From positions 124,001 to 188,000 of the forward strand of contig NZ_FOAN01000009.1 in assembly GCF_900109525.1 (NCBI RefSeq): 64,000 bases of DNA. Reading direction: 5' to 3'. The notes under the pieces were generated by a model. The model made no database searches, had not been told where the DNA came from, and saw nothing but the letters and a program-made list of their open reading frames with translations. Position numbers and translations under genes: made by a program. Shown here in pieces: positions 1-64,000 of this stretch (its first letter is position 1; every line of letters begins with the position of its first letter). This DNA is from Allobosea lupini. GTDB lineage: Bacteria > Pseudomonadota > Alphaproteobacteria > Rhizobiales > Beijerinckiaceae.

Positions 1-124
1 GGCCGCGCAGCACCCGGTACTGCTCCGGCGTCAGCTTCTCGCGCCATTCGGCGTCGCTGAGCTGGAAGGGGAATTCACGCTCTGCGGGCTTTCCCGTTTT
101 GGCGAACATGTCCATCAGGCCCAT
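1..124 (-). CDS. msrB: Peptide-methionine (R)-S-oxide reductase, N-terminal part (runs off the left edge)
   Basis: Only about the first 41 codons are in the window. MsrB repairs oxidised proteins by reducing methionine-R-sulfoxide with a catalytic cysteine recharged by thioredoxin. The visible end contains DAEWREKLTPEQYRVLRG (about residues 24-41), the helix that opens the MsrB fold. The zinc-binding and catalytic cysteines would lie further left and cannot be checked. The ATG at 122-124 is preceded by AGGAG at 131-135 with a 6-base gap, which fixes the start. The gene is divergent from btaA, with about 270 bases between them that hold no other feature I can support. Family assignment rests on this short N-terminal match, so it is good but not certain. 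Confidence 0.8.
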   Translation of the reverse strand, partial: MGLMDMFAKTGKPAEREFPFQLSDAEWREKLTPEQYRVLRG

Positions 125-398
125 GCGAGGCTCCTTTCCGTGCGCTCTTGTTCGATTGTCGCGCAAGATATGGGGATTTGTCTTCCTGATGTCACGGGGG
201 CGCAACGCGAGCTCGTTCACGTCTGCGTTCAATGGCGACGGCGCTCTCCTCCCGCGTCGCTCTGCGTCACCCAACCGTCACGCGACTCCTCTAGAGCCCG
301 CTCCCGCCAGCTTGCACCGCAAGCAGGCGGGGAAAAGCGGTCTCCAGATCAATTTAGAGGCGGATTCGCCATCGCCATGGGCGGAAACGAGGGGCTTC

Positions 399-1649
399 GT
401 GACGCAGACGATCCGCGCGGTGAAGCGCACGACGAACCTCGGGCTGACCAGCGCCGTCCATCGCAGCAAGCCGCTCTCGCGCGCCGGCCTGCTGGAGCGG
501 ATGTTCACGCTCGCCTTCTCCGGGCTGGTCTACCCGCAGATCTGGGAGGATCCGGTCGTCGACATGGAGGCACTGGCGCTGCAGCCCGGCGACCATCTCG
601 TCGCGATCGCCTCGGGCTCCTGCAACATCCTATCCTATCTCACCGCCGATCCGGCGAAGATCAGCGCGATCGACCTCAACGGCGCCCATATCGCGCTCGG
701 GCATCTGAAGCTCGCGGCCCTGCGCGAAATCGACGATCATGCGGTCTTCCGCCGCTTCTTCGGGCAGGCGCAGTCCAAGGCCAATGTCGAGACCTATGAC
801 CGGCTGATCGCGCCGCGGCTCGACGCCGTCAGCCGCGCCTATTGGGAGGGGCGCAACCTCGCCGGCCAGCGCCGGATCGAGCTCTTCGCCCGCAATTTCT
901 ACCGCTACGGCCTGCTCGGCCGCTTCATCGGCACCGGGCACTTCCTCGCCCGCCGGCTCGGCTGCGATCCGCGGGTGATGCTGCAGGCCAAGACGATGCA
1001 GGAGCAGCGGGCGCTGTTCGACCGGCATCTGGCGCCGGTTTTCGAGAAGAAGCTCGTGCGCTGGCTGGTGCGCCAGCCGGCCTCGCTCTACGGGCTCGGC
1101 ATTCCGCCGGCGCAATACAAGGCACTGGCCGCCGATGGCGATGCCGGCATCCGCGCCGTCCTGCGCCACCGGCTGGAGCGGCTGGCCTGCGGCTTCGACC
1201 TGAAGACCAACTACTTCGCCTGGCAGGCCTTCGGCCGCGGTTACGGAACCGAGCCGGATGCGGCGGTGCCGCCCTATCTGGAGCAGGGCAATTTCGAGAT
1301 GGTGAAGGCGCGCGCCGGGCGCGTCTCCTACCATCAGAGCGCGATCACCGCCTTCCTCGAGAAGCAGCCGGCCGAAAGCTGCAACGGCTTCGTGCTGCTC
1401 GATGCCCAGGACTGGATGAACGATGCCGATCTGACGGCGCTGTGGACGCAGATCACCCGCAGCGCCGCGCCCGGCGCCCGCGTGATCTTCCGCACCGCGG
1501 CCGACGAGCGGCTGCTGCCCGGCCGCGTGCCGGAGGCGATCCTGGCGCAATGGCAGTATCAGGAGGAGCGCAGCCGCGCGCTCGGAGCGCGCGATCGCTC
1601 CTCGATCTACGGCGCCTTCCATCTCTATGTCCGCGGAGCGGCTGCGTGA
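399..1649 (+). CDS. btaA: S-adenosylmethionine:diacylglycerol 3-amino-3-carboxypropyltransferase (BtaA, DUF3419)
   Basis: First enzyme of betaine-lipid (diacylglyceryl-trimethylhomoserine, DGTS) synthesis. It transfers the aminocarboxypropyl group of SAM to diacylglycerol at the inner membrane. The protein carries the DUF3419 hallmark YPQIWEDPVVDMEAL at about residues 45-59, a SAM-binding loop VAIASGSCN near 68-76 and the acidic IDLN strand end near 91-94. The GTG at 399 is chosen because it gives about 416 residues, close to known BtaA proteins, and starts just before the conserved region. Upstream in-frame ATGs would add an unconserved basic tail. The stop overlaps the GTG start of btaB (GTGA at 1646-1649), so the two are translationally coupled. 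In relatives the pair is induced by phosphate starvation. I did not find a convincing Pho box here. Confidence 0.88.
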   Translation: MTQTIRAVKRTTNLGLTSAVHRSKPLSRAGLLERMFTLAFSGLVYPQIWEDPVVDMEALALQPGDHLVAIASGSCNILSYLTADPAKISAIDLNGAHIALGHLKLAALREIDDHAVFRRFFGQAQSKANVETYDRLIAPRLDAVSRAYWEGRNLAGQRRIELFARNFYRYGLLGRFIGTGHFLARRLGCDPRVMLQAKTMQEQRALFDRHLAPVFEKKLVRWLVRQPASLYGLGIPPAQYKALAADGDAGIRAVLRHRLERLACGFDLKTNYFAWQAFGRGYGTEPDAAVPPYLEQGNFEMVKARAGRVSYHQSAITAFLEKQPAESCNGFVLLDAQDWMNDADLTALWTQITRSAAPGARVIFRTAADERLLPGRVPEAILAQWQYQEERSRALGARDRSSIYGAFHLYVRGAAA

Positions 1650-2311
1650 GCGCGGCCGAGGGCAGGGCGGATGCCGCCGGTCTGATGGACCGGATGTATC
1701 GTTTTCAGCGGCACATCTACGACGCGACCCGCAAGTTCTATCTGCTCGGCCGCGACGGGCTTATCACCGGCTTGAAGCCACCGCCCGGCGGGGCGGTGCT
1801 GGAGATCGGCTGCGGCACCGGCAGGAACCTGATCAAGATCGCGCAGCGCTATCCGCTGACGCGCTGCTACGGGCTCGACGTCTCGGAGGAGATGCTGCGC
1901 ACCGCTCGCGAGCAGGTGGCGAAGGCGGGGCTGTCCAAGCGCATCGTTCTGGCGCAGGCCGATGCGATCAGTTTCGACCCGCAGGCGCTGTTCGGCCGTG
2001 CGGGTTTCGAGCGGGTGGTGATCTCCTATGCGCTCTCGATGATCCCGCCCTGGCGCGCGGCGCTGGCGCAGGCGATGCAAGTGGTGGCGCCGGGCGGCGC
2101 GCTGCACATCGTCGATTTCGGCGACCAGGCGCATCTGCCCGGGCCGTTCAGGGCATTGCTGAACCGCTGGCTGGCGCTGTTCCATGTCACGCCGCGGAAA
2201 GATCTCGATGCGGTCGTGACCGATCTTTGCGCTGAGGCCGGCACCACCGGCAGCACCACACGGCTGTTCGGCGGCTACAGCGTGCAGGCGGTTGCGACCA
2301 GGCCGGCGTAA
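1646..2311 (+). CDS. btaB: Diacylglycerylhomoserine N-methyltransferase (BtaB)
   Basis: A class I SAM-dependent methyltransferase of 221 residues. In the betaine-lipid pathway BtaB methylates the homoserine head group made by BtaA three times to give DGTS. The SAM-binding motif I is VLEIGCGTGRN at about residues 51-61, followed by the acidic motif II in YGLDVSEEML. YDATRKFYLLGRDGLI near 25-40 is the usual start of this family. The GTG start at 1646 overlaps the btaA stop by four bases. The assignment relies strongly on this coupling, because the methyltransferase fold alone is generic. A PmtA-type phosphatidylethanolamine methyltransferase is the main alternative. Confidence 0.85.
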   Translation: MSAAEGRADAAGLMDRMYRFQRHIYDATRKFYLLGRDGLITGLKPPPGGAVLEIGCGTGRNLIKIAQRYPLTRCYGLDVSEEMLRTAREQVAKAGLSKRIVLAQADAISFDPQALFGRAGFERVVISYALSMIPPWRAALAQAMQVVAPGGALHIVDFGDQAHLPGPFRALLNRWLALFHVTPRKDLDAVVTDLCAEAGTTGSTTRLFGGYSVQAVATRPA

Positions 2312-2358
2312 ACGGCGGGGGCTGGACGCAGTCGCCGCCGCGCTGCTACGCCGATCGG

Positions 2359-3159
2359 ATGAGTGCAGCCGCCGATCCAGATGACAGCAGCAATGGCAGT
2401 TCCGGGCTGCGTGACCGGCTCCGGCAGCTCTACCACGGCCGGACGCCGGCGGCGCTACGCTTCCAGCTCGCAACGCTGATCGTCGATATCCTGATCATCG
2501 GCTTCTTCGTCGCGACGCCGATGCTGCGCGACCGGCCGGAATTTCTTTGGCTCGACTATGCCGTCGCCATCATCGTCGCCGCCGAGATCGCGGCGCGCTT
2601 CCTCGCCTCGTCGAACATGCTGCGGCTGATGCGCCAGCCGACCATGCTGCTCGACCTCTTCATCCTGGCGACGCTGCTGGCGCCGCAATGGCTGGAGAAT
2701 TTCGGCTTCCTGCGCATCTTGAGGCTCTGGTCGCTGTCGCAGCGCGGCCTGATCTGGGCGCAATTGCGCGAAACGCGCTACCGCGACTGGGAGGATGTCG
2801 CCAAGGCGCTGGTCAATCTCGCGACCTTCCTCTTCGTCGTCAGCGGCTTCGTCTACACCTTCTTCTTCATGAGCCGGCCCGGGCTGGAGGGCTATGTCGA
2901 TGCGCTCTATTTCACCGTCACGACGGTGACGACGACCGGCTTCGGCGACATCACCCTGCCGGGCATCGCCGGCAAGCTGACCTCGATCGTGGTGATGATC
3001 ATCGGCATCTCGCTGTTCGTCCGGCTGGCGCAGGCGGTGTTCCGGCCGCATAAGGTGACCTTCCCCTGTCCGCAATGCGCCCTGCAGCGTCATGAACCAG
3101 ACGCAGTGCACTGCAAGGCCTGCGGCCACCTGCTGAAGATACCGGACGACGACGAGTAG
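2359..3159 (+). CDS. Voltage-gated-type potassium channel subunit with C-terminal zinc ribbon
   Basis: A 266-residue membrane protein. Hydrophobic segments lie near residues 37-55, 66-84, 96-110, 152-172 and 205-223, and a pore loop before the last segment carries the filter-like TTTGFGD at 191-197. This matches the ion-channel (VIC) superfamily, and GFGD in place of GYGD is common among bacterial K+ channels. The possible voltage-sensor stretch GFLRILRLWSLSQR (about 116-129) has few regular arginines, so true voltage gating is doubtful. After the last helix the chain ends in a small zinc ribbon with CPQC (237-240) and CKAC (252-255). That tail is unusual for a channel. The gene is 47 bases after btaB and its stop converges on the thioesterase gene. 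Confidence 0.82.
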   Translation: MSAAADPDDSSNGSSGLRDRLRQLYHGRTPAALRFQLATLIVDILIIGFFVATPMLRDRPEFLWLDYAVAIIVAAEIAARFLASSNMLRLMRQPTMLLDLFILATLLAPQWLENFGFLRILRLWSLSQRGLIWAQLRETRYRDWEDVAKALVNLATFLFVVSGFVYTFFFMSRPGLEGYVDALYFTVTTVTTTGFGDITLPGIAGKLTSIVVMIIGISLFVRLAQAVFRPHKVTFPCPQCALQRHEPDAVHCKACGHLLKIPDDDE

Positions 3160-3175
3160 CTCCGGTTCCGGAGCT
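3158..3175. terminator. Perfect hairpin spanning two convergent stop codons
   Basis: AGCTCCGG-TT-CCGGAGCT is an exact 8-bp inverted repeat. Its ends overlap the TAG stop of the channel gene and the TAG stop (read on the minus strand) of the thioesterase gene. It could act as a bidirectional transcription end, but neither side has a T-run, so intrinsic termination is only a possibility. Confidence 0.35.
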
Positions 3176-3740
3176 AGTGCCGCGTCTCCGTCTCGCGTTC
3201 CGCTTCCTGCGCCGGTTCGCCGAGGGTGATCGTGCTCTTCTGCGGCATGCCGATCATCCGGCCGACCGTGGCCGGGCGCGGCATCTGCGCATGCGCCGCC
3301 TTCATGATCGCGAGATTGGCGAGGATGTCGGGTGGGAAGGGCGTCACCCTGCGATCGTTCATGTCGACATGCAGAGAGAGGTTCTCTGAGGTCGCCGCGA
3401 GCCAGCCCTCGCTGGCATGGCGCATTTCGAGATAATAATGCAGCCGCTTGTCGTCGAAGGCGATGAGCTGCGCGGTGACGCGCACGAGATCGCCTTCCGT
3501 CAGCTCGCGCTTGTACAGCACATGGCATTCGGCAGCGAAGAACGAAGCATGCCGGCTCTCGACATAGTCCTGGTTGAGGCCGACCAGCGAGAAGACCTCG
3601 TCCACTGCGCGGTCGAACAGAACATGGTAATAGGCCATGTTGAGATGGCCGTTATAGTCGATCCAGTGCGGCTCGACCCGCATCGGGGACGAGACGAAGG
3701 GAGCAAAAAACAAAGCGGGCGTGCGAATTTCGTCCGGCAT
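3174..3740 (-). CDS. Acyl-CoA thioesterase of the hotdog-fold 4-hydroxybenzoyl-CoA thioesterase type
   Basis: A 188-residue protein with the family opening HWIDYNGHLNMAYY at residues 25-38. Asp28 in DYNGH is the position used as catalytic or substrate-polarising residue in this family. Such enzymes hydrolyse acyl-CoA thioesters in the cytosol. Relatives near carnitine or betaine catabolism genes act on betainyl-CoA, but nothing nearby supports that substrate here. The ATG at 3738-3740 is chosen because a strong AGGAGG lies just upstream. A longer reading frame to 3833 has no such site. The gene converges on the channel gene and is divergent from the FAD oxidase gene. Confidence 0.8.
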   Translation of the reverse strand: MPDEIRTPALFFAPFVSSPMRVEPHWIDYNGHLNMAYYHVLFDRAVDEVFSLVGLNQDYVESRHASFFAAECHVLYKRELTEGDLVRVTAQLIAFDDKRLHYYLEMRHASEGWLAATSENLSLHVDMNDRRVTPFPPDILANLAIMKAAHAQMPRPATVGRMIGMPQKSTITLGEPAQEAERETETRH

Positions 3741-3886
3741 TGGCTCCTCCTTTCGGTCCGTCTCTCGTCGATGCGTAGGCGGCTCTGCACCGCCGGCTCT
3801 TGCCGGCTCGGTCGCGGCGCGTGAAAACAACACGAGCCGCTCCTCTCAAGGCCGAACCATTCCAGACTAGGCGAAGTTCTCCAGCC

Positions 3887-5326
3887 ATGACAATGCCTTC
3901 TACAGCTTCCGTGCCCCACCATGCTCCTGCTGCAGAGCTGCCGCCATCGCCGCAGGCCGTTGCGGCGCTGACGCAGGCGCTGGCGGCGCTGTTCGGCAAC
4001 CGGCTCGTGACCAGTCTCGCGGTCCGGCAGCAGCACGGCCATACCCTGACCTGGATCCCGAACCAGCCGCCGGACGCTGTCGTCTACCCTGAGAGCACCG
4101 AGGAGGTGGCTTCCATCGTGAAGCTCTGCGCCCAGCATGGCGTTCCGGCGATCGCCTTCGGCACGGGCACTTCGCTGGAGGGCCATGTCAACGCGCCCTT
4201 CGGCGGCGTCTGCATCGACATGTCGCAGATGAAGCGGGTCGTCGCGGTCCATGCCGAGGACCTCGACTGCACCGTCGAGCCCGGCATCACCCGCAAGGAG
4301 CTGAACGAGCATTTGCGTGACCAGGGTCTGTTCTTCCCGATCGATCCGGGCGCCGACGCCTCGATCGGCGGCATGGCGGCGACGCGCGCCTCCGGCACCA
4401 ATGCGGTGCGCTACGGCACGATGAAGGACAATGTCATCGCACTGACCGCGGTGATGGCCGACGGTTCGATCGTCAAGACCGCCAGCCGCGCGCGCAAATC
4501 CTCGGCCGGCTACGATCTCACCCGCCTGCTGGTCGGCTCGGAAGGCACGCTCGGCATCATCACCGAGGTGACGCTGAAGCTGCATGGTATTCCCGAGGCG
4601 ATGTCGGCCGGCGTCTGCTCGTTCCCCTCGGTGAAGGCGGCGTGCGATGCGACCATCATGACGATCCAGTCCGGCCTGCCGGTGGCGCGGATCGAGCTGG
4701 TCGACGACGTGATGATGCGTGGCGTCAACCTGCACTCCAAGCTCGGGCTGCCGGAAACGACGATGCTGTTCGTCGAGTTCCATGGCTCCGAGGAGGGTGT
4801 GAAGGAGCAGGCCGAGCGCTTCGGCGAGATCGCGGCGGAGTTCGGCGGCGGGGCGTTCGACTGGGCGACGAGGCCGGAGGATCGCACGAAGCTGTGGCAG
4901 GCACGGCACGACGCCTATTGGGCGGCGCGCGCCCTGCGGCCGGGTGCGGAATCGGTCGCGACCGATGTCTGCGTGCCGATCTCGCGGCTGGCAGAATGTG
5001 TCGACGAGACCAAGCGCGACATCGAGGCGTCCGGGCTGATCGCGCCGATTGTCGGGCATGTCGGCGACGGCAATTTCCATACGCAGCCGCTGGTCGACCT
5101 TAACGATCCCGACGAGATCGTGCGCTGCGAGGCCTTCATCGACCGGCTGGTCAAGCGGGCACTCGCCATGGAGGGGACCTGCACCGGTGAACACGGCGTC
5201 GGCCAGAAGAAGATGAAGTACCTCACGATCGAGCACAGCCCGGCCGCGCTCGCCACCATGCGGCTGATCAAGCGCGCGCTCGATCCGCAGAACATCCTCA
5301 ATCCCGGCAAGATCATCGCCTTGTGA
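3887..5326 (+). CDS. FAD-linked oxidase, D-lactate dehydrogenase (cytochrome)/glycolate oxidase GlcD type
   Basis: About 479 residues. The N-terminal half is a PCMH-type FAD-binding domain (roughly residues 50-230) with AFGTGTSLEGH and DPGADASIGGMAATRASGTNAVRYG regions split around the pyrophosphate-binding loop. The C-terminal half carries the VGHVGDGNFH motif and ends with EHGVGQKKMKYL and NPGKI, standard for D-2-hydroxyacid dehydrogenases of the DLD/GlcD group. These oxidise D-lactate or glycolate and pass electrons to cytochrome c or quinone. Length and single-gene context (no glcE/glcF beside it) favour a D-lactate dehydrogenase, but the substrate cannot be read from sequence. The start at 3887 is not backed by a strong ribosome site; 3893 is equally possible. 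Confidence 0.82.
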   Translation: MTMPSTASVPHHAPAAELPPSPQAVAALTQALAALFGNRLVTSLAVRQQHGHTLTWIPNQPPDAVVYPESTEEVASIVKLCAQHGVPAIAFGTGTSLEGHVNAPFGGVCIDMSQMKRVVAVHAEDLDCTVEPGITRKELNEHLRDQGLFFPIDPGADASIGGMAATRASGTNAVRYGTMKDNVIALTAVMADGSIVKTASRARKSSAGYDLTRLLVGSEGTLGIITEVTLKLHGIPEAMSAGVCSFPSVKAACDATIMTIQSGLPVARIELVDDVMMRGVNLHSKLGLPETTMLFVEFHGSEEGVKEQAERFGEIAAEFGGGAFDWATRPEDRTKLWQARHDAYWAARALRPGAESVATDVCVPISRLAECVDETKRDIEASGLIAPIVGHVGDGNFHTQPLVDLNDPDEIVRCEAFIDRLVKRALAMEGTCTGEHGVGQKKMKYLTIEHSPAALATMRLIKRALDPQNILNPGKIIAL

Positions 5327-5422
5327 CATTCCGAACGGGGATCATTCGCAAGAATGTCGTGATCCTGCCGCGACTTGCGTGCATGATCGCCCCGTCGACA
5401 TATCGAGGATCGATGCAAGAGC

Positions 5423-9173
<3,751 letters not shown>

Positions 9174-9175
<2 letters not shown>

Positions 9176-9232
9176 TTCAAGGCGCTGGGACATTGATTCA
9201 AGCGGGTGCGGGGTTGATTCAAGCTTTCTTGG
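9174..9232 (+). repeat. Three direct repeats of TTGATTCAAG at an exact 21-bp period
   Basis: GATTCAAG occurs at 9174-9181, 9195-9202 and 9216-9223, starting inside the stop codon region of the AsmA gene. The second and third copies are TTGATTCAA, itself an inverted pair TTGA-T-TCAA; the first reads CTGATTCAA. The remaining unit sequence is not conserved, which looks more like phased protein-binding sites than a simple tandem duplication. Function unknown. Confidence 0.6.
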
Positions 9233-9290
9233 TAAGTCGCTGAGAGTGCGAGATTCTTTGCTCGCCCCTGGCGTCGGCTCTCCATGCGAG

Positions 9291-9400
9291 CCTCATCCTG
9301 AGGAGGCCCGCAGGGCCGTCTCGAAGGATGGTCCAGCTGGTTCCGGAGCCTCGTGAAGCATCCTTCGAGACGCAACCTTCGGCTGCTCCTCAGGATGAGG
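9291..9400. repeat. Dispersed palindromic repeat, copy 1 (CCTCATCCTGAGGAG family)
   Basis: A long inverted repeat. CCTCATCCTGAGGAG at the left pairs with CTCCTCAGGATGAGG at the right, and GTCTCGAAGGATG pairs with CATCCTTCGAGAC inside. The same four blocks recur at 50813-50961, so this is a dispersed element. It lies between the convergent AsmA and LysE-type genes and could also end transcription. Confidence 0.8.
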
Positions 9401-9431
9401 GCTGAAGGGAAGCGTCAAGGACGAGAGGTCA

Positions 9432-10040
9432 TCAACCACCCCGCAGCAGCTTGAAGGCGATCGCCCACATGGTGGCGGCGACGATGCCGTCGAGGATGCG
9501 CCAGGATCTGGGGTCGGCGAAGAGCGGGCGTAGCCAGCGGGCGCCATAGCCGAGCCCGAAGAAGAACAGGAAGGAGGCGGTCATTGCACCCGTGGCGAAG
9601 ACCAGTTCCTGCCCGGGGAACTGGCTGGCGATGCTGCCGATCAGCAGCACGGTGTCGAGATAGACATGTGGGTTGAGCCAGGTCAGCGCCGCGCAGGTGA
9701 TCAGGCTGGCCGACAGTGTTGCTCCTCCGGCGGTGCCGACCGCGAGCGCCTCGGATGAGCGCAAGGCCGAGAGCAGGCTGCGCGCCCCATACCAGATCAG
9801 GAAAGCGGCGCCGCCATAGCGCAGGGCCGGTTCCAGCATCGGCAGCATCGCCGTCGCCTGCTTCAAGCCGACGACGCCGGCGAGGATCAGGACCGCATCC
9901 GACAAGGCGCAGGTGAGGCAGACCGCGAAGACATGCTCGTTACGCAGGCCCTGCCGCAGCACGAAGCTGTTCTGGGCGCCGATGGCGACGATCAAGCTGA
10001 GGCCCATGGTGAAGCCGGTGACGTAGACGGAGAAGGGCAT
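9432..10040 (-). CDS. LysE/ArgO-family amino-acid exporter
   Basis: About 202 residues with six predicted membrane helices. The opening SVYVTGFTMGLSLIVAIGAQNSFVLRQGLR is the conserved LysE/ArgO N-terminus, and TWLNPHVYLDTVLLIGS is the conserved central NPHVYLDT motif. These proteins export basic amino acids (lysine, arginine) from the cytosol. The start at 10040 fits the usual length; an in-frame ATG at 10103 would add 21 unconserved residues. The gene is divergent from a LysR regulator of the ArgP/LysG type, the standard arrangement in which the regulator senses intracellular lysine or arginine and switches on the exporter. The exact substrate is inferred from this context. Confidence 0.85.
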   Translation of the reverse strand: MPFSVYVTGFTMGLSLIVAIGAQNSFVLRQGLRNEHVFAVCLTCALSDAVLILAGVVGLKQATAMLPMLEPALRYGGAAFLIWYGARSLLSALRSSEALAVGTAGGATLSASLITCAALTWLNPHVYLDTVLLIGSIASQFPGQELVFATGAMTASFLFFFGLGYGARWLRPLFADPRSWRILDGIVAATMWAIAFKLLRGG

Positions 10041-10132
10041 GAGCGGCGGTCCCGTTTCGCCGTTCGGCCTAGGCGTCAACGCCGCCTTAGTGTAGTTAAA
10101 CATCGTTATCTCGATTAAGCAGAGCTAATTCT

Positions 10133-11041
10133 GTGCTCGATTATCCCGCCCTGCAGGCCGTCTCGCTCGTTGTCAGAACCGGCAGCTTCGACAAGGCGGC
10201 GCAGGCGCTGAACGTCACGCCGTCGGCCGTCTCGCAGCGGGTCAAGCAGCTCGAGGAGCGGCTTGGCACGGTGCTGATCATCAGGGGCCAGCCCTGTATC
10301 GCGACCGAGCGCGGCGAATGGCTGTGCCGCCATATGGAGCAGGTCGGCCTGCTCGAGGGCGAGCTGATGACGCGGCTGCCGGCCCTGGCCGAGCCGGGGC
10401 AGCCGCAGCAGCGTGTCACGCTGCGGGTCGCCGCCAATGCCGACAGCCTCGGAACCTGGTTTCTGGGCGCGGTCGCCGCGTTCACGAACCGGAGCCCGCA
10501 CCTCCTCGACATCGCCGTCGACGATCAGGAGCACACCGCCGACTGGCTGCGGCAGGGACGGGTGCTTGCCGCCGTCACGGCGCTGGACAAGCCGATCCAG
10601 GGCTGCCGGGTGATCCCGCTCGGCTCGCTGCGCTATCTCGCGACGGCAAGCCCGGTGTTCATGGCGCGCCATTTTACCGACGGGGTGACATTGCCCGCGC
10701 TGGCGCAGGCACCCTCGCTGGTCTTCAACCAGAAGGATCGCCTGCAGAGCCAATGGATGGAGCTCGCGTTTGGCGAAAGCCCGAGTCATCCCGTGCATTG
10801 GGTGCCGTCGACGCAGGGCTTCGTCGAATCGTGCCTGCTCGGCATCGGCTGGAGCGCCAATCCGGAACTGCTGGTGCGGGAGCATCTCGATGCCGGCCGG
10901 CTCTGCGAGCTGATGCCCGGCAGGGTGCTGGACACGCCGCTGTTCTGGCAGGTCAACCGGGTCGCGGCCGACAGGCTGGCCGATCTGACGCGCGCCGTGG
11001 TCGAAACGGCGCGGCGACTGCTGCTCAGTCCGCGGGTGTGA
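10133..11041 (+). CDS. LysR-family regulator of the ArgP/LysG type
   Basis: A 302-residue LysR protein. The winged helix-turn-helix covers residues about 3-62 (LDYPALQAVSLVVRTGSFDKAAQ, AVSQRVKQLEERLG split across it). The rest is the periplasmic-binding-like effector domain, including SLGTWFLGA near 105-115, a sequence typical of ArgP. ArgP proteins bind lysine or arginine and activate a divergent exporter gene, and exactly such a gene starts on the other side. GTG at 10133 is the start used. The 3' end overlaps the convergent RHH gene by 17 bases. Control sites should sit in the AT-richer 92 bases between the two starts, but I could not pick one operator with confidence. Confidence 0.85.
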   Translation: MLDYPALQAVSLVVRTGSFDKAAQALNVTPSAVSQRVKQLEERLGTVLIIRGQPCIATERGEWLCRHMEQVGLLEGELMTRLPALAEPGQPQQRVTLRVAANADSLGTWFLGAVAAFTNRSPHLLDIAVDDQEHTADWLRQGRVLAAVTALDKPIQGCRVIPLGSLRYLATASPVFMARHFTDGVTLPALAQAPSLVFNQKDRLQSQWMELAFGESPSHPVHWVPSTQGFVESCLLGIGWSANPELLVREHLDAGRLCELMPGRVLDTPLFWQVNRVAADRLADLTRAVVETARRLLLSPRV

Positions 11042-11267
11042 CCTTGGCGGGCTCGGGGCGCCCGCGATAATGCGCCAGCACCCGCAGGCGCAGAGCCGAG
11101 GAGAGGTTGAGTTCGCCGCGGCCGGAATCGACCTCGCCCACCAGGCTGGCGATGGGCCGTTTCTCGGCGGCCGCGATCTCCTTCAGTGCATCCCAGAACG
11201 GCTCCTCGAGCGAGACGCTGGTGCGGTGGCCGGCGATGGCGAGCGAGCGCTTGCGCAGGCCGCTCAT
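11025..11267 (-). CDS. Ribbon-helix-helix domain protein
   Basis: An 80-residue protein with a central segment RTSVSLEEPFWDALKEIAAAEKR (roughly residues 14-36), which fits the ribbon-helix-helix fold: a short strand, then two helices. A cluster of basic residues (LRKRSLAIAGHR) precedes it. Alphaproteobacterial proteins of this type are small dimeric DNA-binding candidates of unknown target. It is the last gene of a run sspB-fumC-DUF4169-RHH on the minus strand and sits 10 bases after the DUF4169 gene. The ATG at 11265-11267 is chosen because the homologous part begins MSGLRKRS; an upstream in-frame ATG would overlap the neighbour. Its 3' end overlaps the LysR gene by 17 bases. Confidence 0.72.
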   Translation of the reverse strand: MSGLRKRSLAIAGHRTSVSLEEPFWDALKEIAAAEKRPIASLVGEVDSGRGELNLSSALRLRVLAHYRGRPEPAKVTPAD

Positions 11268-11277
11268 GGTCTGCCGC

Positions 11278-11478
11278 TCACGCCTTGTCCTCGCCGCCGG
11301 GATCGTCGGAGAGGCGATGGCCTTCAAGGCGCCGCTCGGCCAGCGTCTTCTCCGCCTCGGTCAGCTTGCGCTCGGCCTTGGTCCGGCCGAACGCGATCCG
11401 GTTCTGCTCGGCCTTTGCCTCGGCGCTCGCACGGTCACGGGCCTTGCGGGCGCGGCGGAGATTGACGATCTCGGCCAT
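11278..11478 (-). CDS. DUF4169 family small protein
   Basis: A 66-residue, highly charged protein that starts MAEIVNLRRARKARDRA and continues with AEQNRIAFGRTKAERKLTEAE, the pattern of DUF4169, a small alphaproteobacterial family of unknown function. It is predicted to be mostly helical, without membrane segment or cysteines. It starts two bases after the fumC stop codon and is followed by the RHH gene, so the three are very likely cotranscribed. This fumC-DUF4169-RHH order looks like a conserved neighbourhood, but the reason for the link is unknown. Confidence 0.75.
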   Translation of the reverse strand: MAEIVNLRRARKARDRASAEAKAEQNRIAFGRTKAERKLTEAEKTLAERRLEGHRLSDDPGGEDKA

Positions 11479-11480
11479 GA

Positions 11481-12875
11481 TCAGCCCGGGTTGAGCATGT
11501 CTTCGGCGACGACGGTCTTGTCAAAGAGCTCACCGTCGACACCGGCCTTCAGCGCTTCCTCGCGCAGGGTCGTGCCGTTGTGATGGGCCGCCTTGGCGAT
11601 GTTTGCCGCCTTGTCGTAGCCGATCGCGGGAGCCAGCGCCGTCACCAGCATGAGAGAGCGCGAGAGCAACTCAGTCAGGCGCTCGCGATTGGGCTCGATG
11701 CCCTCGACGCAGTTGGTGCGGAAGCTGTCGGCCGCGTCCGCAAGGAGGCGACCCGATTGCAGGAAAGCCTGCGCGATCACCGGCTTGAAGACGTTGAGCT
11801 CGAAATGGCCCTGGCTGGCGGCGAAGGTGACGGTCGCCTGGTTGCCGTGCACGCGGGTCGCGACCATGGTCAGCGCCTCGGCCTGGGTCGGGTTGACCTT
11901 GCCGGGCATGATCGAGGAGCCCGGCTCGTTCTCGGGCAGGCTGATTTCGCCGAGGCCGGAGCGCGGGCCCGAGCCCATCAGCCGGATGTCGTTGGCGATC
12001 TTGAACAGGTCCATGGCGAGCGCGGTCAGCGCGCCGTGGCTGTAGGAGATGGCGCCATGGCTGGCGAGCGCCTCGAACAGGTTGTCGGCGGTGCGGAAGG
12101 GCAGGCCGGTCAGCCTGGCGACCTCGGCCGAGAACGCCTTGGCGAAGTCGGGATGGGCGTTGAGGCCGGTGCCGACGGCGGTGCCGCCCTGGGCGAGCGC
12201 CAGCAGGCCGGGCAGGGTCTGCTCGATGCGGGCGATGCCGAGCTGAACTTGAGCGACATAGCCGGAGAATTCCTGGCCGAGCGTGACGGGGGTCGCGTCC
12301 TGGAGATGGGTGCGGCCGATCTTGACGAGATCGGCGAAGGCCTTCGCCTTGGCGTCGAGGGCATCCTTCAGCCGGCCGAGGGCGGGCAGCAGGTCCTTCG
12401 AGATGGCGAGCGCGGCGGCGATATGGATCGCGGTCGGGAAGCTGTCGTTGGAGGACTGGCCCTTGTTGACGTGATCGTTGGCGTGGACCGGGCTCTTCTT
12501 GCCGAGGCCGGCGCCCAAGATCTCGTTGGCGCGGTTGGCCAGCACCTCGTTGACGTTCATGTTCGACTGGGTGCCGGAGCCGGTCTGCCAGACGACGAGT
12601 GGGAAATGCTCGTCGAACTTGCCGGCAAGCGCCTCGTCGGCGGCCTGGACGATCGCCTGCTCGACCTTGCCGTCGAGCAGGCCCAGCTTCGCATTGACGG
12701 TGGCCGCAGCCTTCTTCACCAGGACCAGCGCATGCACGACCGGCAGCGGCATGCGCTCGGCCGGGCCGCCGATCTTGAAGTTCTGCAGAGAACGCTGCGT
12801 CTGCGCCGCCCAGTAACGGTCATTGGCGACGTCGATCGGACCGAAGGAATCGGTCTCGCTGCGAAATCCGGTCAT
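11481..12875 (-). CDS. fumC: Class II fumarate hydratase
   Basis: A 464-residue fumarase that interconverts fumarate and L-malate in the TCA cycle. It shows the superfamily signature [13 protein letters not shown] at about residues 317-329. Other conserved regions are [11 protein letters not shown] near 105, [15 protein letters not shown] near 130-145, and the catalytic [16 protein letters not shown] near 185-200. This class is oxygen-stable and iron-independent. The length is normal for FumC. It lies 18 bases after sspB and runs into DUF4169 and RHH genes two bases downstream, suggesting one minus-strand operon. Confidence 0.96.
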
Positions 12876-12893
12876 GATGGAAGTCCTTGGGTC

Positions 12894-13493
12894 TCAGGTC
12901 TTCTTGCGGAAGGCGTCGAGGCTGACGACCTGGGCGCCGCCATCCTCCTCGGTCTCGGGCCTGGCCACGACATCCGCTTCGGCTGCTTCCTTCTTCGCGC
13001 TCGCCGGCAGCGCCTTCTGCGCCGGCTTGGGCGGAAGGGCGAGGGGCGCGGCCGGGGCGACGCTGGGCTCGGAGGCCGCGCCGCGCGGCGCCTTCGCCGG
13101 GGCGGCGGGCTCGCTCGCCTGCGCTTCGCCGGCGGCGTCCTGCGTCTCGAATTTCAGGCCGAACTGGACCGACGGGTCGAAGAAGGTGGTGATCGCGTCA
13201 TAGGGGATCAGCAGCCGCTCCGGTACGCCGGAGAAGGAGAGCCCGACCTCGAAGGCGTGGTCGCTGACGTTGAGGTCCCAGAACTGGTGCTGGAGCACGA
13301 TCGTCATCTCGTCCGGATGCTTCTCGCGCAGGCGCTGCGACAGCCGCACGCCCGGCGCGGTGGTCCGGAAGGTGATGTAGAAATGATGCTCGCCCGGGAG
13401 CCCGTCACGGCCCGCCTCGGCCAGGATCTTGCGGACGACGCCCTTGAGCGCGTCCTGCACCATCAGGTCGTAGCGGAGAATATCCTTGGTCAT
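12894..13493 (-). CDS. sspB: SspB, ClpXP protease adaptor (alphaproteobacterial type)
   Basis: A 199-residue protein. The N-terminal domain (about residues 1-115) starts MTKDILRYDLMVQDALKGVV and includes GEHHFYITFRTTAPGV and HQFWDLNVSD, the SspB core that grips ssrA-tagged polypeptides. The remainder is an Ala/Pro/Glu-rich linker ending in a short conserved tail (EDGGAQVVSLDAFRKKT), which in SspB proteins is the part that docks on ClpX. It thus delivers products of trans-translation to ClpXP. The tmRNA gene that makes these tags lies directly upstream on the same strand. The start ATG is followed immediately by the conserved N-terminus. Confidence 0.9.
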   Translation of the reverse strand: MTKDILRYDLMVQDALKGVVRKILAEAGRDGLPGEHHFYITFRTTAPGVRLSQRLREKHPDEMTIVLQHQFWDLNVSDHAFEVGLSFSGVPERLLIPYDAITTFFDPSVQFGLKFETQDAAGEAQASEPAAPAKAPRGAASEPSVAPAAPLALPPKPAQKALPASAKKEAAEADVVARPETEEDGGAQVVSLDAFRKKT

Positions 13494-13647
13494 CGGGTCC
13501 GGGTTCCGTTTCCGCTCCTCTAGATCACGCCACGACGGGAGGGAAGCTCCTCGAAACGAAAAACGTGACCGATTCCATTAGTTTAGAGCGCTTCTCATGC
13601 AAAGGAAGACCTCCTCTGCTGCTCCGCACCGGCTGCCTCAGCCGCAT

Positions 13648-13681
13648 AAAAAAGTGGAGGCTTCTGTTGCCAGGCGCCTCC
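13648..13681 (-). terminator. Intrinsic terminator of ssrA
   Basis: Read on the minus strand, GGAGGC (13676-13681) and GCCTCC (13656-13661) form a stem, followed by AC and six T residues (13648-13653). It sits just after the coding piece of the tmRNA, where the transcript should end. Confidence 0.75.
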
Positions 13682-14012
13682 GAGCCCCGCCTTACGCGGC
13701 TAAACGCAAGGGCTTTGGTTTGGGAACCAGCACCGCTTACGCGGCGACAGCAACCCGAGCATTGTTGTCGTTGGCAACTATGCTTTAGGCCCGATAACGG
13801 CGGTACCATGCCGAGCAAAAGAACAACCTTTACACCCTCGTCGATCCTATTTCGCCCCCGCCGCAGCCCTGCAACCTTGTGGCTGCAAGTCCCCTGCTGC
13901 TCGCGCCGCAGGGCTGTGGTGGAGGCGCCGGGTACCGCCCCCGGGTCCGAAAGGCTTATTCCGAAGTCCGTTTATCGCCATAGCCGGCCTTGCGGACGGC
14001 AAGGCGAATATA
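13656..14012 (-). ncRNA. ssrA: Circularly permuted two-piece tmRNA (alpha-type ssrA)
   Basis: Rescues stalled ribosomes and tags the nascent protein for degradation. On the minus strand the acceptor piece comes first (about 14012 to 13917) and ends in CGCCTCCACCA. After a loop removed by processing, the coding piece begins at 13859 with GGGGGCG. That 5' end pairs with CGCCTCC of the acceptor piece (one G-U) to make the 7-bp acceptor stem, proving the permuted layout. The tag reading frame at 13737-13775 encodes ANDNNARVAVAA then TAA. The hydrophobic AVAA end is the ClpX/SspB-type signal. The T-arm has the stem CCGGG/CCCGG around a GGCGGTA loop, not the usual TTCRA. The outer 5' boundary is approximate. 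SspB is encoded next door. Confidence 0.93.
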
Positions 14013-14075
14013 GGCACTGAGCGCGCGCGGGGAAAGAGAGCAGGAGGCCCTCCCGGCTAATTTCTGCGCAGGCGC

Positions 14076-14108
14076 GCGAAAGCCGCCGAAAACGCCGGCG
14101 GCTTTCGC
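14076..14108 (-). terminator. 13-bp hairpin downstream of the PepSY-like gene
   Basis: GCGAAAGCCGCCG (14076-14088) and CGGCGGCTTTCGC (14096-14108) are exact inverted repeats with a short loop, 26 bases after the stop of the minus-strand gene at 14134. There is no clear T-run, so it is a likely but unproven transcript end. Confidence 0.45.
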
Positions 14109-14133
14109 ATTGTTTCGGGAGCCGAAGCCGGGT

Positions 14134-14430
14134 TCAGGGCGCTGCAGCACCACCGACCACCGAGCCATCATAGGCATTGAGATCGAGCGTCACCTCGACA
14201 CCGCCCTGGGCGCGCCCGGCGATCTCCCAGCGCCAATCGGAGAGGGCGATCTCCTCGATGTGGACGAGGCCGTGGCGGAAGGCGATCGAGCGCGCCTGCG
14301 ATTCCGTGATCTTCGGCGCGGTGGCGGTCGCCGGGTTTTGAGGCTTGGCTTCAGCCGAAGCCGACGCCGAAGCATGCCCTGCCAGGCCGACTGCCAGAAG
14401 CAGCGCGGCCAGCATGGATAGTCTGCTCAT
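14134..14430 (-). CDS. Small exported PepSY-like protein
   Basis: A 98-residue protein with a signal peptide (about residues 1-24, [19 protein letters not shown]). A short Ala/Pro linker leads to a domain with [21 protein letters not shown], then [11 protein letters not shown] and [14 protein letters not shown]. The helix-then-strands pattern and the closing DxxxGxV resemble PepSY domains, small periplasmic modules often thought to inhibit or sense proteases. The family call is by pattern only. It is monocistronic, between the tmRNA gene and a palindromic intergenic element. Confidence 0.7.
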
Positions 14431-14460
14431 GATACGATCCTCATCAGCCGGGCTCTTGAT

Positions 14461-14510
14461 GGAGCATCGGGTCGTTCCGTAAACCGGAAGCCACCTTCGT
14501 CCGATGCTCC
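14461..14510. repeat. Short palindromic intergenic element (GAGCATCGG type)
   Basis: GGAGCATCGG (14461-14470) and CCGATGCTCC (14501-14510) are exact inverted repeats enclosing CCGTAAACCGGAAG. Elements of this make-up are widespread between genes in Hyphomicrobiales. It lies upstream of the PepSY-like gene and about 220 bases before thyA. Confidence 0.6.
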
Positions 14511-14727
14511 AAGCGCAGGCCCGAAGCGCCCCTTCTGTTCACCGGACATTCACATCGGGATGGCGCTTCGGCATTGCAATATCCTGGGCGATCACGATTT
14601 ATTTCGATGCCGTGAGACTTGGCCGCGAGGGCTGCGTGAAAAGCGGTTGAGAGCTGCGGCGGGTGGGGAGCGCGCCGGCGCGGATGGCGCTAAAGTCGCG
14701 CGCTTTTCAGATTCGAATTCGGGTTCA

Positions 14728-15518
<791 letters not shown>

Positions 15519-15522
<4 letters not shown>

Positions 15523-16001
15523 CGCTGACGATCCGTCCCGCCCGGCCGGGCGAAGAGGGGCTGGTGCTCTCCTTCGTGCGCGAGCTCGCCGAATACGAGA
15601 AGCTGCTCCACGAAGTCGAGGCCGATGAAGCCGACATGGCCGCCGCCCTGTTCGGGCCCGAGCCCAGGGTGTTCTGCGACATCGCCGAATGGGACGGCGC
15701 GCCCGCCGGTTTCGCGATCTGGTTCTACACCTATTCGACCTTCACCGGCCGGCACGGGATATGGCTCGAGGACCTCTATGTCAGGCCCGAGCAGCGCGGC
15801 CGCGGCATCGGCAAGGCGCTGATGGTGCGCCTCGCCAAGCGTTGCGTCGACGAGGGGCTGTCGCGCTTCGCCTGGTGGGTGCTGAACTGGAACGAGCCCT
15901 CGCGGGTGTTCTACCGCTCGATCGGCGCGGTGGCGCAGAGCGAGTGGACGGTGAAGAGGCTCGACGGCGAAGCGCTGCGCAAGCTCGCCGCCGGGGGCTG
16001 A
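15519..16001 (+). CDS. GNAT-family N-acetyltransferase (diamine acetyltransferase-like)
   Basis: A 160-residue acetyltransferase using acetyl-CoA. Motif A, which binds the CoA pyrophosphate, is [15 protein letters not shown] at about residues 88-102. [19 protein letters not shown] near the N-terminus and [11 protein letters not shown] just before motif A are typical of the spermidine/spermine (SSAT-like) group. The substrate remains unproven. It begins within the thyA stop codon and ends 4 bases before folA, so it is embedded in a thyA-folA operon. No functional reason for this placement is known to me. Confidence 0.82.
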
Positions 16002-16005
16002 GCGG

Positions 16006-16521
16006 ATGGGCAAGCTTCCCGTCGTCCTGATCGCCGCGATCGCCGACAATGGCGTGATCGGCCGCGACAACCAGCTGATCTGGCGGCTCCGGACCGATTT
16101 GCGCCGCTTCCGCGAACTGACCATGGGCTGCCCGATCATCATGGGCCGCAAGACCTTCCTGTCGATCGGCAAACCCTTGCCCGGGCGCCAGAGCGTGGTC
16201 CTGTCGCGCGATCCGCAGTTCGGGCCGGACGGCGTCTACGTCGTGCCGACACTCGACCAGGCGCTGGAAACGGCGCAGCGGCTGGGGCAGGCGATGGGCG
16301 CGCGCGCCGTCATCGTCGCCGGCGGCGGCGAGGTCTATGCGCAGGCGCTGCCCTTTGCGGACCGGCTGGAGCTGACCTTCGTCCATGCCAGCCCCGAGGG
16401 TGATGCGATCTTCCCGGCTTTCGACCGCTCGGCCTTTCGCGAAAGCGCCCGCAGCGAGCATCCGGCGGGCCCCGAGGACGAGCATGCCTTCAGTTTCGCA
16501 TCGTTTGACAAGCAGGTTTGA
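16006..16521 (+). CDS. folA: Dihydrofolate reductase
   Basis: Reduces dihydrofolate to tetrahydrofolate with NADPH, regenerating the cofactor spent by ThyA. The 171-residue chain starts MGKLPVVLIAAIADNGVIGRDN, followed by the DHFR signature region with IWRLRTDLRRFRELTMG. In many bacterial DHFRs a Leu-Pro precedes the acidic residue at the catalytic position; here the text is LIWRLRTDLRRF, with Asp in TDLRRF as the probable acid. MGRKTFLSIGKPLPGR is the nucleotide-binding segment, and VAGGGEVYAQALPFADRLELT the second one, near residues 105-125. It is the last gene of the thyA-GNAT-folA operon. Confidence 0.94.
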   Translation: MGKLPVVLIAAIADNGVIGRDNQLIWRLRTDLRRFRELTMGCPIIMGRKTFLSIGKPLPGRQSVVLSRDPQFGPDGVYVVPTLDQALETAQRLGQAMGARAVIVAGGGEVYAQALPFADRLELTFVHASPEGDAIFPAFDRSAFRESARSEHPAGPEDEHAFSFASFDKQV

Positions 16522-16541
16522 GTTTTCGGTCGGGAATCCGG

Positions 16542-16964
16542 TCAACCTTGCCACGGGTCGATGACGACGACGCCGGCGCCTTCGAAATCCCGGACATTGC
16601 GCGTCACCACGGCCAGATCGTGGACCAGCGCCGTGGCGGCGATGAGCGCATCCACTTCGTTGCGCCGATCGGGGATGTGGAGGTGTGCGCAGCGCGTGGC
16701 GATCTCGGCAGTGACGGGCAGAATGCGTCCGGCGAATTCCGGGCGGACATGATTGTCGAGCCAGGCTCGCAGGCGCGCGCCCTGCGCGGCGTCCCGGCGC
16801 TGGACGCCGAGCACGCCTCGTTCCAGTTCGAGGATGGTGATGGCCGAGATGAAGAAACGCGCCGCGTCTTCCGCCGCGATCCAGGCCAAGACACGGCTGT
16901 CGGCCTTGCCGTCACCGATCTTGCGGAGCTCAGAGACGACGTTGGTGTCGAGCAGATAGCTCAA
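16542..16964 (-). CDS. vapC: VapC-type PIN-domain toxin (probable RNase)
   Basis: A 140-residue PIN-domain protein of a type II toxin-antitoxin pair. VapC toxins cleave RNA (often tRNA or rRNA) with Mg2+ held by conserved acids: Asp6 in LLDTNVVSE, Glu46 in ITILELERG, Asp105 in NEVDALIAA and the pair around Asn123-Asp126 in TRNVRDF. The start is a TTG at 16962-16964 that overlaps the antitoxin stop (TTGA). This explains why no ATG is present at the beginning of the domain and couples toxin to antitoxin translation. All key acids are present, so the toxin looks intact. Its 3' end is 20 bases from the convergent folA gene. Confidence 0.86.
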   Translation of the reverse strand: MSYLLDTNVVSELRKIGDGKADSRVLAWIAAEDAARFFISAITILELERGVLGVQRRDAAQGARLRAWLDNHVRPEFAGRILPVTAEIATRCAHLHIPDRRNEVDALIAATALVHDLAVVTRNVRDFEGAGVVVIDPWQG

Positions 16965-17215
16965 GACAGGTCGATCTTGCGCGGCGCGATCTCGGTGCGC
17001 GGCGGATCGAACTCGATGCTCGCCAGGCCGGGCATGGCGAGCGCCTCCACCAGACTGCGGCGTTTGCCGCTCAGGCGTTGGAATTCGCCATAGGTCATCA
17101 GTACATGCGAGGGCTTGCCACGGTCCGTGATCACGACGGGGCCTTCCTGCGCGGCCTTCTTGGCGCTGCTGACATCGTGGTTCAGCTCGCGACTGGAAAG
17201 AGTAATCCGGGCCAT
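16961..17215 (-). CDS. Phd/YefM-type antitoxin partner of VapC
   Basis: An 84-residue antitoxin. The N-terminal part MARITLSSRELNHDVSSAKK and EGPVVITDRGKPSHVLMTYGEFQRL (split here) is the Phd/YefM DNA-binding fold. The acidic and basic C-terminus (FDPPRTEIAPRKIDLS) is the toxin-wrapping tail. The ATG at 17213-17215 follows a GGAG. Such antitoxins neutralise the toxin and repress their own operon. A near-perfect palindrome at 17227-17246 just upstream is the likely operator. Phd-type antitoxin with a VapC toxin is a common mixed pairing. Confidence 0.86.
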   Translation of the reverse strand: MARITLSSRELNHDVSSAKKAAQEGPVVITDRGKPSHVLMTYGEFQRLSGKRRSLVEALAMPGLASIEFDPPRTEIAPRKIDLS

Positions 17216-17226
17216 GGCTGAGCTCC

Positions 17227-17246
17227 ATGTAGGCACGTACCTACAT
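17227..17246. promoter_or_regulatory. Palindromic operator of the toxin-antitoxin operon
   Basis: ATGTAGGCACGTACCTACAT is palindromic apart from one central pair and lies 12 bases upstream of the antitoxin start. Position and symmetry fit the autoregulatory binding site of a Phd-type antitoxin. Promoter elements are not clear. Confidence 0.65.
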
Positions 17247-17247
17247 A

Positions 17248-17622
17248 TGGCATGTGGCATGGGACTGCAAGATCGGCCATGTTTGGCATGCCCGGCAGCC
17301 ACCGAATATCGGCGAGGGTGAAGATGCCGACGATCGAATGCAAGCCGGCGGCTGCAGAACCGTGATTGACGCAATGGCGCTGATTCTGGCTCGGGTGTTC
17401 GGCGACAGCGCGGATTTCTGCCCTCGCGGAACGCTGCCCGAGTGAGCTGATCAAGCCGTCGAATGAAAGACTGCGACGAAGGGTCTACGACCAAAGGCGC
17501 TTGCGTCGTTGACGAATCCGTGGCCGATGCCCAATTCAACGCCCATTGCGCCTGATGGCGCTGACAGCGTTCAACCGTTCAGCTATGCACGGTCGAAGCA
17601 AAGAATGAGGAACGGCTGAGGC
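17248..17622. other. Noncoding stretch between the toxin-antitoxin pair and hflK
   Basis: About 375 bases with no supported gene. Short open frames on both strands lack ribosome sites and family signals. The hflK promoter should be in the right part, but no convincing -35/-10 pair stands out. Confidence 0.5.
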
Positions 17623-18816
17623 ATGCCTTGGAGTAACCAGAGCGGTGGAAGCGGCGGCAGTGGCGGCGGCGGTGGCGGTGGTCCCTGGGGCCAGCGCGGC
17701 GGCGGCGGCAATGGCGGCGGTCCCTGGGGCGGCGGCGGTCCTTCCGGCGGCAACACTCCGCCCGATCTCGAGGAGATCATCAGGCGCGGCCAGGATCGGC
17801 TGAAGAACTTCATGCCGGGCGGCAATCTCGGCGGGCGCGGGCTCCTGCTCGTCGGTCTCGGCCTGGTGCTGCTCTGGCTCGCAACCGGCGTCTACACGGT
17901 GCGGCCCAACGAGGTGGGCCTCAACCTGATCTTCGGGAAATATGTCGGCAAGACCGGCGAGGGCCTGAATTACAACCTGCCTTATCCGATCGGCAGCGTG
18001 ATCAAGCCGCAGGTGACCAACGTCATCACCACCGAAGTCGGCTTCCGCACGGTCGAATCGGCGCGCACCTCGCGCCAGACCGACATCGCCGAGGAAAGCC
18101 TGATGCTGACCGGCGACGAGAACATCGTCGACATCGACGTGATCGTGCAGTGGCAGATCGATCCGGGCGCGCCCGAGGCCTTCGTTTTCAATATCCAGGA
18201 TCCGCCGGGCACGGTGAAGGCCGTCGCCGAGAGCGCGATGCGCGAGGTGATCGGCCGGCGCAACATTCAGCCGGTGCTGACCACCGATCGCGCCGCGATC
18301 GAGACCGAAGTGCGCCAGCTGATGCAGGACACGCTGAACACCTACCGGGCCGGCGTGCAGATCCGGCTCGTGCAGCTGCAGAAGGTCGATCCGCCGCAGC
18401 AGGTCATCGACGCCTTCCGCGACGTCCAGGCGGCCCGCGCCGACCAGGAACGCCTGCGCAACCAGGCCGAGACCTATGCGAACCAGGTCGTGCCGGAGTC
18501 GCGAGGCCGCGCCGCGCAGCTCCTGCAGTCGGCCGAAGCCTTCAAGGACCAGACGGTCAACGAGGCGCTCGGCCAGATCAGCCGTTTCAACTCGGTCTAT
18601 GACCAATACAAGAACGCCCCCGCGGTCACGCGCGAGCGTCTCTTCCTCGAAACCATGGAGCGCGTCTTCGGCGGCATGGACAAGGTGATCCTCGACCAGA
18701 ACGGCACCGGCAACGGCGTCGTGCCCTATCTGCCCCTCGGTGAGATCGGCCAGCATCAGCAGCGTCGACCGGCCGGCCAGGCCCAGGGCCAGGCCCAGCA
18801 GGGAGCGACGCGATGA
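17623..18816 (+). CDS. hflK: HflK, SPFH-family regulator of FtsH protease
   Basis: A 397-residue inner-membrane protein. A glycine-rich cytosolic head (residues 1-45, long Gly runs with PWG repeats) is followed by one membrane helix (about 72-90) and a periplasmic Band-7/SPFH domain starting VYTVRPNEVGLNLIFGKY. A long Ala/Gln/Arg-rich helix with RAAQLLQSAEAFKDQTVNEA comes after it. HflK and HflC form a large cage around FtsH and modulate its membrane-protein degradation. The stop overlaps the hflC ATG (ATGA at 18813-18816). The Gly-rich head is normal for HflK. Confidence 0.94.
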   Translation: MPWSNQSGGSGGSGGGGGGGPWGQRGGGGNGGGPWGGGGPSGGNTPPDLEEIIRRGQDRLKNFMPGGNLGGRGLLLVGLGLVLLWLATGVYTVRPNEVGLNLIFGKYVGKTGEGLNYNLPYPIGSVIKPQVTNVITTEVGFRTVESARTSRQTDIAEESLMLTGDENIVDIDVIVQWQIDPGAPEAFVFNIQDPPGTVKAVAESAMREVIGRRNIQPVLTTDRAAIETEVRQLMQDTLNTYRAGVQIRLVQLQKVDPPQQVIDAFRDVQAARADQERLRNQAETYANQVVPESRGRAAQLLQSAEAFKDQTVNEALGQISRFNSVYDQYKNAPAVTRERLFLETMERVFGGMDKVILDQNGTGNGVVPYLPLGEIGQHQQRRPAGQAQGQAQQGATR

Positions 18817-19739
18817 ACGGTCTTTTCCGCGTCGCCGTGCTGGCGGTCATCGCCGTCGTCGCGATCGTCTTCTATGCCGCGACCTTCGTCGTCCAGCAGA
18901 CCCAGTCGGCGATCGTGCTGCGCTTCGGCGCCGTGCGCACCGTCGTCACCCAGCCGGGGCTCTATTTCAAGCTGCCGGCGCCGTTTGAGCAGGTCACCTA
19001 TCTCGACAACCGCATCCTCGATCTCGACCTGCCGTCGCAGGAAATCATCGCGTCGGACCAGAAGCGGCTCGTGGTCGATGCCTTTACGCGCTACCGGATC
19101 TCCGATCCGCTGCGCTTCTACCAGGCGGTGAACAACATCCCGCGCGCCAATTCGCAGCTCGCCTCGATCGTCAACGGTAACGTCCGTTCGGTCCTGGCCG
19201 AGGCGACGTTCACCTCGATGGTGCGCAACGACCGCTCGCGGCTGATGAACCGCATCCGGGACGACGTGAACCGCGAGGCAGGCCGCTTCGGCATGACCGT
19301 GGTCGACGTCCGCCTGCGCCGGGTCGACCTGCCGGCCGCCAACTCGCAGGCCGTGTTCCAGCGCATGCAGACCGAGCGCCAGCGCGAGGCGGCGGAAGCG
19401 CGCGCTCTCGGCGGTCAGCAGTCGCAGGAAATCCGGGCGCGAGCCGAACGCGACGCGATCATCATCGTCGCCGAGGCGCAGCGGAAATCCGACGAGATCC
19501 GCGGCCAGGGCGAGGGCGAGCGCAACCGCATCTTCGCCGAGGGCTTCGGCAAGGATCCGGAGTTCTTCGCCTTCTACCGCTCGATGCAGGCTTACGAAGC
19601 GAGCCTGAAGTCCGGCGATACGCGGATGCTGCTGACGCCCGACTCGCCGTTCTTCCGATTCTTCAACGACCCGTCCGGCAAGCGCGCCGGCGCGGCGACG
19701 AACGCAGCCCCGGCCACGCCCGCGGCTCCACAGCCCTGA
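18813..19739 (+). CDS. hflC: HflC, SPFH-family regulator of FtsH protease
   Basis: A 308-residue partner of HflK. It has an N-terminal membrane helix (about residues 5-25) and an SPFH domain beginning VVQQTQSAIVLRFGAVRTVV. The C-terminal region is helical, with ERQREAAEARALGGQQSQEIRA-type text split over residues 187-215, and GEGERNRIFAEGFGKDPEFFAFYRSMQAYE near 230-258. Its ATG lies in the hflK stop codon, so the pair is translationally coupled and made in balance. A small DUF2065 gene and degP follow, the common alphaproteobacterial order. Confidence 0.94.
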   Translation: MNGLFRVAVLAVIAVVAIVFYAATFVVQQTQSAIVLRFGAVRTVVTQPGLYFKLPAPFEQVTYLDNRILDLDLPSQEIIASDQKRLVVDAFTRYRISDPLRFYQAVNNIPRANSQLASIVNGNVRSVLAEATFTSMVRNDRSRLMNRIRDDVNREAGRFGMTVVDVRLRRVDLPAANSQAVFQRMQTERQREAAEARALGGQQSQEIRARAERDAIIIVAEAQRKSDEIRGQGEGERNRIFAEGFGKDPEFFAFYRSMQAYEASLKSGDTRMLLTPDSPFFRFFNDPSGKRAGAATNAAPATPAAPQP

Positions 19740-19759
19740 CCTATGACCGAGCGTTGCGC

Positions 19760-19945
19760 ATGACAGATTTCCTCGCGGCGCTCGGCCTGGTCTTCGCCAT
19801 CGAGGGACTGCTTTTCGCGTCGATACCGGAGATCGCCAAGGAGGCGCTGCGCAGCGCCTCCGAGACTCCGGCGGACCGGATGCGCCTGATCGGCATCGTC
19901 TCGGCGATCGTCGGTGTCGGCCTGGTCTGGCTGGCTCGCAGTTGA
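19760..19945 (+). CDS. DUF2065 family small membrane protein
   Basis: A 61-residue protein made of two hydrophobic helices: MTDFLAALGLVFAIEGLLFAS (residues 1-21) and LIGIVSAIVGVGLVWLAR near the end. The region between carries PEIAKEALRSASETPADRMR. This matches DUF2065, a small inner-membrane family usually encoded next to hflC and of unknown role. The ATG at 19760 is preferred to an in-frame TTG at 19754. It lies 20 bases after hflC and probably belongs to the same transcript, which a strong hairpin at 19956-19988 would close. Confidence 0.85.
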   Translation: MTDFLAALGLVFAIEGLLFASIPEIAKEALRSASETPADRMRLIGIVSAIVGVGLVWLARS

Positions 19946-19955
19946 TGGAAACCAG

Positions 19956-19988
19956 ATCCGCCCGGCTTGCGCTGCGAGCCGGGCGGAT
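19956..19988 (+). terminator. Strong hairpin after hflK-hflC-DUF2065
   Basis: ATCCGCCCGGC (19956-19966) and GCCGGGCGGAT (19978-19988) pair perfectly over 11 bp with an 11-base loop, 10 bases after the DUF2065 stop. The following TCTGCTCT is a poor T-run, so termination may be partial. Confidence 0.55.
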
Positions 19989-20208
19989 TCTGCTCTGAGG
20001 GCCTCAAACGGGAGCCGCTCGGGTTCTGCCCAGGCTCCGAGCCGTTTTCCGGCGATCACGGCATTATGACGCAATCTTGCGTCGCCCTTCCGCCGTATTT
20101 TGGCGTTCTTAAGTTGCGTTCGGATTCCGGCTGCGCTGCAATGCCGTCAAGGCGACCCCGTCACCCTCGGTCTCTTGGCGCGACATCATCATGATCATGA
20201 GGACATCG

Positions 20209-21747
20209 ATGGCATTCCAACATTCCCACGCCTACCGCCTGGCGCGCATCGCGACGGTTGCCGGCATGGCGTTCGCGACGGTGCCCGCCTTCGCCCAGGT
20301 GACGCCGGCGCCTGGCAACGTCCAGGCCACGCCGCAGGCCCACGGCACCACCATCTCGTTGGCCGATCTCGCCGAGCGGGTGATGCCGGCCGTGGTCAAC
20401 ATCGCGGCGGTGACAACCAGCGAGACGCGCGGCCGCAACCTGCCGCAGCTGCCGCAGCTCGGGCCCGACACCCCGTTCGGCGACCTGTTCGAGGAATTCT
20501 TCAACCGCCGCGGCCGCGGCGGCGAGCAGGGCCAGAACCAGAACCAGCCGCCGCAGCAGCGCCGCTCGCAATCGGCGGGTTCGGGCTTCGTGGTCGATCC
20601 GTCCGGCCTCGTCGTCACCAACAACCACGTCATCGGCGATGCCAACGAGATCACCGTGGTGTTCAGCGACGGCCTGCGGCTCAAGGCCGAGGTCATCGGC
20701 AAGGACACCAAGGTCGACCTCGCGCTGCTGCGCGTGAAGCACGACAAGCCGCTGCCCTTCGTCAAGTTCGGCGATTCCGACAAGATGCGGATCGGCGATC
20801 CCGTGATGGCGATCGGTAACCCGTTCGGCCTTGGCGGCTCGGTCTCGTCGGGCATCGTCTCGGCCCGCAACCGCGACATCAACCAGGGTCCCTACGACAC
20901 CTATATCCAGACCGACGCGGCCATCAACAAGGGCAATTCCGGCGGCCCGCTGTTCAACATGGCCGGCGAGGTGATCGGCATCAACACCGCGATCCTGTCG
21001 CCGACCGGCGGCTCGGTCGGCATCGGCTTTGCCGTGCCGTCGTCGCTGGCGACCAACATCGTCGATCAGCTGCGCGAGTTCGGCGAGACCCGCCGCGGCT
21101 GGCTCGGCGTGCGTATCCAGAACGTCGATGACGCCGCCGCCGAGGCGCTCGGCCTCGGCACCGCCCGCGGCGCGCTGATCGCCGGCATCGACGAGAAGGG
21201 CCCGGCCAAGCCGGCCGGCCTCGAAGTCGGTGACGTGATCGTCAAGTTCGACGGCAAGGACGTCAAGGATTCGCGCGAGCTGCCGCGCATCGTCGCCGGC
21301 ACTGCGGTCGGCAAGGACGTGCCGATCCAGGTGATGCGCAAGGGCAAGGAACTGAACAAGACGGTCAAGCTCGCCCGGCTCGAGGATGGCGAGAAGGTCC
21401 AGCAGGCTGCTGCCAACAAGCCCGCGGGCGAGCCCGCCAAGCCGGTGACCGCCTCGGCGCTCGGCCTGGAGTTCTCGGCGCAGAACGACGATCTGCGCAA
21501 GCGCTACTCGATCAAGGACGGGCTGAAGGGCGTCGTCATCACCAAGGTCGATGCCAACTCCAACGCCGCGGACAAGCGCATCCTCGTCGGCGAGCTGGTG
21601 GTCGAGGTCGGCCAGGAGCCGGTGAACTCGCCGGAGGACGTCACCAAGCGGCTCGACGCCCTGAAGAAGGAGGGCAAGAAGTCGGCCCTGCTGCTGGTCT
21701 CGAACGCCCAGGGCGAGGTCCGCTTCGTCGCGGTGACCATGAGCTGA
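20209..21747 (+). CDS. degP: Do/DegP-family periplasmic serine protease-chaperone
   Basis: A trypsin-like protease with two PDZ domains, used in periplasmic protein quality control. Counting from the ATG at 20209 it has 512 residues: a signal peptide ending near residue 29 (PAFA-Q), then the protease domain with His140 (TNNHVIGD), Asp170 (KVDLALLRV) and Ser244 (KGNSGGPLF) as catalytic triad, and PDZ domains at roughly 270-370 and 420-505. The ATG at 20209 is preferred because TGAGGA lies 5 bases upstream, but ATGs at 20191 and 20197 are in frame. It follows hflKC, another membrane quality-control unit, after a hairpin. A clear intrinsic terminator follows. Confidence 0.94.
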   Translation: MAFQHSHAYRLARIATVAGMAFATVPAFAQVTPAPGNVQATPQAHGTTISLADLAERVMPAVVNIAAVTTSETRGRNLPQLPQLGPDTPFGDLFEEFFNRRGRGGEQGQNQNQPPQQRRSQSAGSGFVVDPSGLVVTNNHVIGDANEITVVFSDGLRLKAEVIGKDTKVDLALLRVKHDKPLPFVKFGDSDKMRIGDPVMAIGNPFGLGGSVSSGIVSARNRDINQGPYDTYIQTDAAINKGNSGGPLFNMAGEVIGINTAILSPTGGSVGIGFAVPSSLATNIVDQLREFGETRRGWLGVRIQNVDDAAAEALGLGTARGALIAGIDEKGPAKPAGLEVGDVIVKFDGKDVKDSRELPRIVAGTAVGKDVPIQVMRKGKELNKTVKLARLEDGEKVQQAAANKPAGEPAKPVTASALGLEFSAQNDDLRKRYSIKDGLKGVVITKVDANSNAADKRILVGELVVEVGQEPVNSPEDVTKRLDALKKEGKKSALLLVSNAQGEVRFVAVTMS

Positions 21748-21774
21748 TCGCGTCAGCCTGATCCAGAGACAACG

Positions 21775-21801
21775 AAAGGCGGCCTGCGGGCCGCCTTTTT
21801 T
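21775..21801 (+). terminator. Intrinsic terminator after degP
   Basis: AGGCGGCC-TGCG-GGCCGCCT is a perfect stem and loop followed by a run of six T residues, 28 bases after the degP stop. Confidence 0.9.
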
Positions 21802-21903
21802 ATCGGGTGATTGTCCTTGGCGATGGCAGCGATCAGCATTTTGCATTGGTCGGGCGATAACCTCTTCGGCAGGGTGCCGGGACACGCTTCGGAGCGACTG
21901 TCC

Positions 21904-22245
21904 ATGCGCATGAGCGAGATTCCCTTCGGCACGACCGACTGGTCCTCAGTCGAGCCGGAACATTTCCCAGGCGAAGAGGGGCAGGCGACCTGGCGCACGC
22001 GTCGCTTCGGGCCGGCGGACAATCCGATCCGCGTCAGGATGGTCGAATACTCGCCCGGCTATGTCTCGGACCACTGGTGCGAGAAGGGGCATATCCTGCT
22101 CTGCCTGGAAGGCGAGCTGGAGACCACCTTGGCGGATGGCCGGGTGATGTGGCTGCGAGCCGGGATGAGCTACCAGGTTGCCGACAAGGCCGAGCCGCAT
22201 CGCTCGCGCTCGCCGAACGGGGCGCGGCTGTTCATCGTGGATTGA
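21904..22245 (+). CDS. DHCW-motif cupin-fold protein
   Basis: A 113-residue single-domain cupin-like protein. The motif SDHWCEKGHILLCLEGELET at residues 55-74 includes the DH-C/W and GH pair that name the DHCW-motif cupin family. WLRAGMSYQVAD and EPHRSRSPNGARLFIVD form the second half of the barrel. The function of this family is unknown. The His and Cys residues suggest metal or small-molecule binding. ATG at 21904 is used; 21910 is also possible. It is a single gene between the degP terminator and the convergent serB gene, with the stop codons three bases apart. Confidence 0.78.
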   Translation: MRMSEIPFGTTDWSSVEPEHFPGEEGQATWRTRRFGPADNPIRVRMVEYSPGYVSDHWCEKGHILLCLEGELETTLADGRVMWLRAGMSYQVADKAEPHRSRSPNGARLFIVD

Positions 22246-22248
22246 GGC

Positions 22249-23139
22249 TCAGTTCCGGACGATCTCGTCGCCGCGATAGCCCTGAGCGTAGAGCAGGGCG
22301 GTGAGGTCGGCATGGTCGAGGCGGGCATCGGCCGCGGCGGCCACCGCCGGCTTGGCGCGATAGGCGACGCCGAGCCCGGCCTCGCCCAGCATGGCAAGAT
22401 CGTTGGCACCGTCGCCGACGGCGAGCGTCGCCTCGTCCGGTAGGCCGAAACGGGTGCGCAGTTCGATCAGCGCGTCGAGCTTGGCCTGCTTGCCGAGGAT
22501 CGGCTCGGCGACCAGCCCGGCGAGCAGGTTGCCCTCGCTCAGCAGGATGTTGGAGCGGTGCTCGTCGAAGCCGATGGTGCGGCTGATCGGGCCGGTAAAG
22601 ACGGTGAAGCCGCCCGAGACCAGCGCGGTATGGCCGCCATGGGCGCGCATGGTGCGCACCAGGGCGCTGCCGCCCGGCGTCAGCGTGATGCTTTTTTCGA
22701 TGATCTCGTCGACGACGCCGAGCGCGATGCCCTTCAGCAGGCCGACGCGCTCGCGCAGCGCCGGCTCGAATTCGAGCTCGCCGCGCATGGCGCGCTCGGT
22801 GATGTCGGAGACCTTCTCCTTCAGGCCGACATAGGCGGCAAGCTCGTCGATGCATTCCTGGCCGATCATGGTGGAATCCATGTCGGCGAGGAACAGGCGC
22901 TTGCGGCGGGTCGCGGCCGGCTGGACGATGATGTCGACCGGGGCGCCGTCCAGCGCCTCGCGCAATGTCGCTTCGAGCTTGCGTGCATCGCCCGCTTCCG
23001 CGAAGAGGTCGGCCGCGATCTCGCCGTCGAGGCGCTCGACCGTCGCCGGAGCGGGCGCCGCGGCGAGCAGGCGGGCGAGCAGGCCATCGTCGAGCAGGGC
23101 CTGACCATGGGCGGAGACGAAGGTGGCGACGAGCGTCAT
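22249..23139 (-). CDS. serB: Phosphoserine phosphatase
   Basis: Last step of serine synthesis: dephosphorylation of 3-phosphoserine. The 296-residue chain has a short ACT-like N-terminal region (about 1-75) and a HAD phosphatase domain. Motif I is DMDST at residues 86-90, with the nucleophile at Asp86. SGGFTVF near 180 is motif II, and [18 protein letters not shown] near 238-255 is motif III/IV. The ATG at 23137-23139 begins the conserved MTLVATFVS. It is divergent from miaA with only 18 bases between the start codons, so the promoters must overlap the neighbouring coding regions. Confidence 0.94.
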
Positions 23140-23157
23140 GACGGAGCCGGAGACCAA

Positions 23158-24102
23158 GTGAAATACAGCGCGGTGCTCATCGCAGGTCCGACCGCGAGCG
23201 GCAAGTCGGCGCTGGCCGTCGAACTCGCCAGGCGCTTCGGCGGCGTCGTGGTCAACGCCGACTCGATGCAGGTCTATCGTGACCTCCAGGTCATCACTGC
23301 ACGGCCGATGCCGGAGGAGATGGGCGAGGTACCGCACCGTCTCTATGGCCATGTCGACGGAGCAGTGAACCATTCGGCAGCGGCCTATGCGGCGGAAGTC
23401 GGTGCGCTCTTGCAGGAACTGGCCGGGCAGGGCGCTTTGCCCGTGCTGGTCGGGGGCACCGGGCTCTATTTCAAGGCGCTGACCGAGGGCCTCTCGGATA
23501 TCCCGCCGGTGCCTGACGAGGTTCGCATCGCCTTCCGATCCCGGGTGGAGCAGCGCGAGACCGGCGAGCTGCATGCCGAGCTCGCCGGCAGGGATCCGGA
23601 AATGGCGGCGCGCCTGCGGCCGAGCGATCGTTTGCGGGTGATGCGGGCGCTGGAGGTGTTCGAAGCGACCGGGCGTTCGCTGGCGACGTTCCAGGGTTCG
23701 AGGCGGCCGGGGCCGCTGGCCAGACAGGAGCTGCTCAAGCTCTTCCTCGCGCCGGAGCGCGAGCTGGTGCGTGCCAGGATCGACGCCCGCTTCGATGTGA
23801 TGATGGACCAGGGCGCGCTCGACGAGGTCGCGGCCCTGCGCGAGCGCCGGCTCGATCCGCTGCTGCCGGTGATGCGCGCCCATGGCGTGCCCGGGCTGAT
23901 CGCCCATCTCGACGGCAGGCTCTCGCTGGACGAGGCGGTGGCTCGGGGCAAGGCCGATACCCGCGCCTATGCCAAGCGGCAGGTGACATGGTTCCGCCAC
24001 CAGATGGAGGGCTGGACCGCGGTCGCGCCGAAGGCAGCGCTCGATGTCGCGATCGCGGCTTGGGCCAGCGACGCCTCGATTGCCGGCTCTAATCCTGCTT
24101 GA
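23158..24102 (+). CDS. miaA: tRNA dimethylallyltransferase
   Basis: Adds a dimethylallyl group to A37 of tRNAs that read U-starting codons, improving decoding. The 314-residue protein opens with the P-loop GPTASGKS (residues 10-17) and [19 protein letters not shown] near 33-51, and contains [15 protein letters not shown] near 101-115. Near the C-terminus it has [14 protein letters not shown], all standard for MiaA. No ATG is available; GTG at 23158 with GGAG a few bases upstream is the start. Its stop overlaps a TTGACC that may be the -35 element of the following ilvI leader transcript. Confidence 0.94.
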
Positions 24103-24127
24103 CCATACGACGCTGCTCGTTTAGCGT
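24099..24127 (+). promoter_or_regulatory. Possible promoter of the ilvI leader
   Basis: TTGACC (24099-24104) and TAGCGT (24122-24127) are 17 bases apart and lie about 30 bases before the leader-peptide start. The -35 is a good sigma-70 match, the -10 a weak one. Confidence 0.4.
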
Positions 24128-24158
24128 CCGGCAACTTTCGTTTCGACAGGGCTGCGAC

Positions 24159-24194
24159 ATGCGCAAGCTTATTATCGTACAGGTGCGCTGGTAG
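24159..24194 (+). CDS. Leader peptide of the ilvI attenuator
   Basis: An 11-residue open frame, [11 protein letters not shown], preceded by AGGG. It holds consecutive Leu-Ile-Ile-Val codons (24168-24179) and another Val, the amino acids made by the pathway downstream. The stop lies at the foot of a long hairpin, followed by an intrinsic terminator before ilvI. This is the layout of a ribosome-stalling attenuator. The peptide itself is presumed to have no other role. Confidence 0.82.
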
Positions 24195-24261
24195 GGGCCG
24201 GTTCAACAACCGGGCGTCCCCGACGCCAGCGCACGCCCAGGCCCCTCCGAGGGCCTTTTTT
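24183..24261 (+). promoter_or_regulatory. Ile/Val attenuator (pause hairpin, antiterminator and terminator)
   Basis: GTGCGCTGG (24183-24191) pairs with CCAGCGCAC (24226-24234), with inner stems GGGG/CCCC and CCGGTT/AACCGG: the pause structure. The terminator is AGGCCC (24239-24244) with GGGCCT (24251-24256) and a T-run to 24261. GGGGCC at 24194-24199 can instead pair with GGCCCC at 24240-24245, which would break the terminator. A ribosome stalled on the Ile/Val codons would cover the 5' arm of the pause hairpin and free that antiterminator strand. Confidence 0.82.
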
Positions 24262-24316
24262 ATTGCCTTTTTCCGACCGATACCGACAGACAGACAGACC
24301 TCCGCAGGAGACCGTT

Positions 24317-26080
24317 ATGAGCGAGATGATGACCGGCGCCGAGATGGTCGTTCGCGCCCTCCAGGACCAGGGCGTGGAGCATCTCTTCGGCTATCCCGGC
24401 GGCGCGGTGCTGCCGATCTACGATGCGATCTTCCAGCAGGACAAGGTCAAGCACGTGCTCGTCCGCCACGAGCAGGGCGCCGTCCACGCCGCCGAGGGCT
24501 ATGCCCGCTCGGCGCCGGGCAAGGTCGGCTGCGTGCTCGTCACCTCGGGCCCCGGCGCGACCAACGCCGTCACCGGCCTGACCGACGCACTGCTCGACTC
24601 GATCCCGCTCGTCGTCATCACCGGCCAGGTCCCGACGCATCTGATCGGCTCGGACGCCTTCCAGGAATGCGACACGGTCGGCATCACCCGCTCCTGCACC
24701 AAGCACAATTACCTGGTGAAGAGCATCGCGGACCTGCCGCGCATCCTGCACGAGGCGTTTTTTGTCGCGGCCAATGGCCGGCCGGGTCCGGTCGTGATCG
24801 ACATCCCCAAGGACATCCAGTTCGCGTCCGGCGCCTACAGCCGCCCGCGCGACAACCAGCACAAGACCTATCGGCCGGTGGTGAAGGGCGACCTGAACAA
24901 GATCAAGGCCGCGGTCGAGCTGATCGCCAAGGCGAAGAAGCCGATCTTCTATACCGGTGGCGGCGTCATCAATGCCGGCCCGCACGCCTCGGCGCTGCTG
25001 CGCGAGCTGGCCCGGCTGACCGGCTATCCGGTGACCTCGACCCTGATGGGACTGGGCGCCTTCCCGGCCGCCGACAAGCAGTGGCTCGGCATGCTCGGCA
25101 TGCACGGCACCTACGAGGCGAACCTCGCCATGCATGACTGCGACGTCATGATCAACATCGGCGCGCGCTTCGACGACCGGATCACGGGGAGGCTCGACGC
25201 CTTCTCGCCGCATTCCAAGAAGATCCACATCGACATCGACCCGTCGTCGATCAACAAGAACGTCAAGGTCGACATCGGCATCATCGGCGACTGCGCCCAT
25301 GTGCTCGAGGACATGGTCCGGATCTGGCGCGAGACCTCGCCGCAGATCGACAAGACCGCGCTCACCGCCTGGTGGACGCAGATCAACGGCTGGCGAGCGC
25401 GCAACAGCCTCGGCTACAAGCAGTCCGGCTCGGTGATCAAGCCGCAATACGCGCTCGAGCGGCTCCATGAGCTGACCAAGGACCGCAACACCTATTTCAC
25501 CACCGAAGTCGGCCAGCACCAGATGTGGGCGGCGCAGTATCTGCGCTTCCAGGAACCGAACCGCTGGATGACCTCAGGCGGGCTCGGCACCATGGGCTAC
25601 GGTCTGCCGGCGGCGATCGGCGTGCAGATGAAGCATCGCGACGCGCTCGTCATCGACGTCGCCGGCGAGGCCTCCATCCTGATGAACATGCAGGAGATGT
25701 CGACGGCGGTGCAGTACCGGCTGCCGGTCAAGGTCTTCATCCTCAACAACGAGTACATGGGCATGGTGCGCCAGTGGCAGGAACTGCTGCATGGCGGGCG
25801 CTACTCGGAGAGCTACTCGGCCTCGCTGCCGGACTTCGTCAAATTGGCGGAGGCCTATGGCGGGCACGGCATCCGCTGCTCCGATCCGAACGATCTCGAT
25901 GCCGCGATCATGCAGATGATCGAGACGCCCGGGCCGGTGATCTTCGACTGCCTGGTGGCGAAGGAAGAGAACTGCTTCCCGATGATCCCGTCGGGCAAGG
26001 CGCATAACGAGATGATCCTGCCCGATTTCGAGGGCGATACCGGCGAGATCATCGACGCCAAGGGCAAGCAGCTCGTTTGA
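24317..26080 (+). CDS. ilvI: Acetolactate synthase, large (catalytic) subunit
   Basis: Thiamine-diphosphate enzyme that condenses two pyruvates (or pyruvate and 2-oxobutyrate) in the first common step of valine, leucine and isoleucine synthesis. The 587-residue chain opens [23 protein letters not shown], includes [15 protein letters not shown] with the catalytic Glu, and [17 protein letters not shown]. The ThDP-binding stretch is near residues 445-480 ([21 protein letters not shown]). In that motif GDG is replaced by AGEAS; see findings. GGAG precedes the ATG at 24317. An attenuator leader lies upstream. The small subunit ilvH is three genes downstream, not adjacent as usual. Confidence 0.93.
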
Positions 26081-26088
26081 TCGGGCAT

Positions 26089-26196
26089 CGTCATGCTCGG
26101 GCTTGACCCGAGCATCTCGAGCAGGAGGAGGCGCCGGCCGGCGCCTCTTCGTCAGGAGATTCTCGGGTCTGCGCTTCGCTTCGCCCGAGAATGACG
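26089..26196. repeat. Composite palindromic repeat between ilvI and the racemase gene
   Basis: CGTCATGCTCGGG (26089-26101) and CCCGAGAATGACG (26184-26196) form outer inverted repeats with one mismatch. ATTCTCGGG/CCCGAGAAT forms a second stem at the right. In the middle GAGGCGCCGGCCGGCGCCTC (26128-26147) is a perfect 20-base palindrome. It is a mosaic of intergenic repeat blocks of the kind scattered in this group and may also attenuate read-through from ilvI. Confidence 0.7.
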
Positions 26197-26223
26197 GCTC
26201 TCGAAACGGCAGGGAAAGACCAC

Positions 26224-26931
26224 ATGGCGACCATCGGCCTGATCGGCGGGATGAGCTGGGAATCGACGGCGGTCTATTACCGGCTGCTGAACGAGGGCGT
26301 GCGGGCGCGCCAGGGCGGGCTTCACTCGGCCGATGTCCTGCTGCACTCGGTCGACTTCTCGCCGATCGCCGAAATGCAGGCGAAGGGGGACTGGGACCGC
26401 GCCGGGGCGGCGATGGCGTCGAGCGCCCGCCGGCTCGAGCAGGGCGGGGCCGTCTGCATCGTTCTGGCAACCAACACCATGCACAAGCTCGCCGACCACA
26501 TCACCCAGGCGACGAACCTGCCCTTCCTGCATCTCGCCGACGTCACCGCCAAGGCGATCCGCAAGACCGCCTCGCGCCGTCCGCTGCTGCTGGCGACGCG
26601 CTTCACCATGGAGCAGCGTTTCTATCGCGACCGGCTCGGCGCCTTTGGCGTCGAGACGCTGGTGCCCGACGATGCCGAGCGGACCGATGTCCACCGCATC
26701 ATCTATGAGGAGCTCTGCCGCGGAGTGGTCCTGCCGGCCTCGAAGGCGCGCTATCGCGAGATCGTCGCGCGGGCGGTGCGGGAGCAGGGCGCCGATGGCG
26801 TCATCCTCGGCTGCACCGAGATCGGACTCCTGGTCTCGCAGGCCGATTTCGACCTCCCGGCCTTCGACACCACGGCGCTGCATGTCGAGGCTGCGCTCGA
26901 CTTCACGCTGGCGATGGAGCAGGCGGCGTGA
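26224..26931 (+). CDS. Aspartate/glutamate racemase family protein
   Basis: A 235-residue member of the Asp/Glu racemase superfamily (YgeA group), cofactor-independent enzymes using two cysteines. The first half has GLIGGMSWESTAVYYRLLNEG at residues 5-25 and LATNTMHKLADHI near 80-92, where Thr-Asn replaces the usual Cys-Asn, so the first catalytic cysteine appears absent. The second half has VILGCTEIGLLVSQ near 197-210 with its cysteine present. The substrate is therefore uncertain. The ATG at 26224 follows AGGGAAAG. Its stop overlaps the GTG of the GST gene. The gene lies between ilvI and ilvH, an unusual position. Confidence 0.82.
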   Translation: MATIGLIGGMSWESTAVYYRLLNEGVRARQGGLHSADVLLHSVDFSPIAEMQAKGDWDRAGAAMASSARRLEQGGAVCIVLATNTMHKLADHITQATNLPFLHLADVTAKAIRKTASRRPLLLATRFTMEQRFYRDRLGAFGVETLVPDDAERTDVHRIIYEELCRGVVLPASKARYREIVARAVREQGADGVILGCTEIGLLVSQADFDLPAFDTTALHVEAALDFTLAMEQAA

Positions 26932-27641
26932 AGCTGATCATCGCCAACAAGACTCACTCGTCCTGGTCGCTGCGGCCCTGGCTTGTCCTCAAGCAGTTCG
27001 GCATCCCGTTCGAGGAGATCCTGATCCCATTCGGGCCGACCATGGACGATCCCGGCTGGAAGCGCACGGTCGCCGAGTACACCCCCGCCCGCAAGGTTCC
27101 CTCGCTGGTCGATGGAGCGATCGCGGTCTGGGATTCGCTCGCCATCATCGAATACATTGCCGAGACGCATCCGGAATTGCCGATCTGGCCGCGCGACAGG
27201 TCGGCGCGTGCGTTGGCGCGCTCGATCTGCGCCGAGATGCACTCCAGCTTCGGCGCCTTGCGCGGCGCCTGCCCGATGAACCTCGCCTGGGTGCATCCGG
27301 CGCGCGATCGCGGTGAGGCGGTCGCGGCCGACATCGCGCGCATCACCGAGATCTGGCGCGATGCGCGCCAGCGTTTCGGTGCCGGCGGCGATTTCCTGTT
27401 CGGGGAATTCAGTGCTGCCGATGCGATGTTCGCGCCGGTGGCGAGCCGCTTCACCACTTATTCGATCGCGCTTGATCCGGTCAGCGCCGCCTATGTCGAG
27501 GCGGTACAGGGCACCGCTGGCTTCCAGGCCTGGCGCGAGGCCGCTCTGGCCGAGCCGTGGATCGTAGCCGTCGACGAGCTCGACGAACCGATCCTCACCG
27601 ATTTCCGTCCAAATCTCAGCCGAAGCCGAGCCCAGACATGA
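26928..27641 (+). CDS. Glutathione S-transferase family protein
   Basis: A 237-residue GST. The thioredoxin-like N-terminal domain (about 1-80) starts KLIIANKTHSSWSLRPWLVLKQFG, with Ser12-Ser-Trp-Ser as the probable glutathione-activating serines. RKVPSLVDGAIAVWDSLAIIEYIAE near 58-82 contains the cis-Pro and the glutathione-binding DS pair. The helical C-terminal domain follows. GTG at 26928 overlaps the racemase stop, and the stop overlaps the ilvH ATG (ATGA at 27638). Three genes are thus translationally linked. The substrate is unknown, and no link between GST activity and isoleucine-valine synthesis is established. Confidence 0.85.
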   Translation: MKLIIANKTHSSWSLRPWLVLKQFGIPFEEILIPFGPTMDDPGWKRTVAEYTPARKVPSLVDGAIAVWDSLAIIEYIAETHPELPIWPRDRSARALARSICAEMHSSFGALRGACPMNLAWVHPARDRGEAVAADIARITEIWRDARQRFGAGGDFLFGEFSAADAMFAPVASRFTTYSIALDPVSAAYVEAVQGTAGFQAWREAALAEPWIVAVDELDEPILTDFRPNLSRSRAQT

Positions 27642-28174
27642 ACACGACGCATTATCCGACCGCCCCGACCGCCCAGCCGATCGCCCGCCACACCCTGGCG
27701 GTGATCGTCGACAACGAGCCGGGCGTTCTCGCGCGCATCGCCGGGCTGTTCTCCGGCCGCGGCTACAACATCGAGAGCCTCACCGTCTCCGAGACCGAGC
27801 ACGAGAAGCATCTCTCGCGCATCACCGTCGTCACCTCCGGCACGGCGAACGTGATCGACCAGATCAAGGCGCATCTCGACCGGCTGGTGCCGGTGCATCG
27901 CGTCGTCGATCTCACCCTGCAGGGCGAGGCGATCGAGCGCGAGCTCTGCCTGGTCAAGGTCGTCGGCAAGGGCGACTACCGCGTCGAGGCGATGCGACTC
28001 GCTGCGTCCTTCGGCGCGCGCACGCTCGACGCGACGCTGACCTCCTTCGTCTTCGAGCTCACCGGCGCGACCGACGAGATCGAGCGCTTCATCAAACTGA
28101 TGACGGTGGTCGGCCTCACGGAAGTCTCGCGCACCGGCATCGCGGCGATGAGCCGCGGCGCGGAGGCGATGTAG
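27638..28174 (+). CDS. ilvH: Acetolactate synthase, small (regulatory) subunit
   Basis: A 178-residue regulatory subunit that activates the catalytic subunit and mediates valine feedback inhibition. The N-terminal ACT domain (about residues 22-95) reads TLAVIVDNEPGVLARIAGLFSGRGYNIESL across it. The C-terminal domain includes ELCLVKVVGKGDYRVEAMRLAASFGARTLD and LTGATDEIERFIKLM. The ATG lies in the GST stop codon. It is separated from ilvI by the racemase and GST genes and probably belongs to the same transcript, because no terminator is seen after the GST gene. Confidence 0.94.
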   Translation: MNTTHYPTAPTAQPIARHTLAVIVDNEPGVLARIAGLFSGRGYNIESLTVSETEHEKHLSRITVVTSGTANVIDQIKAHLDRLVPVHRVVDLTLQGEAIERELCLVKVVGKGDYRVEAMRLAASFGARTLDATLTSFVFELTGATDEIERFIKLMTVVGLTEVSRTGIAAMSRGAEAM

Positions 28175-28194
28175 CTCGCTAGATTGGTTGCGGC

Positions 28195-29469
28195 ATGAGT
28201 CGCAGCCTTTCGATCGCGATCATTGGGTGCGGAACCGCCGGGTTGGCGGCCGCGCTGCTGCTCGAACGGGTCGGCCACACCGTCACGCTGGTCGAGCGCT
28301 TCAACGAGCCGCAGCCGCTCGGCTCCGGCCTGATCCTGCAGCCGAGCGGGCTCGCCGTTCTGAACGAACTCGGCCTGGCCGCGCCGCTGATCGCCACTGG
28401 CAGCCGGATCGATCGGTTGTTCGGTCTGAATGCCACCACGGACTCGGTGGTGCTCGATGTGCGCTACGCCGCGCTGAAGCGCGAGCGCTTCGGCGTCGGC
28501 ATCCACCGCGCGGCGCTGTTCGAGACGCTGTTCGCTTCCGTGCAGAAGCGAACTGTCGCGATCGAGACCGGGGTCGAGGTCGGCGACATTGATGCTTCCC
28601 CTGGCGGCAAGGTCTCGTTGATCGCCGCGGGCGGTCGCCGCCTCGGGCCGTTCGATCTCGTCGTCGATGCGTCAGGAACGCGCTCAGCCCTGCTCGCCCA
28701 TGCCGCTCGCCCTGTGACCCGCACGCCGCTGAGCTATGGCGCACTCTGGGCCAATGTGCCGCTCGCCGGGACCGACTTCGATCGTCACGCGCTCGAACAG
28801 CGCTATCGCTGCGCCAGCGTGATGGTCGGCGTGCTGCCGGTCGGACGGCATGGTGAGGAGCTAGAGCCGCAGGCGGCGCTGTTCTGGAGCCTGAAGGCCG
28901 ATGCGCTCGATGCCTGGCGCAGCGCCGGGCTGGCGGCCTGGAAAGCCGAGGTCGAGCGGATCTGGCCGGCGACCGCGCCGCTGCTCGCGCATATCGTTGC
29001 GCCGGAGCAGCTGACCTTCGCGAGCTATCGCCACCAGACGCTGCCGCTGCCTCGTGGCCGGCGGATCGCCTTCATCGGCGACGCCGCGCATTCGACCAGC
29101 CCGCAGCTGGGGCAGGGGGCGAACATGGCCCTGCTCGACGCCCATGCGCTGGCGGTGGCGCTCGACCAGGCCGGCGATCTCGACGCCGCGCTGCTCCGTT
29201 ATGCCGAACTTCGCCGCTGGCATGTCCGGCTCTATCAGGCCGCGAGCCGGATGTTCACGCCGTTCTACCAGTCTGACAGCACCGTGCTGCCATTGATCCG
29301 CGACAGGGTGGTTCCGCCTTTGGCGCGGCTGCCCGGCATCGACCGGATGCTGGCGCTGCTGGTCGCCGGCTTGATCGGCGATCCGTTGGGGCGGCTGGGG
29401 TTGAAGGAGCCCGCGATTGCTGCTGAAAGCGATCGTCCGGCGCTGGCCGGGGAGAGGGCTGAGCGGTGA
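28195..29469 (+). CDS. FAD-dependent monooxygenase (UbiH/p-hydroxybenzoate hydroxylase type)
   Basis: A 424-residue flavoprotein hydroxylase. The Rossmann motif IIGCGTAGLAAALLLER is at residues 9-25, and LVVDASGTRSALL carries the DG-like second FAD contact. The third motif is FIGDAAHSTSPQLGQGANMA near 286-305, contacting the FAD ribityl chain. Enzymes of this kind hydroxylate aromatic substrates with NAD(P)H and oxygen. The substrate cannot be inferred here. It lies 20 bases after ilvH. Its stop overlaps the GTG of a small two-helix membrane protein. Confidence 0.83.
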   Translation: MSRSLSIAIIGCGTAGLAAALLLERVGHTVTLVERFNEPQPLGSGLILQPSGLAVLNELGLAAPLIATGSRIDRLFGLNATTDSVVLDVRYAALKRERFGVGIHRAALFETLFASVQKRTVAIETGVEVGDIDASPGGKVSLIAAGGRRLGPFDLVVDASGTRSALLAHAARPVTRTPLSYGALWANVPLAGTDFDRHALEQRYRCASVMVGVLPVGRHGEELEPQAALFWSLKADALDAWRSAGLAAWKAEVERIWPATAPLLAHIVAPEQLTFASYRHQTLPLPRGRRIAFIGDAAHSTSPQLGQGANMALLDAHALAVALDQAGDLDAALLRYAELRRWHVRLYQAASRMFTPFYQSDSTVLPLIRDRVVPPLARLPGIDRMLALLVAGLIGDPLGRLGLKEPAIAAESDRPALAGERAER

Positions 29470-29684
29470 CGATCGGACTGAATGAAATCTCGCTCGGCCT
29501 TGGCGGCATCGGCTTCGCCTGTTTCGCCTGGCCGATCTACCGGCGCCTGACCGGCCAGGCCGAGGCCGAGCCGCTCGGCTCGGGCAAGAGCCTGCGTTCG
29601 CCGCTGTGGTGGGCCGGCTTCGTGCTGACGGTGGCGGCGATCTTTCTGCAGCGGATCGCGGCGCAGCAGGCGGCGGGCGGCTGA
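29466..29684 (+). CDS. Small two-helix membrane protein, unknown function
   Basis: A 72-residue protein that I do not recognise. Two hydrophobic helices lie at about residues 6-24 (ISLGLGGIGFACFAWPIYR) and 48-64 (WWAGFVLTVAAIFLQRI), separated by a charged loop. GTG at 29466 overlaps the stop of the monooxygenase gene (GTGA), so translation is probably coupled. Coupling to a flavin monooxygenase could point to membrane localisation of that activity, but this is inference. An AraC-type regulator follows 67 bases later. Confidence 0.6.
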   Translation: MTIGLNEISLGLGGIGFACFAWPIYRRLTGQAEAEPLGSGKSLRSPLWWAGFVLTVAAIFLQRIAAQQAAGG

Positions 29685-29751
29685 GGCTCTTGATCGCCTG
29701 CGCCGATCGGCGGCAAAATGGGCTGCATGATGCTCTCTTGCGCCTGAGCAG

Positions 29752-30492
29752 GTGATGTCCATCCACCTCGAACTCCGCAGCTATCGCGGCGGCGACCGCC
29801 ACCGCCACGACTACAGCCAGATCCTGCTGCCGATGCAGGGCGCGATGCGGCTCGATGTCGAGGGGCATCGCAGCGTCGTGTCGAGCCAATGTGTTGCGAT
29901 CATCCCGCGCGAGCACGAGCACGATTTCGAGCCGACGGCTGATTGCAGCATGCTCATCCTCGATGTCGAGGCGGGAGCCTTCGCCGGCGAGGCCGAGCCG
30001 GCGCTGCTGCGCCACCCCGTGCCGTCGCTGACGCGGGTCGAGCCCTGGCTGTGGCGGATGTTCCGCCAGCTGGGCGCCGAGGTCGAGGCCGGGACTTGCC
30101 GGCCGAGCGATGCGGCTCAAATGGCCATGGCTGGGCTGCAACTGGTTGCGCCGAGTGCCATGCCTCGGCCGTTGTCGCGGGCGGAGGGCCGGGTCATCGA
30201 GGTCGCGCACTCTGACGGGGCAGGGAGCGTCGCGGAGATGGCGCGGACCGCGGGCCTCGGCCAGAGCCGGTTCCATGCGCTGTTCCGCGCGACCACGGGG
30301 CAGTCGCCAAAGCAGGCGCAACTGACCAGGCTGTTCGACGAAGCCGCCGAGCTGCTGGTCATGACAGCGCTGCCGATCTCGGAGATCGCCTACGGTCTCG
30401 GCTACCAGAACGCCTCGTCCTTCAACCGGCAGTTCAGGCGGCGCTTCGGCCTGACGCCGTCGGAGTTCCGCGCCGCGGGTCGGAGCCGATAA
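29752..30492 (+). CDS. AraC-family transcriptional regulator with N-terminal cupin domain
   Basis: A 246-residue regulator. The N-terminal half is a cupin-like sensing domain with RHRHDYSQILLPMQGAMRLDVEG near residues 17-40. The C-terminal AraC double helix-turn-helix (about 150-245) has SVAEMARTAGLGQSRFHALFRATTG and the family motif EIAYGLGYQNASSFNRQFRRRFGLTPSEFR split over 208-240. GTG at 29752 and ATG at 29755 are alternative starts. It might control the adjacent monooxygenase or the downstream haloacid dehalogenase gene, but no operator is visible. Confidence 0.86.
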   Translation: MMSIHLELRSYRGGDRHRHDYSQILLPMQGAMRLDVEGHRSVVSSQCVAIIPREHEHDFEPTADCSMLILDVEAGAFAGEAEPALLRHPVPSLTRVEPWLWRMFRQLGAEVEAGTCRPSDAAQMAMAGLQLVAPSAMPRPLSRAEGRVIEVAHSDGAGSVAEMARTAGLGQSRFHALFRATTGQSPKQAQLTRLFDEAAELLVMTALPISEIAYGLGYQNASSFNRQFRRRFGLTPSEFRAAGRSR

Positions 30493-30591
30493 GCGCAGCT
30501 TCGGTCAAATCGTTCGGAGCTTCGCCTCATCACGGCGGTGCGGGCGCTCGCTATGGTCGATGCAGCTCCGCACCCATGAGGATCACCCGCG

Positions 30592-31317
30592 ATGAAACTC
30601 ACCGATTTCAAGGTTCTGACCTTCGACTGCTACGGCACGCTGATCGACTGGGAAACCGGGATCTGGAACGCGCTGCAGCCATTGATCAGCGCCGGCCAGC
30701 TGAAGCTCGACCGAGAGGAGGCGCTGGCGCGTTTCGGCACGCTTGAGACTGAGCTGGAGGAGGCGGGGCCGTCGCTGCGCTATTCGACATTGCTCGCCGC
30801 CGTCCATGCCCGGCTCGCCAAGGATCTGGGCGTCCATATCCACGCCGATCTCAACGAGCGCTTCGGCGGCTCGGTGCCGGACTGGCCGGCCTTTCCGGAT
30901 TCCGCCGAGGCGCTCGCCTATCTCAAGCGCCACTACAAGCTCGTCATCCTCTCCAATGTCGATCGGACGAGCTTCGCGGCCAGCAACCGCAAGCTCGGCG
31001 TGACCTTCGACGCGATCTACACTGCCGAGGATATCGGCTCCTACAAGCCCGACCCGCGCAACTTCGCCCATCTGCTGGCGCATCTGGACACCGATCTCGG
31101 CCTGAAGCCCGGCGATGTCCTGCACACCGCGCAGAGCCTGTTCCATGATCATGTCCCGGCCGAGCGGGCCGGGCTGGCGCGTGCCTGGATCGACCGGCGC
31201 TTCGGCATGGCTGGGAGCGGCGCGACGCAGATCCCCGCGAACCAGCCGAAGGTCGACTTCCATTTCAAGAGCATGGTCGAACTGGCCGAGGCTCATCGAA
31301 GGGCAACACGAGACTGA
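30592..31317 (+). CDS. HAD-superfamily hydrolase, type II haloacid dehalogenase-like
   Basis: A 241-residue HAD hydrolase. Motif I is FDCYGTLIDWETG with nucleophile Asp12. Motif II is VILSNVDRTSF near 121-131, and motif III/IV is YKPDPRNF with GDVLHTAQSLFHDHVPAE near 179-196. The order and helical cap after motif I match type II haloacid dehalogenases (2-haloacid to 2-hydroxyacid), but several relatives are phosphatases. GAGG lies upstream of the ATG. Its TGA stop abuts the stop of the convergent DUF924 gene with no base between (TGATCA at 31315-31320). Confidence 0.83.
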   Translation: MKLTDFKVLTFDCYGTLIDWETGIWNALQPLISAGQLKLDREEALARFGTLETELEEAGPSLRYSTLLAAVHARLAKDLGVHIHADLNERFGGSVPDWPAFPDSAEALAYLKRHYKLVILSNVDRTSFAASNRKLGVTFDAIYTAEDIGSYKPDPRNFAHLLAHLDTDLGLKPGDVLHTAQSLFHDHVPAERAGLARAWIDRRFGMAGSGATQIPANQPKVDFHFKSMVELAEAHRRATRD

Positions 31318-31872
31318 TCAGCCGCTGAAGCCGCCATCATCGAGGAAGCGCTGCTCCTCGGCCGAGCTTTCTCGGCCAAGGACGGCGTTGCGGTGCGGGA
31401 AGCGGCCGAAATCGCGGATGATGTCGCGATGGATGACCGCGTATTTGACCGAGTCGTCATCGCCCGAAGCCTTGCTTAGGGCCACGCAGCGCTCCTGGTC
31501 CGCAAGGTCCTCGGAGTGCATGAACGGCATGTAGAAAAAGCGCCGCTCCGGATTCTCGAAGGCCTCGTCGAAGCCGCGCGCGATCGCCCGGCTGGCAACC
31601 TCGCGGGCCAGCGGGTCTGCGGCGAAGGCGTGGGCCGAGCCGCGATTGAGATTGCGCGGGAACTGGTCGAGCAGGATCAGCAACGCATAGACGCCCTCCG
31701 GGCTGTCCTCCCAATCCGAAAGCCTGCCGCGCGCTGCGGCATCGACCAAAGGCCGGAAGCGCCGGGCGATCTCGGCGTCGAAGTTCTCGTCCTTGGCGAA
31801 CCATTTGTCCGGGCCGGCCTCCCGCCAGAAGGCGAGGACCTCGGCGGCTTCAGGTGGGGTCGTCTGTGGCAT
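31318..31872 (-). CDS. DUF924 family protein
   Basis: A 184-residue soluble helical protein. It carries the DUF924 landmarks AEVLAFWREAGPDKWFAKDENFDAEI (split, residues 10-35), LLILLDQFPRNLNRGSAHAFAADPLARE (about 65-91) and YMPFMHSEDLADQERCV (about 114-130), with RHPHRNAVLGRESSAEE-type text (here RFPHRNAVLG) near 157-166. The family is widespread and structurally TPR-like, but its biochemical role is not established. The ATG at 31870-31872 begins the conserved part; an upstream extension would run into the TetR promoter region. It is convergent with the HAD gene and divergent from the TetR gene. Confidence 0.83.
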   Translation of the reverse strand: MPQTTPPEAAEVLAFWREAGPDKWFAKDENFDAEIARRFRPLVDAAARGRLSDWEDSPEGVYALLILLDQFPRNLNRGSAHAFAADPLAREVASRAIARGFDEAFENPERRFFYMPFMHSEDLADQERCVALSKASGDDDSVKYAVIHRDIIRDFGRFPHRNAVLGRESSAEEQRFLDDGGFSG

Positions 31873-31990
31873 CGTAGGCTCCGGCGAGGCTGTCTTGCGG
31901 GGAAGATATAGGTGCCCTGACAGCACAAGTGGCGATGAAATTTCTCCGGCGTGCCCTTGCGCCCCGGCAAGCCGTGCGGTAGACGCCAGA

Positions 31991-32005
31991 ACCGTAACGT
32001 ACGGT
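31991..32005. promoter_or_regulatory. Inverted repeat upstream of the TetR gene (probable operator)
   Basis: ACCGTA-ACG-TACGGT is an exact 6-bp inverted repeat with a 3-base spacer, 13 bases before the TetR start codon. TetR repressors usually bind such palindromes in their own promoter. It lies between the TetR and the divergent DUF924 gene, so it could control both. Confidence 0.55.
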
Positions 32006-32018
32006 ACTCTCCAGAGCG

Positions 32019-32669
32019 ATGAACGACACCGCGACCCATAGCCAAGGCGAGGCGCTGAGCGAGCGGCAGCAGGCCGTGCTCGACGCCGTGCTGGCACTGA
32101 TGGTGGAGCAGGGCGACCAGCTGACCATGACCGCAGTGGCGCGGCGCGCGAGCTGCTCGAAGGAGACGCTGTACAAATGGTTCGGTGACCGCGACGGGCT
32201 GCTGACCGCGACCGTGCAATGGCAGGCCTCGAAGGTCCGCGCCGACAATTACGACCGCCAGGCGCTCGACGCGGCGACGCTGCGCAAGAGCCTGCGGGAC
32301 TTCGCCGAAAACTGGCTGAGCGTGATCACAAGCCAGACCTCGATCGCGCTCAACCGCGCCGCCATCGGCCATGCCGCCTCGGGCAAGAGCAATCTCGGCG
32401 GCATCGTGCTGGCGAACGGGCGCTTCGCCATCGGCGAGCGTTTGAAGCCGGTTCTGGAAGCCGGTCGCGCCGCCGGGCTGCTCGATTTCGATGACGCGGA
32501 AACGGCGTTCCGCACCTTCTTCGGCCTGGTTGGCCGCGACGTCCAGATCAGGCTGCTGCTGGGCGATGCGCTCGCCTCCGGCAAGGCCGAGATCCAGCGC
32601 GACGCGGCCCGGGCCACCGACCAGTTCCTCGCCCTTCACGGACGGCAGGGTGCCGTACCGAAAGCCTGA
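32019..32669 (+). CDS. TetR-family transcriptional regulator
   Basis: A 216-residue TetR-type regulator. The DNA-binding domain (about residues 15-65) has LSERQQAVLDAVLALMVEQGDQ followed by the recognition region MTAVARRASCSKETLYKWFGDRDGLL. The C-terminal ligand domain is all helical, and its TAFRTFFGLVGRDVQIRLLLGD resembles the AefR/TetR_C group. The ligand is unknown. An inverted repeat 13 bases upstream suggests autoregulation. It lies 34 bases before ilvC on the same strand with no terminator between. It could be cotranscribed with ilvC, although the two need not be related. Confidence 0.86.
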   Translation: MNDTATHSQGEALSERQQAVLDAVLALMVEQGDQLTMTAVARRASCSKETLYKWFGDRDGLLTATVQWQASKVRADNYDRQALDAATLRKSLRDFAENWLSVITSQTSIALNRAAIGHAASGKSNLGGIVLANGRFAIGERLKPVLEAGRAAGLLDFDDAETAFRTFFGLVGRDVQIRLLLGDALASGKAEIQRDAARATDQFLALHGRQGAVPKA

Positions 32670-32676
32670 AACCTAG

Positions 32677-33723
<1,047 letters not shown>

Positions 33724-33753
33724 GGGTTGATCCACGCTTCCTGATTTCGCGAC

Positions 33754-33776
33754 GGCCCGGCTGCCGCCGGGCCTTT
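33754..33776 (+). terminator. Intrinsic terminator after ilvC
   Basis: GGCCCGGC-TGCC-GCCGGGCC is a perfect 8-bp stem with a 4-base loop, followed by TTT, 30 bases after the ilvC stop. Confidence 0.65.
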
Positions 33777-33778
33777 GG

Positions 33779-33820
33779 GATCAAGGCCAAGGCTCAGGTC
33801 GACAAGACCAAGAACTGAGG
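33779..33820 (+). repeat. Duplicated copy of the ilvC 3' end
   Basis: This 42-base segment matches 33684-33725, the last 13 codons plus stop of ilvC, at all but three adjacent positions (GCCCTG in ilvC, GCTCAG here). It is separated from ilvC by the terminator. No reading frame enters it from upstream, so it is a gene-tail relic, not a gene. Confidence 0.85.
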
Positions 33821-33902
33821 CGAGCGCTGGACTTCGCATCGCGATTCAACGCGATGGCAAGCTGATTCCGGAAAAGCTTGCAGTCGCTTGAAATTGAAAG
33901 GG

Positions 33903-33930
33903 AACGGGCGCCTCGACGGGCGCCCGTTTC
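33903..33930 (+). terminator. Second hairpin downstream of ilvC
   Basis: AACGGGCGCC (33903-33912) and GGCGCCCGTT (33919-33928) pair perfectly, followed by a short T-run. It follows the duplicated ilvC tail, consistent with the duplicated block having once carried a terminator of its own. Confidence 0.6.
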
Positions 33931-33951
33931 GCGTTGAGGGAACCCGGCTTG

Positions 33952-33976
33952 GGAACCGGCCCCCGCGCTAGACGTT
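33952..33976 (+). promoter_or_regulatory. EcfG-type general stress response promoter
   Basis: GGAAC (33952-33956), a 16-base spacer, then CGTT (33973-33976). This equals the consensus known for the alphaproteobacterial general stress sigma factor EcfG (GGAAC-N16/17-CGTT). It lies 32 bases upstream of the first small membrane-protein gene at 34009, a proper distance for a promoter with a short leader. Confidence 0.65.
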
Positions 33977-34008
33977 GATGCTCCAGTCAATACATGCAGG
34001 AGCGTGCG

Positions 34009-34194
34009 ATGACCGGCCAGGACGAACTGAGAGAGAGGGCGATCGAACGGCTGCATCAACGCCATGCCCGGCACGGGCTGGCCGATGTCGCCAAGCCTGT
34101 CTCGTGGGAGGATCAGCTGCCGATCCTGCTCCTGGGTGGATTTCTCGCCGTCACGCTGCTGGCGAGCGTGCTCATCCGCGCCGTCGGAGGCTGA
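34009..34194 (+). CDS. Small single-span membrane protein, unknown function (1 of 3)
   Basis: A 61-residue protein that I cannot assign to a family. A charged, helical N-terminal part (MTGQDELRERAIERLHQRHA, then RHGLADVAKPVSWEDQ) precedes one C-terminal membrane helix at about residues 36-57 (PILLLGGFLAVTLLASVLI). The ATG at 34009 follows AGGAG with seven bases between; an in-frame ATG at 33994 lacks such a site. An EcfG-type promoter lies just upstream. Its stop overlaps the ATG of the next small gene (ATGA-type TGATG at 34192-34196). Function may relate to envelope stress, by promoter only. Confidence 0.65.
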   Translation: MTGQDELRERAIERLHQRHARHGLADVAKPVSWEDQLPILLLGGFLAVTLLASVLIRAVGG

Positions 34195-34439
34195 TGGCGA
34201 AGGAGCAAATGGAGGCGGTCATGCAAGACGACGTCAAGGCGCGCGAAGCGCGCATTCCTGAGCAGGGTGGCGATCCGATTCCGCCGATGCGGGCGGATGT
34301 CCATTCCAGCGCCGACCCGGCGGTCGAGACCCCGGTGGAGGCGAGGCAGGGCTTCCTCGACCGGCCAGTGCTGGTTGTCCTGGTCGCAGGCCTGGCGCTC
34401 GCGGTGGTCGGCTGGATCGTCGCGGGGGTGTGGGCCTAA
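34194..34439 (+). CDS. Small single-span membrane protein, unknown function (2 of 3)
   Basis: An 81-residue protein with no recognised family. The first 52 residues are hydrophilic and Pro/acid-rich (REARIPEQGGDPIPPMRADV, then HSSADPAVETPVEARQG). One membrane helix follows at about residues 57-79 (RPVLVVLVAGLALAVVGWIV) and ends almost at the C-terminus, a tail-anchor-like layout. The ATG shares a base with the stop of the preceding gene, so the two are coupled. It has the same topology as its neighbour but no clear sequence similarity to it. Confidence 0.62.
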   Translation: MAKEQMEAVMQDDVKAREARIPEQGGDPIPPMRADVHSSADPAVETPVEARQGFLDRPVLVVLVAGLALAVVGWIVAGVWA

Positions 34440-34510
34440 CAGAGCGAGCGCCAATTTCGGCGAAAGCATTCACTGACGAAACAGACCAAGCTGAACAGAT
34501 GGAGGCGATG

Positions 34511-34624
34511 ATGACACCGATCCGGTCGATGCCTGCGTCCCAGGGGTTTCAGTTCAAGCTCGCACATCTGGCGCTGGGCGCCTCGTTCGCACTGCTGACA
34601 ATGATCGTCTTCGGCGTGTTGTAG
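34511..34624 (+). CDS. Very small membrane protein, unknown function (3 of 3)
   Basis: A 37-residue peptide, starting MTPIRSMPASQGFQFKLAHL and consisting mostly of one membrane helix (LALGASFALLTMIVFGVL). GGAGG at 34501-34505 lies five bases before the ATG at 34511; ATG at 34508 is also possible. The good ribosome site and the two preceding genes of like topology support it as real. It begins 71 bases after the second small gene. No function is known. Confidence 0.55.
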   Translation: MTPIRSMPASQGFQFKLAHLALGASFALLTMIVFGVL

Positions 34625-34709
34625 TTCGCGATGGCGCTAGAGTCGGCAGGGCTAAGCCAACTCAGCCTGGCCCGGCTGGCTCGTCTTGAGCGCACCGCGG
34701 AAGGCAGGC

Positions 34710-35537
34710 ATGTCGCAGTTCTCGGTGAGCAGGCTTCTCGACAGCGAGATCGTGCTTGTGCGCGACGTCGTCTGCTCCGGCGAGTGCCGGCATCGCAGCG
34801 GCGAGGAATGTGCGCACGCCACCCATCTCGTCTTCCCCTATCGCGGCATCTTCGTCCGCCATGTCGGGCGTGACGACGCGGTCGCGGAGAGCAATCAGGT
34901 CCTGCTCTTCAATCCGCATGAGGGCTACCAGGTCAGCCACCCCGTTGCTGGCGGCGATGCCTGCCTCGATTTGCGCCTCAGCCAAGGCATTCTGGACGAA
35001 CTCGCGCCGGCAGAGCTGTTGCGCAAGGGGGCGGCCTCCTTCCTGATACAGCGCCGCCGGATCGACCCGCGCGCACAGGTGCTCGTCGCCCTGCTGCGGC
35101 ACAGCCTGCAGCGCGGCATTTCCGAGCCGCTCGAAGCGGAGACGCTGGCGTTGACGCTGGTGCGGCGTGCCTTGGGCGAACGGACCTCGCATACTGCCGG
35201 CGCTTCTGCCGGGCGGCGCAAGCTCGTCGACCGGGCCAAGGTGGTAATGGCCTCCGATCTCGCTCGGCGCTGGACATTGGCCGAGATCGCCTCGGAGGTC
35301 GGGGTCTCCCCGGTCTATCTCACGCAGGTCTTCGCCCAGGTCGAGGCCGTGCCGCTCTATCGCTACCACTTGCGCCTGCGGCTGGCGCGGGCGCTCGACC
35401 TGCTCGGCGGTTCTGACGACCTGACCCAGCTCGGGCTCGAGCTCGGTTTCTCCAGCCACAGCCATTTCAGCGCCGCGTTCCGGCAGGCCTATGGCCGCAC
35501 GCCGGCGGAGTTCCAGCGCTCCCTCAATCTCCGCTGA
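34710..35537 (+). CDS. AraC-family transcriptional regulator
   Basis: A 275-residue regulator. The N-terminal domain (about 1-160) is cupin-like, with the cysteine/histidine cluster SGECRHRSGEECAHATHLVF near residues 23-42 and VLLFNPHEGYQVSHPV near 63-78. The C-terminal AraC domain (about 180-275) has WTLAEIASEVGVSPVYLTQVFAQ and ELGFSSHSHFSAAFRQAYGRTP. The C-H cluster in the sensor part suggests a metal or redox signal, which is inference. Downstream on the same strand are a DUF1127 gene and a cysteine-rich small gene that it might control. ATG at 34710 is chosen; a TTG at 34686 is in frame. Confidence 0.85.
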   Translation: MSQFSVSRLLDSEIVLVRDVVCSGECRHRSGEECAHATHLVFPYRGIFVRHVGRDDAVAESNQVLLFNPHEGYQVSHPVAGGDACLDLRLSQGILDELAPAELLRKGAASFLIQRRRIDPRAQVLVALLRHSLQRGISEPLEAETLALTLVRRALGERTSHTAGASAGRRKLVDRAKVVMASDLARRWTLAEIASEVGVSPVYLTQVFAQVEAVPLYRYHLRLRLARALDLLGGSDDLTQLGLELGFSSHSHFSAAFRQAYGRTPAEFQRSLNLR

Positions 35538-35625
35538 CAGACGCTGTCACTGATCGCGAAAGATTCTGACAGCGGCTGACAGCCAGAGGGTGTCCTGTTC
35601 CGTCTCACAACGACGGAGACAGGTC

Positions 35626-36006
35626 ATGATCAGCTTCATCATCGGATCGGCCAAGCCTGTGCTCGCGATGTTCGACGTGCTTGGCCGCATTCTCGGCGCG
35701 CTCGACAATTGGCTGCAGTCGCGCCGCGACTACCGCACCCTCTGCGACATGAGCGAACGCGATCTGCGCGATCTCGGACTGCGCGACAGCGATCTGCGCG
35801 ACGCCACGGCGGCGCCGTTCTTCGGCAACCCGACCGGCATCATCTCGCTGCGCGTCGAGGAGCGGCGCGGTCTTGCGGGTGGGGAAAGCGTGGATCAGGC
35901 GCTGCGCGGCCTGAGCGCCGGAACCTCGGTTTCACCCGAGCGGATCGCTAAAGAATCCGACAGCGCGGAGGGCGGCCGGATGGTCCTTCTCAGGGCGGCC
36001 GAATGA
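35626..36006 (+). CDS. DUF1127 domain protein
   Basis: A 126-residue protein. The DUF1127 core is at about residues 30-60, reading DYRTLCDMSERDLRDLGLRD followed by a second DLRDAT. The basic-acidic helix with the L-x-D-[MI]-x-x-x-x-L-x-D-[IL]-G-[IL] rhythm is diagnostic. In other alphaproteobacteria such short proteins influence RNA turnover and phosphate or stress responses. A hydrophobic segment (residues 1-27) precedes the core and a 65-residue polar tail follows; both exceed the usual 45-residue form. The ATG at 35626 follows GGAGACAGG. It sits directly after the AraC gene and 25 bases before a small Cys-rich gene. Confidence 0.8.
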   Translation: MISFIIGSAKPVLAMFDVLGRILGALDNWLQSRRDYRTLCDMSERDLRDLGLRDSDLRDATAAPFFGNPTGIISLRVEERRGLAGGESVDQALRGLSAGTSVSPERIAKESDSAEGGRMVLLRAAE

Positions 36007-36031
36007 GCGGCCCCCGAGAAGGAGGAAGGCC

Positions 36032-36184
36032 ATGAGCGGAACCTGCGCAGCCTGCGATTGCGAACTCGACGAAACCCCGATCAAGGTCACGATCAGCGGC
36101 AATACCGTCGAGGTCTGCTGCGACGACTGTGCCCAGGCCCTGCGGGAGGCTGATGCCTCGCAGGCGCAGGGCGATGGCATCTAG
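36032..36184 (+). CDS. Cysteine-rich 50-residue protein, probable metal-binding
   Basis: A small protein that starts MSGTCAACDCELDETPIKVT and continues through ISGNTVEVCCDDCAQALREA. Cysteines at positions 5, 8 and 10 and at 29, 30 and 33 form two clusters (CxxCxC and CCxxC) spaced like a TRASH/YHS-type treble-clef metal site. The family is not certain. GGAGG at 36021-36025 gives a good ribosome site. It follows the DUF1127 gene by 25 bases and is closed by a strong terminator, so AraC, DUF1127 and this gene form a compact unit. A role in metal binding or a protein-protein clip is likely but unproven. Confidence 0.75.
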   Translation: MSGTCAACDCELDETPIKVTISGNTVEVCCDDCAQALREADASQAQGDGI

Positions 36185-36200
36185 CCCGCCCGGAAACGGC

Positions 36201-36234
36201 AGAGCCGGCCGCGAGAGCGGCCGGCTCTTTTTTT
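36201..36234 (+). terminator. Intrinsic terminator after the Cys-rich gene
   Basis: AGAGCCGGCCGC-GAGA-GCGGCCGGCTCT is a perfect 12-bp stem with a 4-base loop, followed by seven T residues. Confidence 0.92.
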
Positions 36235-36246
36235 GCTTGAGGGGGA

Positions 36247-36615
36247 TCAGAAGGTGACGTGATCCTTGATCTCGGCCTCGACGTTCGAGGGCAGCACGCT
36301 GCGCTTCACCAGATCGTCGAAGTTCTTGAACTTCGCCTTGCCGCGCTCCTCGACGATCTTCTTGGAGCGGGCCTCGCCGATGCCCTTGAGCTGCTCGAGC
36401 TCGGCGGCGCTGGCGGTGTTGATATTGACCTTCTTGGTCTGGGCCTGGGTGGTCGGCGCGGCCGGTTTCGCCGCGGGGGCGGCCGGTGTGGCGGGCGTCG
36501 TCACGGGCGCAGCCGGCTTGGCCGGGGTGGTGGGCTGGGTCGCGGTCTGTGCGAGGGCCGGGCCGGCGGCGAGCGCGAGCGCGGCGAGGCCGATAGCGAA
36601 ACGAGACATCGTCAT
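36247..36615 (-). CDS. Exported ComEA-like helix-hairpin-helix protein
   Basis: A 122-residue protein with a signal peptide (about residues 1-22, GLAALALAAGPALAQ). An Ala/Pro/Thr-rich linker (23-60) leads to a helix-hairpin-helix DNA-binding domain with VNINTASAAELEQLKGIGEA at residues 63-82 and FKNFDDLVKRSVLPSNVEAE after it. ComEA-type proteins bind double-stranded DNA in the periplasm and help natural transformation. Stand-alone short versions are common in bacteria without known competence, so that role is not certain here. It lies alone, convergent with the Cys-rich gene. Confidence 0.83.
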   Translation of the reverse strand: MTMSRFAIGLAALALAAGPALAQTATQPTTPAKPAAPVTTPATPAAPAAKPAAPTTQAQTKKVNINTASAAELEQLKGIGEARSKKIVEERGKAKFKNFDDLVKRSVLPSNVEAEIKDHVTF

Positions 36616-36820
36616 GGCGTGGACTCCTGTAAGCCCTGCCCGGGGAAGCTGGAGCTGCGCGGATGCCGGGCCGTCCGCGCCGCCGCGCCGGTTACGGACC
36701 GGAGGATCCGGTCCAGGCGCGATGGCTGGACTTTCGGCCGGGGCGGCTGAACGCGATCTGAGGCGAGCGTTCAGCTGGCGTTATGCTCCTCGCCGGGTTT
36801 TCGCCGCGATTGGCGCGGCC

Positions 36821-37357
36821 TTATTTGCCAGTGAATTGCATCATGTATTCGGAGAAGCGACCGGCGCCGTAGATCAGGCCGAAGCCCCAGGCGAAGGACG
36901 CAGCGAAGTTCGCGATCTGGAAGGGCCAGAACGGCATCTTCACGATGCCGGCGACGAGCGCGATCACCGCCCGGATGGGTCCGAAGAAATGGCCGATGGC
37001 GACGCCGAGCACGCCCCATTTCTCGAAGAAGTCGTGGCCACGCTGAAGCAGGGCCGGGTTGTTGCGGATCGGCCAGTGGTCATTGACGCGCGGGCCGAGG
37101 ACGAGGCCGACCCAGTAAGAAATCCAGAAGCCCGAGGCCGCGCCGAGCGCTGCCGCAAGCGAGAGCGGCACGAGGTTGAGGCCGGAGGCGCCGGCGATCG
37201 CGCCGAAAGCGGTGAAGAACACTGTCGCCGGCACCAGCCAGGACAGGATCGCGACGCATTCGGCGAAGGCGATGAAGAAGACGATCGGCGCCGCCCAGTA
37301 CTGGTTGACGCGCATGAACGCGACAAGCTCGTGCATCCATTGCTCAAGCTGGGGCAT
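36821..37357 (-). CDS. DedA/VTT-family membrane protein
   Basis: A 178-residue inner-membrane protein of the DedA (SNARE-associated, VTT) family, which includes flippases for undecaprenyl phosphate and phosphatidylethanolamine. It shows the family pattern: ISWLVPATVFFTAFGAIAG-like text (here AILSWLVPATVFFTAFG), ASGFWISYWVGLVLG near 92-106, then GHFFGPIRAVIALVAGI near 128-144, containing the F/R-G-P-x-R re-entrant motif. Five or six membrane helices are predicted. The ATG at 37355-37357 starts the conserved N-terminus. It is divergent from the ABC transporter operon. Confidence 0.86.
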   Translation of the reverse strand: MPQLEQWMHELVAFMRVNQYWAAPIVFFIAFAECVAILSWLVPATVFFTAFGAIAGASGLNLVPLSLAAALGAASGFWISYWVGLVLGPRVNDHWPIRNNPALLQRGHDFFEKWGVLGVAIGHFFGPIRAVIALVAGIVKMPFWPFQIANFAASFAWGFGLIYGAGRFSEYMMQFTGK

Positions 37358-37545
37358 GGGCTGGCGATTCTCCTGAAGCCGGCGCGAACGATACCGGGAG
37401 CGATAGAGCAGAAGCGTCGCTTTTTCGCTACCAGTTAGCAGGCTGGCGGGGCGGGTTGCCTTCGCGGGTTGATTGCCTAGTGTTCGCGACGAACGGAAAT
37501 AAGCCGCGCGCCGGAAGGCTGGCGACGGCAGGGGATGGGATATCC

Positions 37546-38415
37546 ATGGAGTCCAAGGTCAGCCCGCCCGGCGATAGGGGCGCGGCAGCGGAACAGCCGG
37601 CGGTCAAGCTCGCCGGCATCGACATCACCTTCCATCTCAAGGGCGGCAGCCGCTACCAGGCGGTGAAGGGCATCGACCTGTCCGTCGCGCCGGGCGAGTT
37701 CGTCTCGGTGGTCGGACCGACCGGCTGCGGCAAGTCGACCCTGCTCAATGCCGCCGCCGGTCTGCTGACGCCGTCCGCCGGCAAGGTTTCGATCTTCGGC
37801 CAGCCGCTGTCCGGCCTCAACCGCCGCGCCGGCTATCTCTTCCAGCAGGACGCGCTGATGCCGTGGAAGACGGCGCTCGACAACGTCAAGGTCGCGCTGG
37901 AGCCGATGGGCGTTTCGGATGCCGAAGCCGACAAGCGGGCGCGCGACTGGCTCGGGCGCGTCGGCCTGCGCGCCTTCGTCGAGCGCTATCCGCACATGCT
38001 CTCCGGCGGCCAGCGCAAGCGCGTGGCCCTCGCGCAGATGCTGATCCGCGATCCCGAGATCCTCCTGATGGACGAGCCCTTCGGGCCGCTCGACGCGCAG
38101 ACCCGGCAGATCATGGGCAATCTCCTGCTCGATCTCTGGTCGAAGGACCGGAAGGCGCTGATCTTCGTGACGCATGATCTGGAGGAGGCGATCGCGCTCT
38201 CCGACCGGGTCGTGGTGATGACGGCCGGCCCCGCCGCCGGCATCGTCGCCGACTATCGCGTGCCGCTGGCGCGGCCGCGCGACATCGCCGAGATCAGGCT
38301 GGAGAAGGCCTTCCACGAGATCCATCGCGACATCTGGGCCTCGCTCAGGGTCGAGGTCCAGAAGGCCTATGCGATGGGCGAAGGCAAAGAACTGGTCGAG
38401 GGGGCCTCGTCATGA
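37546..38415 (+). CDS. ABC transporter ATPase of the taurine/nitrate/sulfonate type
   Basis: A 289-residue ATPase that powers an importer. Walker A is GPTGCGKST at residues 57-65, the Q-loop LFQQDALMPW lies near 97-106, the signature LSGGQRKRVALAQ near 150-162, and Walker B with the catalytic Glu in ILLMDEPFGPLD near 171-182. The switch His is in FVTHDLEEAI. The DALMPWKTALDNV block is characteristic of the SsuB/TauB/NrtD group. The ATG at 37546 begins the conserved part. Its stop overlaps the ATG of the permease (ATGA at 38412-38415). The binding protein at 41501 is the probable partner. Confidence 0.9.
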   Translation: MESKVSPPGDRGAAAEQPAVKLAGIDITFHLKGGSRYQAVKGIDLSVAPGEFVSVVGPTGCGKSTLLNAAAGLLTPSAGKVSIFGQPLSGLNRRAGYLFQQDALMPWKTALDNVKVALEPMGVSDAEADKRARDWLGRVGLRAFVERYPHMLSGGQRKRVALAQMLIRDPEILLMDEPFGPLDAQTRQIMGNLLLDLWSKDRKALIFVTHDLEEAIALSDRVVVMTAGPAAGIVADYRVPLARPRDIAEIRLEKAFHEIHRDIWASLRVEVQKAYAMGEGKELVEGASS

Positions 38416-39203
38416 ACCGCGTCAAGCTCCTCTCGCTCCAGATCCTGGTCATGATCGTCTTCCTGACGATCTGGCACATCGTCACCACCACCAGCCTGTT
38501 CGGCGACATCAAGACGACGCAGTTCTTCTTCTCGACCCCGGCCGACGTGCTGGCCCGGACCTGGAAGCAGCTGACCGGGGCAGATATCTACTACCATCTC
38601 GGCATCACCCTGACCGAGACGGTGCTCGCTTTCGTCATCGGCTCGGCGGCCGGCATCTTCTTCGGCTTCGCCTTCGCCCGGAACGAACTGCTGGCGGCGG
38701 TGTTCGATCCCTATATCAAGGCGGCGAACGCACTGCCGCGCGTCGTGCTGGCGCCGATCTTCGCGCTCTGGTTCGGCCTCGGCATCTGGTCGAAGGTGGC
38801 GCTCGGCTTCACGCTGGTGTTCTTCATCGTCTTCTTCAACGTCTACCAGGGCGTGCGCGAGGTCTCGCCGACCGTGCTGGCCAATGCCCGCATGCTGGGG
38901 ATGAACGAGCGCCAGCTCTTCCGCCATGTCTACTGGCCCTCGGCGCTGACCTGGATGTTCTCCTCGCTGCACACTTCGGTCGGCTTCGCGCTGGTCGGCG
39001 CGGTGGTCGGCGAATATCTCGGGTCCTCGGCCGGACTGGGCTACAAGATCCACGAGGCCGAGAGCGTCTTCGACGTCACCGGCGTGTTCTCGGGCATGCT
39101 CATCCTGGCGATCTTCGTGATCCTGATCGATTCGATCGTGACGCTGGTCGAGAACCGGCTTCTGGTCTGGCGGCCGGGCCAGAGCTCGACCACCACGACG
39201 TAG
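38412..39203 (+). CDS. ABC transporter permease of the taurine/nitrate/sulfonate type
   Basis: A 263-residue inner-membrane permease with six predicted helices. The cytoplasmic coupling helix is in EVSPTVLANARMLGMNERQLFRHVYWPSALTWM (about residues 154-186), the EAA loop with the G-x-x-x-x-x-x-x-x-x-P pattern. It couples to the ATPase encoded just upstream and overlapping by four bases. Length and motifs match the SsuC/TauC group. A 12-base palindrome TTAAGGCCTTAA at 39221-39232 follows the gene, of unknown meaning. Confidence 0.9.
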   Translation: MNRVKLLSLQILVMIVFLTIWHIVTTTSLFGDIKTTQFFFSTPADVLARTWKQLTGADIYYHLGITLTETVLAFVIGSAAGIFFGFAFARNELLAAVFDPYIKAANALPRVVLAPIFALWFGLGIWSKVALGFTLVFFIVFFNVYQGVREVSPTVLANARMLGMNERQLFRHVYWPSALTWMFSSLHTSVGFALVGAVVGEYLGSSAGLGYKIHEAESVFDVTGVFSGMLILAIFVILIDSIVTLVENRLLVWRPGQSSTTTT

Positions 39204-39240
39204 GGTCAGCGTGACTTGATTTAAGGCCTTAACGAGCGCC

Positions 39241-40638
39241 ATGCTCGCCCTTCCATCATCGGGGGCGATCATGGAACTCGATGTCTGCGATCGCATAACG
39301 ACCGATCCGACGGCCGAGGACATAACCCGCGCCGTCGACCAGCGCGGCAACGATCCCGACTGGTTCATCACCCTCTCCGACGATGACGGCTATGTCGAAG
39401 CGGGGCTGGAAGGGAGAGGTCGGTTCCGGTTGGCCTACCACTCGGGCAAGGCGCGGTTCGATGCGGCCGAGACGGTCGATGCCCCGACGCTGAAGCGGAT
39501 ACTCGTCGCCTATCTCGGCGGCGACAAGACCTGGCGGGGCAAGCTGGCTTGGCAGCCCAAGGTCTCGCCTGCCAAGGCGGCCGAGGCTAGAGGCGAGCCG
39601 CCGACCTGGGCGGTGATAGCCGTCGTCGCCTCGCTGGCGCTGATCTTCGTGATCGTGGAGGTGCTGCCGGAGAGCTGGGTCGAACGGCTGCCTTTCGCCG
39701 GAACGACCATGGGCAATATCGCGCTGATCGCGCTGCCGATGGTGGTGATGGTCGCCGCCATGATCGTCAATGCGATGCTCAAGGTGCGGCGTGCCAGCAG
39801 CTGGTCGCAGGCGCCGGGGCGCATCATCCGCTCTCAGATGGCCGTGCGGCGCCCGCCCGAGGGCAACGAGATCGGGACCGTCGTCAACGTTCCCGCCGTG
39901 ACCTACTCCTTCTCGGTCGGCGGAGTGACCTATCAGGGCACGCGGGTCAGCCTTGGCGACATCAGCGGCAAATATGCGCAGGAGGCGCTGGCGCGCTATC
40001 CGGCGGGCAGGAACGTGACAGTCCATTACGACCCGGCCGATCCCAGCGACTCCGTTCTGGAGCGCGAGGCGCCGAAGGGCGCGGTCAAGGGTTGCGGCCT
40101 CGCGCTGCTCGTCGTCTTGCTCCTCGTCTGGGGGCTTTACTGGGTGGCGACCGAGGGGGCCGAAGTCCTCAAGGCGCGCATGCCGGATGCGGATGTCCCG
40201 GTGATGCTGTTCGCCGGCCTGTTCGGCGGCGCGGCGCTGCTGTTCTTCGTCGGCCACCGGCGCTATCTCGCCCGCGCCAATGCCTGGCCGGTCACTGCCG
40301 GGGAGGTCGTCTCCAGCACCGTAGAGCAGCGCCGCTCGACGCAGAACGGCAAGACGCACACGACCTATCTCCCTGTCGTCGAATTCGCCTACATCGTCGA
40401 GGGCAACCGCCTGCACAGCCGGCAGGTCAAGCTCGGCCTTGAGGTCTCGGGCTCGGCGAGTTTTGCGCAGGGCATCGCCGATCGCTATCCGGCCGGCTCG
40501 CCGGTCGAGGTGCATTACGATCCGCAGGACCCATCCAACGCGGCTTTGGAAAACCCGACGGGAACGAACTGGATCCTGCTCGGCGTCGCGCTCGCCAGCT
40601 TCGCCATCGCGCTCTATGCGAGCCGCATCTTCCGTTAG
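39241..40638 (+). CDS. Membrane protein with two DUF3592 domains
   Basis: A 465-residue protein. After about 120 soluble residues there are two similar halves. The first has membrane segments near 123-140 and 158-176, then a soluble part with VPAVTYSFSVGGVTYQGTRV and NVTVHYDPADPSDSVLE (about 217-275). The second has segments near 285-305 and 320-340, then LPVVEFAYIVEGNRLHSRQV and PVEVHYDPQDPSNAALE (about 378-440). A last helix follows. The repeated V-x-V-x-Y-D-P-x-x-P-x-x-(A/S)-x-L-E element defines DUF3592, a family of unknown function. The gene separates an ABC permease from its likely binding protein. ATG at 39271 is an alternative start. Confidence 0.78.
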   Translation: MLALPSSGAIMELDVCDRITTDPTAEDITRAVDQRGNDPDWFITLSDDDGYVEAGLEGRGRFRLAYHSGKARFDAAETVDAPTLKRILVAYLGGDKTWRGKLAWQPKVSPAKAAEARGEPPTWAVIAVVASLALIFVIVEVLPESWVERLPFAGTTMGNIALIALPMVVMVAAMIVNAMLKVRRASSWSQAPGRIIRSQMAVRRPPEGNEIGTVVNVPAVTYSFSVGGVTYQGTRVSLGDISGKYAQEALARYPAGRNVTVHYDPADPSDSVLEREAPKGAVKGCGLALLVVLLLVWGLYWVATEGAEVLKARMPDADVPVMLFAGLFGGAALLFFVGHRRYLARANAWPVTAGEVVSSTVEQRRSTQNGKTHTTYLPVVEFAYIVEGNRLHSRQVKLGLEVSGSASFAQGIADRYPAGSPVEVHYDPQDPSNAALENPTGTNWILLGVALASFAIALYASRIFR

Positions 40639-40740
40639 AGCATTTCCGCAATTCTTTGAATCGCGAAATTGCTCTAAGTCCTTGCTTTATCGCATTTTCT
40701 TCACGCGAACCGGTGTCCACTTCGCTCGAAAATGCTCTAG
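40636..40740. repeat. Palindromic intergenic repeat (AGAGCATTT...AAATGCTCT family)
   Basis: AGAGCATTT (40637-40645) and AAATGCTCT (40730-40738) bound an element containing GAAATTGCTCTAAGTC and CACGCGAACCGGTGTCCAC. It corresponds to a very common interspersed repeat of Hyphomicrobiales. Both ends read TAG outward into coding sequence: one supplies the stop of the DUF3592 gene, the other the stop of the gene at 40737 on the minus strand. Confidence 0.85.
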
Positions 40741-41246
40741 CCCGATTCGTCCGTGCTCTTCTGGCCCGGCGAAGCTCCGAGCATCCGTATCAGCTCGGCA
40801 TAGCGCGGCATCAGCTCCTCGCGCCGCTGCATGTCGCGGTCGAACTGCTCCTGTTTGTCCGTCGTGCCGCCCTCGTCCTGTGCTGCGGCGCCACCCTGGA
40901 ACATCTCGTCGAGCGCATTGGCCATCGCGCGGTCGCTAAGCCAGACGAGCTCCTGCTGGAGCGCCGTGTACTCCGTCATCAGCTTGAAGCGCTTTTCGAC
41001 CCAGCTCGGCTCGGCCGGGTCGTCCCCGCCGGCTCCTGGTGTCCGCCCGCTTGTGCTGCCCTGGGCGAGGGCGGCGCGAGCCTGGTCGGACAGATCGAGG
41101 ATGACGGCATCGTCCCGATCGGGCGTTGCCGAGGTCACCGTGGCAGACGAAGAGCTCGCACTATCCGGAGCCAGCACGCCAGACGGCGGGCTCTGCGGAA
41201 GCTCATAGGGGGAAGGCGCAGTCCGGGCCGCTACTGCGTCCACCAT
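40737..41246 (-). CDS. Hypothetical protein, Ser/Ala-rich N-terminus
   Basis: A 169-residue soluble protein that I do not recognise. Residues 1-45 are Ser/Ala/Pro-rich and probably disordered. VILDLSDQARAALAQG near 46-62 resembles short motifs seen in flagellar or export-related proteins, but this is weak. The rest is charged and helical (WVEKRFKLMTEYTALQQELV, then QEQFDRDMQRREELMPRYAE). CAGGAG precedes the ATG at 41244-41246. The stop codon is provided by the palindromic repeat at 40636-40740. No neighbour explains it. Confidence 0.6.
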   Translation of the reverse strand: MVDAVAARTAPSPYELPQSPPSGVLAPDSASSSSATVTSATPDRDDAVILDLSDQARAALAQGSTSGRTPGAGGDDPAEPSWVEKRFKLMTEYTALQQELVWLSDRAMANALDEMFQGGAAAQDEGGTTDKQEQFDRDMQRREELMPRYAELIRMLGASPGQKSTDESG

Positions 41247-41500
41247 GACCGTCTCCTGTTTCGTCCGTTCTGGTCGAAAGCCGTCGTCGAGGCATCGTCG
41301 GAAGTTGCAGCGACGGCCAGTGTGGAAGACCGGCTTTAACAAGCCTTGAATCTTTCCTGTCGCTTCCGCGGCGATCGGCCCCGGCTGCGCGCGCTGTGCA
41401 TCGGCATGCCTGCGCTTGCCCCGCCTGCGGCAATGCGCCTATCTTCGTCGCGAAATCGCGCCTTTTTCGAAGCGCGTCATCGCTCAACCGGAGGAAACCG

Positions 41501-42526
41501 ATGTTTTTCACTCGTCGTGCGGCGCTGGCCGCGCTCGCTGTCACCACGGCCCTCGGCCTCTCGCCGGCCTTCGCCCAGAATGCCGAGAAGCCCAAGCTGA
41601 CGCTCGGCGTCGGCGGCAAGCAGCTGCTCTACTATCTCCCGCTGACCGTCGCGGAGAAGAAGGGCTTCTTCAAGGAGCAGGGGCTCGACGTCGAGATCAA
41701 CGATTTCGGCGGGGGCGCCAAGTCGCTGCAGGCGCTGGTCGGCGGCTCGGTCGACGTCGTCACCGGCGCCTATGAGCACACCATCCGCATGCAGGCTAAG
41801 GGCCAGGACATCCGCGCCGTGATCGAGCTCGGGCGCTTCCCGGCGATCACCATTGCGGTACGCAAGGACCTTGCCGACAAGGTCAAGTCCGCGGCCGATT
41901 TCAAGGGCCTGAAGATCGGCGTCACCGCGCCCGGCTCCTCGACGGCGCTGACCGCGCAGTACGCCATGGTCAAGGCGGGCCTGAAGGCGAGCGACGCCGC
42001 GATCATCGGCGTCGGCGCCGGCGCGAGCGCCGTCGCGGCGATCAAGCAGAAGCAGGTCGACGTGATCTCGCATCTCGACCCCGTCACCTCGAAGCTGGAA
42101 TCGGACGGCGACATCGTCTCGCTGATCGACACCCGCACGGAGGCCGGTACCAAGGCGCTGTTCGGCGGCTCGAATCCGGCTGCGGTGCTCTATCTCAAGA
42201 ACGACTTTGCCGAGAAGAACCCGGTGACGACACAGAAACTCGTCAACGCGCTGATGAAGTCGCTGAAATGGCTGGAGACGGCCAAGCCCGAGGATGTCGC
42301 CGATCTCGTCCCGGCGGAATACCATCTCGGCGACAAGCCGCTCTACCTGACGGCGGTGAAGAACTCGCAGGAGAGCTATTCGCGCACCGGCATCCCGACC
42401 GCCGATGCGATGAAGAGCATGTACGACTCGCTCAAGCTGCTCGACCCCGAGCTGACGAACTCCAATGTCGACCTGACCAAGACCTTCATCGACTCGTTCG
42501 CCAAGAAGGCGGCTGCAGGCTCCTGA
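41501..42526 (+). CDS. ABC transporter substrate-binding protein (NMT1/SsuA/TauA type)
   Basis: A 341-residue exported binding protein. The signal peptide (about residues 1-26, TRRAALAALAVTTALGLSPAFAQ) has a twin arginine and could use the Tat or Sec route. The mature part opens with LTLGVGGKQLLYYLPLTVAEKKGFF and GLDVEINDFGGGAKSLQALVGGSVD, typical of the NMT1/SsuA group, periplasmic receptors for sulfonates, nitrate, pyrimidines or related small anions. GGAGG precedes the ATG. It is the likely partner of the ATPase and permease at 37.5-39.2 kb, although two unrelated genes and a repeat lie between. The ligand is unknown. Confidence 0.87.
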   Translation: MFFTRRAALAALAVTTALGLSPAFAQNAEKPKLTLGVGGKQLLYYLPLTVAEKKGFFKEQGLDVEINDFGGGAKSLQALVGGSVDVVTGAYEHTIRMQAKGQDIRAVIELGRFPAITIAVRKDLADKVKSAADFKGLKIGVTAPGSSTALTAQYAMVKAGLKASDAAIIGVGAGASAVAAIKQKQVDVISHLDPVTSKLESDGDIVSLIDTRTEAGTKALFGGSNPAAVLYLKNDFAEKNPVTTQKLVNALMKSLKWLETAKPEDVADLVPAEYHLGDKPLYLTAVKNSQESYSRTGIPTADAMKSMYDSLKLLDPELTNSNVDLTKTFIDSFAKKAAAGS

Positions 42527-42664
42527 TCTCGTTTCGGCGCGACGCCGACCAAGCTGGCGCCGCTGCAAAGCGGCGCCATCTCCATTTGAGAGCGGCGCAA
42601 CTGCACGCTGGACTTGCAGTCTCTACGGCGCGAGACTGTGTCCGATGACGCAAGGAGAGGTCAG

Positions 42665-43081
42665 ATGACTGAGCGCTCCGAGATCAAGGGCTTGATCGAG
42701 AAGGCCTATGCCGCACGGGTAAAAGGTGATCTCGACGCGTTGATGACCTATTTCCATCCCGATTGCCGATTTCAGCTCATGGGAGCGGCGGAGCGCGAGG
42801 CTATCTGCCGGCCGCTGGAAGGCTGCGTAGCGGTGCGCGGTCAGATGGCCGAGTTCATCGGCGCTTTCAGATTTGCGAATTTCGAGACGCTGGATGTCGT
42901 CGTCGAACGCGACCGAGCCGCCTATCACTGGCAGGCCGATGTGACCTTCGTGCCGACTGGCCGCACCGAAACTTTCCAGACGCTCGATCTGCTGAGTTTC
43001 GAGGACGGAAAGGTGCGCAGTCTCGCGCAGTTCACCGATACGGCCGGGGTAGCGCGCATCACGGCTGCTGCGGTGAGCTGA
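42665..43081 (+). CDS. SnoaL/NTF2-like protein
   Basis: A 138-residue protein of the NTF2-like alpha+beta barrel fold. The opening IKGLIEKAYAARVKGDLDALMTYFHPDCRFQL (about residues 7-38) is the usual first helix and strand of SnoaL-like proteins. ALDLLSFEDGKVRSLAQFTDT-type text (here TLDLLSFEDGKVRSL) is the usual end. Members include isomerases and hydratases, but many have no known activity, and no catalytic residues can be named here. GGAG/GAGG sites precede the ATG at 42665. It stands alone between the binding-protein gene and pdxY. Confidence 0.75.
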   Translation: MTERSEIKGLIEKAYAARVKGDLDALMTYFHPDCRFQLMGAAEREAICRPLEGCVAVRGQMAEFIGAFRFANFETLDVVVERDRAAYHWQADVTFVPTGRTETFQTLDLLSFEDGKVRSLAQFTDTAGVARITAAAVS

Positions 43082-43239
43082 GCGCTTTCGTCATCGCTCC
43101 CATCACCGCTTTCGATTGGCGCGGGCCCCGCCAGCCATCTTGCCGTCTTCGCGCAATTCCGGCCGCAAAACCGCTACGCACTTTTGCTGGAATTGCTTTA
43201 GGTTCGCCGCGTCGTTTCGTCGAAGGCTGGCCTACCCTC

Positions 43240-44088
43240 ATGAACATCCTCTCGATCCAGTCCCATGTCGCCTATGGCCATGTCGGCAATGCCTCTGCCG
43301 TGTTCCCGATGCAGCGGCTCGGCGTCGAGGTCTGGCCGATCCACACCGTGCAGTTCTCGAACCACACCGGCTATGGCGCGTGGAAGGGGCAGGTCTTCGA
43401 TGGTGCGACGATCGACGAGTTGATGACGGGCATCGGCGAGCGCAGCGTGCTCGAAAAATGCGACGGCGTGCTGTCAGGCTATATGGGCTCGGCCGATATC
43501 GGCCACGCCATCCTCTCGGCGGTGGCAAGAGTGCGCGAGGCGAATCCCAAGGCGAGGTATTGCTGCGATCCGGTGATCGGCGACGTCGGCCGCGGCGTCT
43601 TCGTCCGGCCGGGGATCCCCGAATTCATGCGCGAGCAGGCGGTACCGGCGGCCGACATCGTCACGCCGAACCAGTTCGAGCTGGAACTGCTCACCGATGT
43701 CGAGGTCAGGACGCTCGCCGACGCCCATCGCGCCGTCGAGGCGCTGCGTGATGCCGGGCCGAAGGTCGTGCTGGTGACCTCGCTGATCACCAACGAGACG
43801 CCGGCGGATTCGATCGACCTGATGGCGGCGGACGGGCAGGGGACGTACCGGGTGCGCACGCCGAAAATCGACATCAACATCAATGGTGCCGGCGATGCGA
43901 TCGCGGCGCTGTTCTTCGTCCATTATCTGCGCGACGGCTCGGCGGCGAGCGCGCTCGGCAAGGCGGCCTCCTCGATCTACGGGCTGCTGAAGCGGACCAA
44001 GGAGGCAGGCTCGCGCGAGATCCTGACCGTGGCGGCGCAGGACGAGTTCGTCACGCCGAGCGTCAGTTTTGTCGCGGAGAAGACTTGA
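43240..44088 (+). CDS. pdxY: Pyridoxal kinase
   Basis: Phosphorylates pyridoxal to pyridoxal 5'-phosphate in the vitamin B6 salvage pathway. The 282-residue ribokinase-fold protein starts NILSIQSHVAYGHVGNASAVFPMQ and includes VWPIHTVQFSNHTGYG (pyridoxal pocket). YCCDPVIGDVGRGVFV lies near 107-122, and the catalytic anion-hole motif NINGAGDAIAALFF near 215-228 has the general-base Asp. TPNQFELELLTD near 141-152 is also typical. The ATG at 43240 begins the conserved part. An in-frame extension upstream is not used. The stop lies just before a secreted-protein gene. Confidence 0.92.
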   Translation: MNILSIQSHVAYGHVGNASAVFPMQRLGVEVWPIHTVQFSNHTGYGAWKGQVFDGATIDELMTGIGERSVLEKCDGVLSGYMGSADIGHAILSAVARVREANPKARYCCDPVIGDVGRGVFVRPGIPEFMREQAVPAADIVTPNQFELELLTDVEVRTLADAHRAVEALRDAGPKVVLVTSLITNETPADSIDLMAADGQGTYRVRTPKIDININGAGDAIAALFFVHYLRDGSAASALGKAASSIYGLLKRTKEAGSREILTVAAQDEFVTPSVSFVAEKT

Positions 44089-44153
44089 ACTCCTGCGAGA
44101 CGAAAGCCTATCCTGCCGGCTCTTCGTCTCGCGAGTTGAGGACAGGCCCTGTC

Positions 44154-44636
44154 ATGAAGTGCATGCTTGCAGTATCGGCGCTGATTGCGAGCGGATTTGT
44201 GCTCTCGGCCTCGGCGCAGACATTCGAGGCGCTGGAGGGTAAATCGATCGTCGCCCAGTACAGCGAAGTCGTCCTTCTGGGTAACGGACGAAATTTTTCT
44301 CAGACCTGGACCGAGATCGTCTACGTTTCGTCGAAGGGGCGCATCTTCCACCGGCATGATCTGAAGAGCGGCAGCGTCGGCAATCAGGGATCGCACGAAG
44401 CGATCGGCGACCGCGAGGGTGCCGGCGAGAGCCGGCAGGCGAAATTTGCCTGGACCGGTTCGGCGCTGTCGCGACAATGGACCAATCGACGGGGCGTGCA
44501 TTTCCGCCAGATCATCAACGTCAGCGGCTCGGGCTGCAGCATGAGCCTCCTGCGGGAGAATATCAGGAACTTCACCGCGCGGGAGACCGCTCAATCCTGC
44601 AAGGTGGTCTCCGGGAACGCGCTCGGGACGAGTTGA
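44154..44636 (+). CDS. Secreted protein of unknown function
   Basis: A 160-residue protein with a signal peptide (residues 1-21, MLAVSALIASGFVLSASA) cleaved before QTFEALEGKSIVAQYSE. The mature part is rich in beta-forming residues and has GRNFSQTWTEIVYVSSKGRI, AKFAWTGSALSRQW and INVSGSGCSMSLL. It holds two cysteines that could form one disulfide. I do not recognise the family. It follows pdxY by 65 bases and precedes the nuclease-like gene by 59; the link between them is unknown. Confidence 0.65.
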   Translation: MKCMLAVSALIASGFVLSASAQTFEALEGKSIVAQYSEVVLLGNGRNFSQTWTEIVYVSSKGRIFHRHDLKSGSVGNQGSHEAIGDREGAGESRQAKFAWTGSALSRQWTNRRGVHFRQIINVSGSGCSMSLLRENIRNFTARETAQSCKVVSGNALGTS

Positions 44637-44695
44637 CGGCGGCTCCTGCCGGGTGGATAGGGCGGCATCGCTTTTCGCCGCATGATCGGAACGAG

Positions 44696-45817
44696 ATGAA
44701 GCTGCGCCTCGGCACCTTCAATGTCGAGAACCTGCTGACGCGCCATCGCTTCGAGCCCGGCGGGCGGACCGAGACGGCGGCGGCGATGTCGCTGTTCCAT
44801 TTCCCGCGCGCCGACGAGCGCGACGCGGTCGAGCGCTCGCTCGCCGTCGCGCTCGAGGACGACAAGCGCCAGATGACGGCGCTCGCCATCGCCGAGGCCA
44901 ATGCCGATCTCTGGATGCTGCAGGAGGTCGACTCGCTGGCGAGCCTGCAAGCCTTCTTCGCCAATTACGTCCACCGCATCGCCGACCATCGCTATGGCCA
45001 TTTCACCCTGCTCGACGGCAATGACCGGCGCAATATCGATATCGGCTTCGCCGCACGGCGCGATCTGGTGAAGCCGCCGCAGGTCACAGTGCGCTCCTAT
45101 AAGGGCATGAGCTTTGCGGACGCTGACGCGTTCTCGCCCGGGATCGCCGCCTTCGGCATCAATCCGCGCGACAAGGTCTTCGCCCGCGACTGCCTTGCGG
45201 TCGAGCTCGACTTCGGCGACCGGCGGCTCACCCTGTTCGGCTGCCATTTCAAGTCGATGAACAATGGCCGCGACGATGGCCGGCAGGCGACCTTGCCGAT
45301 CCGCCGAGCCGAAGCGCTGGCGGTGAAGACAATCATCAAGGACTGGTTCGGTCCTGGCTGGCGCGAGGCGAACTGGGCGATCCTCGGTGATCTCAACGGC
45401 TATCGCATCGGGCTCGGCCCGCTCGCCGCTCCGGTCGACGAAGGTGACAGCGGCATCGAGCCGCTGCTGGATGATTTCGCGGTCGATCCGATGGAGAGTC
45501 TGCCGCCGCATGAGCGCTGGACGCATTTCCGGCGCTACTGGTCGGAGGAGCGCCAGGCGCTGATCGACAGCCATATGCCGCTCGACCATATCCTGCTCTC
45601 GCCGGCGCTCGCTGCGGCCAATCCGAACCCGGCGATGCAGCTGATCCGGCGCGGCCTGCCGTACCGCGTGCCGCTCGATCCGCGCGAGGCCGATCGCTCG
45701 ATGGCGAAGCTCGCTTTGACCTGCGACCGCTATCCGCGCGTCGGCTGGGACCGGCCCAAGGCCTCCGACCATTGCCCGCTGACGATCGAGCTTACGATCC
45801 CGAAGGAGACCGCATGA
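44696..45817 (+). CDS. Endonuclease/exonuclease/phosphatase-family protein
   Basis: A 373-residue protein of the EEP fold (DNase I/exonuclease III-like metal enzymes). LRLGTFNVENLL opens it, with the Asn ligand; DLWMLQEVDSLASLQ (about residues 73-87) carries the Mg-binding Glu. LTLFGCHFKSMNNGRDD has the catalytic His, NWAILGDLNGYRIG the conserved Asp-x-Asn pair (about 228-241), and ASDHCPLTIELTI at the end the final Asp-His pair. All catalytic residues are present. The substrate may be DNA, RNA or a phosphoester. Its stop overlaps the ATG of the PhzF gene. Confidence 0.83.
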   Translation: MKLRLGTFNVENLLTRHRFEPGGRTETAAAMSLFHFPRADERDAVERSLAVALEDDKRQMTALAIAEANADLWMLQEVDSLASLQAFFANYVHRIADHRYGHFTLLDGNDRRNIDIGFAARRDLVKPPQVTVRSYKGMSFADADAFSPGIAAFGINPRDKVFARDCLAVELDFGDRRLTLFGCHFKSMNNGRDDGRQATLPIRRAEALAVKTIIKDWFGPGWREANWAILGDLNGYRIGLGPLAAPVDEGDSGIEPLLDDFAVDPMESLPPHERWTHFRRYWSEERQALIDSHMPLDHILLSPALAAANPNPAMQLIRRGLPYRVPLDPREADRSMAKLALTCDRYPRVGWDRPKASDHCPLTIELTIPKETA

Positions 45818-46713
45818 GCCGCCGCTTCGTCACGCTCGACGTGTTCACGGCAAGACCGCATGCGGGCAATCCGCTCGCCGTGGTGCTGGATAGCGAGGGA
45901 CTGAACAGCGCGGCGATGCAGGCGATCGCCCGCGAGTTCAACCTGTCGGAGACGGTTTTTGTCGCGCCGCCGGCCAACCCCGCCCACCGCGCGGCGATCC
46001 GCATTTTCACGCCGGGGCAGGAACTGCCCTTCGCCGGCCATCCGACGGTCGGCACCGCCGCGCTGCTGGCCCTGCGCGATGCGGCCGAGGGACGGGCGGC
46101 GGACAGGCTCGTGCTGGAGGAGAAGGTCGGGCTGGTGCCCTGCATGATCGAGCTCGGCAATGCGCGGAGCGCCCGCGCCACCTTCACTCTGCCGAAGCTG
46201 CCGGAGCAGATCGCGCAGCCGATCGCTGTTGCCGAGCTGGCGGAGGCGCTTGGGCTGGACGCGGTTGATCTCGGCTTCGAGGGACATCGGCCGAGCGCGT
46301 TCTCGGCTGGCGTCGCCTACACGATGGTGCCGGTCTCCGGCCGCGAGGCGATTGCCAAGGCGCGCGTCGCAGGAGCGTTCGAACGCGTGATGGCGCCGGC
46401 CCAGAACGGCAATGCCTTCCTCTATTGCCGCGAGACGGAGGAGGCCGGGCATCACTATCACGCCCGCATGTTCTGGCCGGAGGCCGGCGTGACCGAGGAT
46501 CCGGCGACCGGCTCGGCCGTCGCCGCGTTCGCCGGCGCGATCATGGCGTTCGACCAGCCGGGCGATGGCACGCACCGCTTCGTTATCGAGCAGGGCTACG
46601 AGATGGGCCGACCCTCGCAGATCGAGTTGACGCTGACGGTCGCGGGCGGCGCGCTCGCCTCGGCGACGATCGGTGGCGCGGCGGTGGTGATGAGCGAGGG
46701 CGTGCTGCTGTGA
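45814..46713 (+). CDS. PhzF-family isomerase/epimerase
   Basis: A 299-residue PhzF-type enzyme. It starts RRFVTLDVFTARPHAGNPLAVV, with the GNPLAV motif; the Glu in FNLSETVFVAPP (about residues 45-50) is the catalytic glutamate of PhzF. Also present are FTPGQELPFAGHPTVGTA (residues 70-87) and EDPATGSAVAAFAG near the C-terminus, both family signatures. The two half-domains look like a duplicated diaminopimelate-epimerase fold. The substrate is unknown; only PhzF itself, in phenazine synthesis, is well defined. Its ATG overlaps the upstream stop and its stop overlaps the GTG of the Nudix gene, so three genes are coupled. Confidence 0.85.
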   Translation: MSRRFVTLDVFTARPHAGNPLAVVLDSEGLNSAAMQAIAREFNLSETVFVAPPANPAHRAAIRIFTPGQELPFAGHPTVGTAALLALRDAAEGRAADRLVLEEKVGLVPCMIELGNARSARATFTLPKLPEQIAQPIAVAELAEALGLDAVDLGFEGHRPSAFSAGVAYTMVPVSGREAIAKARVAGAFERVMAPAQNGNAFLYCRETEEAGHHYHARMFWPEAGVTEDPATGSAVAAFAGAIMAFDQPGDGTHRFVIEQGYEMGRPSQIELTLTVAGGALASATIGGAAVVMSEGVLL

Positions 46714-47429
46714 ATGGTGTACTCGATGGCGAGATCGTCGCGCTCGATCGCGTCGAGGCGAAGGTTGAAGCTTACGACTGGGCTTTCGCTCGCGAACGCG
46801 CAGATGAGATCGCGGCGCATTGGGCTGCGATCAGCTCCGGCAAGCCCTCGATGTTCAACGGCCGCGTCATGCTGCAGCATCGGGCGGCGATCGAGGGTGG
46901 TGTGTTCCATGCCGGCTATTTCGAAGCTGATTACGCCGCTTTCATGAGCTGGCGCGATTTCGGACTGCCGCCTCCGGCGATCCGCAACGGCTTCGCCATG
47001 GCGGCGCTCAGGGCGGCCGACGGGGCTTTCCTGCTCGGAAGGATGGGCGACCACACCGCCAACCCCGGCAAGGTCTATTTCGCCGCCGGCACGCCGGACC
47101 GGGAAGATGTCCGCCCCGACGGCACGCTCGATCTTGCCGGCAGCGTCACCCGCGAGCTCTGCGAGGAGACCGGGCTGACGCTCGACGAGATTTCTGTCGA
47201 GGAGCGCTGGACCGCGGTGATTGTGCCAGGGCGAGTGGCCTTCATGCGGCCGGTCGCGATCGACCTGCCGGCTGACGAGGCGCGTGAAATGATGCTGGCG
47301 CGGATCGCACGGCAGGACGAGCCGGAGCTGTCCGACATCGTGATCGCCCGCAATCTCGCCGATTGCGCGGCTTATGACATGCCGCCCTTCATGATGCCCT
47401 ATCTCGTCCATATCTTCGGGGGCGAGTAA
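46710..47429 (+). CDS. Nudix-like hydrolase
   Basis: A 239-residue protein of the Nudix fold. The C-terminal part of the Nudix box is clear: RELCEETGLTLDE (about residues 148-160) gives the metal-binding RE-x-x-EE-x-G-L. The N-terminal half of the box (G-x5-E) is not conserved: where the Glu is expected there is Leu. A preceding domain of about 90 residues, with AHWAAISSGKPSMFNGRVMLQH and the FFEADYAAFMSWRDFGLPPP-like segment, is shared with a group of alphaproteobacterial Nudix proteins. These cleave nucleoside diphosphate derivatives, but the substrate here is unknown. GTG at 46710 overlaps the PhzF stop. Confidence 0.75.
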   Translation: MNGVLDGEIVALDRVEAKVEAYDWAFARERADEIAAHWAAISSGKPSMFNGRVMLQHRAAIEGGVFHAGYFEADYAAFMSWRDFGLPPPAIRNGFAMAALRAADGAFLLGRMGDHTANPGKVYFAAGTPDREDVRPDGTLDLAGSVTRELCEETGLTLDEISVEERWTAVIVPGRVAFMRPVAIDLPADEAREMMLARIARQDEPELSDIVIARNLADCAAYDMPPFMMPYLVHIFGGE

Positions 47430-47446
47430 TCCGCCTCCTGGATCTC

Positions 47447-47559
47447 GGTCGTCCCGGACAAGCGGCGAAGCCGCGCCGATCCGGGACCCATTCTGAGCCT
47501 TTCCAAGAGAGGTTCAGGAATGGGTACCGGGTCTTCGCTTCGCTCCGCCCGGGACGACC
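47447..47559. repeat. Palindromic intergenic repeat (GGTCGTCCCGG...CCGGGACGACC)
   Basis: GGTCGTCCCGG (47447-47457) and CCGGGACGACC (47549-47559) are exact outer repeats, and GGGACCCATTC with GAATGGGTACC form an inner pair. The whole is a long imperfect hairpin of the ATTCTGGGA-type families found between genes in these bacteria. It lies between the Nudix gene and the M3 peptidase gene. Confidence 0.75.
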
Positions 47560-47599
47560 ACTCTATTCGATCGATGCAGCAATGCTGAAAGGCCAGTCC

Positions 47600-49672
47600 A
47601 TGATCGCGTCCGAAGTCCTTGCCCTGCCCACCGGCAACCCGTTCGGGCGCGCCTGGGAGACGCCGTTCGGCCTGCCGCCGTTCGCCGAGATCACGCCCGA
47701 GCACATCAAGGCGGCCTATCCGGCTGCGCTGGAGCAGCATCGGGCCGAGATCGAGGCGATCAAGGCCGAGAAGGCTGCGCCCAACTTCGCCAATACGATC
47801 GAGGCGCTCGAACGCTCCGCCCGTGGCATGAGCCGGCTCGGCGGCGTGTTCTATAATCTCGCTGGGGCCGACACCAACGAGGCGCTGCAGGCGATCGAGC
47901 GGGAGATGTCGCCGGTGATGTCGCGGCACTGGTCGGCGATCATGATGGATCCCGAGCTCTTCGCCCGCGTCGATGCGGTGTTCGAGGCGCGCGAGACTCT
48001 CGGGCTGAGCGAGGAGCAGCTTCGCCTGCTGGAGCGGACGCATCGCGGCTTCATCCGCTCGGGCGCCAGGCTCGAAGGCGAGGCCAAGGCGAGGCTCGCT
48101 GCGATCAACGAGCGATTGGCGGGCCTCGGCACCAGCTTCGGCCAGAACCTGCTCAAGGACGAGGCCAGCTATGCGCTGATCATCGAGAACGAAGCCGATC
48201 TCGACGGCCTGCCGCCCTTCGTCGTCGCGGCGATGGCGCGTGCTGCCGCCGATCGCGGCCAGGAGGGCAAGCATGTGGTGACGCTGGCGCGCTCGATCAT
48301 CGAGCCCTTCCTGACCTTCTCGACTAGGGCAGCGCTGCGCGAGCAGGCCTTCAGCGCCTGGAGCAAGCGCGGCGAGAATGGCGGCGAGACCGACAACCGC
48401 GCCATCGTCGCCGAGATGGTCAAGCTCCGGGCCGAGAAGGCCAAGCTGCTCGGCTTTGCCACCTTTGCCCATTTCAAGCTCGATGATTCCATGGCGAAGA
48501 CGCCGGAGAACGTGCGCAATCTGCTCGAGCTGGTCTGGAAGCCGGCCCGCGCCCGCGCGGGGCAGGAGGCGGCCGATCTTGCCGCGCTCGCCCAGAGCGA
48601 AGGGGAGAACGCGCCGATCCGCCCGTCCGACTGGCGCTTCTACGCCGAGAAGGTCCGGCAGAAGACCTATGCGCTCGATGAGGCCGTGCTGAAGCCCTAT
48701 CTCCAGCTCGACAGGATCATCGCCGCCGCCTTCGACACTGCCGGCAAGCTGTTTGGGCTTTCCTTCGCCGAGCGCCCTGACCTCAAGGGCTATCACCCGG
48801 ATGTCCGCGTCTTCGAGGTGAGCGAGACCGCCACCGGCCGGCATATCGGCCTCTTCCTCGGCGATTATTTCGCCCGCGCCTCGAAGCGCTCGGGAGCCTG
48901 GATGAGCGCCTACCGCGGCCAGCGCAATTTCGACGGCGAGGTCCGCCCCATCATCGTCAATGTCTGCAACTTCGCCAAGCCGGCCGAAGGCAAGCCGGCG
49001 CTGCTCTCGATCGACGATGCGCGCACGCTCTTCCACGAATTCGGCCATGCCCTGCACGGCCTGCTTTCGGACGTGCATTACGGCTCGCTTGCCGGCACCT
49101 CGGTCTCGCGCGATTTCGTCGAACTGCCCTCGCAGCTCTACGAGCACTGGTTCCTGACGAAGGAGGTCATGCAGCGCTTCTGCCTGCATGCCGAAACGGG
49201 CGAGCCGATCCCCGACGAACTGATCGAGAAGATCAAGCGGGCGCAGACCTTCAACCAGGGCTTCGCGACGGTGGAGTACACCTCCTCGGCGCTGGTCGAT
49301 CTGGCCTTCCACTCGTTGGAGGCGCCGGCGGAGGTCGATCCGCTCGCCTTCGAGGCGAAGGAGCTGGCGCGGATCGGCATGCCCGCCGAGATCACCATGC
49401 GCCATCGCACGCCGCATTTCTCGCATGTGTTCTCGGGCGACGGCTATTCGGCCGGCTATTACAGCTATCTCTGGTCGGAGGTGATGGACGCCGACGCCTT
49501 CAACGCCTTCATCGAGGCGGGCAACGTCTTCGCCCCGGAAGTCGCCGGCAAGCTCAAGCGCTACATCTACTCGGCCGGCGACACGCGCGATCCAGCCGAG
49601 GCTTATACGCTGTTCAGGGGCCGTCTGCCGACGCCGGACGCGCTCCTAGAGAAGCGGGGGCTGGCGGCCTGA
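47600..49672 (+). CDS. M3-family oligopeptidase (peptidyl-dipeptidase Dcp type)
   Basis: A 690-residue zinc metallopeptidase that cleaves short peptides in the cytosol. The zinc motif is LFHEFGHALHGL with HEFGH at residues 479-483; the third ligand is probably the Glu of DFVELPSQLYEHW near 507. FGLPPFAEITPEHIKAAYPAAL near the N-terminus and GYSAGYYSYLWSEVMDADAF near the C-terminus are both typical of the Dcp/OpdA group. The absence of a signal peptide argues for cytosolic action. ATG at 47600 is used; ATG at 47582 is in frame and may also serve. It follows a palindromic repeat. Confidence 0.92.
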   Translation: MIASEVLALPTGNPFGRAWETPFGLPPFAEITPEHIKAAYPAALEQHRAEIEAIKAEKAAPNFANTIEALERSARGMSRLGGVFYNLAGADTNEALQAIEREMSPVMSRHWSAIMMDPELFARVDAVFEARETLGLSEEQLRLLERTHRGFIRSGARLEGEAKARLAAINERLAGLGTSFGQNLLKDEASYALIIENEADLDGLPPFVVAAMARAAADRGQEGKHVVTLARSIIEPFLTFSTRAALREQAFSAWSKRGENGGETDNRAIVAEMVKLRAEKAKLLGFATFAHFKLDDSMAKTPENVRNLLELVWKPARARAGQEAADLAALAQSEGENAPIRPSDWRFYAEKVRQKTYALDEAVLKPYLQLDRIIAAAFDTAGKLFGLSFAERPDLKGYHPDVRVFEVSETATGRHIGLFLGDYFARASKRSGAWMSAYRGQRNFDGEVRPIIVNVCNFAKPAEGKPALLSIDDARTLFHEFGHALHGLLSDVHYGSLAGTSVSRDFVELPSQLYEHWFLTKEVMQRFCLHAETGEPIPDELIEKIKRAQTFNQGFATVEYTSSALVDLAFHSLEAPAEVDPLAFEAKELARIGMPAEITMRHRTPHFSHVFSGDGYSAGYYSYLWSEVMDADAFNAFIEAGNVFAPEVAGKLKRYIYSAGDTRDPAEAYTLFRGRLPTPDALLEKRGLAA

Positions 49673-49700
49673 GCTTCCTTCTCCCCCGAGAGCAGAGGGA

Positions 49701-50036
49701 TCAGCCGGCCGGATAGCCGAACTTTGCTCGCGTGGCGCGGATCTGGGAGGTCGCACCGGCATCGTTGCCCGCAGCGCAGCTCTTTCGGGCCGTGTCGATC
49801 TCGGCGCTGACGCGGGTGTGGACGCCCTTGGTGGTGTGGCCGGTCTGCAAATCGTTGTCCATCACCGCCTGGAAGCGGTCGACCTCGCCGGCGCAGCCCG
49901 AGCCGGTCGGCATCCGGAAGGTGTTGGGCGTGACGCCGGTCGGCGCCTGCTCGGGCGAGGGTGCCGGCGGGGGAGCAGCCGTTTGGCAGGCGGCGAGGGA
50001 GAGGCCGAGGGCGGCGGCGAAGAAGGCAACGCGCAT
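49701..50036 (-). CDS. Small lipoprotein, unknown function
   Basis: A 111-residue protein with a lipoprotein signal peptide (MRVAFFAAALGLSLAAC, lipobox LAAC, lipidated Cys17). A Pro/Ala/Thr-rich stretch (18-45) leads to the mature part, with SGCAGEVDRFQAVMDNDLQT, TKGVHTRVSAEIDTARKSCA and SQIRATRAKFGYPAG. Two further cysteines could form a disulfide. It resembles small outer-membrane or periplasmic lipoproteins of alphaproteobacteria without assigned role. It converges on the peptidase gene. Confidence 0.72.
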   Translation of the reverse strand: MRVAFFAAALGLSLAACQTAAPPPAPSPEQAPTGVTPNTFRMPTGSGCAGEVDRFQAVMDNDLQTGHTTKGVHTRVSAEIDTARKSCAAGNDAGATSQIRATRAKFGYPAG

Positions 50037-50120
50037 AAGCGGAGCTCCGGCTGGTCGGACCGGAACCATGGTTGATTCCATTCGCGAGGCAAAGGTCCCC
50101 GATGGAACGGATCTAATCGC

Positions 50121-50762
50121 TCAGTCCTCACTGGGCATAAAGAAGGCGACGATGGTGAACACGGCTGCTGCCATGGCCGCCAGCCAGATCGCCGCCAGTC
50201 CGACATGCCTGTGGGCATAGGCGCCGAGCAGCGCGCCGGCGAGCAGGCTTAGCCAGAGCACGAAATGGCGCAGGAAGGCGCGCTTGGGGCCGCCCAGCAG
50301 CGCGCCGGCGAGGCGCTGGCCCATCTTGACGAGCGTGCCGGTCATGTAGGTCAGGCCGATCGTGACCTCGCCGTCGCGCTGGAAGACGGCGTTCTCGGCA
50401 CCCATCGCCAGAGCGAGGGTGCCGGCGGCGGCTATCGCCAGCCCGGCGCCGTAGAGACCGGCCGAAAGCGCCAGCGCCAGCGTGACGAAGGCGAGCACGG
50501 CAGCCTGACGCCGGTGCTTGCCGACATGGCCGACGAGCGAGCCGCAGATCACCCCGAAGACGAAGAGAAGGATGATCATGCCGGCCACCAGGACGCCGTC
50601 CAAGCGGCCTTCCACCAGCTCGATGCCGAGGCGGGTGGTGTTGCCGGTCATGAACGAGACGAAGAAGCCGCCGATGTTCAGGAAGCCGAGGGCGTCGACG
50701 AAGCCGGCGAGCCCCGAGAGGCCCAAGGCGAGTCCGACGGCTGGACGATCATAGCGCAACAC
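50121..50762 (-). CDS. DUF1275 (YoaK-type) membrane protein
   Basis: A membrane protein of about 213 residues with six predicted helices. It has the DUF1275 motifs LGLSGLAGFVDALGFLNIGGFFVSFMTGN (split here across the first third), which include the G-x-V-D-A and F-x-S-F-M-T-G-N signatures, and a second pair GLTYMTGTLVKMGQRLAG. Its function is unknown; a transport role is often suspected. GTG at 50762 is the proposed start, because the frame further upstream runs into a palindromic repeat and lacks homology. An ATG at 50849 remains possible. Confidence 0.75.
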   Translation of the reverse strand: MLRYDRPAVGLALGLSGLAGFVDALGFLNIGGFFVSFMTGNTTRLGIELVEGRLDGVLVAGMIILLFVFGVICGSLVGHVGKHRRQAAVLAFVTLALALSAGLYGAGLAIAAAGTLALAMGAENAVFQRDGEVTIGLTYMTGTLVKMGQRLAGALLGGPKRAFLRHFVLWLSLLAGALLGAYAHRHVGLAAIWLAAMAAAVFTIVAFFMPSED

Positions 50763-50812
50763 AGGCAAACCACTCCGGTTAGGCAGGTCGGCCCTGCGTG
50801 CTGAGAACCCGC

Positions 50813-50961
50813 TTGGAAACTCCCCTGAGTCCTTATCCTGAGGAGCCATTCCGTTGGGAATGGCGTCTCGAAGGATGCTCCAGTAGACTCCGGAAGCATC
50901 TGGAGCACGCTTCGAGACGGCCGCTGACGCGGCCTCCTCAGGATGAGGGCTGAGTTTCCAA
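50813..50961. repeat. Dispersed palindromic repeat, copy 2 (CCTCATCCTGAGGAG family)
   Basis: Same blocks as at 9291-9400: CCTTATCCTGAGGAG, GTCTCGAAGGATG, CTTCGAGACG and CTCCTCAGGATGAGG in the same order. Here the outer arms extend further (TTGGAAACTC and GAGTTTCCAA). It lies between the divergent DUF1275 and unknown-protein genes. Confidence 0.82.
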
Positions 50962-51015
50962 ACAGACTCTTAGAGCCTCTTACTCCCGTCACAATTCGAC
51001 GGAACCCTGATTGTC

Positions 51016-51501
51016 ATGACCGTGCTGCATACCACCGAGCTCGAAATCTTCGCCGACTACTTCCAGTTCTATCTGCAGGACGAGGCGGTCGATGAGGATT
51101 GGGGGACGTTCTGGACCGATGAGACGGTGGAGCGGATGCTCGCCGTGGGCGACTGCTCGGTCGGCATCGCCACCGCCAGGAACATGAACGTACCCGTCGT
51201 GCTCTCGGTCCATGATGAGGCGCCGGAGGCCGATTTCGGCGAATGGGAGCTGGTCAACGAGTGCTCCTTCCGCGTGCGCTCCGGGCAGATGATGCTGATC
51301 GGCTGCACGGAAGGGGCGCCTCAGGAGCGGGCGCGCTTCTCGCTGGCGCCCGGGAGCTACCGTTTGCGGGTCTCCTATGTCGGCCTCGACGACCTGAGCG
51401 ATGACGGGCTGGAGGGGGACGACTTCTATCGTTTGCAGATCTGGCCGGGGCCGTTCGGCGAGACCAGGACGCTGAAGGAGCGGGCCGGGGCGGCTGGTTA
51501 G
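51016..51501 (+). CDS. Unknown protein, acidic, 161 residues
   Basis: A soluble, acidic protein that I do not recognise. It opens HTTELEIFADYFQFYLQDEA and has VGIATARNMNVPVVLSVHDE, WELVNECSFRVRSGQMMLIG and FSLAPGSYRLRVSYVGLDDL, a pattern of alternating strands suggesting a small all-beta domain. It has no signal peptide, membrane segment or obvious catalytic motif. The sequence resembles small proteins that some genomes encode near competence or immunity genes, but no such gene is near here. It is a single gene between two repeats. Confidence 0.6.
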   Translation: MTVLHTTELEIFADYFQFYLQDEAVDEDWGTFWTDETVERMLAVGDCSVGIATARNMNVPVVLSVHDEAPEADFGEWELVNECSFRVRSGQMMLIGCTEGAPQERARFSLAPGSYRLRVSYVGLDDLSDDGLEGDDFYRLQIWPGPFGETRTLKERAGAAG

Positions 51502-51510
51502 GGTGACGCG

Positions 51511-51681
51511 CTCGGAAACCCCTCCCCCTTGTGGGGAGGGGCAGGGGTGGGGGTCGCAAAGCCGGAGCGATCGGTAACCCCTGATGGCGCTGTCGCTGCT
51601 GCCTTCTTCTGAGAACGATCACCAGGCGGCACCACCCCCATCCCCAACCCTTCCCCACAAGGGGGAAGGGAGGAGTCCGAG
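51511..51681. repeat. Long inverted repeat (CTCCCCCTTGTGGGGAGGG type)
   Basis: CTCGGAAACCCCTCCCCCTT at the left matches, inverted, GGGGGAAGGGAGGAGTCCGAG-like text at the right (51661-51681). CCCCTTGTGGGG and CCCCACAAGGGG lie inside the arms. It is a known style of interspersed repeat in this group. It occupies the first part of the 550-base gap before leuA. Confidence 0.72.
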
Positions 51682-51872
51682 CGACGAACGTTTGCCAAAT
51701 CATTTTGAACGGTGAGAAGTCTTCGTGCAGCGCACGAACGTTCAAGACCTTAGAGGCTTGCCTTCCTATCCTACGATCCGGTAGACAGCCCAAGTCGTCG
51801 AGAGGATCGTTCGTGGCCGCATCCGCCACCCATGCCGAGAGCCTGAACTGCGCCGCTGCGCGGACGGCTGGC

Positions 51873-51971
51873 GTGTGTGTCCCGTCGCGCGCTCCCTCGC
51901 TCCTTGGTCAGCTGCTTCTTCTTACCTGCCCCTGAGGGCCGGCCGGGCACGTGTGCCTGGGCGCTCAGGGG
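51873..51971 (+). promoter_or_regulatory. leuA leader: leucine-rich leader frame plus hairpin
   Basis: A short open frame (GTG 51873 to TGA 51933-51935) ends SLLGQLLLLTCP, with Leu codons CTC CTT and then CTG CTT CTT CTT in a row. Its stop lies inside the 5' arm of a hairpin: CCCCTGAG (51929-51936) pairs with CTCAGGGG (51964-51971). This fits leucine-sensing attenuation upstream of leuA. No U-run terminator is seen before the leuA start; a further GC stem (51998-52028) may act instead. The leader start codon is uncertain. Confidence 0.65.
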
Positions 51972-52048
51972 ATGACGGGAACAAAGCTCCAGACCTCGCG
52001 CGCCAGCCCGAACCGAAATGCGGCGCGCCCTGACCAGGGACAAGACCG

Positions 52049-53611
<1,563 letters not shown>

Positions 53612-53630
53612 TCTTCGGGTGTCGAAGCCG

Positions 53631-53679
53631 GAGCCGCTGTGCCGCGCTGTGACCAGCGCGGCACAGCGGCTCATTTTTT
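53631..53679 (+). terminator. Intrinsic terminator after leuA
   Basis: GAGCCGCTGTGCCGCGCT (53631-53648) and AGCGCGGCACAGCGGCTC (53655-53672) pair over 18 bp with a 6-base loop, followed by A and six T residues. Confidence 0.95.
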
Positions 53680-53760
53680 GCTTTCCACAGGAACAAAGTC
53701 TGGATTCGCAAAACGGGTGTCGCTCTCATGGGCACTTGGGATCACCGCGAGACGTTCCTG

Positions 53761-55980
53761 ATGAACCTGCTGCGCCTTATCTCGGTCAGCGCATTTGCCA
53801 TGTTGGCCGCCTGTCCCGCCGTGGCCTATGCGCCGGCCGTGCCGCCGGAGCGGGCCGAACGGGTCCAGGAACGCCTGCGCATCTGCATGGGTCCCATCGA
53901 GGCCGGCAGCGCCGAGCGGCGAGCGGCCTGCGACGAGAGCCTGACCGGCGAGTTCAACCGCGCCGTTCGCGCCGATCTGCTCGCCAGCCGCGGCTGGATC
54001 TCCGAGGCCGAGAATGCCCTCAATGAGGCGCTGCGCGATTTCGATGCGGCGCTCAAGGCAGTGCCGAATCATCTGGCCGCCATGCGTGGCCGGGCGCACA
54101 CCTTGTCCGAGCTCGGCCGGCATGCCGAAGCAGCAGCGCTGATCGAGCGGGCGATGGTCCTCGGCGGGCGCGCGACGCTGCTGGCCGACCGGGCGCTGCT
54201 GCGCGAGCGCGCCGGCAACATCGCCGGAGCGCGCGCCGATCTCGACGATGCGATCGCCCTCGATCCGTCCAATAGCTGGGCGCGCGGTACGCGGGCGCGG
54301 TTCCGGCAGGACGAGGGCGAGCATGAGGCGGCGCTCACCGATTTCGATGCCGCCCTGGCGTTGGAACCGGAGGTCACCTCCTATCATTACCGGCGCGGGC
54401 TCTCGCTTGTCGCATTGGCGCGGCCGCGCGAGGCGGTCGCCGCCTTCGACGGGGCCCTGCGGCTGGAGCCGACCGTCGTGCAGGTCTGGCTGGAGCGCGG
54501 GCGGGCCTTCGAAGCGCTCGGGCATGAGGGCCCGGCGCTCGCCAGCTATGAGCGGGCGCTGCGCCTTGACGGCCGGCACGAGGCATCGCTGTCCCGGCGC
54601 GCCTTCCTGTTGCAGCGCATGGGCCGCGCCGAGGACGCGATTGCGGCCTATGACCGGTTGCTCGCGGTCCAACCCCAGGCTGCCTTCGGCCTCAACAATC
54701 GCGCCGGCCTGCTTGCCGGACTCGGCCGGCGCGAAGAGGCGTTGCGCGACCTCGACCGCGCCATCGCGCTCGTCCCGGGCGACGGCAATGCGCTGCGCAA
54801 CCGCGCGCAGCTCCTGCTGCAGCTCGGCCGCAACGACAAGGCATTGCGCGATCTCGACCGGGCCGGTCCCGGCCATGATGCCGGCGCCTGGCATGGCATG
54901 CGCGGCGACGCGCTGCTGGCGCTCGGCCGGCCGGTCCCGGCGCTGGCGGCGTATCGCGCCGCGCTCGCGCTGAAGCCGCAGGATCACGCCACCCTGTTCG
55001 GCTTCGGGCTGGCGCAGGAGATCCACGGCGATCGCAGCGCCGCCGCCGCCGCCTATGGCGCGCTGCTCGCGGTCGATCCGGAGCATGAAGGGGCGCTCGA
55101 GCGGCGCGAGGAGCTGTTGCCGGCGCTTGGCCGCTCGATCGAGGTCTGGCCGGCGCGCCTCGCCGGGCTGTGGCGGAGCGCCAGCGATCGCTATACGCGG
55201 GAGCGTGCCGCGCTCCAGGGCGCCTATCGCGCGTTGCGGCCGCAGCCGCAGGCGGCCCTGGTTTCCTTGCCCGTCCCGCCCAATCCGCTCGTGGCCCTCG
55301 ATGCCGCGCTGGGACTCGACGCCTTCGACGTGCCGCGCCTGATCCGGCGAGCCCAGTACAGCATCGGCCAGCCGCAGCGCGAGGCGCAGGCGCGGGCCGA
55401 CCTTGCCGTCGCCCTGCTGCTCGAGCCGGATAACCCGGCAGCACTGGTGCAGCGCGCCCGGCTGAATTTCCGCGACGGCGCCTTCGTTGCGGCGCAGGCC
55501 GATGCGGATGCAGCGCTGCGCAGCGAGCCGCGCTCGATCGAGGCGCTGTTCCAGCGGGCGAGGGCGTTGACGGCGCGCGGCCAGCTCGGCGCCGCGCTCA
55601 AGGCCTATGACGATGTCGTCGCGGTCGCGCCCGCCAATGCCGCGGCCCTGCTCAACCGGGCGCTGCTGCTGCAGCATGCGCGCGAATATGAGCGGGCGCT
55701 GGCCGATCTCGACGCTGCCGTCGCGGCCGACCGAGCCGATCCGGATGGCTGGGTGGCGCGTGCTGCATTGCGCACGGCGCTCGGCCAGACCGATGCGGCG
55801 ATCGCCGATTTCGACCGGGCGCTGTCGCTCGACGCACGGCTCGGCCAGGCCTGGTACGGCCGCGCTTTGGCGCATCAGCGCCGCGGCGATGCGGCGGAGG
55901 CGGCGGCCGATTTCGCCAGGGCCAAGGCGCTCGACGCACAGGCCGAGGAGCGCTACCGCGCCTTCGGCGTGGCGCCCTGA
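53761..55980 (+). CDS. Large exported TPR-repeat protein
   Basis: A protein of about 739 residues. A signal peptide (about 1-23, LISVSAFAMLAACPAVAYA) is followed by tetratricopeptide repeats over most of the length. Units such as GRAHTLSELGRHAEAAALIERAMV and RRGLSLVALARPREAVAAFDGALRLEP recur at 34-residue steps from about 70 to 470 and again from 560 to 735. A different segment near 475-555 interrupts them. TPR proteins are scaffolds for protein complexes. A periplasmic or outer-membrane location is implied, but no partner is visible. The ATG at 53761 gives the clean signal peptide; one at 53728 is in frame. Confidence 0.8.
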   Translation: MNLLRLISVSAFAMLAACPAVAYAPAVPPERAERVQERLRICMGPIEAGSAERRAACDESLTGEFNRAVRADLLASRGWISEAENALNEALRDFDAALKAVPNHLAAMRGRAHTLSELGRHAEAAALIERAMVLGGRATLLADRALLRERAGNIAGARADLDDAIALDPSNSWARGTRARFRQDEGEHEAALTDFDAALALEPEVTSYHYRRGLSLVALARPREAVAAFDGALRLEPTVVQVWLERGRAFEALGHEGPALASYERALRLDGRHEASLSRRAFLLQRMGRAEDAIAAYDRLLAVQPQAAFGLNNRAGLLAGLGRREEALRDLDRAIALVPGDGNALRNRAQLLLQLGRNDKALRDLDRAGPGHDAGAWHGMRGDALLALGRPVPALAAYRAALALKPQDHATLFGFGLAQEIHGDRSAAAAAYGALLAVDPEHEGALERREELLPALGRSIEVWPARLAGLWRSASDRYTRERAALQGAYRALRPQPQAALVSLPVPPNPLVALDAALGLDAFDVPRLIRRAQYSIGQPQREAQARADLAVALLLEPDNPAALVQRARLNFRDGAFVAAQADADAALRSEPRSIEALFQRARALTARGQLGAALKAYDDVVAVAPANAAALLNRALLLQHAREYERALADLDAAVAADRADPDGWVARAALRTALGQTDAAIADFDRALSLDARLGQAWYGRALAHQRRGDAAEAAADFARAKALDAQAEERYRAFGVAP

Positions 55981-56146
55981 GGCGCTTCGGCAACCGATCC
56001 TGAGCGCGAAGAGCGGCTTTCAACACGGTTCTGCGTCCTAGCGCGCTGTTTGCGGTGGACGGCTTGTGTCGTTCGCTTGGCGCAGGCCCGATTCTTGCCA
56101 CTATTAAATCCCGGTGCGTGCAGGCGCGTTGGCTGGGAGCGGCGAG

Positions 56147-57424
56147 ATGGCTGGCTATTTTCCGAATTGGACGCTGAAGACCTCTGGCGACGTGATGCCG
56201 GACGAGCGCCTGCCGACCGGGCAGACGATCATTGCCGGCCTGCAGCATGTCGTCGCCATGTTCGGCGCGACCGTGCTGGCGCCGATCCTGATGGGCTTCG
56301 ACCCGAACGTCGCGATCTTCTTCTCCGGCATCGCGACGCTGCTGTTCTTCGTCATCACCGGCGGACGGCTGCCGAGCTATCTCGGTTCTTCCTTCGCCTT
56401 CATCGGTGTCGTCATCGCCGCGACCGGTTATGCCGGCACCGGCCCCAACGCCAACCTGCCGGTCGCGCTCGGCGGCATCATCGCCTGCGGCGCGGTCTAT
56501 GCCCTGATCGGCCTGATCGTGCAGGGCGTCGGCACGCGCTGGATCGAGACGCTGCTGCCGCCGGTGGTGACCGGCGCCGTCGTCGCGGCGATCGGCCTCA
56601 ACCTCACCGCCGTCGCGATGAACATGATCTCGGCCAGCGCCTATACCAAGTGGATCGCGTTGTTCACGGTGATCGCCGTTGCGCTGATCGCGGTCTATGG
56701 CCGCGGCCTGATCCAGCGCCTGCCGGTGCTGATCGGCGGCCTTGCGGCCTATGTCCTCTACGCCGCGACGGCGACGAGCTTCGGCGCGCCGCCCGTCGAT
56801 TTCGGCAAGGTCGCGGCCGCCGCCTGGTTCGGCCTGCCGAACTTCGTCGCGCCGGTGTTCGACGCGAAGGCGATTGCGCTGATCGTGCCGGTCGCGATCA
56901 TCCTGGTCGCGGAGAACCTCGGGCACATCAAGGGCATCTCGGTGATGACCGGGCGCAATCTGGACGGGCTGATCGGGCGCGGCTTCTTCGCCGACGGCGT
57001 CGGCACCATGATCGCCGGTTCCGGCGGCGGCACCGGCGTCACGACTTACGCCGAGAACATGGGCGTGATGGCGGTGACGCGGGTCTATTCGACACTGGTC
57101 TTCGTCGCTGCCGGCGCGATCGCCATCCTGCTCGGCTTCTCGCCCAAGTTTGGCGCGGTGATCGGCACGATTCCCGTGGCGGTGCTGGGCGGGCTCGCCG
57201 TCGTCGTCTTCGGCCTGATCGCGGCGACCGCCGGCCGTATCTGGGTCGAGAACAAGGTGAACTTCGCCGAGCCGAAGAATCTCCTGACGGTGGCGACCGC
57301 GCTGATTCTCGGCGCCGGCGATCTCAAGCTGCCGATCTTCGGCTACGAGCTCGGCGGGATCGGTACGGCGACCTTCGCCGCGATCGCGCTCTATCATCTG
57401 CTGAATCGCCGCTCGGCGGCCTGA
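56147..57424 (+). CDS. NCS2-family uracil/xanthine permease
   Basis: A 425-residue inner-membrane transporter with 12 or more predicted helices. It matches the nucleobase-cation symporter-2 family: LQHVVAMFGATVLAPILMG near residues 32-50, and SGGGTGVTTYAENMGVMAVT near 296-315, which contains the conserved QN/E-N-x-G-type substrate site with Glu in YAENMG. PVFDAKAIALIVPVAIILVAENLGHIKG carries another such Glu near 256. The text matches UraA/RutG uracil permeases more than xanthine transporters, but the substrate is not fixed. GGGAG lies 7 bases before the ATG. A weak hairpin follows. Confidence 0.88.
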   Translation: MAGYFPNWTLKTSGDVMPDERLPTGQTIIAGLQHVVAMFGATVLAPILMGFDPNVAIFFSGIATLLFFVITGGRLPSYLGSSFAFIGVVIAATGYAGTGPNANLPVALGGIIACGAVYALIGLIVQGVGTRWIETLLPPVVTGAVVAAIGLNLTAVAMNMISASAYTKWIALFTVIAVALIAVYGRGLIQRLPVLIGGLAAYVLYAATATSFGAPPVDFGKVAAAAWFGLPNFVAPVFDAKAIALIVPVAIILVAENLGHIKGISVMTGRNLDGLIGRGFFADGVGTMIAGSGGGTGVTTYAENMGVMAVTRVYSTLVFVAAGAIAILLGFSPKFGAVIGTIPVAVLGGLAVVVFGLIAATAGRIWVENKVNFAEPKNLLTVATALILGAGDLKLPIFGYELGGIGTATFAAIALYHLLNRRSAA

Positions 57425-57440
57425 AAACCCCCGGAAAACG

Positions 57441-57465
57441 GCCTGCTGCACTCGGTGCGGCAGGC
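57441..57465 (+). terminator. Hairpin after the NCS2 permease gene
   Basis: GCCTGCTGCAC and GTGCGGCAGGC form an 11-bp stem with one G-U pair and a 3-base loop, 17 bases after the stop. The T-run is poor (ATTCT). Confidence 0.5.
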
Positions 57466-57618
57466 ATTCTCCGAGTTCGCCACGCGGCAAGCCGAAGGTC
57501 TCCAGAGCGAGTTTGCATATTTCTGTCGCAAACGGGTGGACAGGGGCGGGGGTGTTTGCTACATCGCCGCCCGTCGGGACGCGGTCCACGCCTCGCCGAC
57601 AACGTCTTCGTGGCGTAT

Positions 57619-57694
<76 letters not shown>

Positions 57695-57966
57695 CGAACT
57701 TTAATGACATAGCCGTTGTTGAAGCCCGCCGAAGCGGCCGGGCTCACCGTTTGCTGTCCACCGCTGATCGAGATTGACGCTCGCGACGACCTCGTCCTGA
57801 GGAGCGCGGACTCGATCGGAGAGTTCCTTCGGCATGCCGCTGAGGTGCTTAGACTGGTCAAGCCCTGCCTTGCCGGCGGCCGTCCTCGCAATGACAACTC
57901 TGATCCGCCGCGATAGGCTGGTCGCGCGCTTCGCATGTTGCGCCGATCGGGGGCCGATCAATCGTC

Positions 57967-60900
57967 ATGGAATGGGTGATTTTCGGCCTGCTCTTTGGTT
58001 TCTTCTTCTTTGTTATTGTCCCTTGGGCGGCCCTTCGCGCATCCGGTCGCAGCGCTGCCGCCCTCGAGCAGATCGTACAGCTGAAGTCTGAACTCGCCGC
58101 GCTCCGCGAGGAGCTGGCGAGCCTGAAGCTCAGCGGCGTTGCGGCGACAGGCGTGGAGTCCGTCGAGGCCGCCGCGATCGCGGCCGAGCCCTCACCGCCA
58201 GTGACGATCCAGCCAGAGGCCGACGAACCGGCCGGGCCTGTCGTGGCGCCCGGGCCCATCGCACCCACGCTCGATGAGGTCCCGCCCGAAGCGATCGCAC
58301 TCGCGGCTCGGACGGGCGACGAAACGCTTCCCGAGCCAGCGGCCGATCCTGCTCCCACGCCCTTCGATCGCTTCGAACAGGAGGTTCGGCCGGAGGCGGA
58401 CGCGGAGGCCGCAGCACAACCGCCAGGTCGCGACATCGAAGAGACCATCGGCTCGCGCTGGGCCGTCTGGGTCGGCGGCGTGGCACTCGCCTTCGGCGGC
58501 CTGTTCCTCGTCCGCTACTCGATCGAGGCCGGCATGTTCGGTCCCGGGGTGCGGCTGCTGATGGGCGCGGCGTTCGCCCTGCTGCTGGCAGGGGCAAGCG
58601 AGTATCTGCGCCGTCGTGAGGGGCTGCTGCCCTTCAATGCGCCGGGCGTGCTGCTCAACGCCAACATCCCCTCCGTACTTGCCGGTGTCAGCGTTCTCGC
58701 CGGGTTCGGCGTAGTCTTCGCCGCCCATGCCATCTATGGCTTCATCGGCGCGACACCCGCCTTCGCGATCATGGCGCTCATCGGTCTGTCGGCGCTCGCG
58801 GCATCGCTGCTTCACGGGCCGGCACTCGGGCTATTCGGCCTGGTCGGCTCCTACGTCACGCCCTTTCTGATCGCAAGCACTGTCCCGGCCTTCGCCACGC
58901 TCTCGTTCTTCATCGCCTTCGTCACAGCTACGGCCTTCGTGCTGCACGCCCGGCGCCCGAGCCGAATTGTCACCCTGGCGGCTGTCGCCGGCCACGGCGC
59001 CTGGACCGTGATGATCGCCTTCGCCATGCGCGGGCTGCTCTGGCCCTCATTCCTCGCAATGGCCGGCGCCGTGCTCGCCTGGCTGCTTTTGAAGGAGCTG
59101 CCGCTGCTGCTCCGCCGCAGCGAAGTGGTGCGCGGGCGCCTCGTCTCCTTCGACATCACTGGCTTCGTGGCCATCGCCGTGCCGCTGGTCATCGCCGGTG
59201 TGCTCTGGGTCGCGATGGGTGCCCAGGGGCCACTGCATGTCGCGATTCTCGTCACCGTCGCGGTCGGCATCGTGGCGGCCGTCCGCCATCGCGATCTCGC
59301 GCCGCTCGCCCTCGTCGCTGGAGCCGGCGCCGTTGGCATGGTGCTGCTCTGGCCCCGCCAAGACGGGCCGCTTGGCCTTTCGCCCGCGACCCTGCTCGAC
59401 CTCGTCCGGCTGAGCATCGCCCCCGATGCCGGGCCGGGGCTGGTCTGGACCGCCGCCCTTTTCGGGGCAGTGATCGCCGGCTTGCCCTTCGCGGCGCTGG
59501 CCACGCGCCGCTGGGCCGGCTCCGGCGGCTATGTCGAGCGCGGTTGCCTGGCTTTCGCGTCGGCGCTGGCGCCGGTCTTACTGCTGCTGGCGACGACGCT
59601 GCGCGTCAACGGCTTCGAGCGCGCGCCCGGTTTCGCAGCCCTGGCCGCGCTGCTGGTCGCAGCGTTGTTCCTTGCCTCGGAGCTGCTGCTGCGGGTCGAG
59701 CGCGCCAGAACCAGATCGCGCGGCAATCCGCTCGCCCTGATCGGCTCCGCCGCCTATGCCGCCGCGGGTGCGATCGCGCTCGGCGTTGCCGTGGCACTGG
59801 CCCTGCGCGAGACCTGGCTGGTCGTGGGCTTCGCGATCTCCGCAGCCGGCCTCGCCATTCTCGCCCGCATCCGCCCGATCCCATTGCTGCGGACGATGTC
59901 CGCCAGCCTTGCGACCGCGGCCTTCGTCCGCTGGCTCTGGGCTCCGATCCTCACAGACATGGGCGCGTGGCCACTGCTCAACTGGCTGATCCCGGCCTAT
60001 GCCCTGCCCGCCCTGTGCTTCTGGGTGGCCGCGCTAGCGCTGCGCGACGGACAGGATCGGCCGAAGACGGTGCATCAGGCGTTCGCCGCCTTCTTCACCG
60101 CCGCCTTCGTGCTGCTGCAGGTCCATCAAGTCTTCGTCGGCCCGGATCTCACGCCCGATCTGGCCTGGATTGCCGGCCACTATGCCCAGCCGCGCAACAG
60201 GCTTTTCGAGGAGGTTGCCTGCCTGACCATGGCAGCCGGCCTGCTCGGCGCCGGTTTCCAGCGCCTCGCCCGCCTGGTCGGCGACACTCCCTTCCGGATC
60301 GCAGGGCTGGCCGCCGCTGCGCTCACGATCCTTCTCGCTGTCGGCGGGCTCGGAGCCCTGCTCAATCCGCTTTTCGACGGCACCACAGTCGATGGTTGGT
60401 CGGTGCTGAACCGGTTGCTCTGGTACGTCGTCGCCGGCAGCGTGCTCGGCGCGCTGGGCTTCACCATGGGTAGAGAGGACAGCTCGCCCGTCGCGAATGC
60501 GCTGAGCGCCTGCGGCGCATTCCTGGTCTCGCTCGGCATCGTCTTGATCACCCGGCAGGCCTTCGCTGGGCCACAGCTCTCGCCGCTCGACGGCGCCTCG
60601 GTCGGCTATGCGGAGGCCGTTATGATCACGGTCGTGCTGATCGCTCTGACCGCCGCGGCACGGCTCTGGCATGATGCCGCGCCGGGCCTGATGGCGCGTT
60701 TCAGTGTTTCGACGCTGGGGGCCATCGCGATCGGCTGGGCCGTGCTCGCTCTCGGCTTCGGCCGCAACCCGTTCCTCGACGGAAGCGCGGTCGAGGGACC
60801 GGTCATCTTCAACCGCATTCTCTGGGGCTATGGCCTGACGACCCTGGCTCTTGCCGGCGCCGCATGGTGGCTGCGCGATGGCCTCGCCACGCTCTCGCGC

Positions 60901-61680
60901 GCCTTCGGACTCGCCGCGGCCGCGGCCGCCATCGGCTGCGCCTTCCTGCTGCTGCGCCACGGGCTGCACGGCCCGACTCTCTCGTCCGAGGTGCCGATCA
61001 CCCTGGCCGAATCCGGAATCTACGCCTCACTCGCCTTCATGCTGGCCATTGGGGTCATGATCGCGGGCGCCGTCCGCTGGCAGGGACGCAGCGCGCAAAT
61101 CGACCCGCTGGTCGCGACGCTCGCGTCTTGCGGCTTCTTCGCCGTTGCGGCGTTCATCGCCAGTCCTGCGATGACCGACCAACCTCTGGCAGGCATTCCG
61201 ATCCTCGACAACGCGCTCCTCGGCTATCTGCTGCCGGCGGCGCTCGCCTTCGCAGCCGCCGCCTGGGCGCAGGCCTATCTTCGCCGGCCGCTGATCGTGC
61301 GGATCTATGGCATTGCCGCCATTCTCGGGGCGTTGGCTTATGTCGTCACGGAGGTCCGGCGGGCCTTCGTCGGTGCCGACCTGTTCGGCACCGATGTCAG
61401 CGCCGGCGAGCTCTATGCCTATTCGGCCGCGATCCTGTTCTACGGCGTGGCCCTGCTGGCGCTGGGTTTTCGAGTCCGGTCGCGCGATCTGCGCCTGGCG
61501 TCGCTCGGCATCGTCACGATTGCGATCTGCAAGGCCTTTCTCGTCGACATGTCGGGGCTGGAGGGGCTGTTGCGAGCCCTATCCTTCATCGGTCTGGGCG
61601 GGAGTCTCGTCGCGATAGGTCTCGCCTATCAGCGCGTTTTGCGCCGCGGGACGGAGACCGCCGCGCCTGCCAGCGCGTAG
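57967..61680 (+). CDS. DUF2339 giant membrane protein
   Basis: A 1237-residue membrane protein, among the longest in the window. A short N-terminal hydrophobic start and a coiled stretch (LEQIVQLKSELAALREELAS, residues 37-56) are followed by an Ala/Pro/Glu-rich linker to about 155. Then comes the DUF2339 signature IEETIGSRWAVWVGGVALAFGGLFLVRYSIEAGMFGPG (in part, about 158-195) and some 25-30 predicted membrane helices. DUF2339 has no known function. The ATG at 57967 directly starts a hydrophobic segment. The gene is alone; the next genes converge on it. Confidence 0.86.
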   Translation: MEWVIFGLLFGFFFFVIVPWAALRASGRSAAALEQIVQLKSELAALREELASLKLSGVAATGVESVEAAAIAAEPSPPVTIQPEADEPAGPVVAPGPIAPTLDEVPPEAIALAARTGDETLPEPAADPAPTPFDRFEQEVRPEADAEAAAQPPGRDIEETIGSRWAVWVGGVALAFGGLFLVRYSIEAGMFGPGVRLLMGAAFALLLAGASEYLRRREGLLPFNAPGVLLNANIPSVLAGVSVLAGFGVVFAAHAIYGFIGATPAFAIMALIGLSALAASLLHGPALGLFGLVGSYVTPFLIASTVPAFATLSFFIAFVTATAFVLHARRPSRIVTLAAVAGHGAWTVMIAFAMRGLLWPSFLAMAGAVLAWLLLKELPLLLRRSEVVRGRLVSFDITGFVAIAVPLVIAGVLWVAMGAQGPLHVAILVTVAVGIVAAVRHRDLAPLALVAGAGAVGMVLLWPRQDGPLGLSPATLLDLVRLSIAPDAGPGLVWTAALFGAVIAGLPFAALATRRWAGSGGYVERGCLAFASALAPVLLLLATTLRVNGFERAPGFAALAALLVAALFLASELLLRVERARTRSRGNPLALIGSAAYAAAGAIALGVAVALALRETWLVVGFAISAAGLAILARIRPIPLLRTMSASLATAAFVRWLWAPILTDMGAWPLLNWLIPAYALPALCFWVAALALRDGQDRPKTVHQAFAAFFTAAFVLLQVHQVFVGPDLTPDLAWIAGHYAQPRNRLFEEVACLTMAAGLLGAGFQRLARLVGDTPFRIAGLAAAALTILLAVGGLGALLNPLFDGTTVDGWSVLNRLLWYVVAGSVLGALGFTMGREDSSPVANALSACGAFLVSLGIVLITRQAFAGPQLSPLDGASVGYAEAVMITVVLIALTAAARLWHDAAPGLMARFSVSTLGAIAIGWAVLALGFGRNPFLDGSAVEGPVIFNRILWGYGLTTLALAGAAWWLRDGLATLSRAFGLAAAAAAIGCAFLLLRHGLHGPTLSSEVPITLAESGIYASLAFMLAIGVMIAGAVRWQGRSAQIDPLVATLASCGFFAVAAFIASPAMTDQPLAGIPILDNALLGYLLPAALAFAAAAWAQAYLRRPLIVRIYGIAAILGALAYVVTEVRRAFVGADLFGTDVSAGELYAYSAAILFYGVALLALGFRVRSRDLRLASLGIVTIAICKAFLVDMSGLEGLLRALSFIGLGGSLVAIGLAYQRVLRRGTETAAPASA

Positions 61681-61786
61681 CGGGGGTGTCCGTAACGGCG
61701 CCAGTTCCGGCGTCCACCACCAGAGCCGTGAGCGTCCGCTTCCGGGTGCAGGTCCAACGCCCGCTGCCGGCGTAAGAGCGCCTCAC

Positions 61787-61867
61787 GTGCCGTTTCCGCA
61801 GCCGCTCAGGCCGGAGGACCGTGAGGCGCGGCTGCGGGGCGATTATGTCCGCATCTACGGCAGCTGA
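61787..61867 (+). other. Short open frame of doubtful status between DUF2339 and the peptide ABC genes
   Basis: From GTG at 61787 to TGA at 61865-61867 a frame encodes 26 residues ending EARLRGDYVRIYGS, which looks like the tail of a lost gene. Overlapping inverted repeats (GCGCCTCACG with CGTGAGGCGC, and CCGCAGCCGC with GCGGCTGCGG) cover it. No ribosome site is seen. Confidence 0.25.
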
Positions 61868-61891
61868 CCGAAGAGCCGGACGGCTGGGCGC

Positions 61892-62872
61892 TCATGCAGG
61901 CTGAAGCGCCGCTTCGGCCTGAACGCAGCGGACGAGCCGGCCTTCGCCAAGTGCCACGGCAGGAGGCAAGTTCGCTCGGCATATGTCCTGCGCCTGCTTG
62001 CAGCGTGGCGCGAATGAGCAGGAGGAAGGCGCCTCGTTCAGCGGCGGTGGCGCGCCGGGGATCGCCTCCAGCCGCTCGCCCTTCTTCGCGCCATGCAGGT
62101 TCGCCGCAAGGAGACCCCGCGTATAGGGATGGCGCGGATCCCTGAGCAGTTCGCGCACCGTGCCGGTCTCGACGATCTGACCGGCATACATCACGGCGAG
62201 ACGGTCCGAGACCTCGACCGCGACGCCGATGTCGTGTGTGACGAAGATCACGCCCATGCCGAGATCGCGCTGGAGCTGGCGCAGAAGCAGGAGGATCTGG
62301 ATCTGCACGGTCGCGTCGAGGGCCGTCGTCGGCTCGTCTGCGAGCAGGAGCTTCGGGCGGGCGGCGAGCGCCAGCGCGATCATGGCGCGCTGGCGCATGC
62401 CGCCGGACATTTCGTGCGGATAGGCCTTGAGTCGCCGCTCGGGCGAGGGGATGCGCACCAGTTCGAGCAGCTCGAGCGCGCGCGCCATCGCCTGCTTCGC
62501 CGAGAGCTTCTCATGCCGGACGATCGCCTCGGCGATCTGCTCGCCGACAGTGTAGACCGGATCGAGCGCCAGCGCCGGATCCTGGAAGATCATCGAGGTG
62601 ACGGCGCCGCGATAATCCGAGAGTTCCTGCGGCCCGAGCGCCAGCACGTCCTTGCCGTCGACCATGACCTTGCCGCCGATCTCGGTGCGGCTCTCCGGCA
62701 GGAGGCGCAGCAGCGTCTTCAGCGTCACGCTCTTGCCCGAGCCGGATTCGCCGAGGATGCCGAGCACCTTGCCGGGCTCCAGCGTCAGCGAGACGCCATT
62801 GACCGCATGGACCGTCTGCGCGCCCTTGAAGCGCACGGTGACGTTCTCCATCGCGACGAGAGGTGTCGTCAT
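61892..62872 (-). CDS. Peptide ABC transporter ATPase, DppD/OppD type
   Basis: A 326-residue ATPase of a dipeptide/oligopeptide importer. Walker A is GESGSGKSVT near residues 40-49, the Q-loop is in MIFQDPALALDPVYTVGEQI, and the signature MSGGMRQRAMIALALA lies near 153-168. Walker B with catalytic Glu is in LLLADEPTTALD, and the switch His in FVTHDIGVAVEVSDRLAVMY. The C-terminal CSFAPRCKQAQDICRANLPP is the oligopeptide-specific cysteine tail (possible 4Fe-4S or structural site). Its start overlaps the stop of the second ATPase (ATGA at 62869-62872), so the two are coupled. Confidence 0.9.
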   Translation of the reverse strand: MTTPLVAMENVTVRFKGAQTVHAVNGVSLTLEPGKVLGILGESGSGKSVTLKTLLRLLPESRTEIGGKVMVDGKDVLALGPQELSDYRGAVTSMIFQDPALALDPVYTVGEQIAEAIVRHEKLSAKQAMARALELLELVRIPSPERRLKAYPHEMSGGMRQRAMIALALAARPKLLLADEPTTALDATVQIQILLLLRQLQRDLGMGVIFVTHDIGVAVEVSDRLAVMYAGQIVETGTVRELLRDPRHPYTRGLLAANLHGAKKGERLEAIPGAPPPLNEAPSSCSFAPRCKQAQDICRANLPPAVALGEGRLVRCVQAEAALQPA

Positions 62873-63909
62873 GCGGCATCCTCCAGCGCGGGCGCGCGGC
62901 TATGGCCGGAGCCGGGAATCTCCATATGGCAGGCGGCAAGCCGCTGGCCGGCACCGACCGGGGTCAGCGCCGGCTTGGCCTTGGAGCAGATCGTCTGGGC
63001 CTGCGGACAGCGCGGATGGAAACGGCAGCCTTCCGGCGGATTGATCGGGTTCGGCGGATCGCCGGCGAGCGGCGCCTCCATCGTCCGGTTGTCCGGGTCC
63101 ATCGACGGCATCGCCGAGAGCAGCGCCTTCGTATAGGGATGGCGCGGATCGTCGTAGAGCTCCTCGACCGGGCCGATCTCGACGACCTCGCCGAGATACA
63201 TCACCATGACGCGGTCGCTGATGAAGCGGACGACGTTGAGGTCGTGGCTGATGAAGATGTAGGTCAGCCCGAACTCCTCGCGCAGGTCCATCAGCAGGTT
63301 GAGCACCTGCGCCTCGACCGATTTGTCGAGCGCCGAGACGGCTTCGTCGAGGATGACGAGGCGCGGCCCCAGCGCCAGCGCCCGGGCGATGTTGACGCGC
63401 TGGCGCTGGCCGCCGGAGAGCTCGTGCGGATAGCGTGCCGCGAAGCGGGCCGGATCGAGCCCGACTCGGGCGAGCAGGTCGCGGGCCCGCAGGATCGCGC
63501 CCGACTTGGGGACGCCGTGCACCATGGGCCCGAAAGCGATCGAATCCTCGATGGTCAGCCGCGGGTTGAGCGAGGCGAAGGAATCCTGGAAGACCATTTG
63601 CGCCTGGCGGCGATAGTCCTTGAGCGACAGCGCCGAGCTGCCGACGGCCTCGCCATCGAACAGCATCTGGCCCTCGTCCTGCGGGATCAGCTGCATCACC
63701 ACGCGCGCGGTCGTCGACTTGCCGCAGCCGGATTCGCCGACGACGCCGAGCGTCTCGCCCTTCATCACCGTGAAGTCGACACCGTCGACGGCGCGCACCA
63801 CCGCGCCGCGCCCGAGCGGGAAATGCTTGGTCAGCGTCCGCGCCTCGAGCAGCGGCGTGCCGGCGCCGCCGCGGTCGAGTCCGTCTTCGGCATGGAGCGA
63901 GAGCGACAT
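62869..63909 (-). CDS. Peptide ABC transporter ATPase, DppF/OppF type
   Basis: A 346-residue ATPase, partner of the DppD-type ATPase downstream. Walker A is [10 protein letters not shown] near residues 58-67 and the Q-loop is in [20 protein letters not shown]. The signature is [17 protein letters not shown] near 164-180 and Walker [22 protein letters not shown] near 184-204. The tail carries [18 protein letters not shown], the oligopeptide-type cysteine motif. The ATG at 63907-63909 lies three bases after the stop of the permease gene on its upstream side. Permease, DppF and DppD genes form one minus-strand operon continuing beyond the right edge. Confidence 0.9.
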
Positions 63910-63912
63910 GGC

Positions 63913-64000
63913 TCAGCCTTTCACGTCCATGGCCGAGCGCAGCCCGTCCGAGAGCAGGTTGAAGGAAATCGAGGTGATGAAGATCGCGACGCCCGGCAGT
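63913..64000 (-). CDS. Peptide ABC transporter permease (DppC type), C-terminal end
   Basis: Only the last 29 codons are present. They read [20 protein letters not shown] and then RSAMDVKG before the stop, the standard ending of DppC/OppC permeases (P-G-x-x-I-x-x-x-x-x-x-F-N-x-L-x-D-G-L-R-x-x-x-D). The stop is three bases before the ATG of the DppF-type ATPase gene. The membrane domain and binding-protein gene should lie beyond the right edge. Confidence 0.85.

Follow-up and report, generated by a model that had tools for sequence, protein, structure and literature searches.

Small membrane proteins with a single helix recur among bacterial regulators: AcrZ, MgtS and KdpF are small single-helix membrane subunits or regulators, and YqjD carries a C-terminal inner-membrane helix and is regulated by stress. 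ElaB, which like YqjD belongs to DUF883, is described as C-tail-anchored and stress-regulated (PMC6389858), and CydX as a component that cytochrome bd oxidase needs (PMC6005532). A census of Sinorhizobium small proteins reports two membrane microproteins that are conserved in the order (PMC10117765). The general stress regulon of alphaproteobacteria is that of EcfG (sigma-EcfG/PhyR/NepR); the motif given for EcfG1 of R. etli is GGAAC-N16-CGTT (PMC3892343) and that given for Sphingomonas is GGAAC-N17-20-GTT (PMC6599016).

The locus described here lies in a stretch of 64,000 nucleotides from a Bosea genome, that of Allobosea lupini (contig NZ_FOAN01000009.1, positions 124,001 to 188,000 of the forward strand), which we call the window and whose numbering is used throughout. 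Three short genes, ORF1 to ORF3, follow a promoter motif identical to that of R. etli EcfG1, and PhyR, NepR and an EcfG-type sigma factor are present in the genome; in contrast to the established regulon, control of the window operon is inferred from sequence conservation. As proposed for the window proteins, ElaB and YqjD combine a C-terminal inner-membrane helix with stress regulation, but the window proteins have no DUF883 match, a shorter tail without confident structure and a different conserved motif. A single helix within fewer than 80 residues is shared with CydX, AcrZ, MgtS and KdpF, whereas the window holds three such genes in a row with no neighbouring target complex (the sequence comparison covered Pfam, NCBIfam and the PDB). 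ORF3 is similar in size and hydrophobicity to stress-induced membrane peptides of the TisB type, although no antitoxin RNA was seen in Rfam and ORF3 has conserved operon partners. No paper on these genes was found among the matches listed in full-text searches of the main texts of freely readable papers; published regulon tables may carry distant homologues as hypothetical proteins. The EcfG regulon itself is already known, and the new part is the small-protein families: a concrete, widely conserved and unannotated candidate family can be named, its coordinates given, its start corrected and a conserved motif offered for mutation.

Layout and coding character of the locus

The sequence-only reading had placed the GGAAC-N16-CGTT motif 32 bases upstream of a run of three frames, and motif and distance, counted from the end of CGTT to the ATG of ORF1, were confirmed in the sequence (Table 1). 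The lengths of 61, 81 and 37 residues that it assigned hold for ORF1 and ORF3; the 81-residue frame (34194-34439) exists, but ORF2 most likely starts at 34221 and has 72 residues. There, GGAGG is followed after 5 nt by ATG, and start and ribosome site are conserved in relatives. The start at 34194 was rejected on the ribosome site and on the relatives, five of which (L004, L005, L006, L007, L008) have no equivalent in-frame start. Ribosome sites were indeed found for all three genes, but the proposed start-stop overlap between ORF1 and ORF2 is incidental, because the start of ORF2 is most likely 34221. Measured from this start, the gap between the two genes is 26 nt in the window and 25-50 nt over 12 genomes, with no overlap.

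Table 1. Features of the locus (window positions unless a named locus is given)
Feature	Position	Strand	Basis and remarks
ilvC end	33723		5' of hairpin and promoter
Probable ilvC terminator, GC-rich hairpin then T	33903..33928	+	by eye; just 5' of promoter
EcfG-type promoter GGAAC-N16-CGTT	33952..33976	+	read from sequence; 12-genome alignment
-35-side element GGAAC	33952-33956	+	followed by 16 bases
CGTT element	33973-33976	+	
ORF1 ribosome site AGGAG	33998..34002	+	sequence; present in 12/12 genomes
ORF1, 61 aa, one C-terminal membrane helix	34009..34194	+	dN/dS 0.21; hydropathy
ORF2 ribosome site GGAGG	34211..34215	+	sequence and relatives
ORF2, 72 aa (corrected start)	34221..34439	+	dN/dS 0.16; relatives; structure model
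ORF3 ribosome site GGAGG	34501..34505	+	sequence; GGAGG in the 8 genomes compared
ORF3, 37-aa membrane microprotein	34511..34624	+	dN/dS 0.29; relatives
Second ORF2-family copies	L087:4149-5000, L090:4359-5210, L095:4132-5200		behind PRC-barrel-like gene

Loss of conservation of the three frames had been set beforehand as an observation that would refute the module; instead, gene order and purifying selection are kept in 12 genomes. Pooled dN/dS over ten Bosea genomes is 0.21 for ORF1, 0.16 for ORF2 and 0.29 for ORF3, and rises to 0.35, 0.19 and 0.40, respectively, when the two divergent genomes G017 and G050 are included. In each of the three frames, variation is greatest at third codon positions. 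On this comparative evidence, ORF1, ORF2 and ORF3 look like genes under purifying selection. Their occurrence in order in related genomes, which had also been proposed as a check, is borne out, and the architecture persists even in Bosea clades with strongly diverged ORF1 and ORF3.

The arms of the hairpin between ilvC and the promoter are largely kept in the 12-genome alignment; the hairpin is not in the output of a strict terminator scan around the operon, in which no terminator satisfied the criteria. About 50 bases past the ilvC stop, at 33775-33820, the final ~40 bases of the ilvC coding sequence (33681-33724) recur as a near copy. Among the named loci L056-L093, two exact copies of an 18-base stretch of it were found only in L057 by an exact search, which misses diverged copies. 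The minus strand at 33754-33931 gives a sub-threshold Rfam match to Collinsella-1 RNA (25.3 bits against a gathering score of 35), probably a chance match in GC-rich DNA. On the downstream side, the AraC gene was rejected as a member of the operon; in five relatives (L059, L060, L062, L063, L068), it was not found in the interval from ORF3 to the DUF1127-like gene. The DUF1127-like gene, recognized by eye at 35590-36006, lies past the AraC gene on the same strand as the operon, and such a gene is near the module in ten named loci.

Promoter motif and the EcfG-type regulator

Genome-wide, the bare N16 motif shows no enrichment (63 matches against 76 for the reversed pattern), and therefore its mere presence proves little. 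These counts leave room for a chance motif, which is made unlikely by conservation in place. In an alignment of 12 upstream regions, anchored on ORF1 rather than on the motif, all 9 positions of GGAAC and CGTT are invariant, against 2 of the 16 spacer positions (8 of the 16 are alike in at least 10 of the 12 genomes) and 2 of the 20 bases 5' of the motif. The leader is well kept too, with 10 of the 20 bases 3' of CGTT invariant, and conservation is therefore wider than the promoter alone. The first base of the motif lies 56-58 nt upstream of the ORF1 ATG in all 12 genomes.

A search of the 450 nt upstream of ORF2 gave the motif at 28 of 30 Bosea places, as against 1 of 150 control windows; the truncated locus L002 was mis-anchored in this count, yet has the motif. 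At these 30 places there were no matches to the reversed pattern, none with a spacer of 12-13 nt and none on the opposite strand; a 20-21-nt spacer gave 1.

The genome contains one NepR match over the cut-off. Beside nepR are an ECF sigma factor and PhyR, the latter with both the sigma-like domains and the receiver; from its domains and its position next to nepR and phyR, this sigma factor is assigned to the EcfG type. In this genome, nepR-sigma and a DUF883_C gene are also preceded by the motif. Membership of the EcfG regulon was judged by a GGAAC-N16/17-CGTT motif positioned to drive the gene and by a genome that encodes EcfG, NepR and PhyR, and both are found here. The row of three genes is thus very probably an EcfG-controlled operon, as read from these sequence comparisons.

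The module in Bosea and the ORF2 family beyond it

The genus sample comprised 61 congeneric genomes, including that of the window, and overlaps heavily with a set of 44 named loci. Single-sequence searches detected ORF1 in 12 and ORF2 in 54 of the 61 genomes; seven had no ORF2 match at E 0.001. ORF3 was matched in 13 at E up to 0.1, namely the 12 ORF1 genomes and one weak hit. The order promoter-ORF1-ORF2-ORF3 is constant in all 12 ORF1-positive genomes. The 44 named loci were scanned by architecture: an ORF counted if it had a ribosome site, was of the right size and carried a hydrophobic stretch at its C-terminal end. ORF2 is followed by an ORF3-like microprotein (one with a GTG start) in all 31 loci linked to ilvC and in none of the 13 others; of 1558 control windows, 1 satisfied the same criterion. 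Twenty of the 31 ilvC-linked loci have an ORF1-like gene, 17 by the strict rule plus L082, L092 and L093, whose ribosome site is weaker; the remaining 11 have the promoter directly upstream of ORF2 and no ORF1-like gene.

Promoter, ORF2 and ORF3 were found together in 48 of the 61 genomes (45 by scan, the truncated locus of G005, scored separately, and the diverged G004 and G006), and the promoter with all three genes in 31 (28 by scan plus 3). ORF1 is therefore missing from many Bosea modules. Two genomes (G048, G011) have the promoter, ORF1 and ORF2, with no ORF3-like ORF found, and four (G045, G053, G057, G043) have only other ORF2-family copies. ORF3, at 30-42 residues, is recognizable by architecture in 45 genomes, compared with 12 strong genomes from the single-sequence search. 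Because the switch and two genes are kept in most sampled Bosea and the middle gene reaches further, the module is probably a real, uncharacterized piece of the bacterial stress response.

Additional ORF2-family copies occur in the genus. Across all 70 Bosea places of the family, the motif is near-upstream in 50 by scan and in five more (G005, L227-L230), and the reversed pattern in 0 of the 65 places scored; 15 of the 70 have no strict motif close upstream. Eleven of these 15 form a paralogue class with [VI]E[GS]RQGF, in which the motif is absent upstream in 8 and located 0.8-1.5 kb upstream in 3. A PRC-barrel-like gene, identified by eye, precedes three named paralogues (L087, L090, L095), and the motif lies 60-64 nt ahead of that gene. 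The ORF2-family copy is separated from it by a CsbD gene in L087 and L095 (Pfam-confirmed in L095, by eye in L087). Further copies in L088, L089 and L095 lie a few kilobases from Ku-/LigD-like DNA end-joining genes (Ku is Pfam-confirmed in L095, the rest are by eye). In G043 (L226:1123-1950), the family gene comes after a gene that by eye looks like YciF/DUF892 and begins ~50 nt past an EcfG-type motif.

The sequence-only reading had regarded the three genes as the best candidate in the window for an undescribed system. No family match was found in Pfam, NCBIfam or the PDB, but ORF2 is not private to the operon and belongs to an order-wide family. At E up to 0.001 per genome, its profile found a match in 48 of the 397 genomes searched from the order; these matches cover 24 of the 142 genera sampled, Bosea among them. 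The shared core is EARQGxxGxPVLxVL plus the helix, and the family, defined here by this core directly before one membrane helix, includes the ORF2 of the window. Over 30 Bosea sequences, the 12 named positions of EARQGFL--PVL-VL are invariant, within a membrane-face consensus ETPxEARQGFLxRPVLxVL; in 27 aligned members across genera, G44 and L54 are the only invariant residues, with R42, Q43, L51 and L60 close to invariant. Many relatives carry proline-rich C-terminal extensions. Of the 47 places listed outside Bosea, the best 28 were examined and 21 have the promoter motif upstream; 140 control windows gave 5, and the opposite strand of the 28 places gave 3. The 7 places of these 28 without it include five that rank 21st-25th and two strong matches (L103, L108).

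A function based on neighbouring genes was rejected. Among 20 order-level loci, no adjoining gene is shared by the whole set and none names a target; pncB-like, BrkB/YihY and electron-transfer-flavoprotein-like genes (mostly by eye) recur within groups, and two of the 20 loci are near an EcfG-type sigma gene. Outside Bosea, in another taxonomic family, an ORF2-family gene shares a locus (L169:5917-10293) with Pfam-identified PhyR and ECF sigma factor genes and with DUF883-like and holin-like genes, both below the Pfam cut-off (DUF883 just below); L158 is similar by eye. Class-wide, the core was matched in 17 of 385 genomes, that of the window included. Since the motif lies within 300 nt upstream at 4 of the 18 class-level places outside this genome, and 4 others, of the EARQG...GHMRxVL type, are without it, no shared function is claimed there. 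A plasmid search with one distant ORF2-family member gave no match. Profiles of the other two genes, searched in 297 genomes of the order, gave beyond the genome of the window one weak match for ORF1 and two for ORF3, all in longer frames, and none of the 17 scorable loci of the 20 has an ORF3-like ORF after ORF2. ORF1 and ORF3 thus appear, from these searches, to be lineage-specific.

Protein properties, proposed function and rival readings

Each protein was claimed to have a single C-terminal membrane helix, and hydropathy supports one C-terminal hydrophobic stretch in each, for ORF2 together with a structure model. The ORF2 protein consists of a low-confidence N-terminal tail, then EARQGFLDRPVL, then one membrane helix. 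Its model contains one confident helix (residues 48-71), with a pLDDT of about 97 over residues 51-70, and a low-confidence tail; as the pTM is 0.35, the helix alone is meaningful. In all 30 aligned rows of ORF2 and in 30 of 31 of ORF3, arginine and lysine are more frequent ahead of the helix than past it, which suggests an N-in/C-out orientation for both, although little protein lies past the helix. For ORF1, they are more frequent before the helix in 11 of 21 rows and equal on both sides in 10.

The claim that the proteins match no family holds for the searches made in Pfam, NCBIfam and the PDB, in which nothing exceeded threshold. Pfam and NCBIfam were searched with the window proteins, Pfam also with all aligned members and NCBIfam with the ORF2 family, and no match passed a curated cut-off; PDB sequences compared with all three profiles likewise gave nothing over the cut-off (best E 0.2). 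Below threshold, the nearest family of ORF1 is DUF2374 (14.4 bits for the window protein against a cut-off of 27), with a best E of 0.0049 over 21 ORF1 rows and 7 rows at 0.1 or less, and two ORF2 relatives approach DotU/TssL (E 0.0063). DUF883 (PF05957, PF19029) is not matched by the window proteins, 27 ORF2-family members, 21 ORF1 rows or 31 ORF3 rows.

In the mechanism that we propose, PhyR would take up NepR under stress and free the EcfG-type sigma factor. RNA polymerase would then start just past 33976, beyond the ilvC terminator, and the presumably induced genes would be co-transcribed into one messenger, from which three single-pass inner-membrane proteins of 61, 72 and 37 residues would be made. 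ORF2 would be the core: its cytoplasmic tail would be flexible, its conserved stretch with arginine would lie at the membrane face, and its one helix has a predicted N-in/C-out topology; ORF3 would be its constant small helix partner. The proteins may assemble in the membrane, where the membrane-face stretch of ORF2 would bind and adjust an inner-membrane protein during stress. We infer this action by analogy with other small membrane regulators. The whole statement, an EcfG operon of three single-pass inner-membrane small proteins whose ORF2 stretch adjusts a membrane partner in stress, appears to us reasonably probable; the partner-modulating mechanism as such is put forward tentatively, at somewhat less than an even chance. 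A dedicated single-helix hetero-oligomer of all three proteins, switched on by the general stress response, centred on the order-wide ORF2 family and docking through its EARQG motif at the membrane face on a common inner-membrane machine, is doubtful; if true, it would be a so far unseen membrane output of EcfG in Hyphomicrobiales.

Some alternatives differ in what the proteins do. They might have no specific target and accumulate in the inner membrane under stress, altering its physical state while the membrane-face arginines hold acidic lipids. The free variation of the N-terminal tails and of ORF1, while the hydrophobic helices persist, fits this idea, as do the only two ORF2 residues, G44 and L54, that are invariant across genera, with four nearly so; however, the 12 positions that are invariant in the 30 Bosea sequences are more than lipid binding should need, and we regard it as unlikely. 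That the N-terminal tails tether ribosomes or other bodies to the membrane, as in tail-anchored stress proteins like E. coli ElaB/YqjD, is less likely still. Layout (a tail and a C-terminal helix) and kind of regulon are the same, and in L169 the family gene adjoins the sub-threshold DUF883-like gene in the phyR-sigma locus, but neither the window proteins nor their relatives match DUF883, the ORF2 tail is modelled without confident structure and the ORF3 tail is short. ORF3, and perhaps the others, could also be stress-induced membrane-depolarizing growth-arrest peptides like TisB, given that ORF3 is 30-42 residues long, mostly hydrophobic and apparently stress-controlled. Against this quite improbable reading, the Rfam search for an antitoxin RNA gave one match, upstream and below the gathering score, and within the genus ORF3 was matched only in genomes with ORF1 and ORF2, bar the one weak hit.

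Other alternatives concern the switch or the genes themselves. GGAAC-type -35 elements are common to related ECF sigma factors, so another of these might read the promoter, and the signal answered by the operon would then be narrower than general stress. The two elements are, however, those of the R. etli EcfG1 consensus (PMC3892343), and nepR-sigma and a DUF883_C gene of this genome have the same motif in front of them, which leaves this reading slightly behind even the TisB-like one. Spurious frames are abundant in GC-rich DNA, but that these are chance ORFs, or an RNA leader, is hardly credible in view of dN/dS values of 0.16-0.29 over ten genomes, the third-position variation and the conserved ribosome sites.

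In the proposed EcfG-controlled, partner-adjusting module, ORF1 would be an optional, fast-evolving third helix. In two Bosea genomes, at L063 (4762-4947) and L064 (4763-4948), the N-terminal tail of ORF1 is strikingly rich in histidine and possibly metal-binding.
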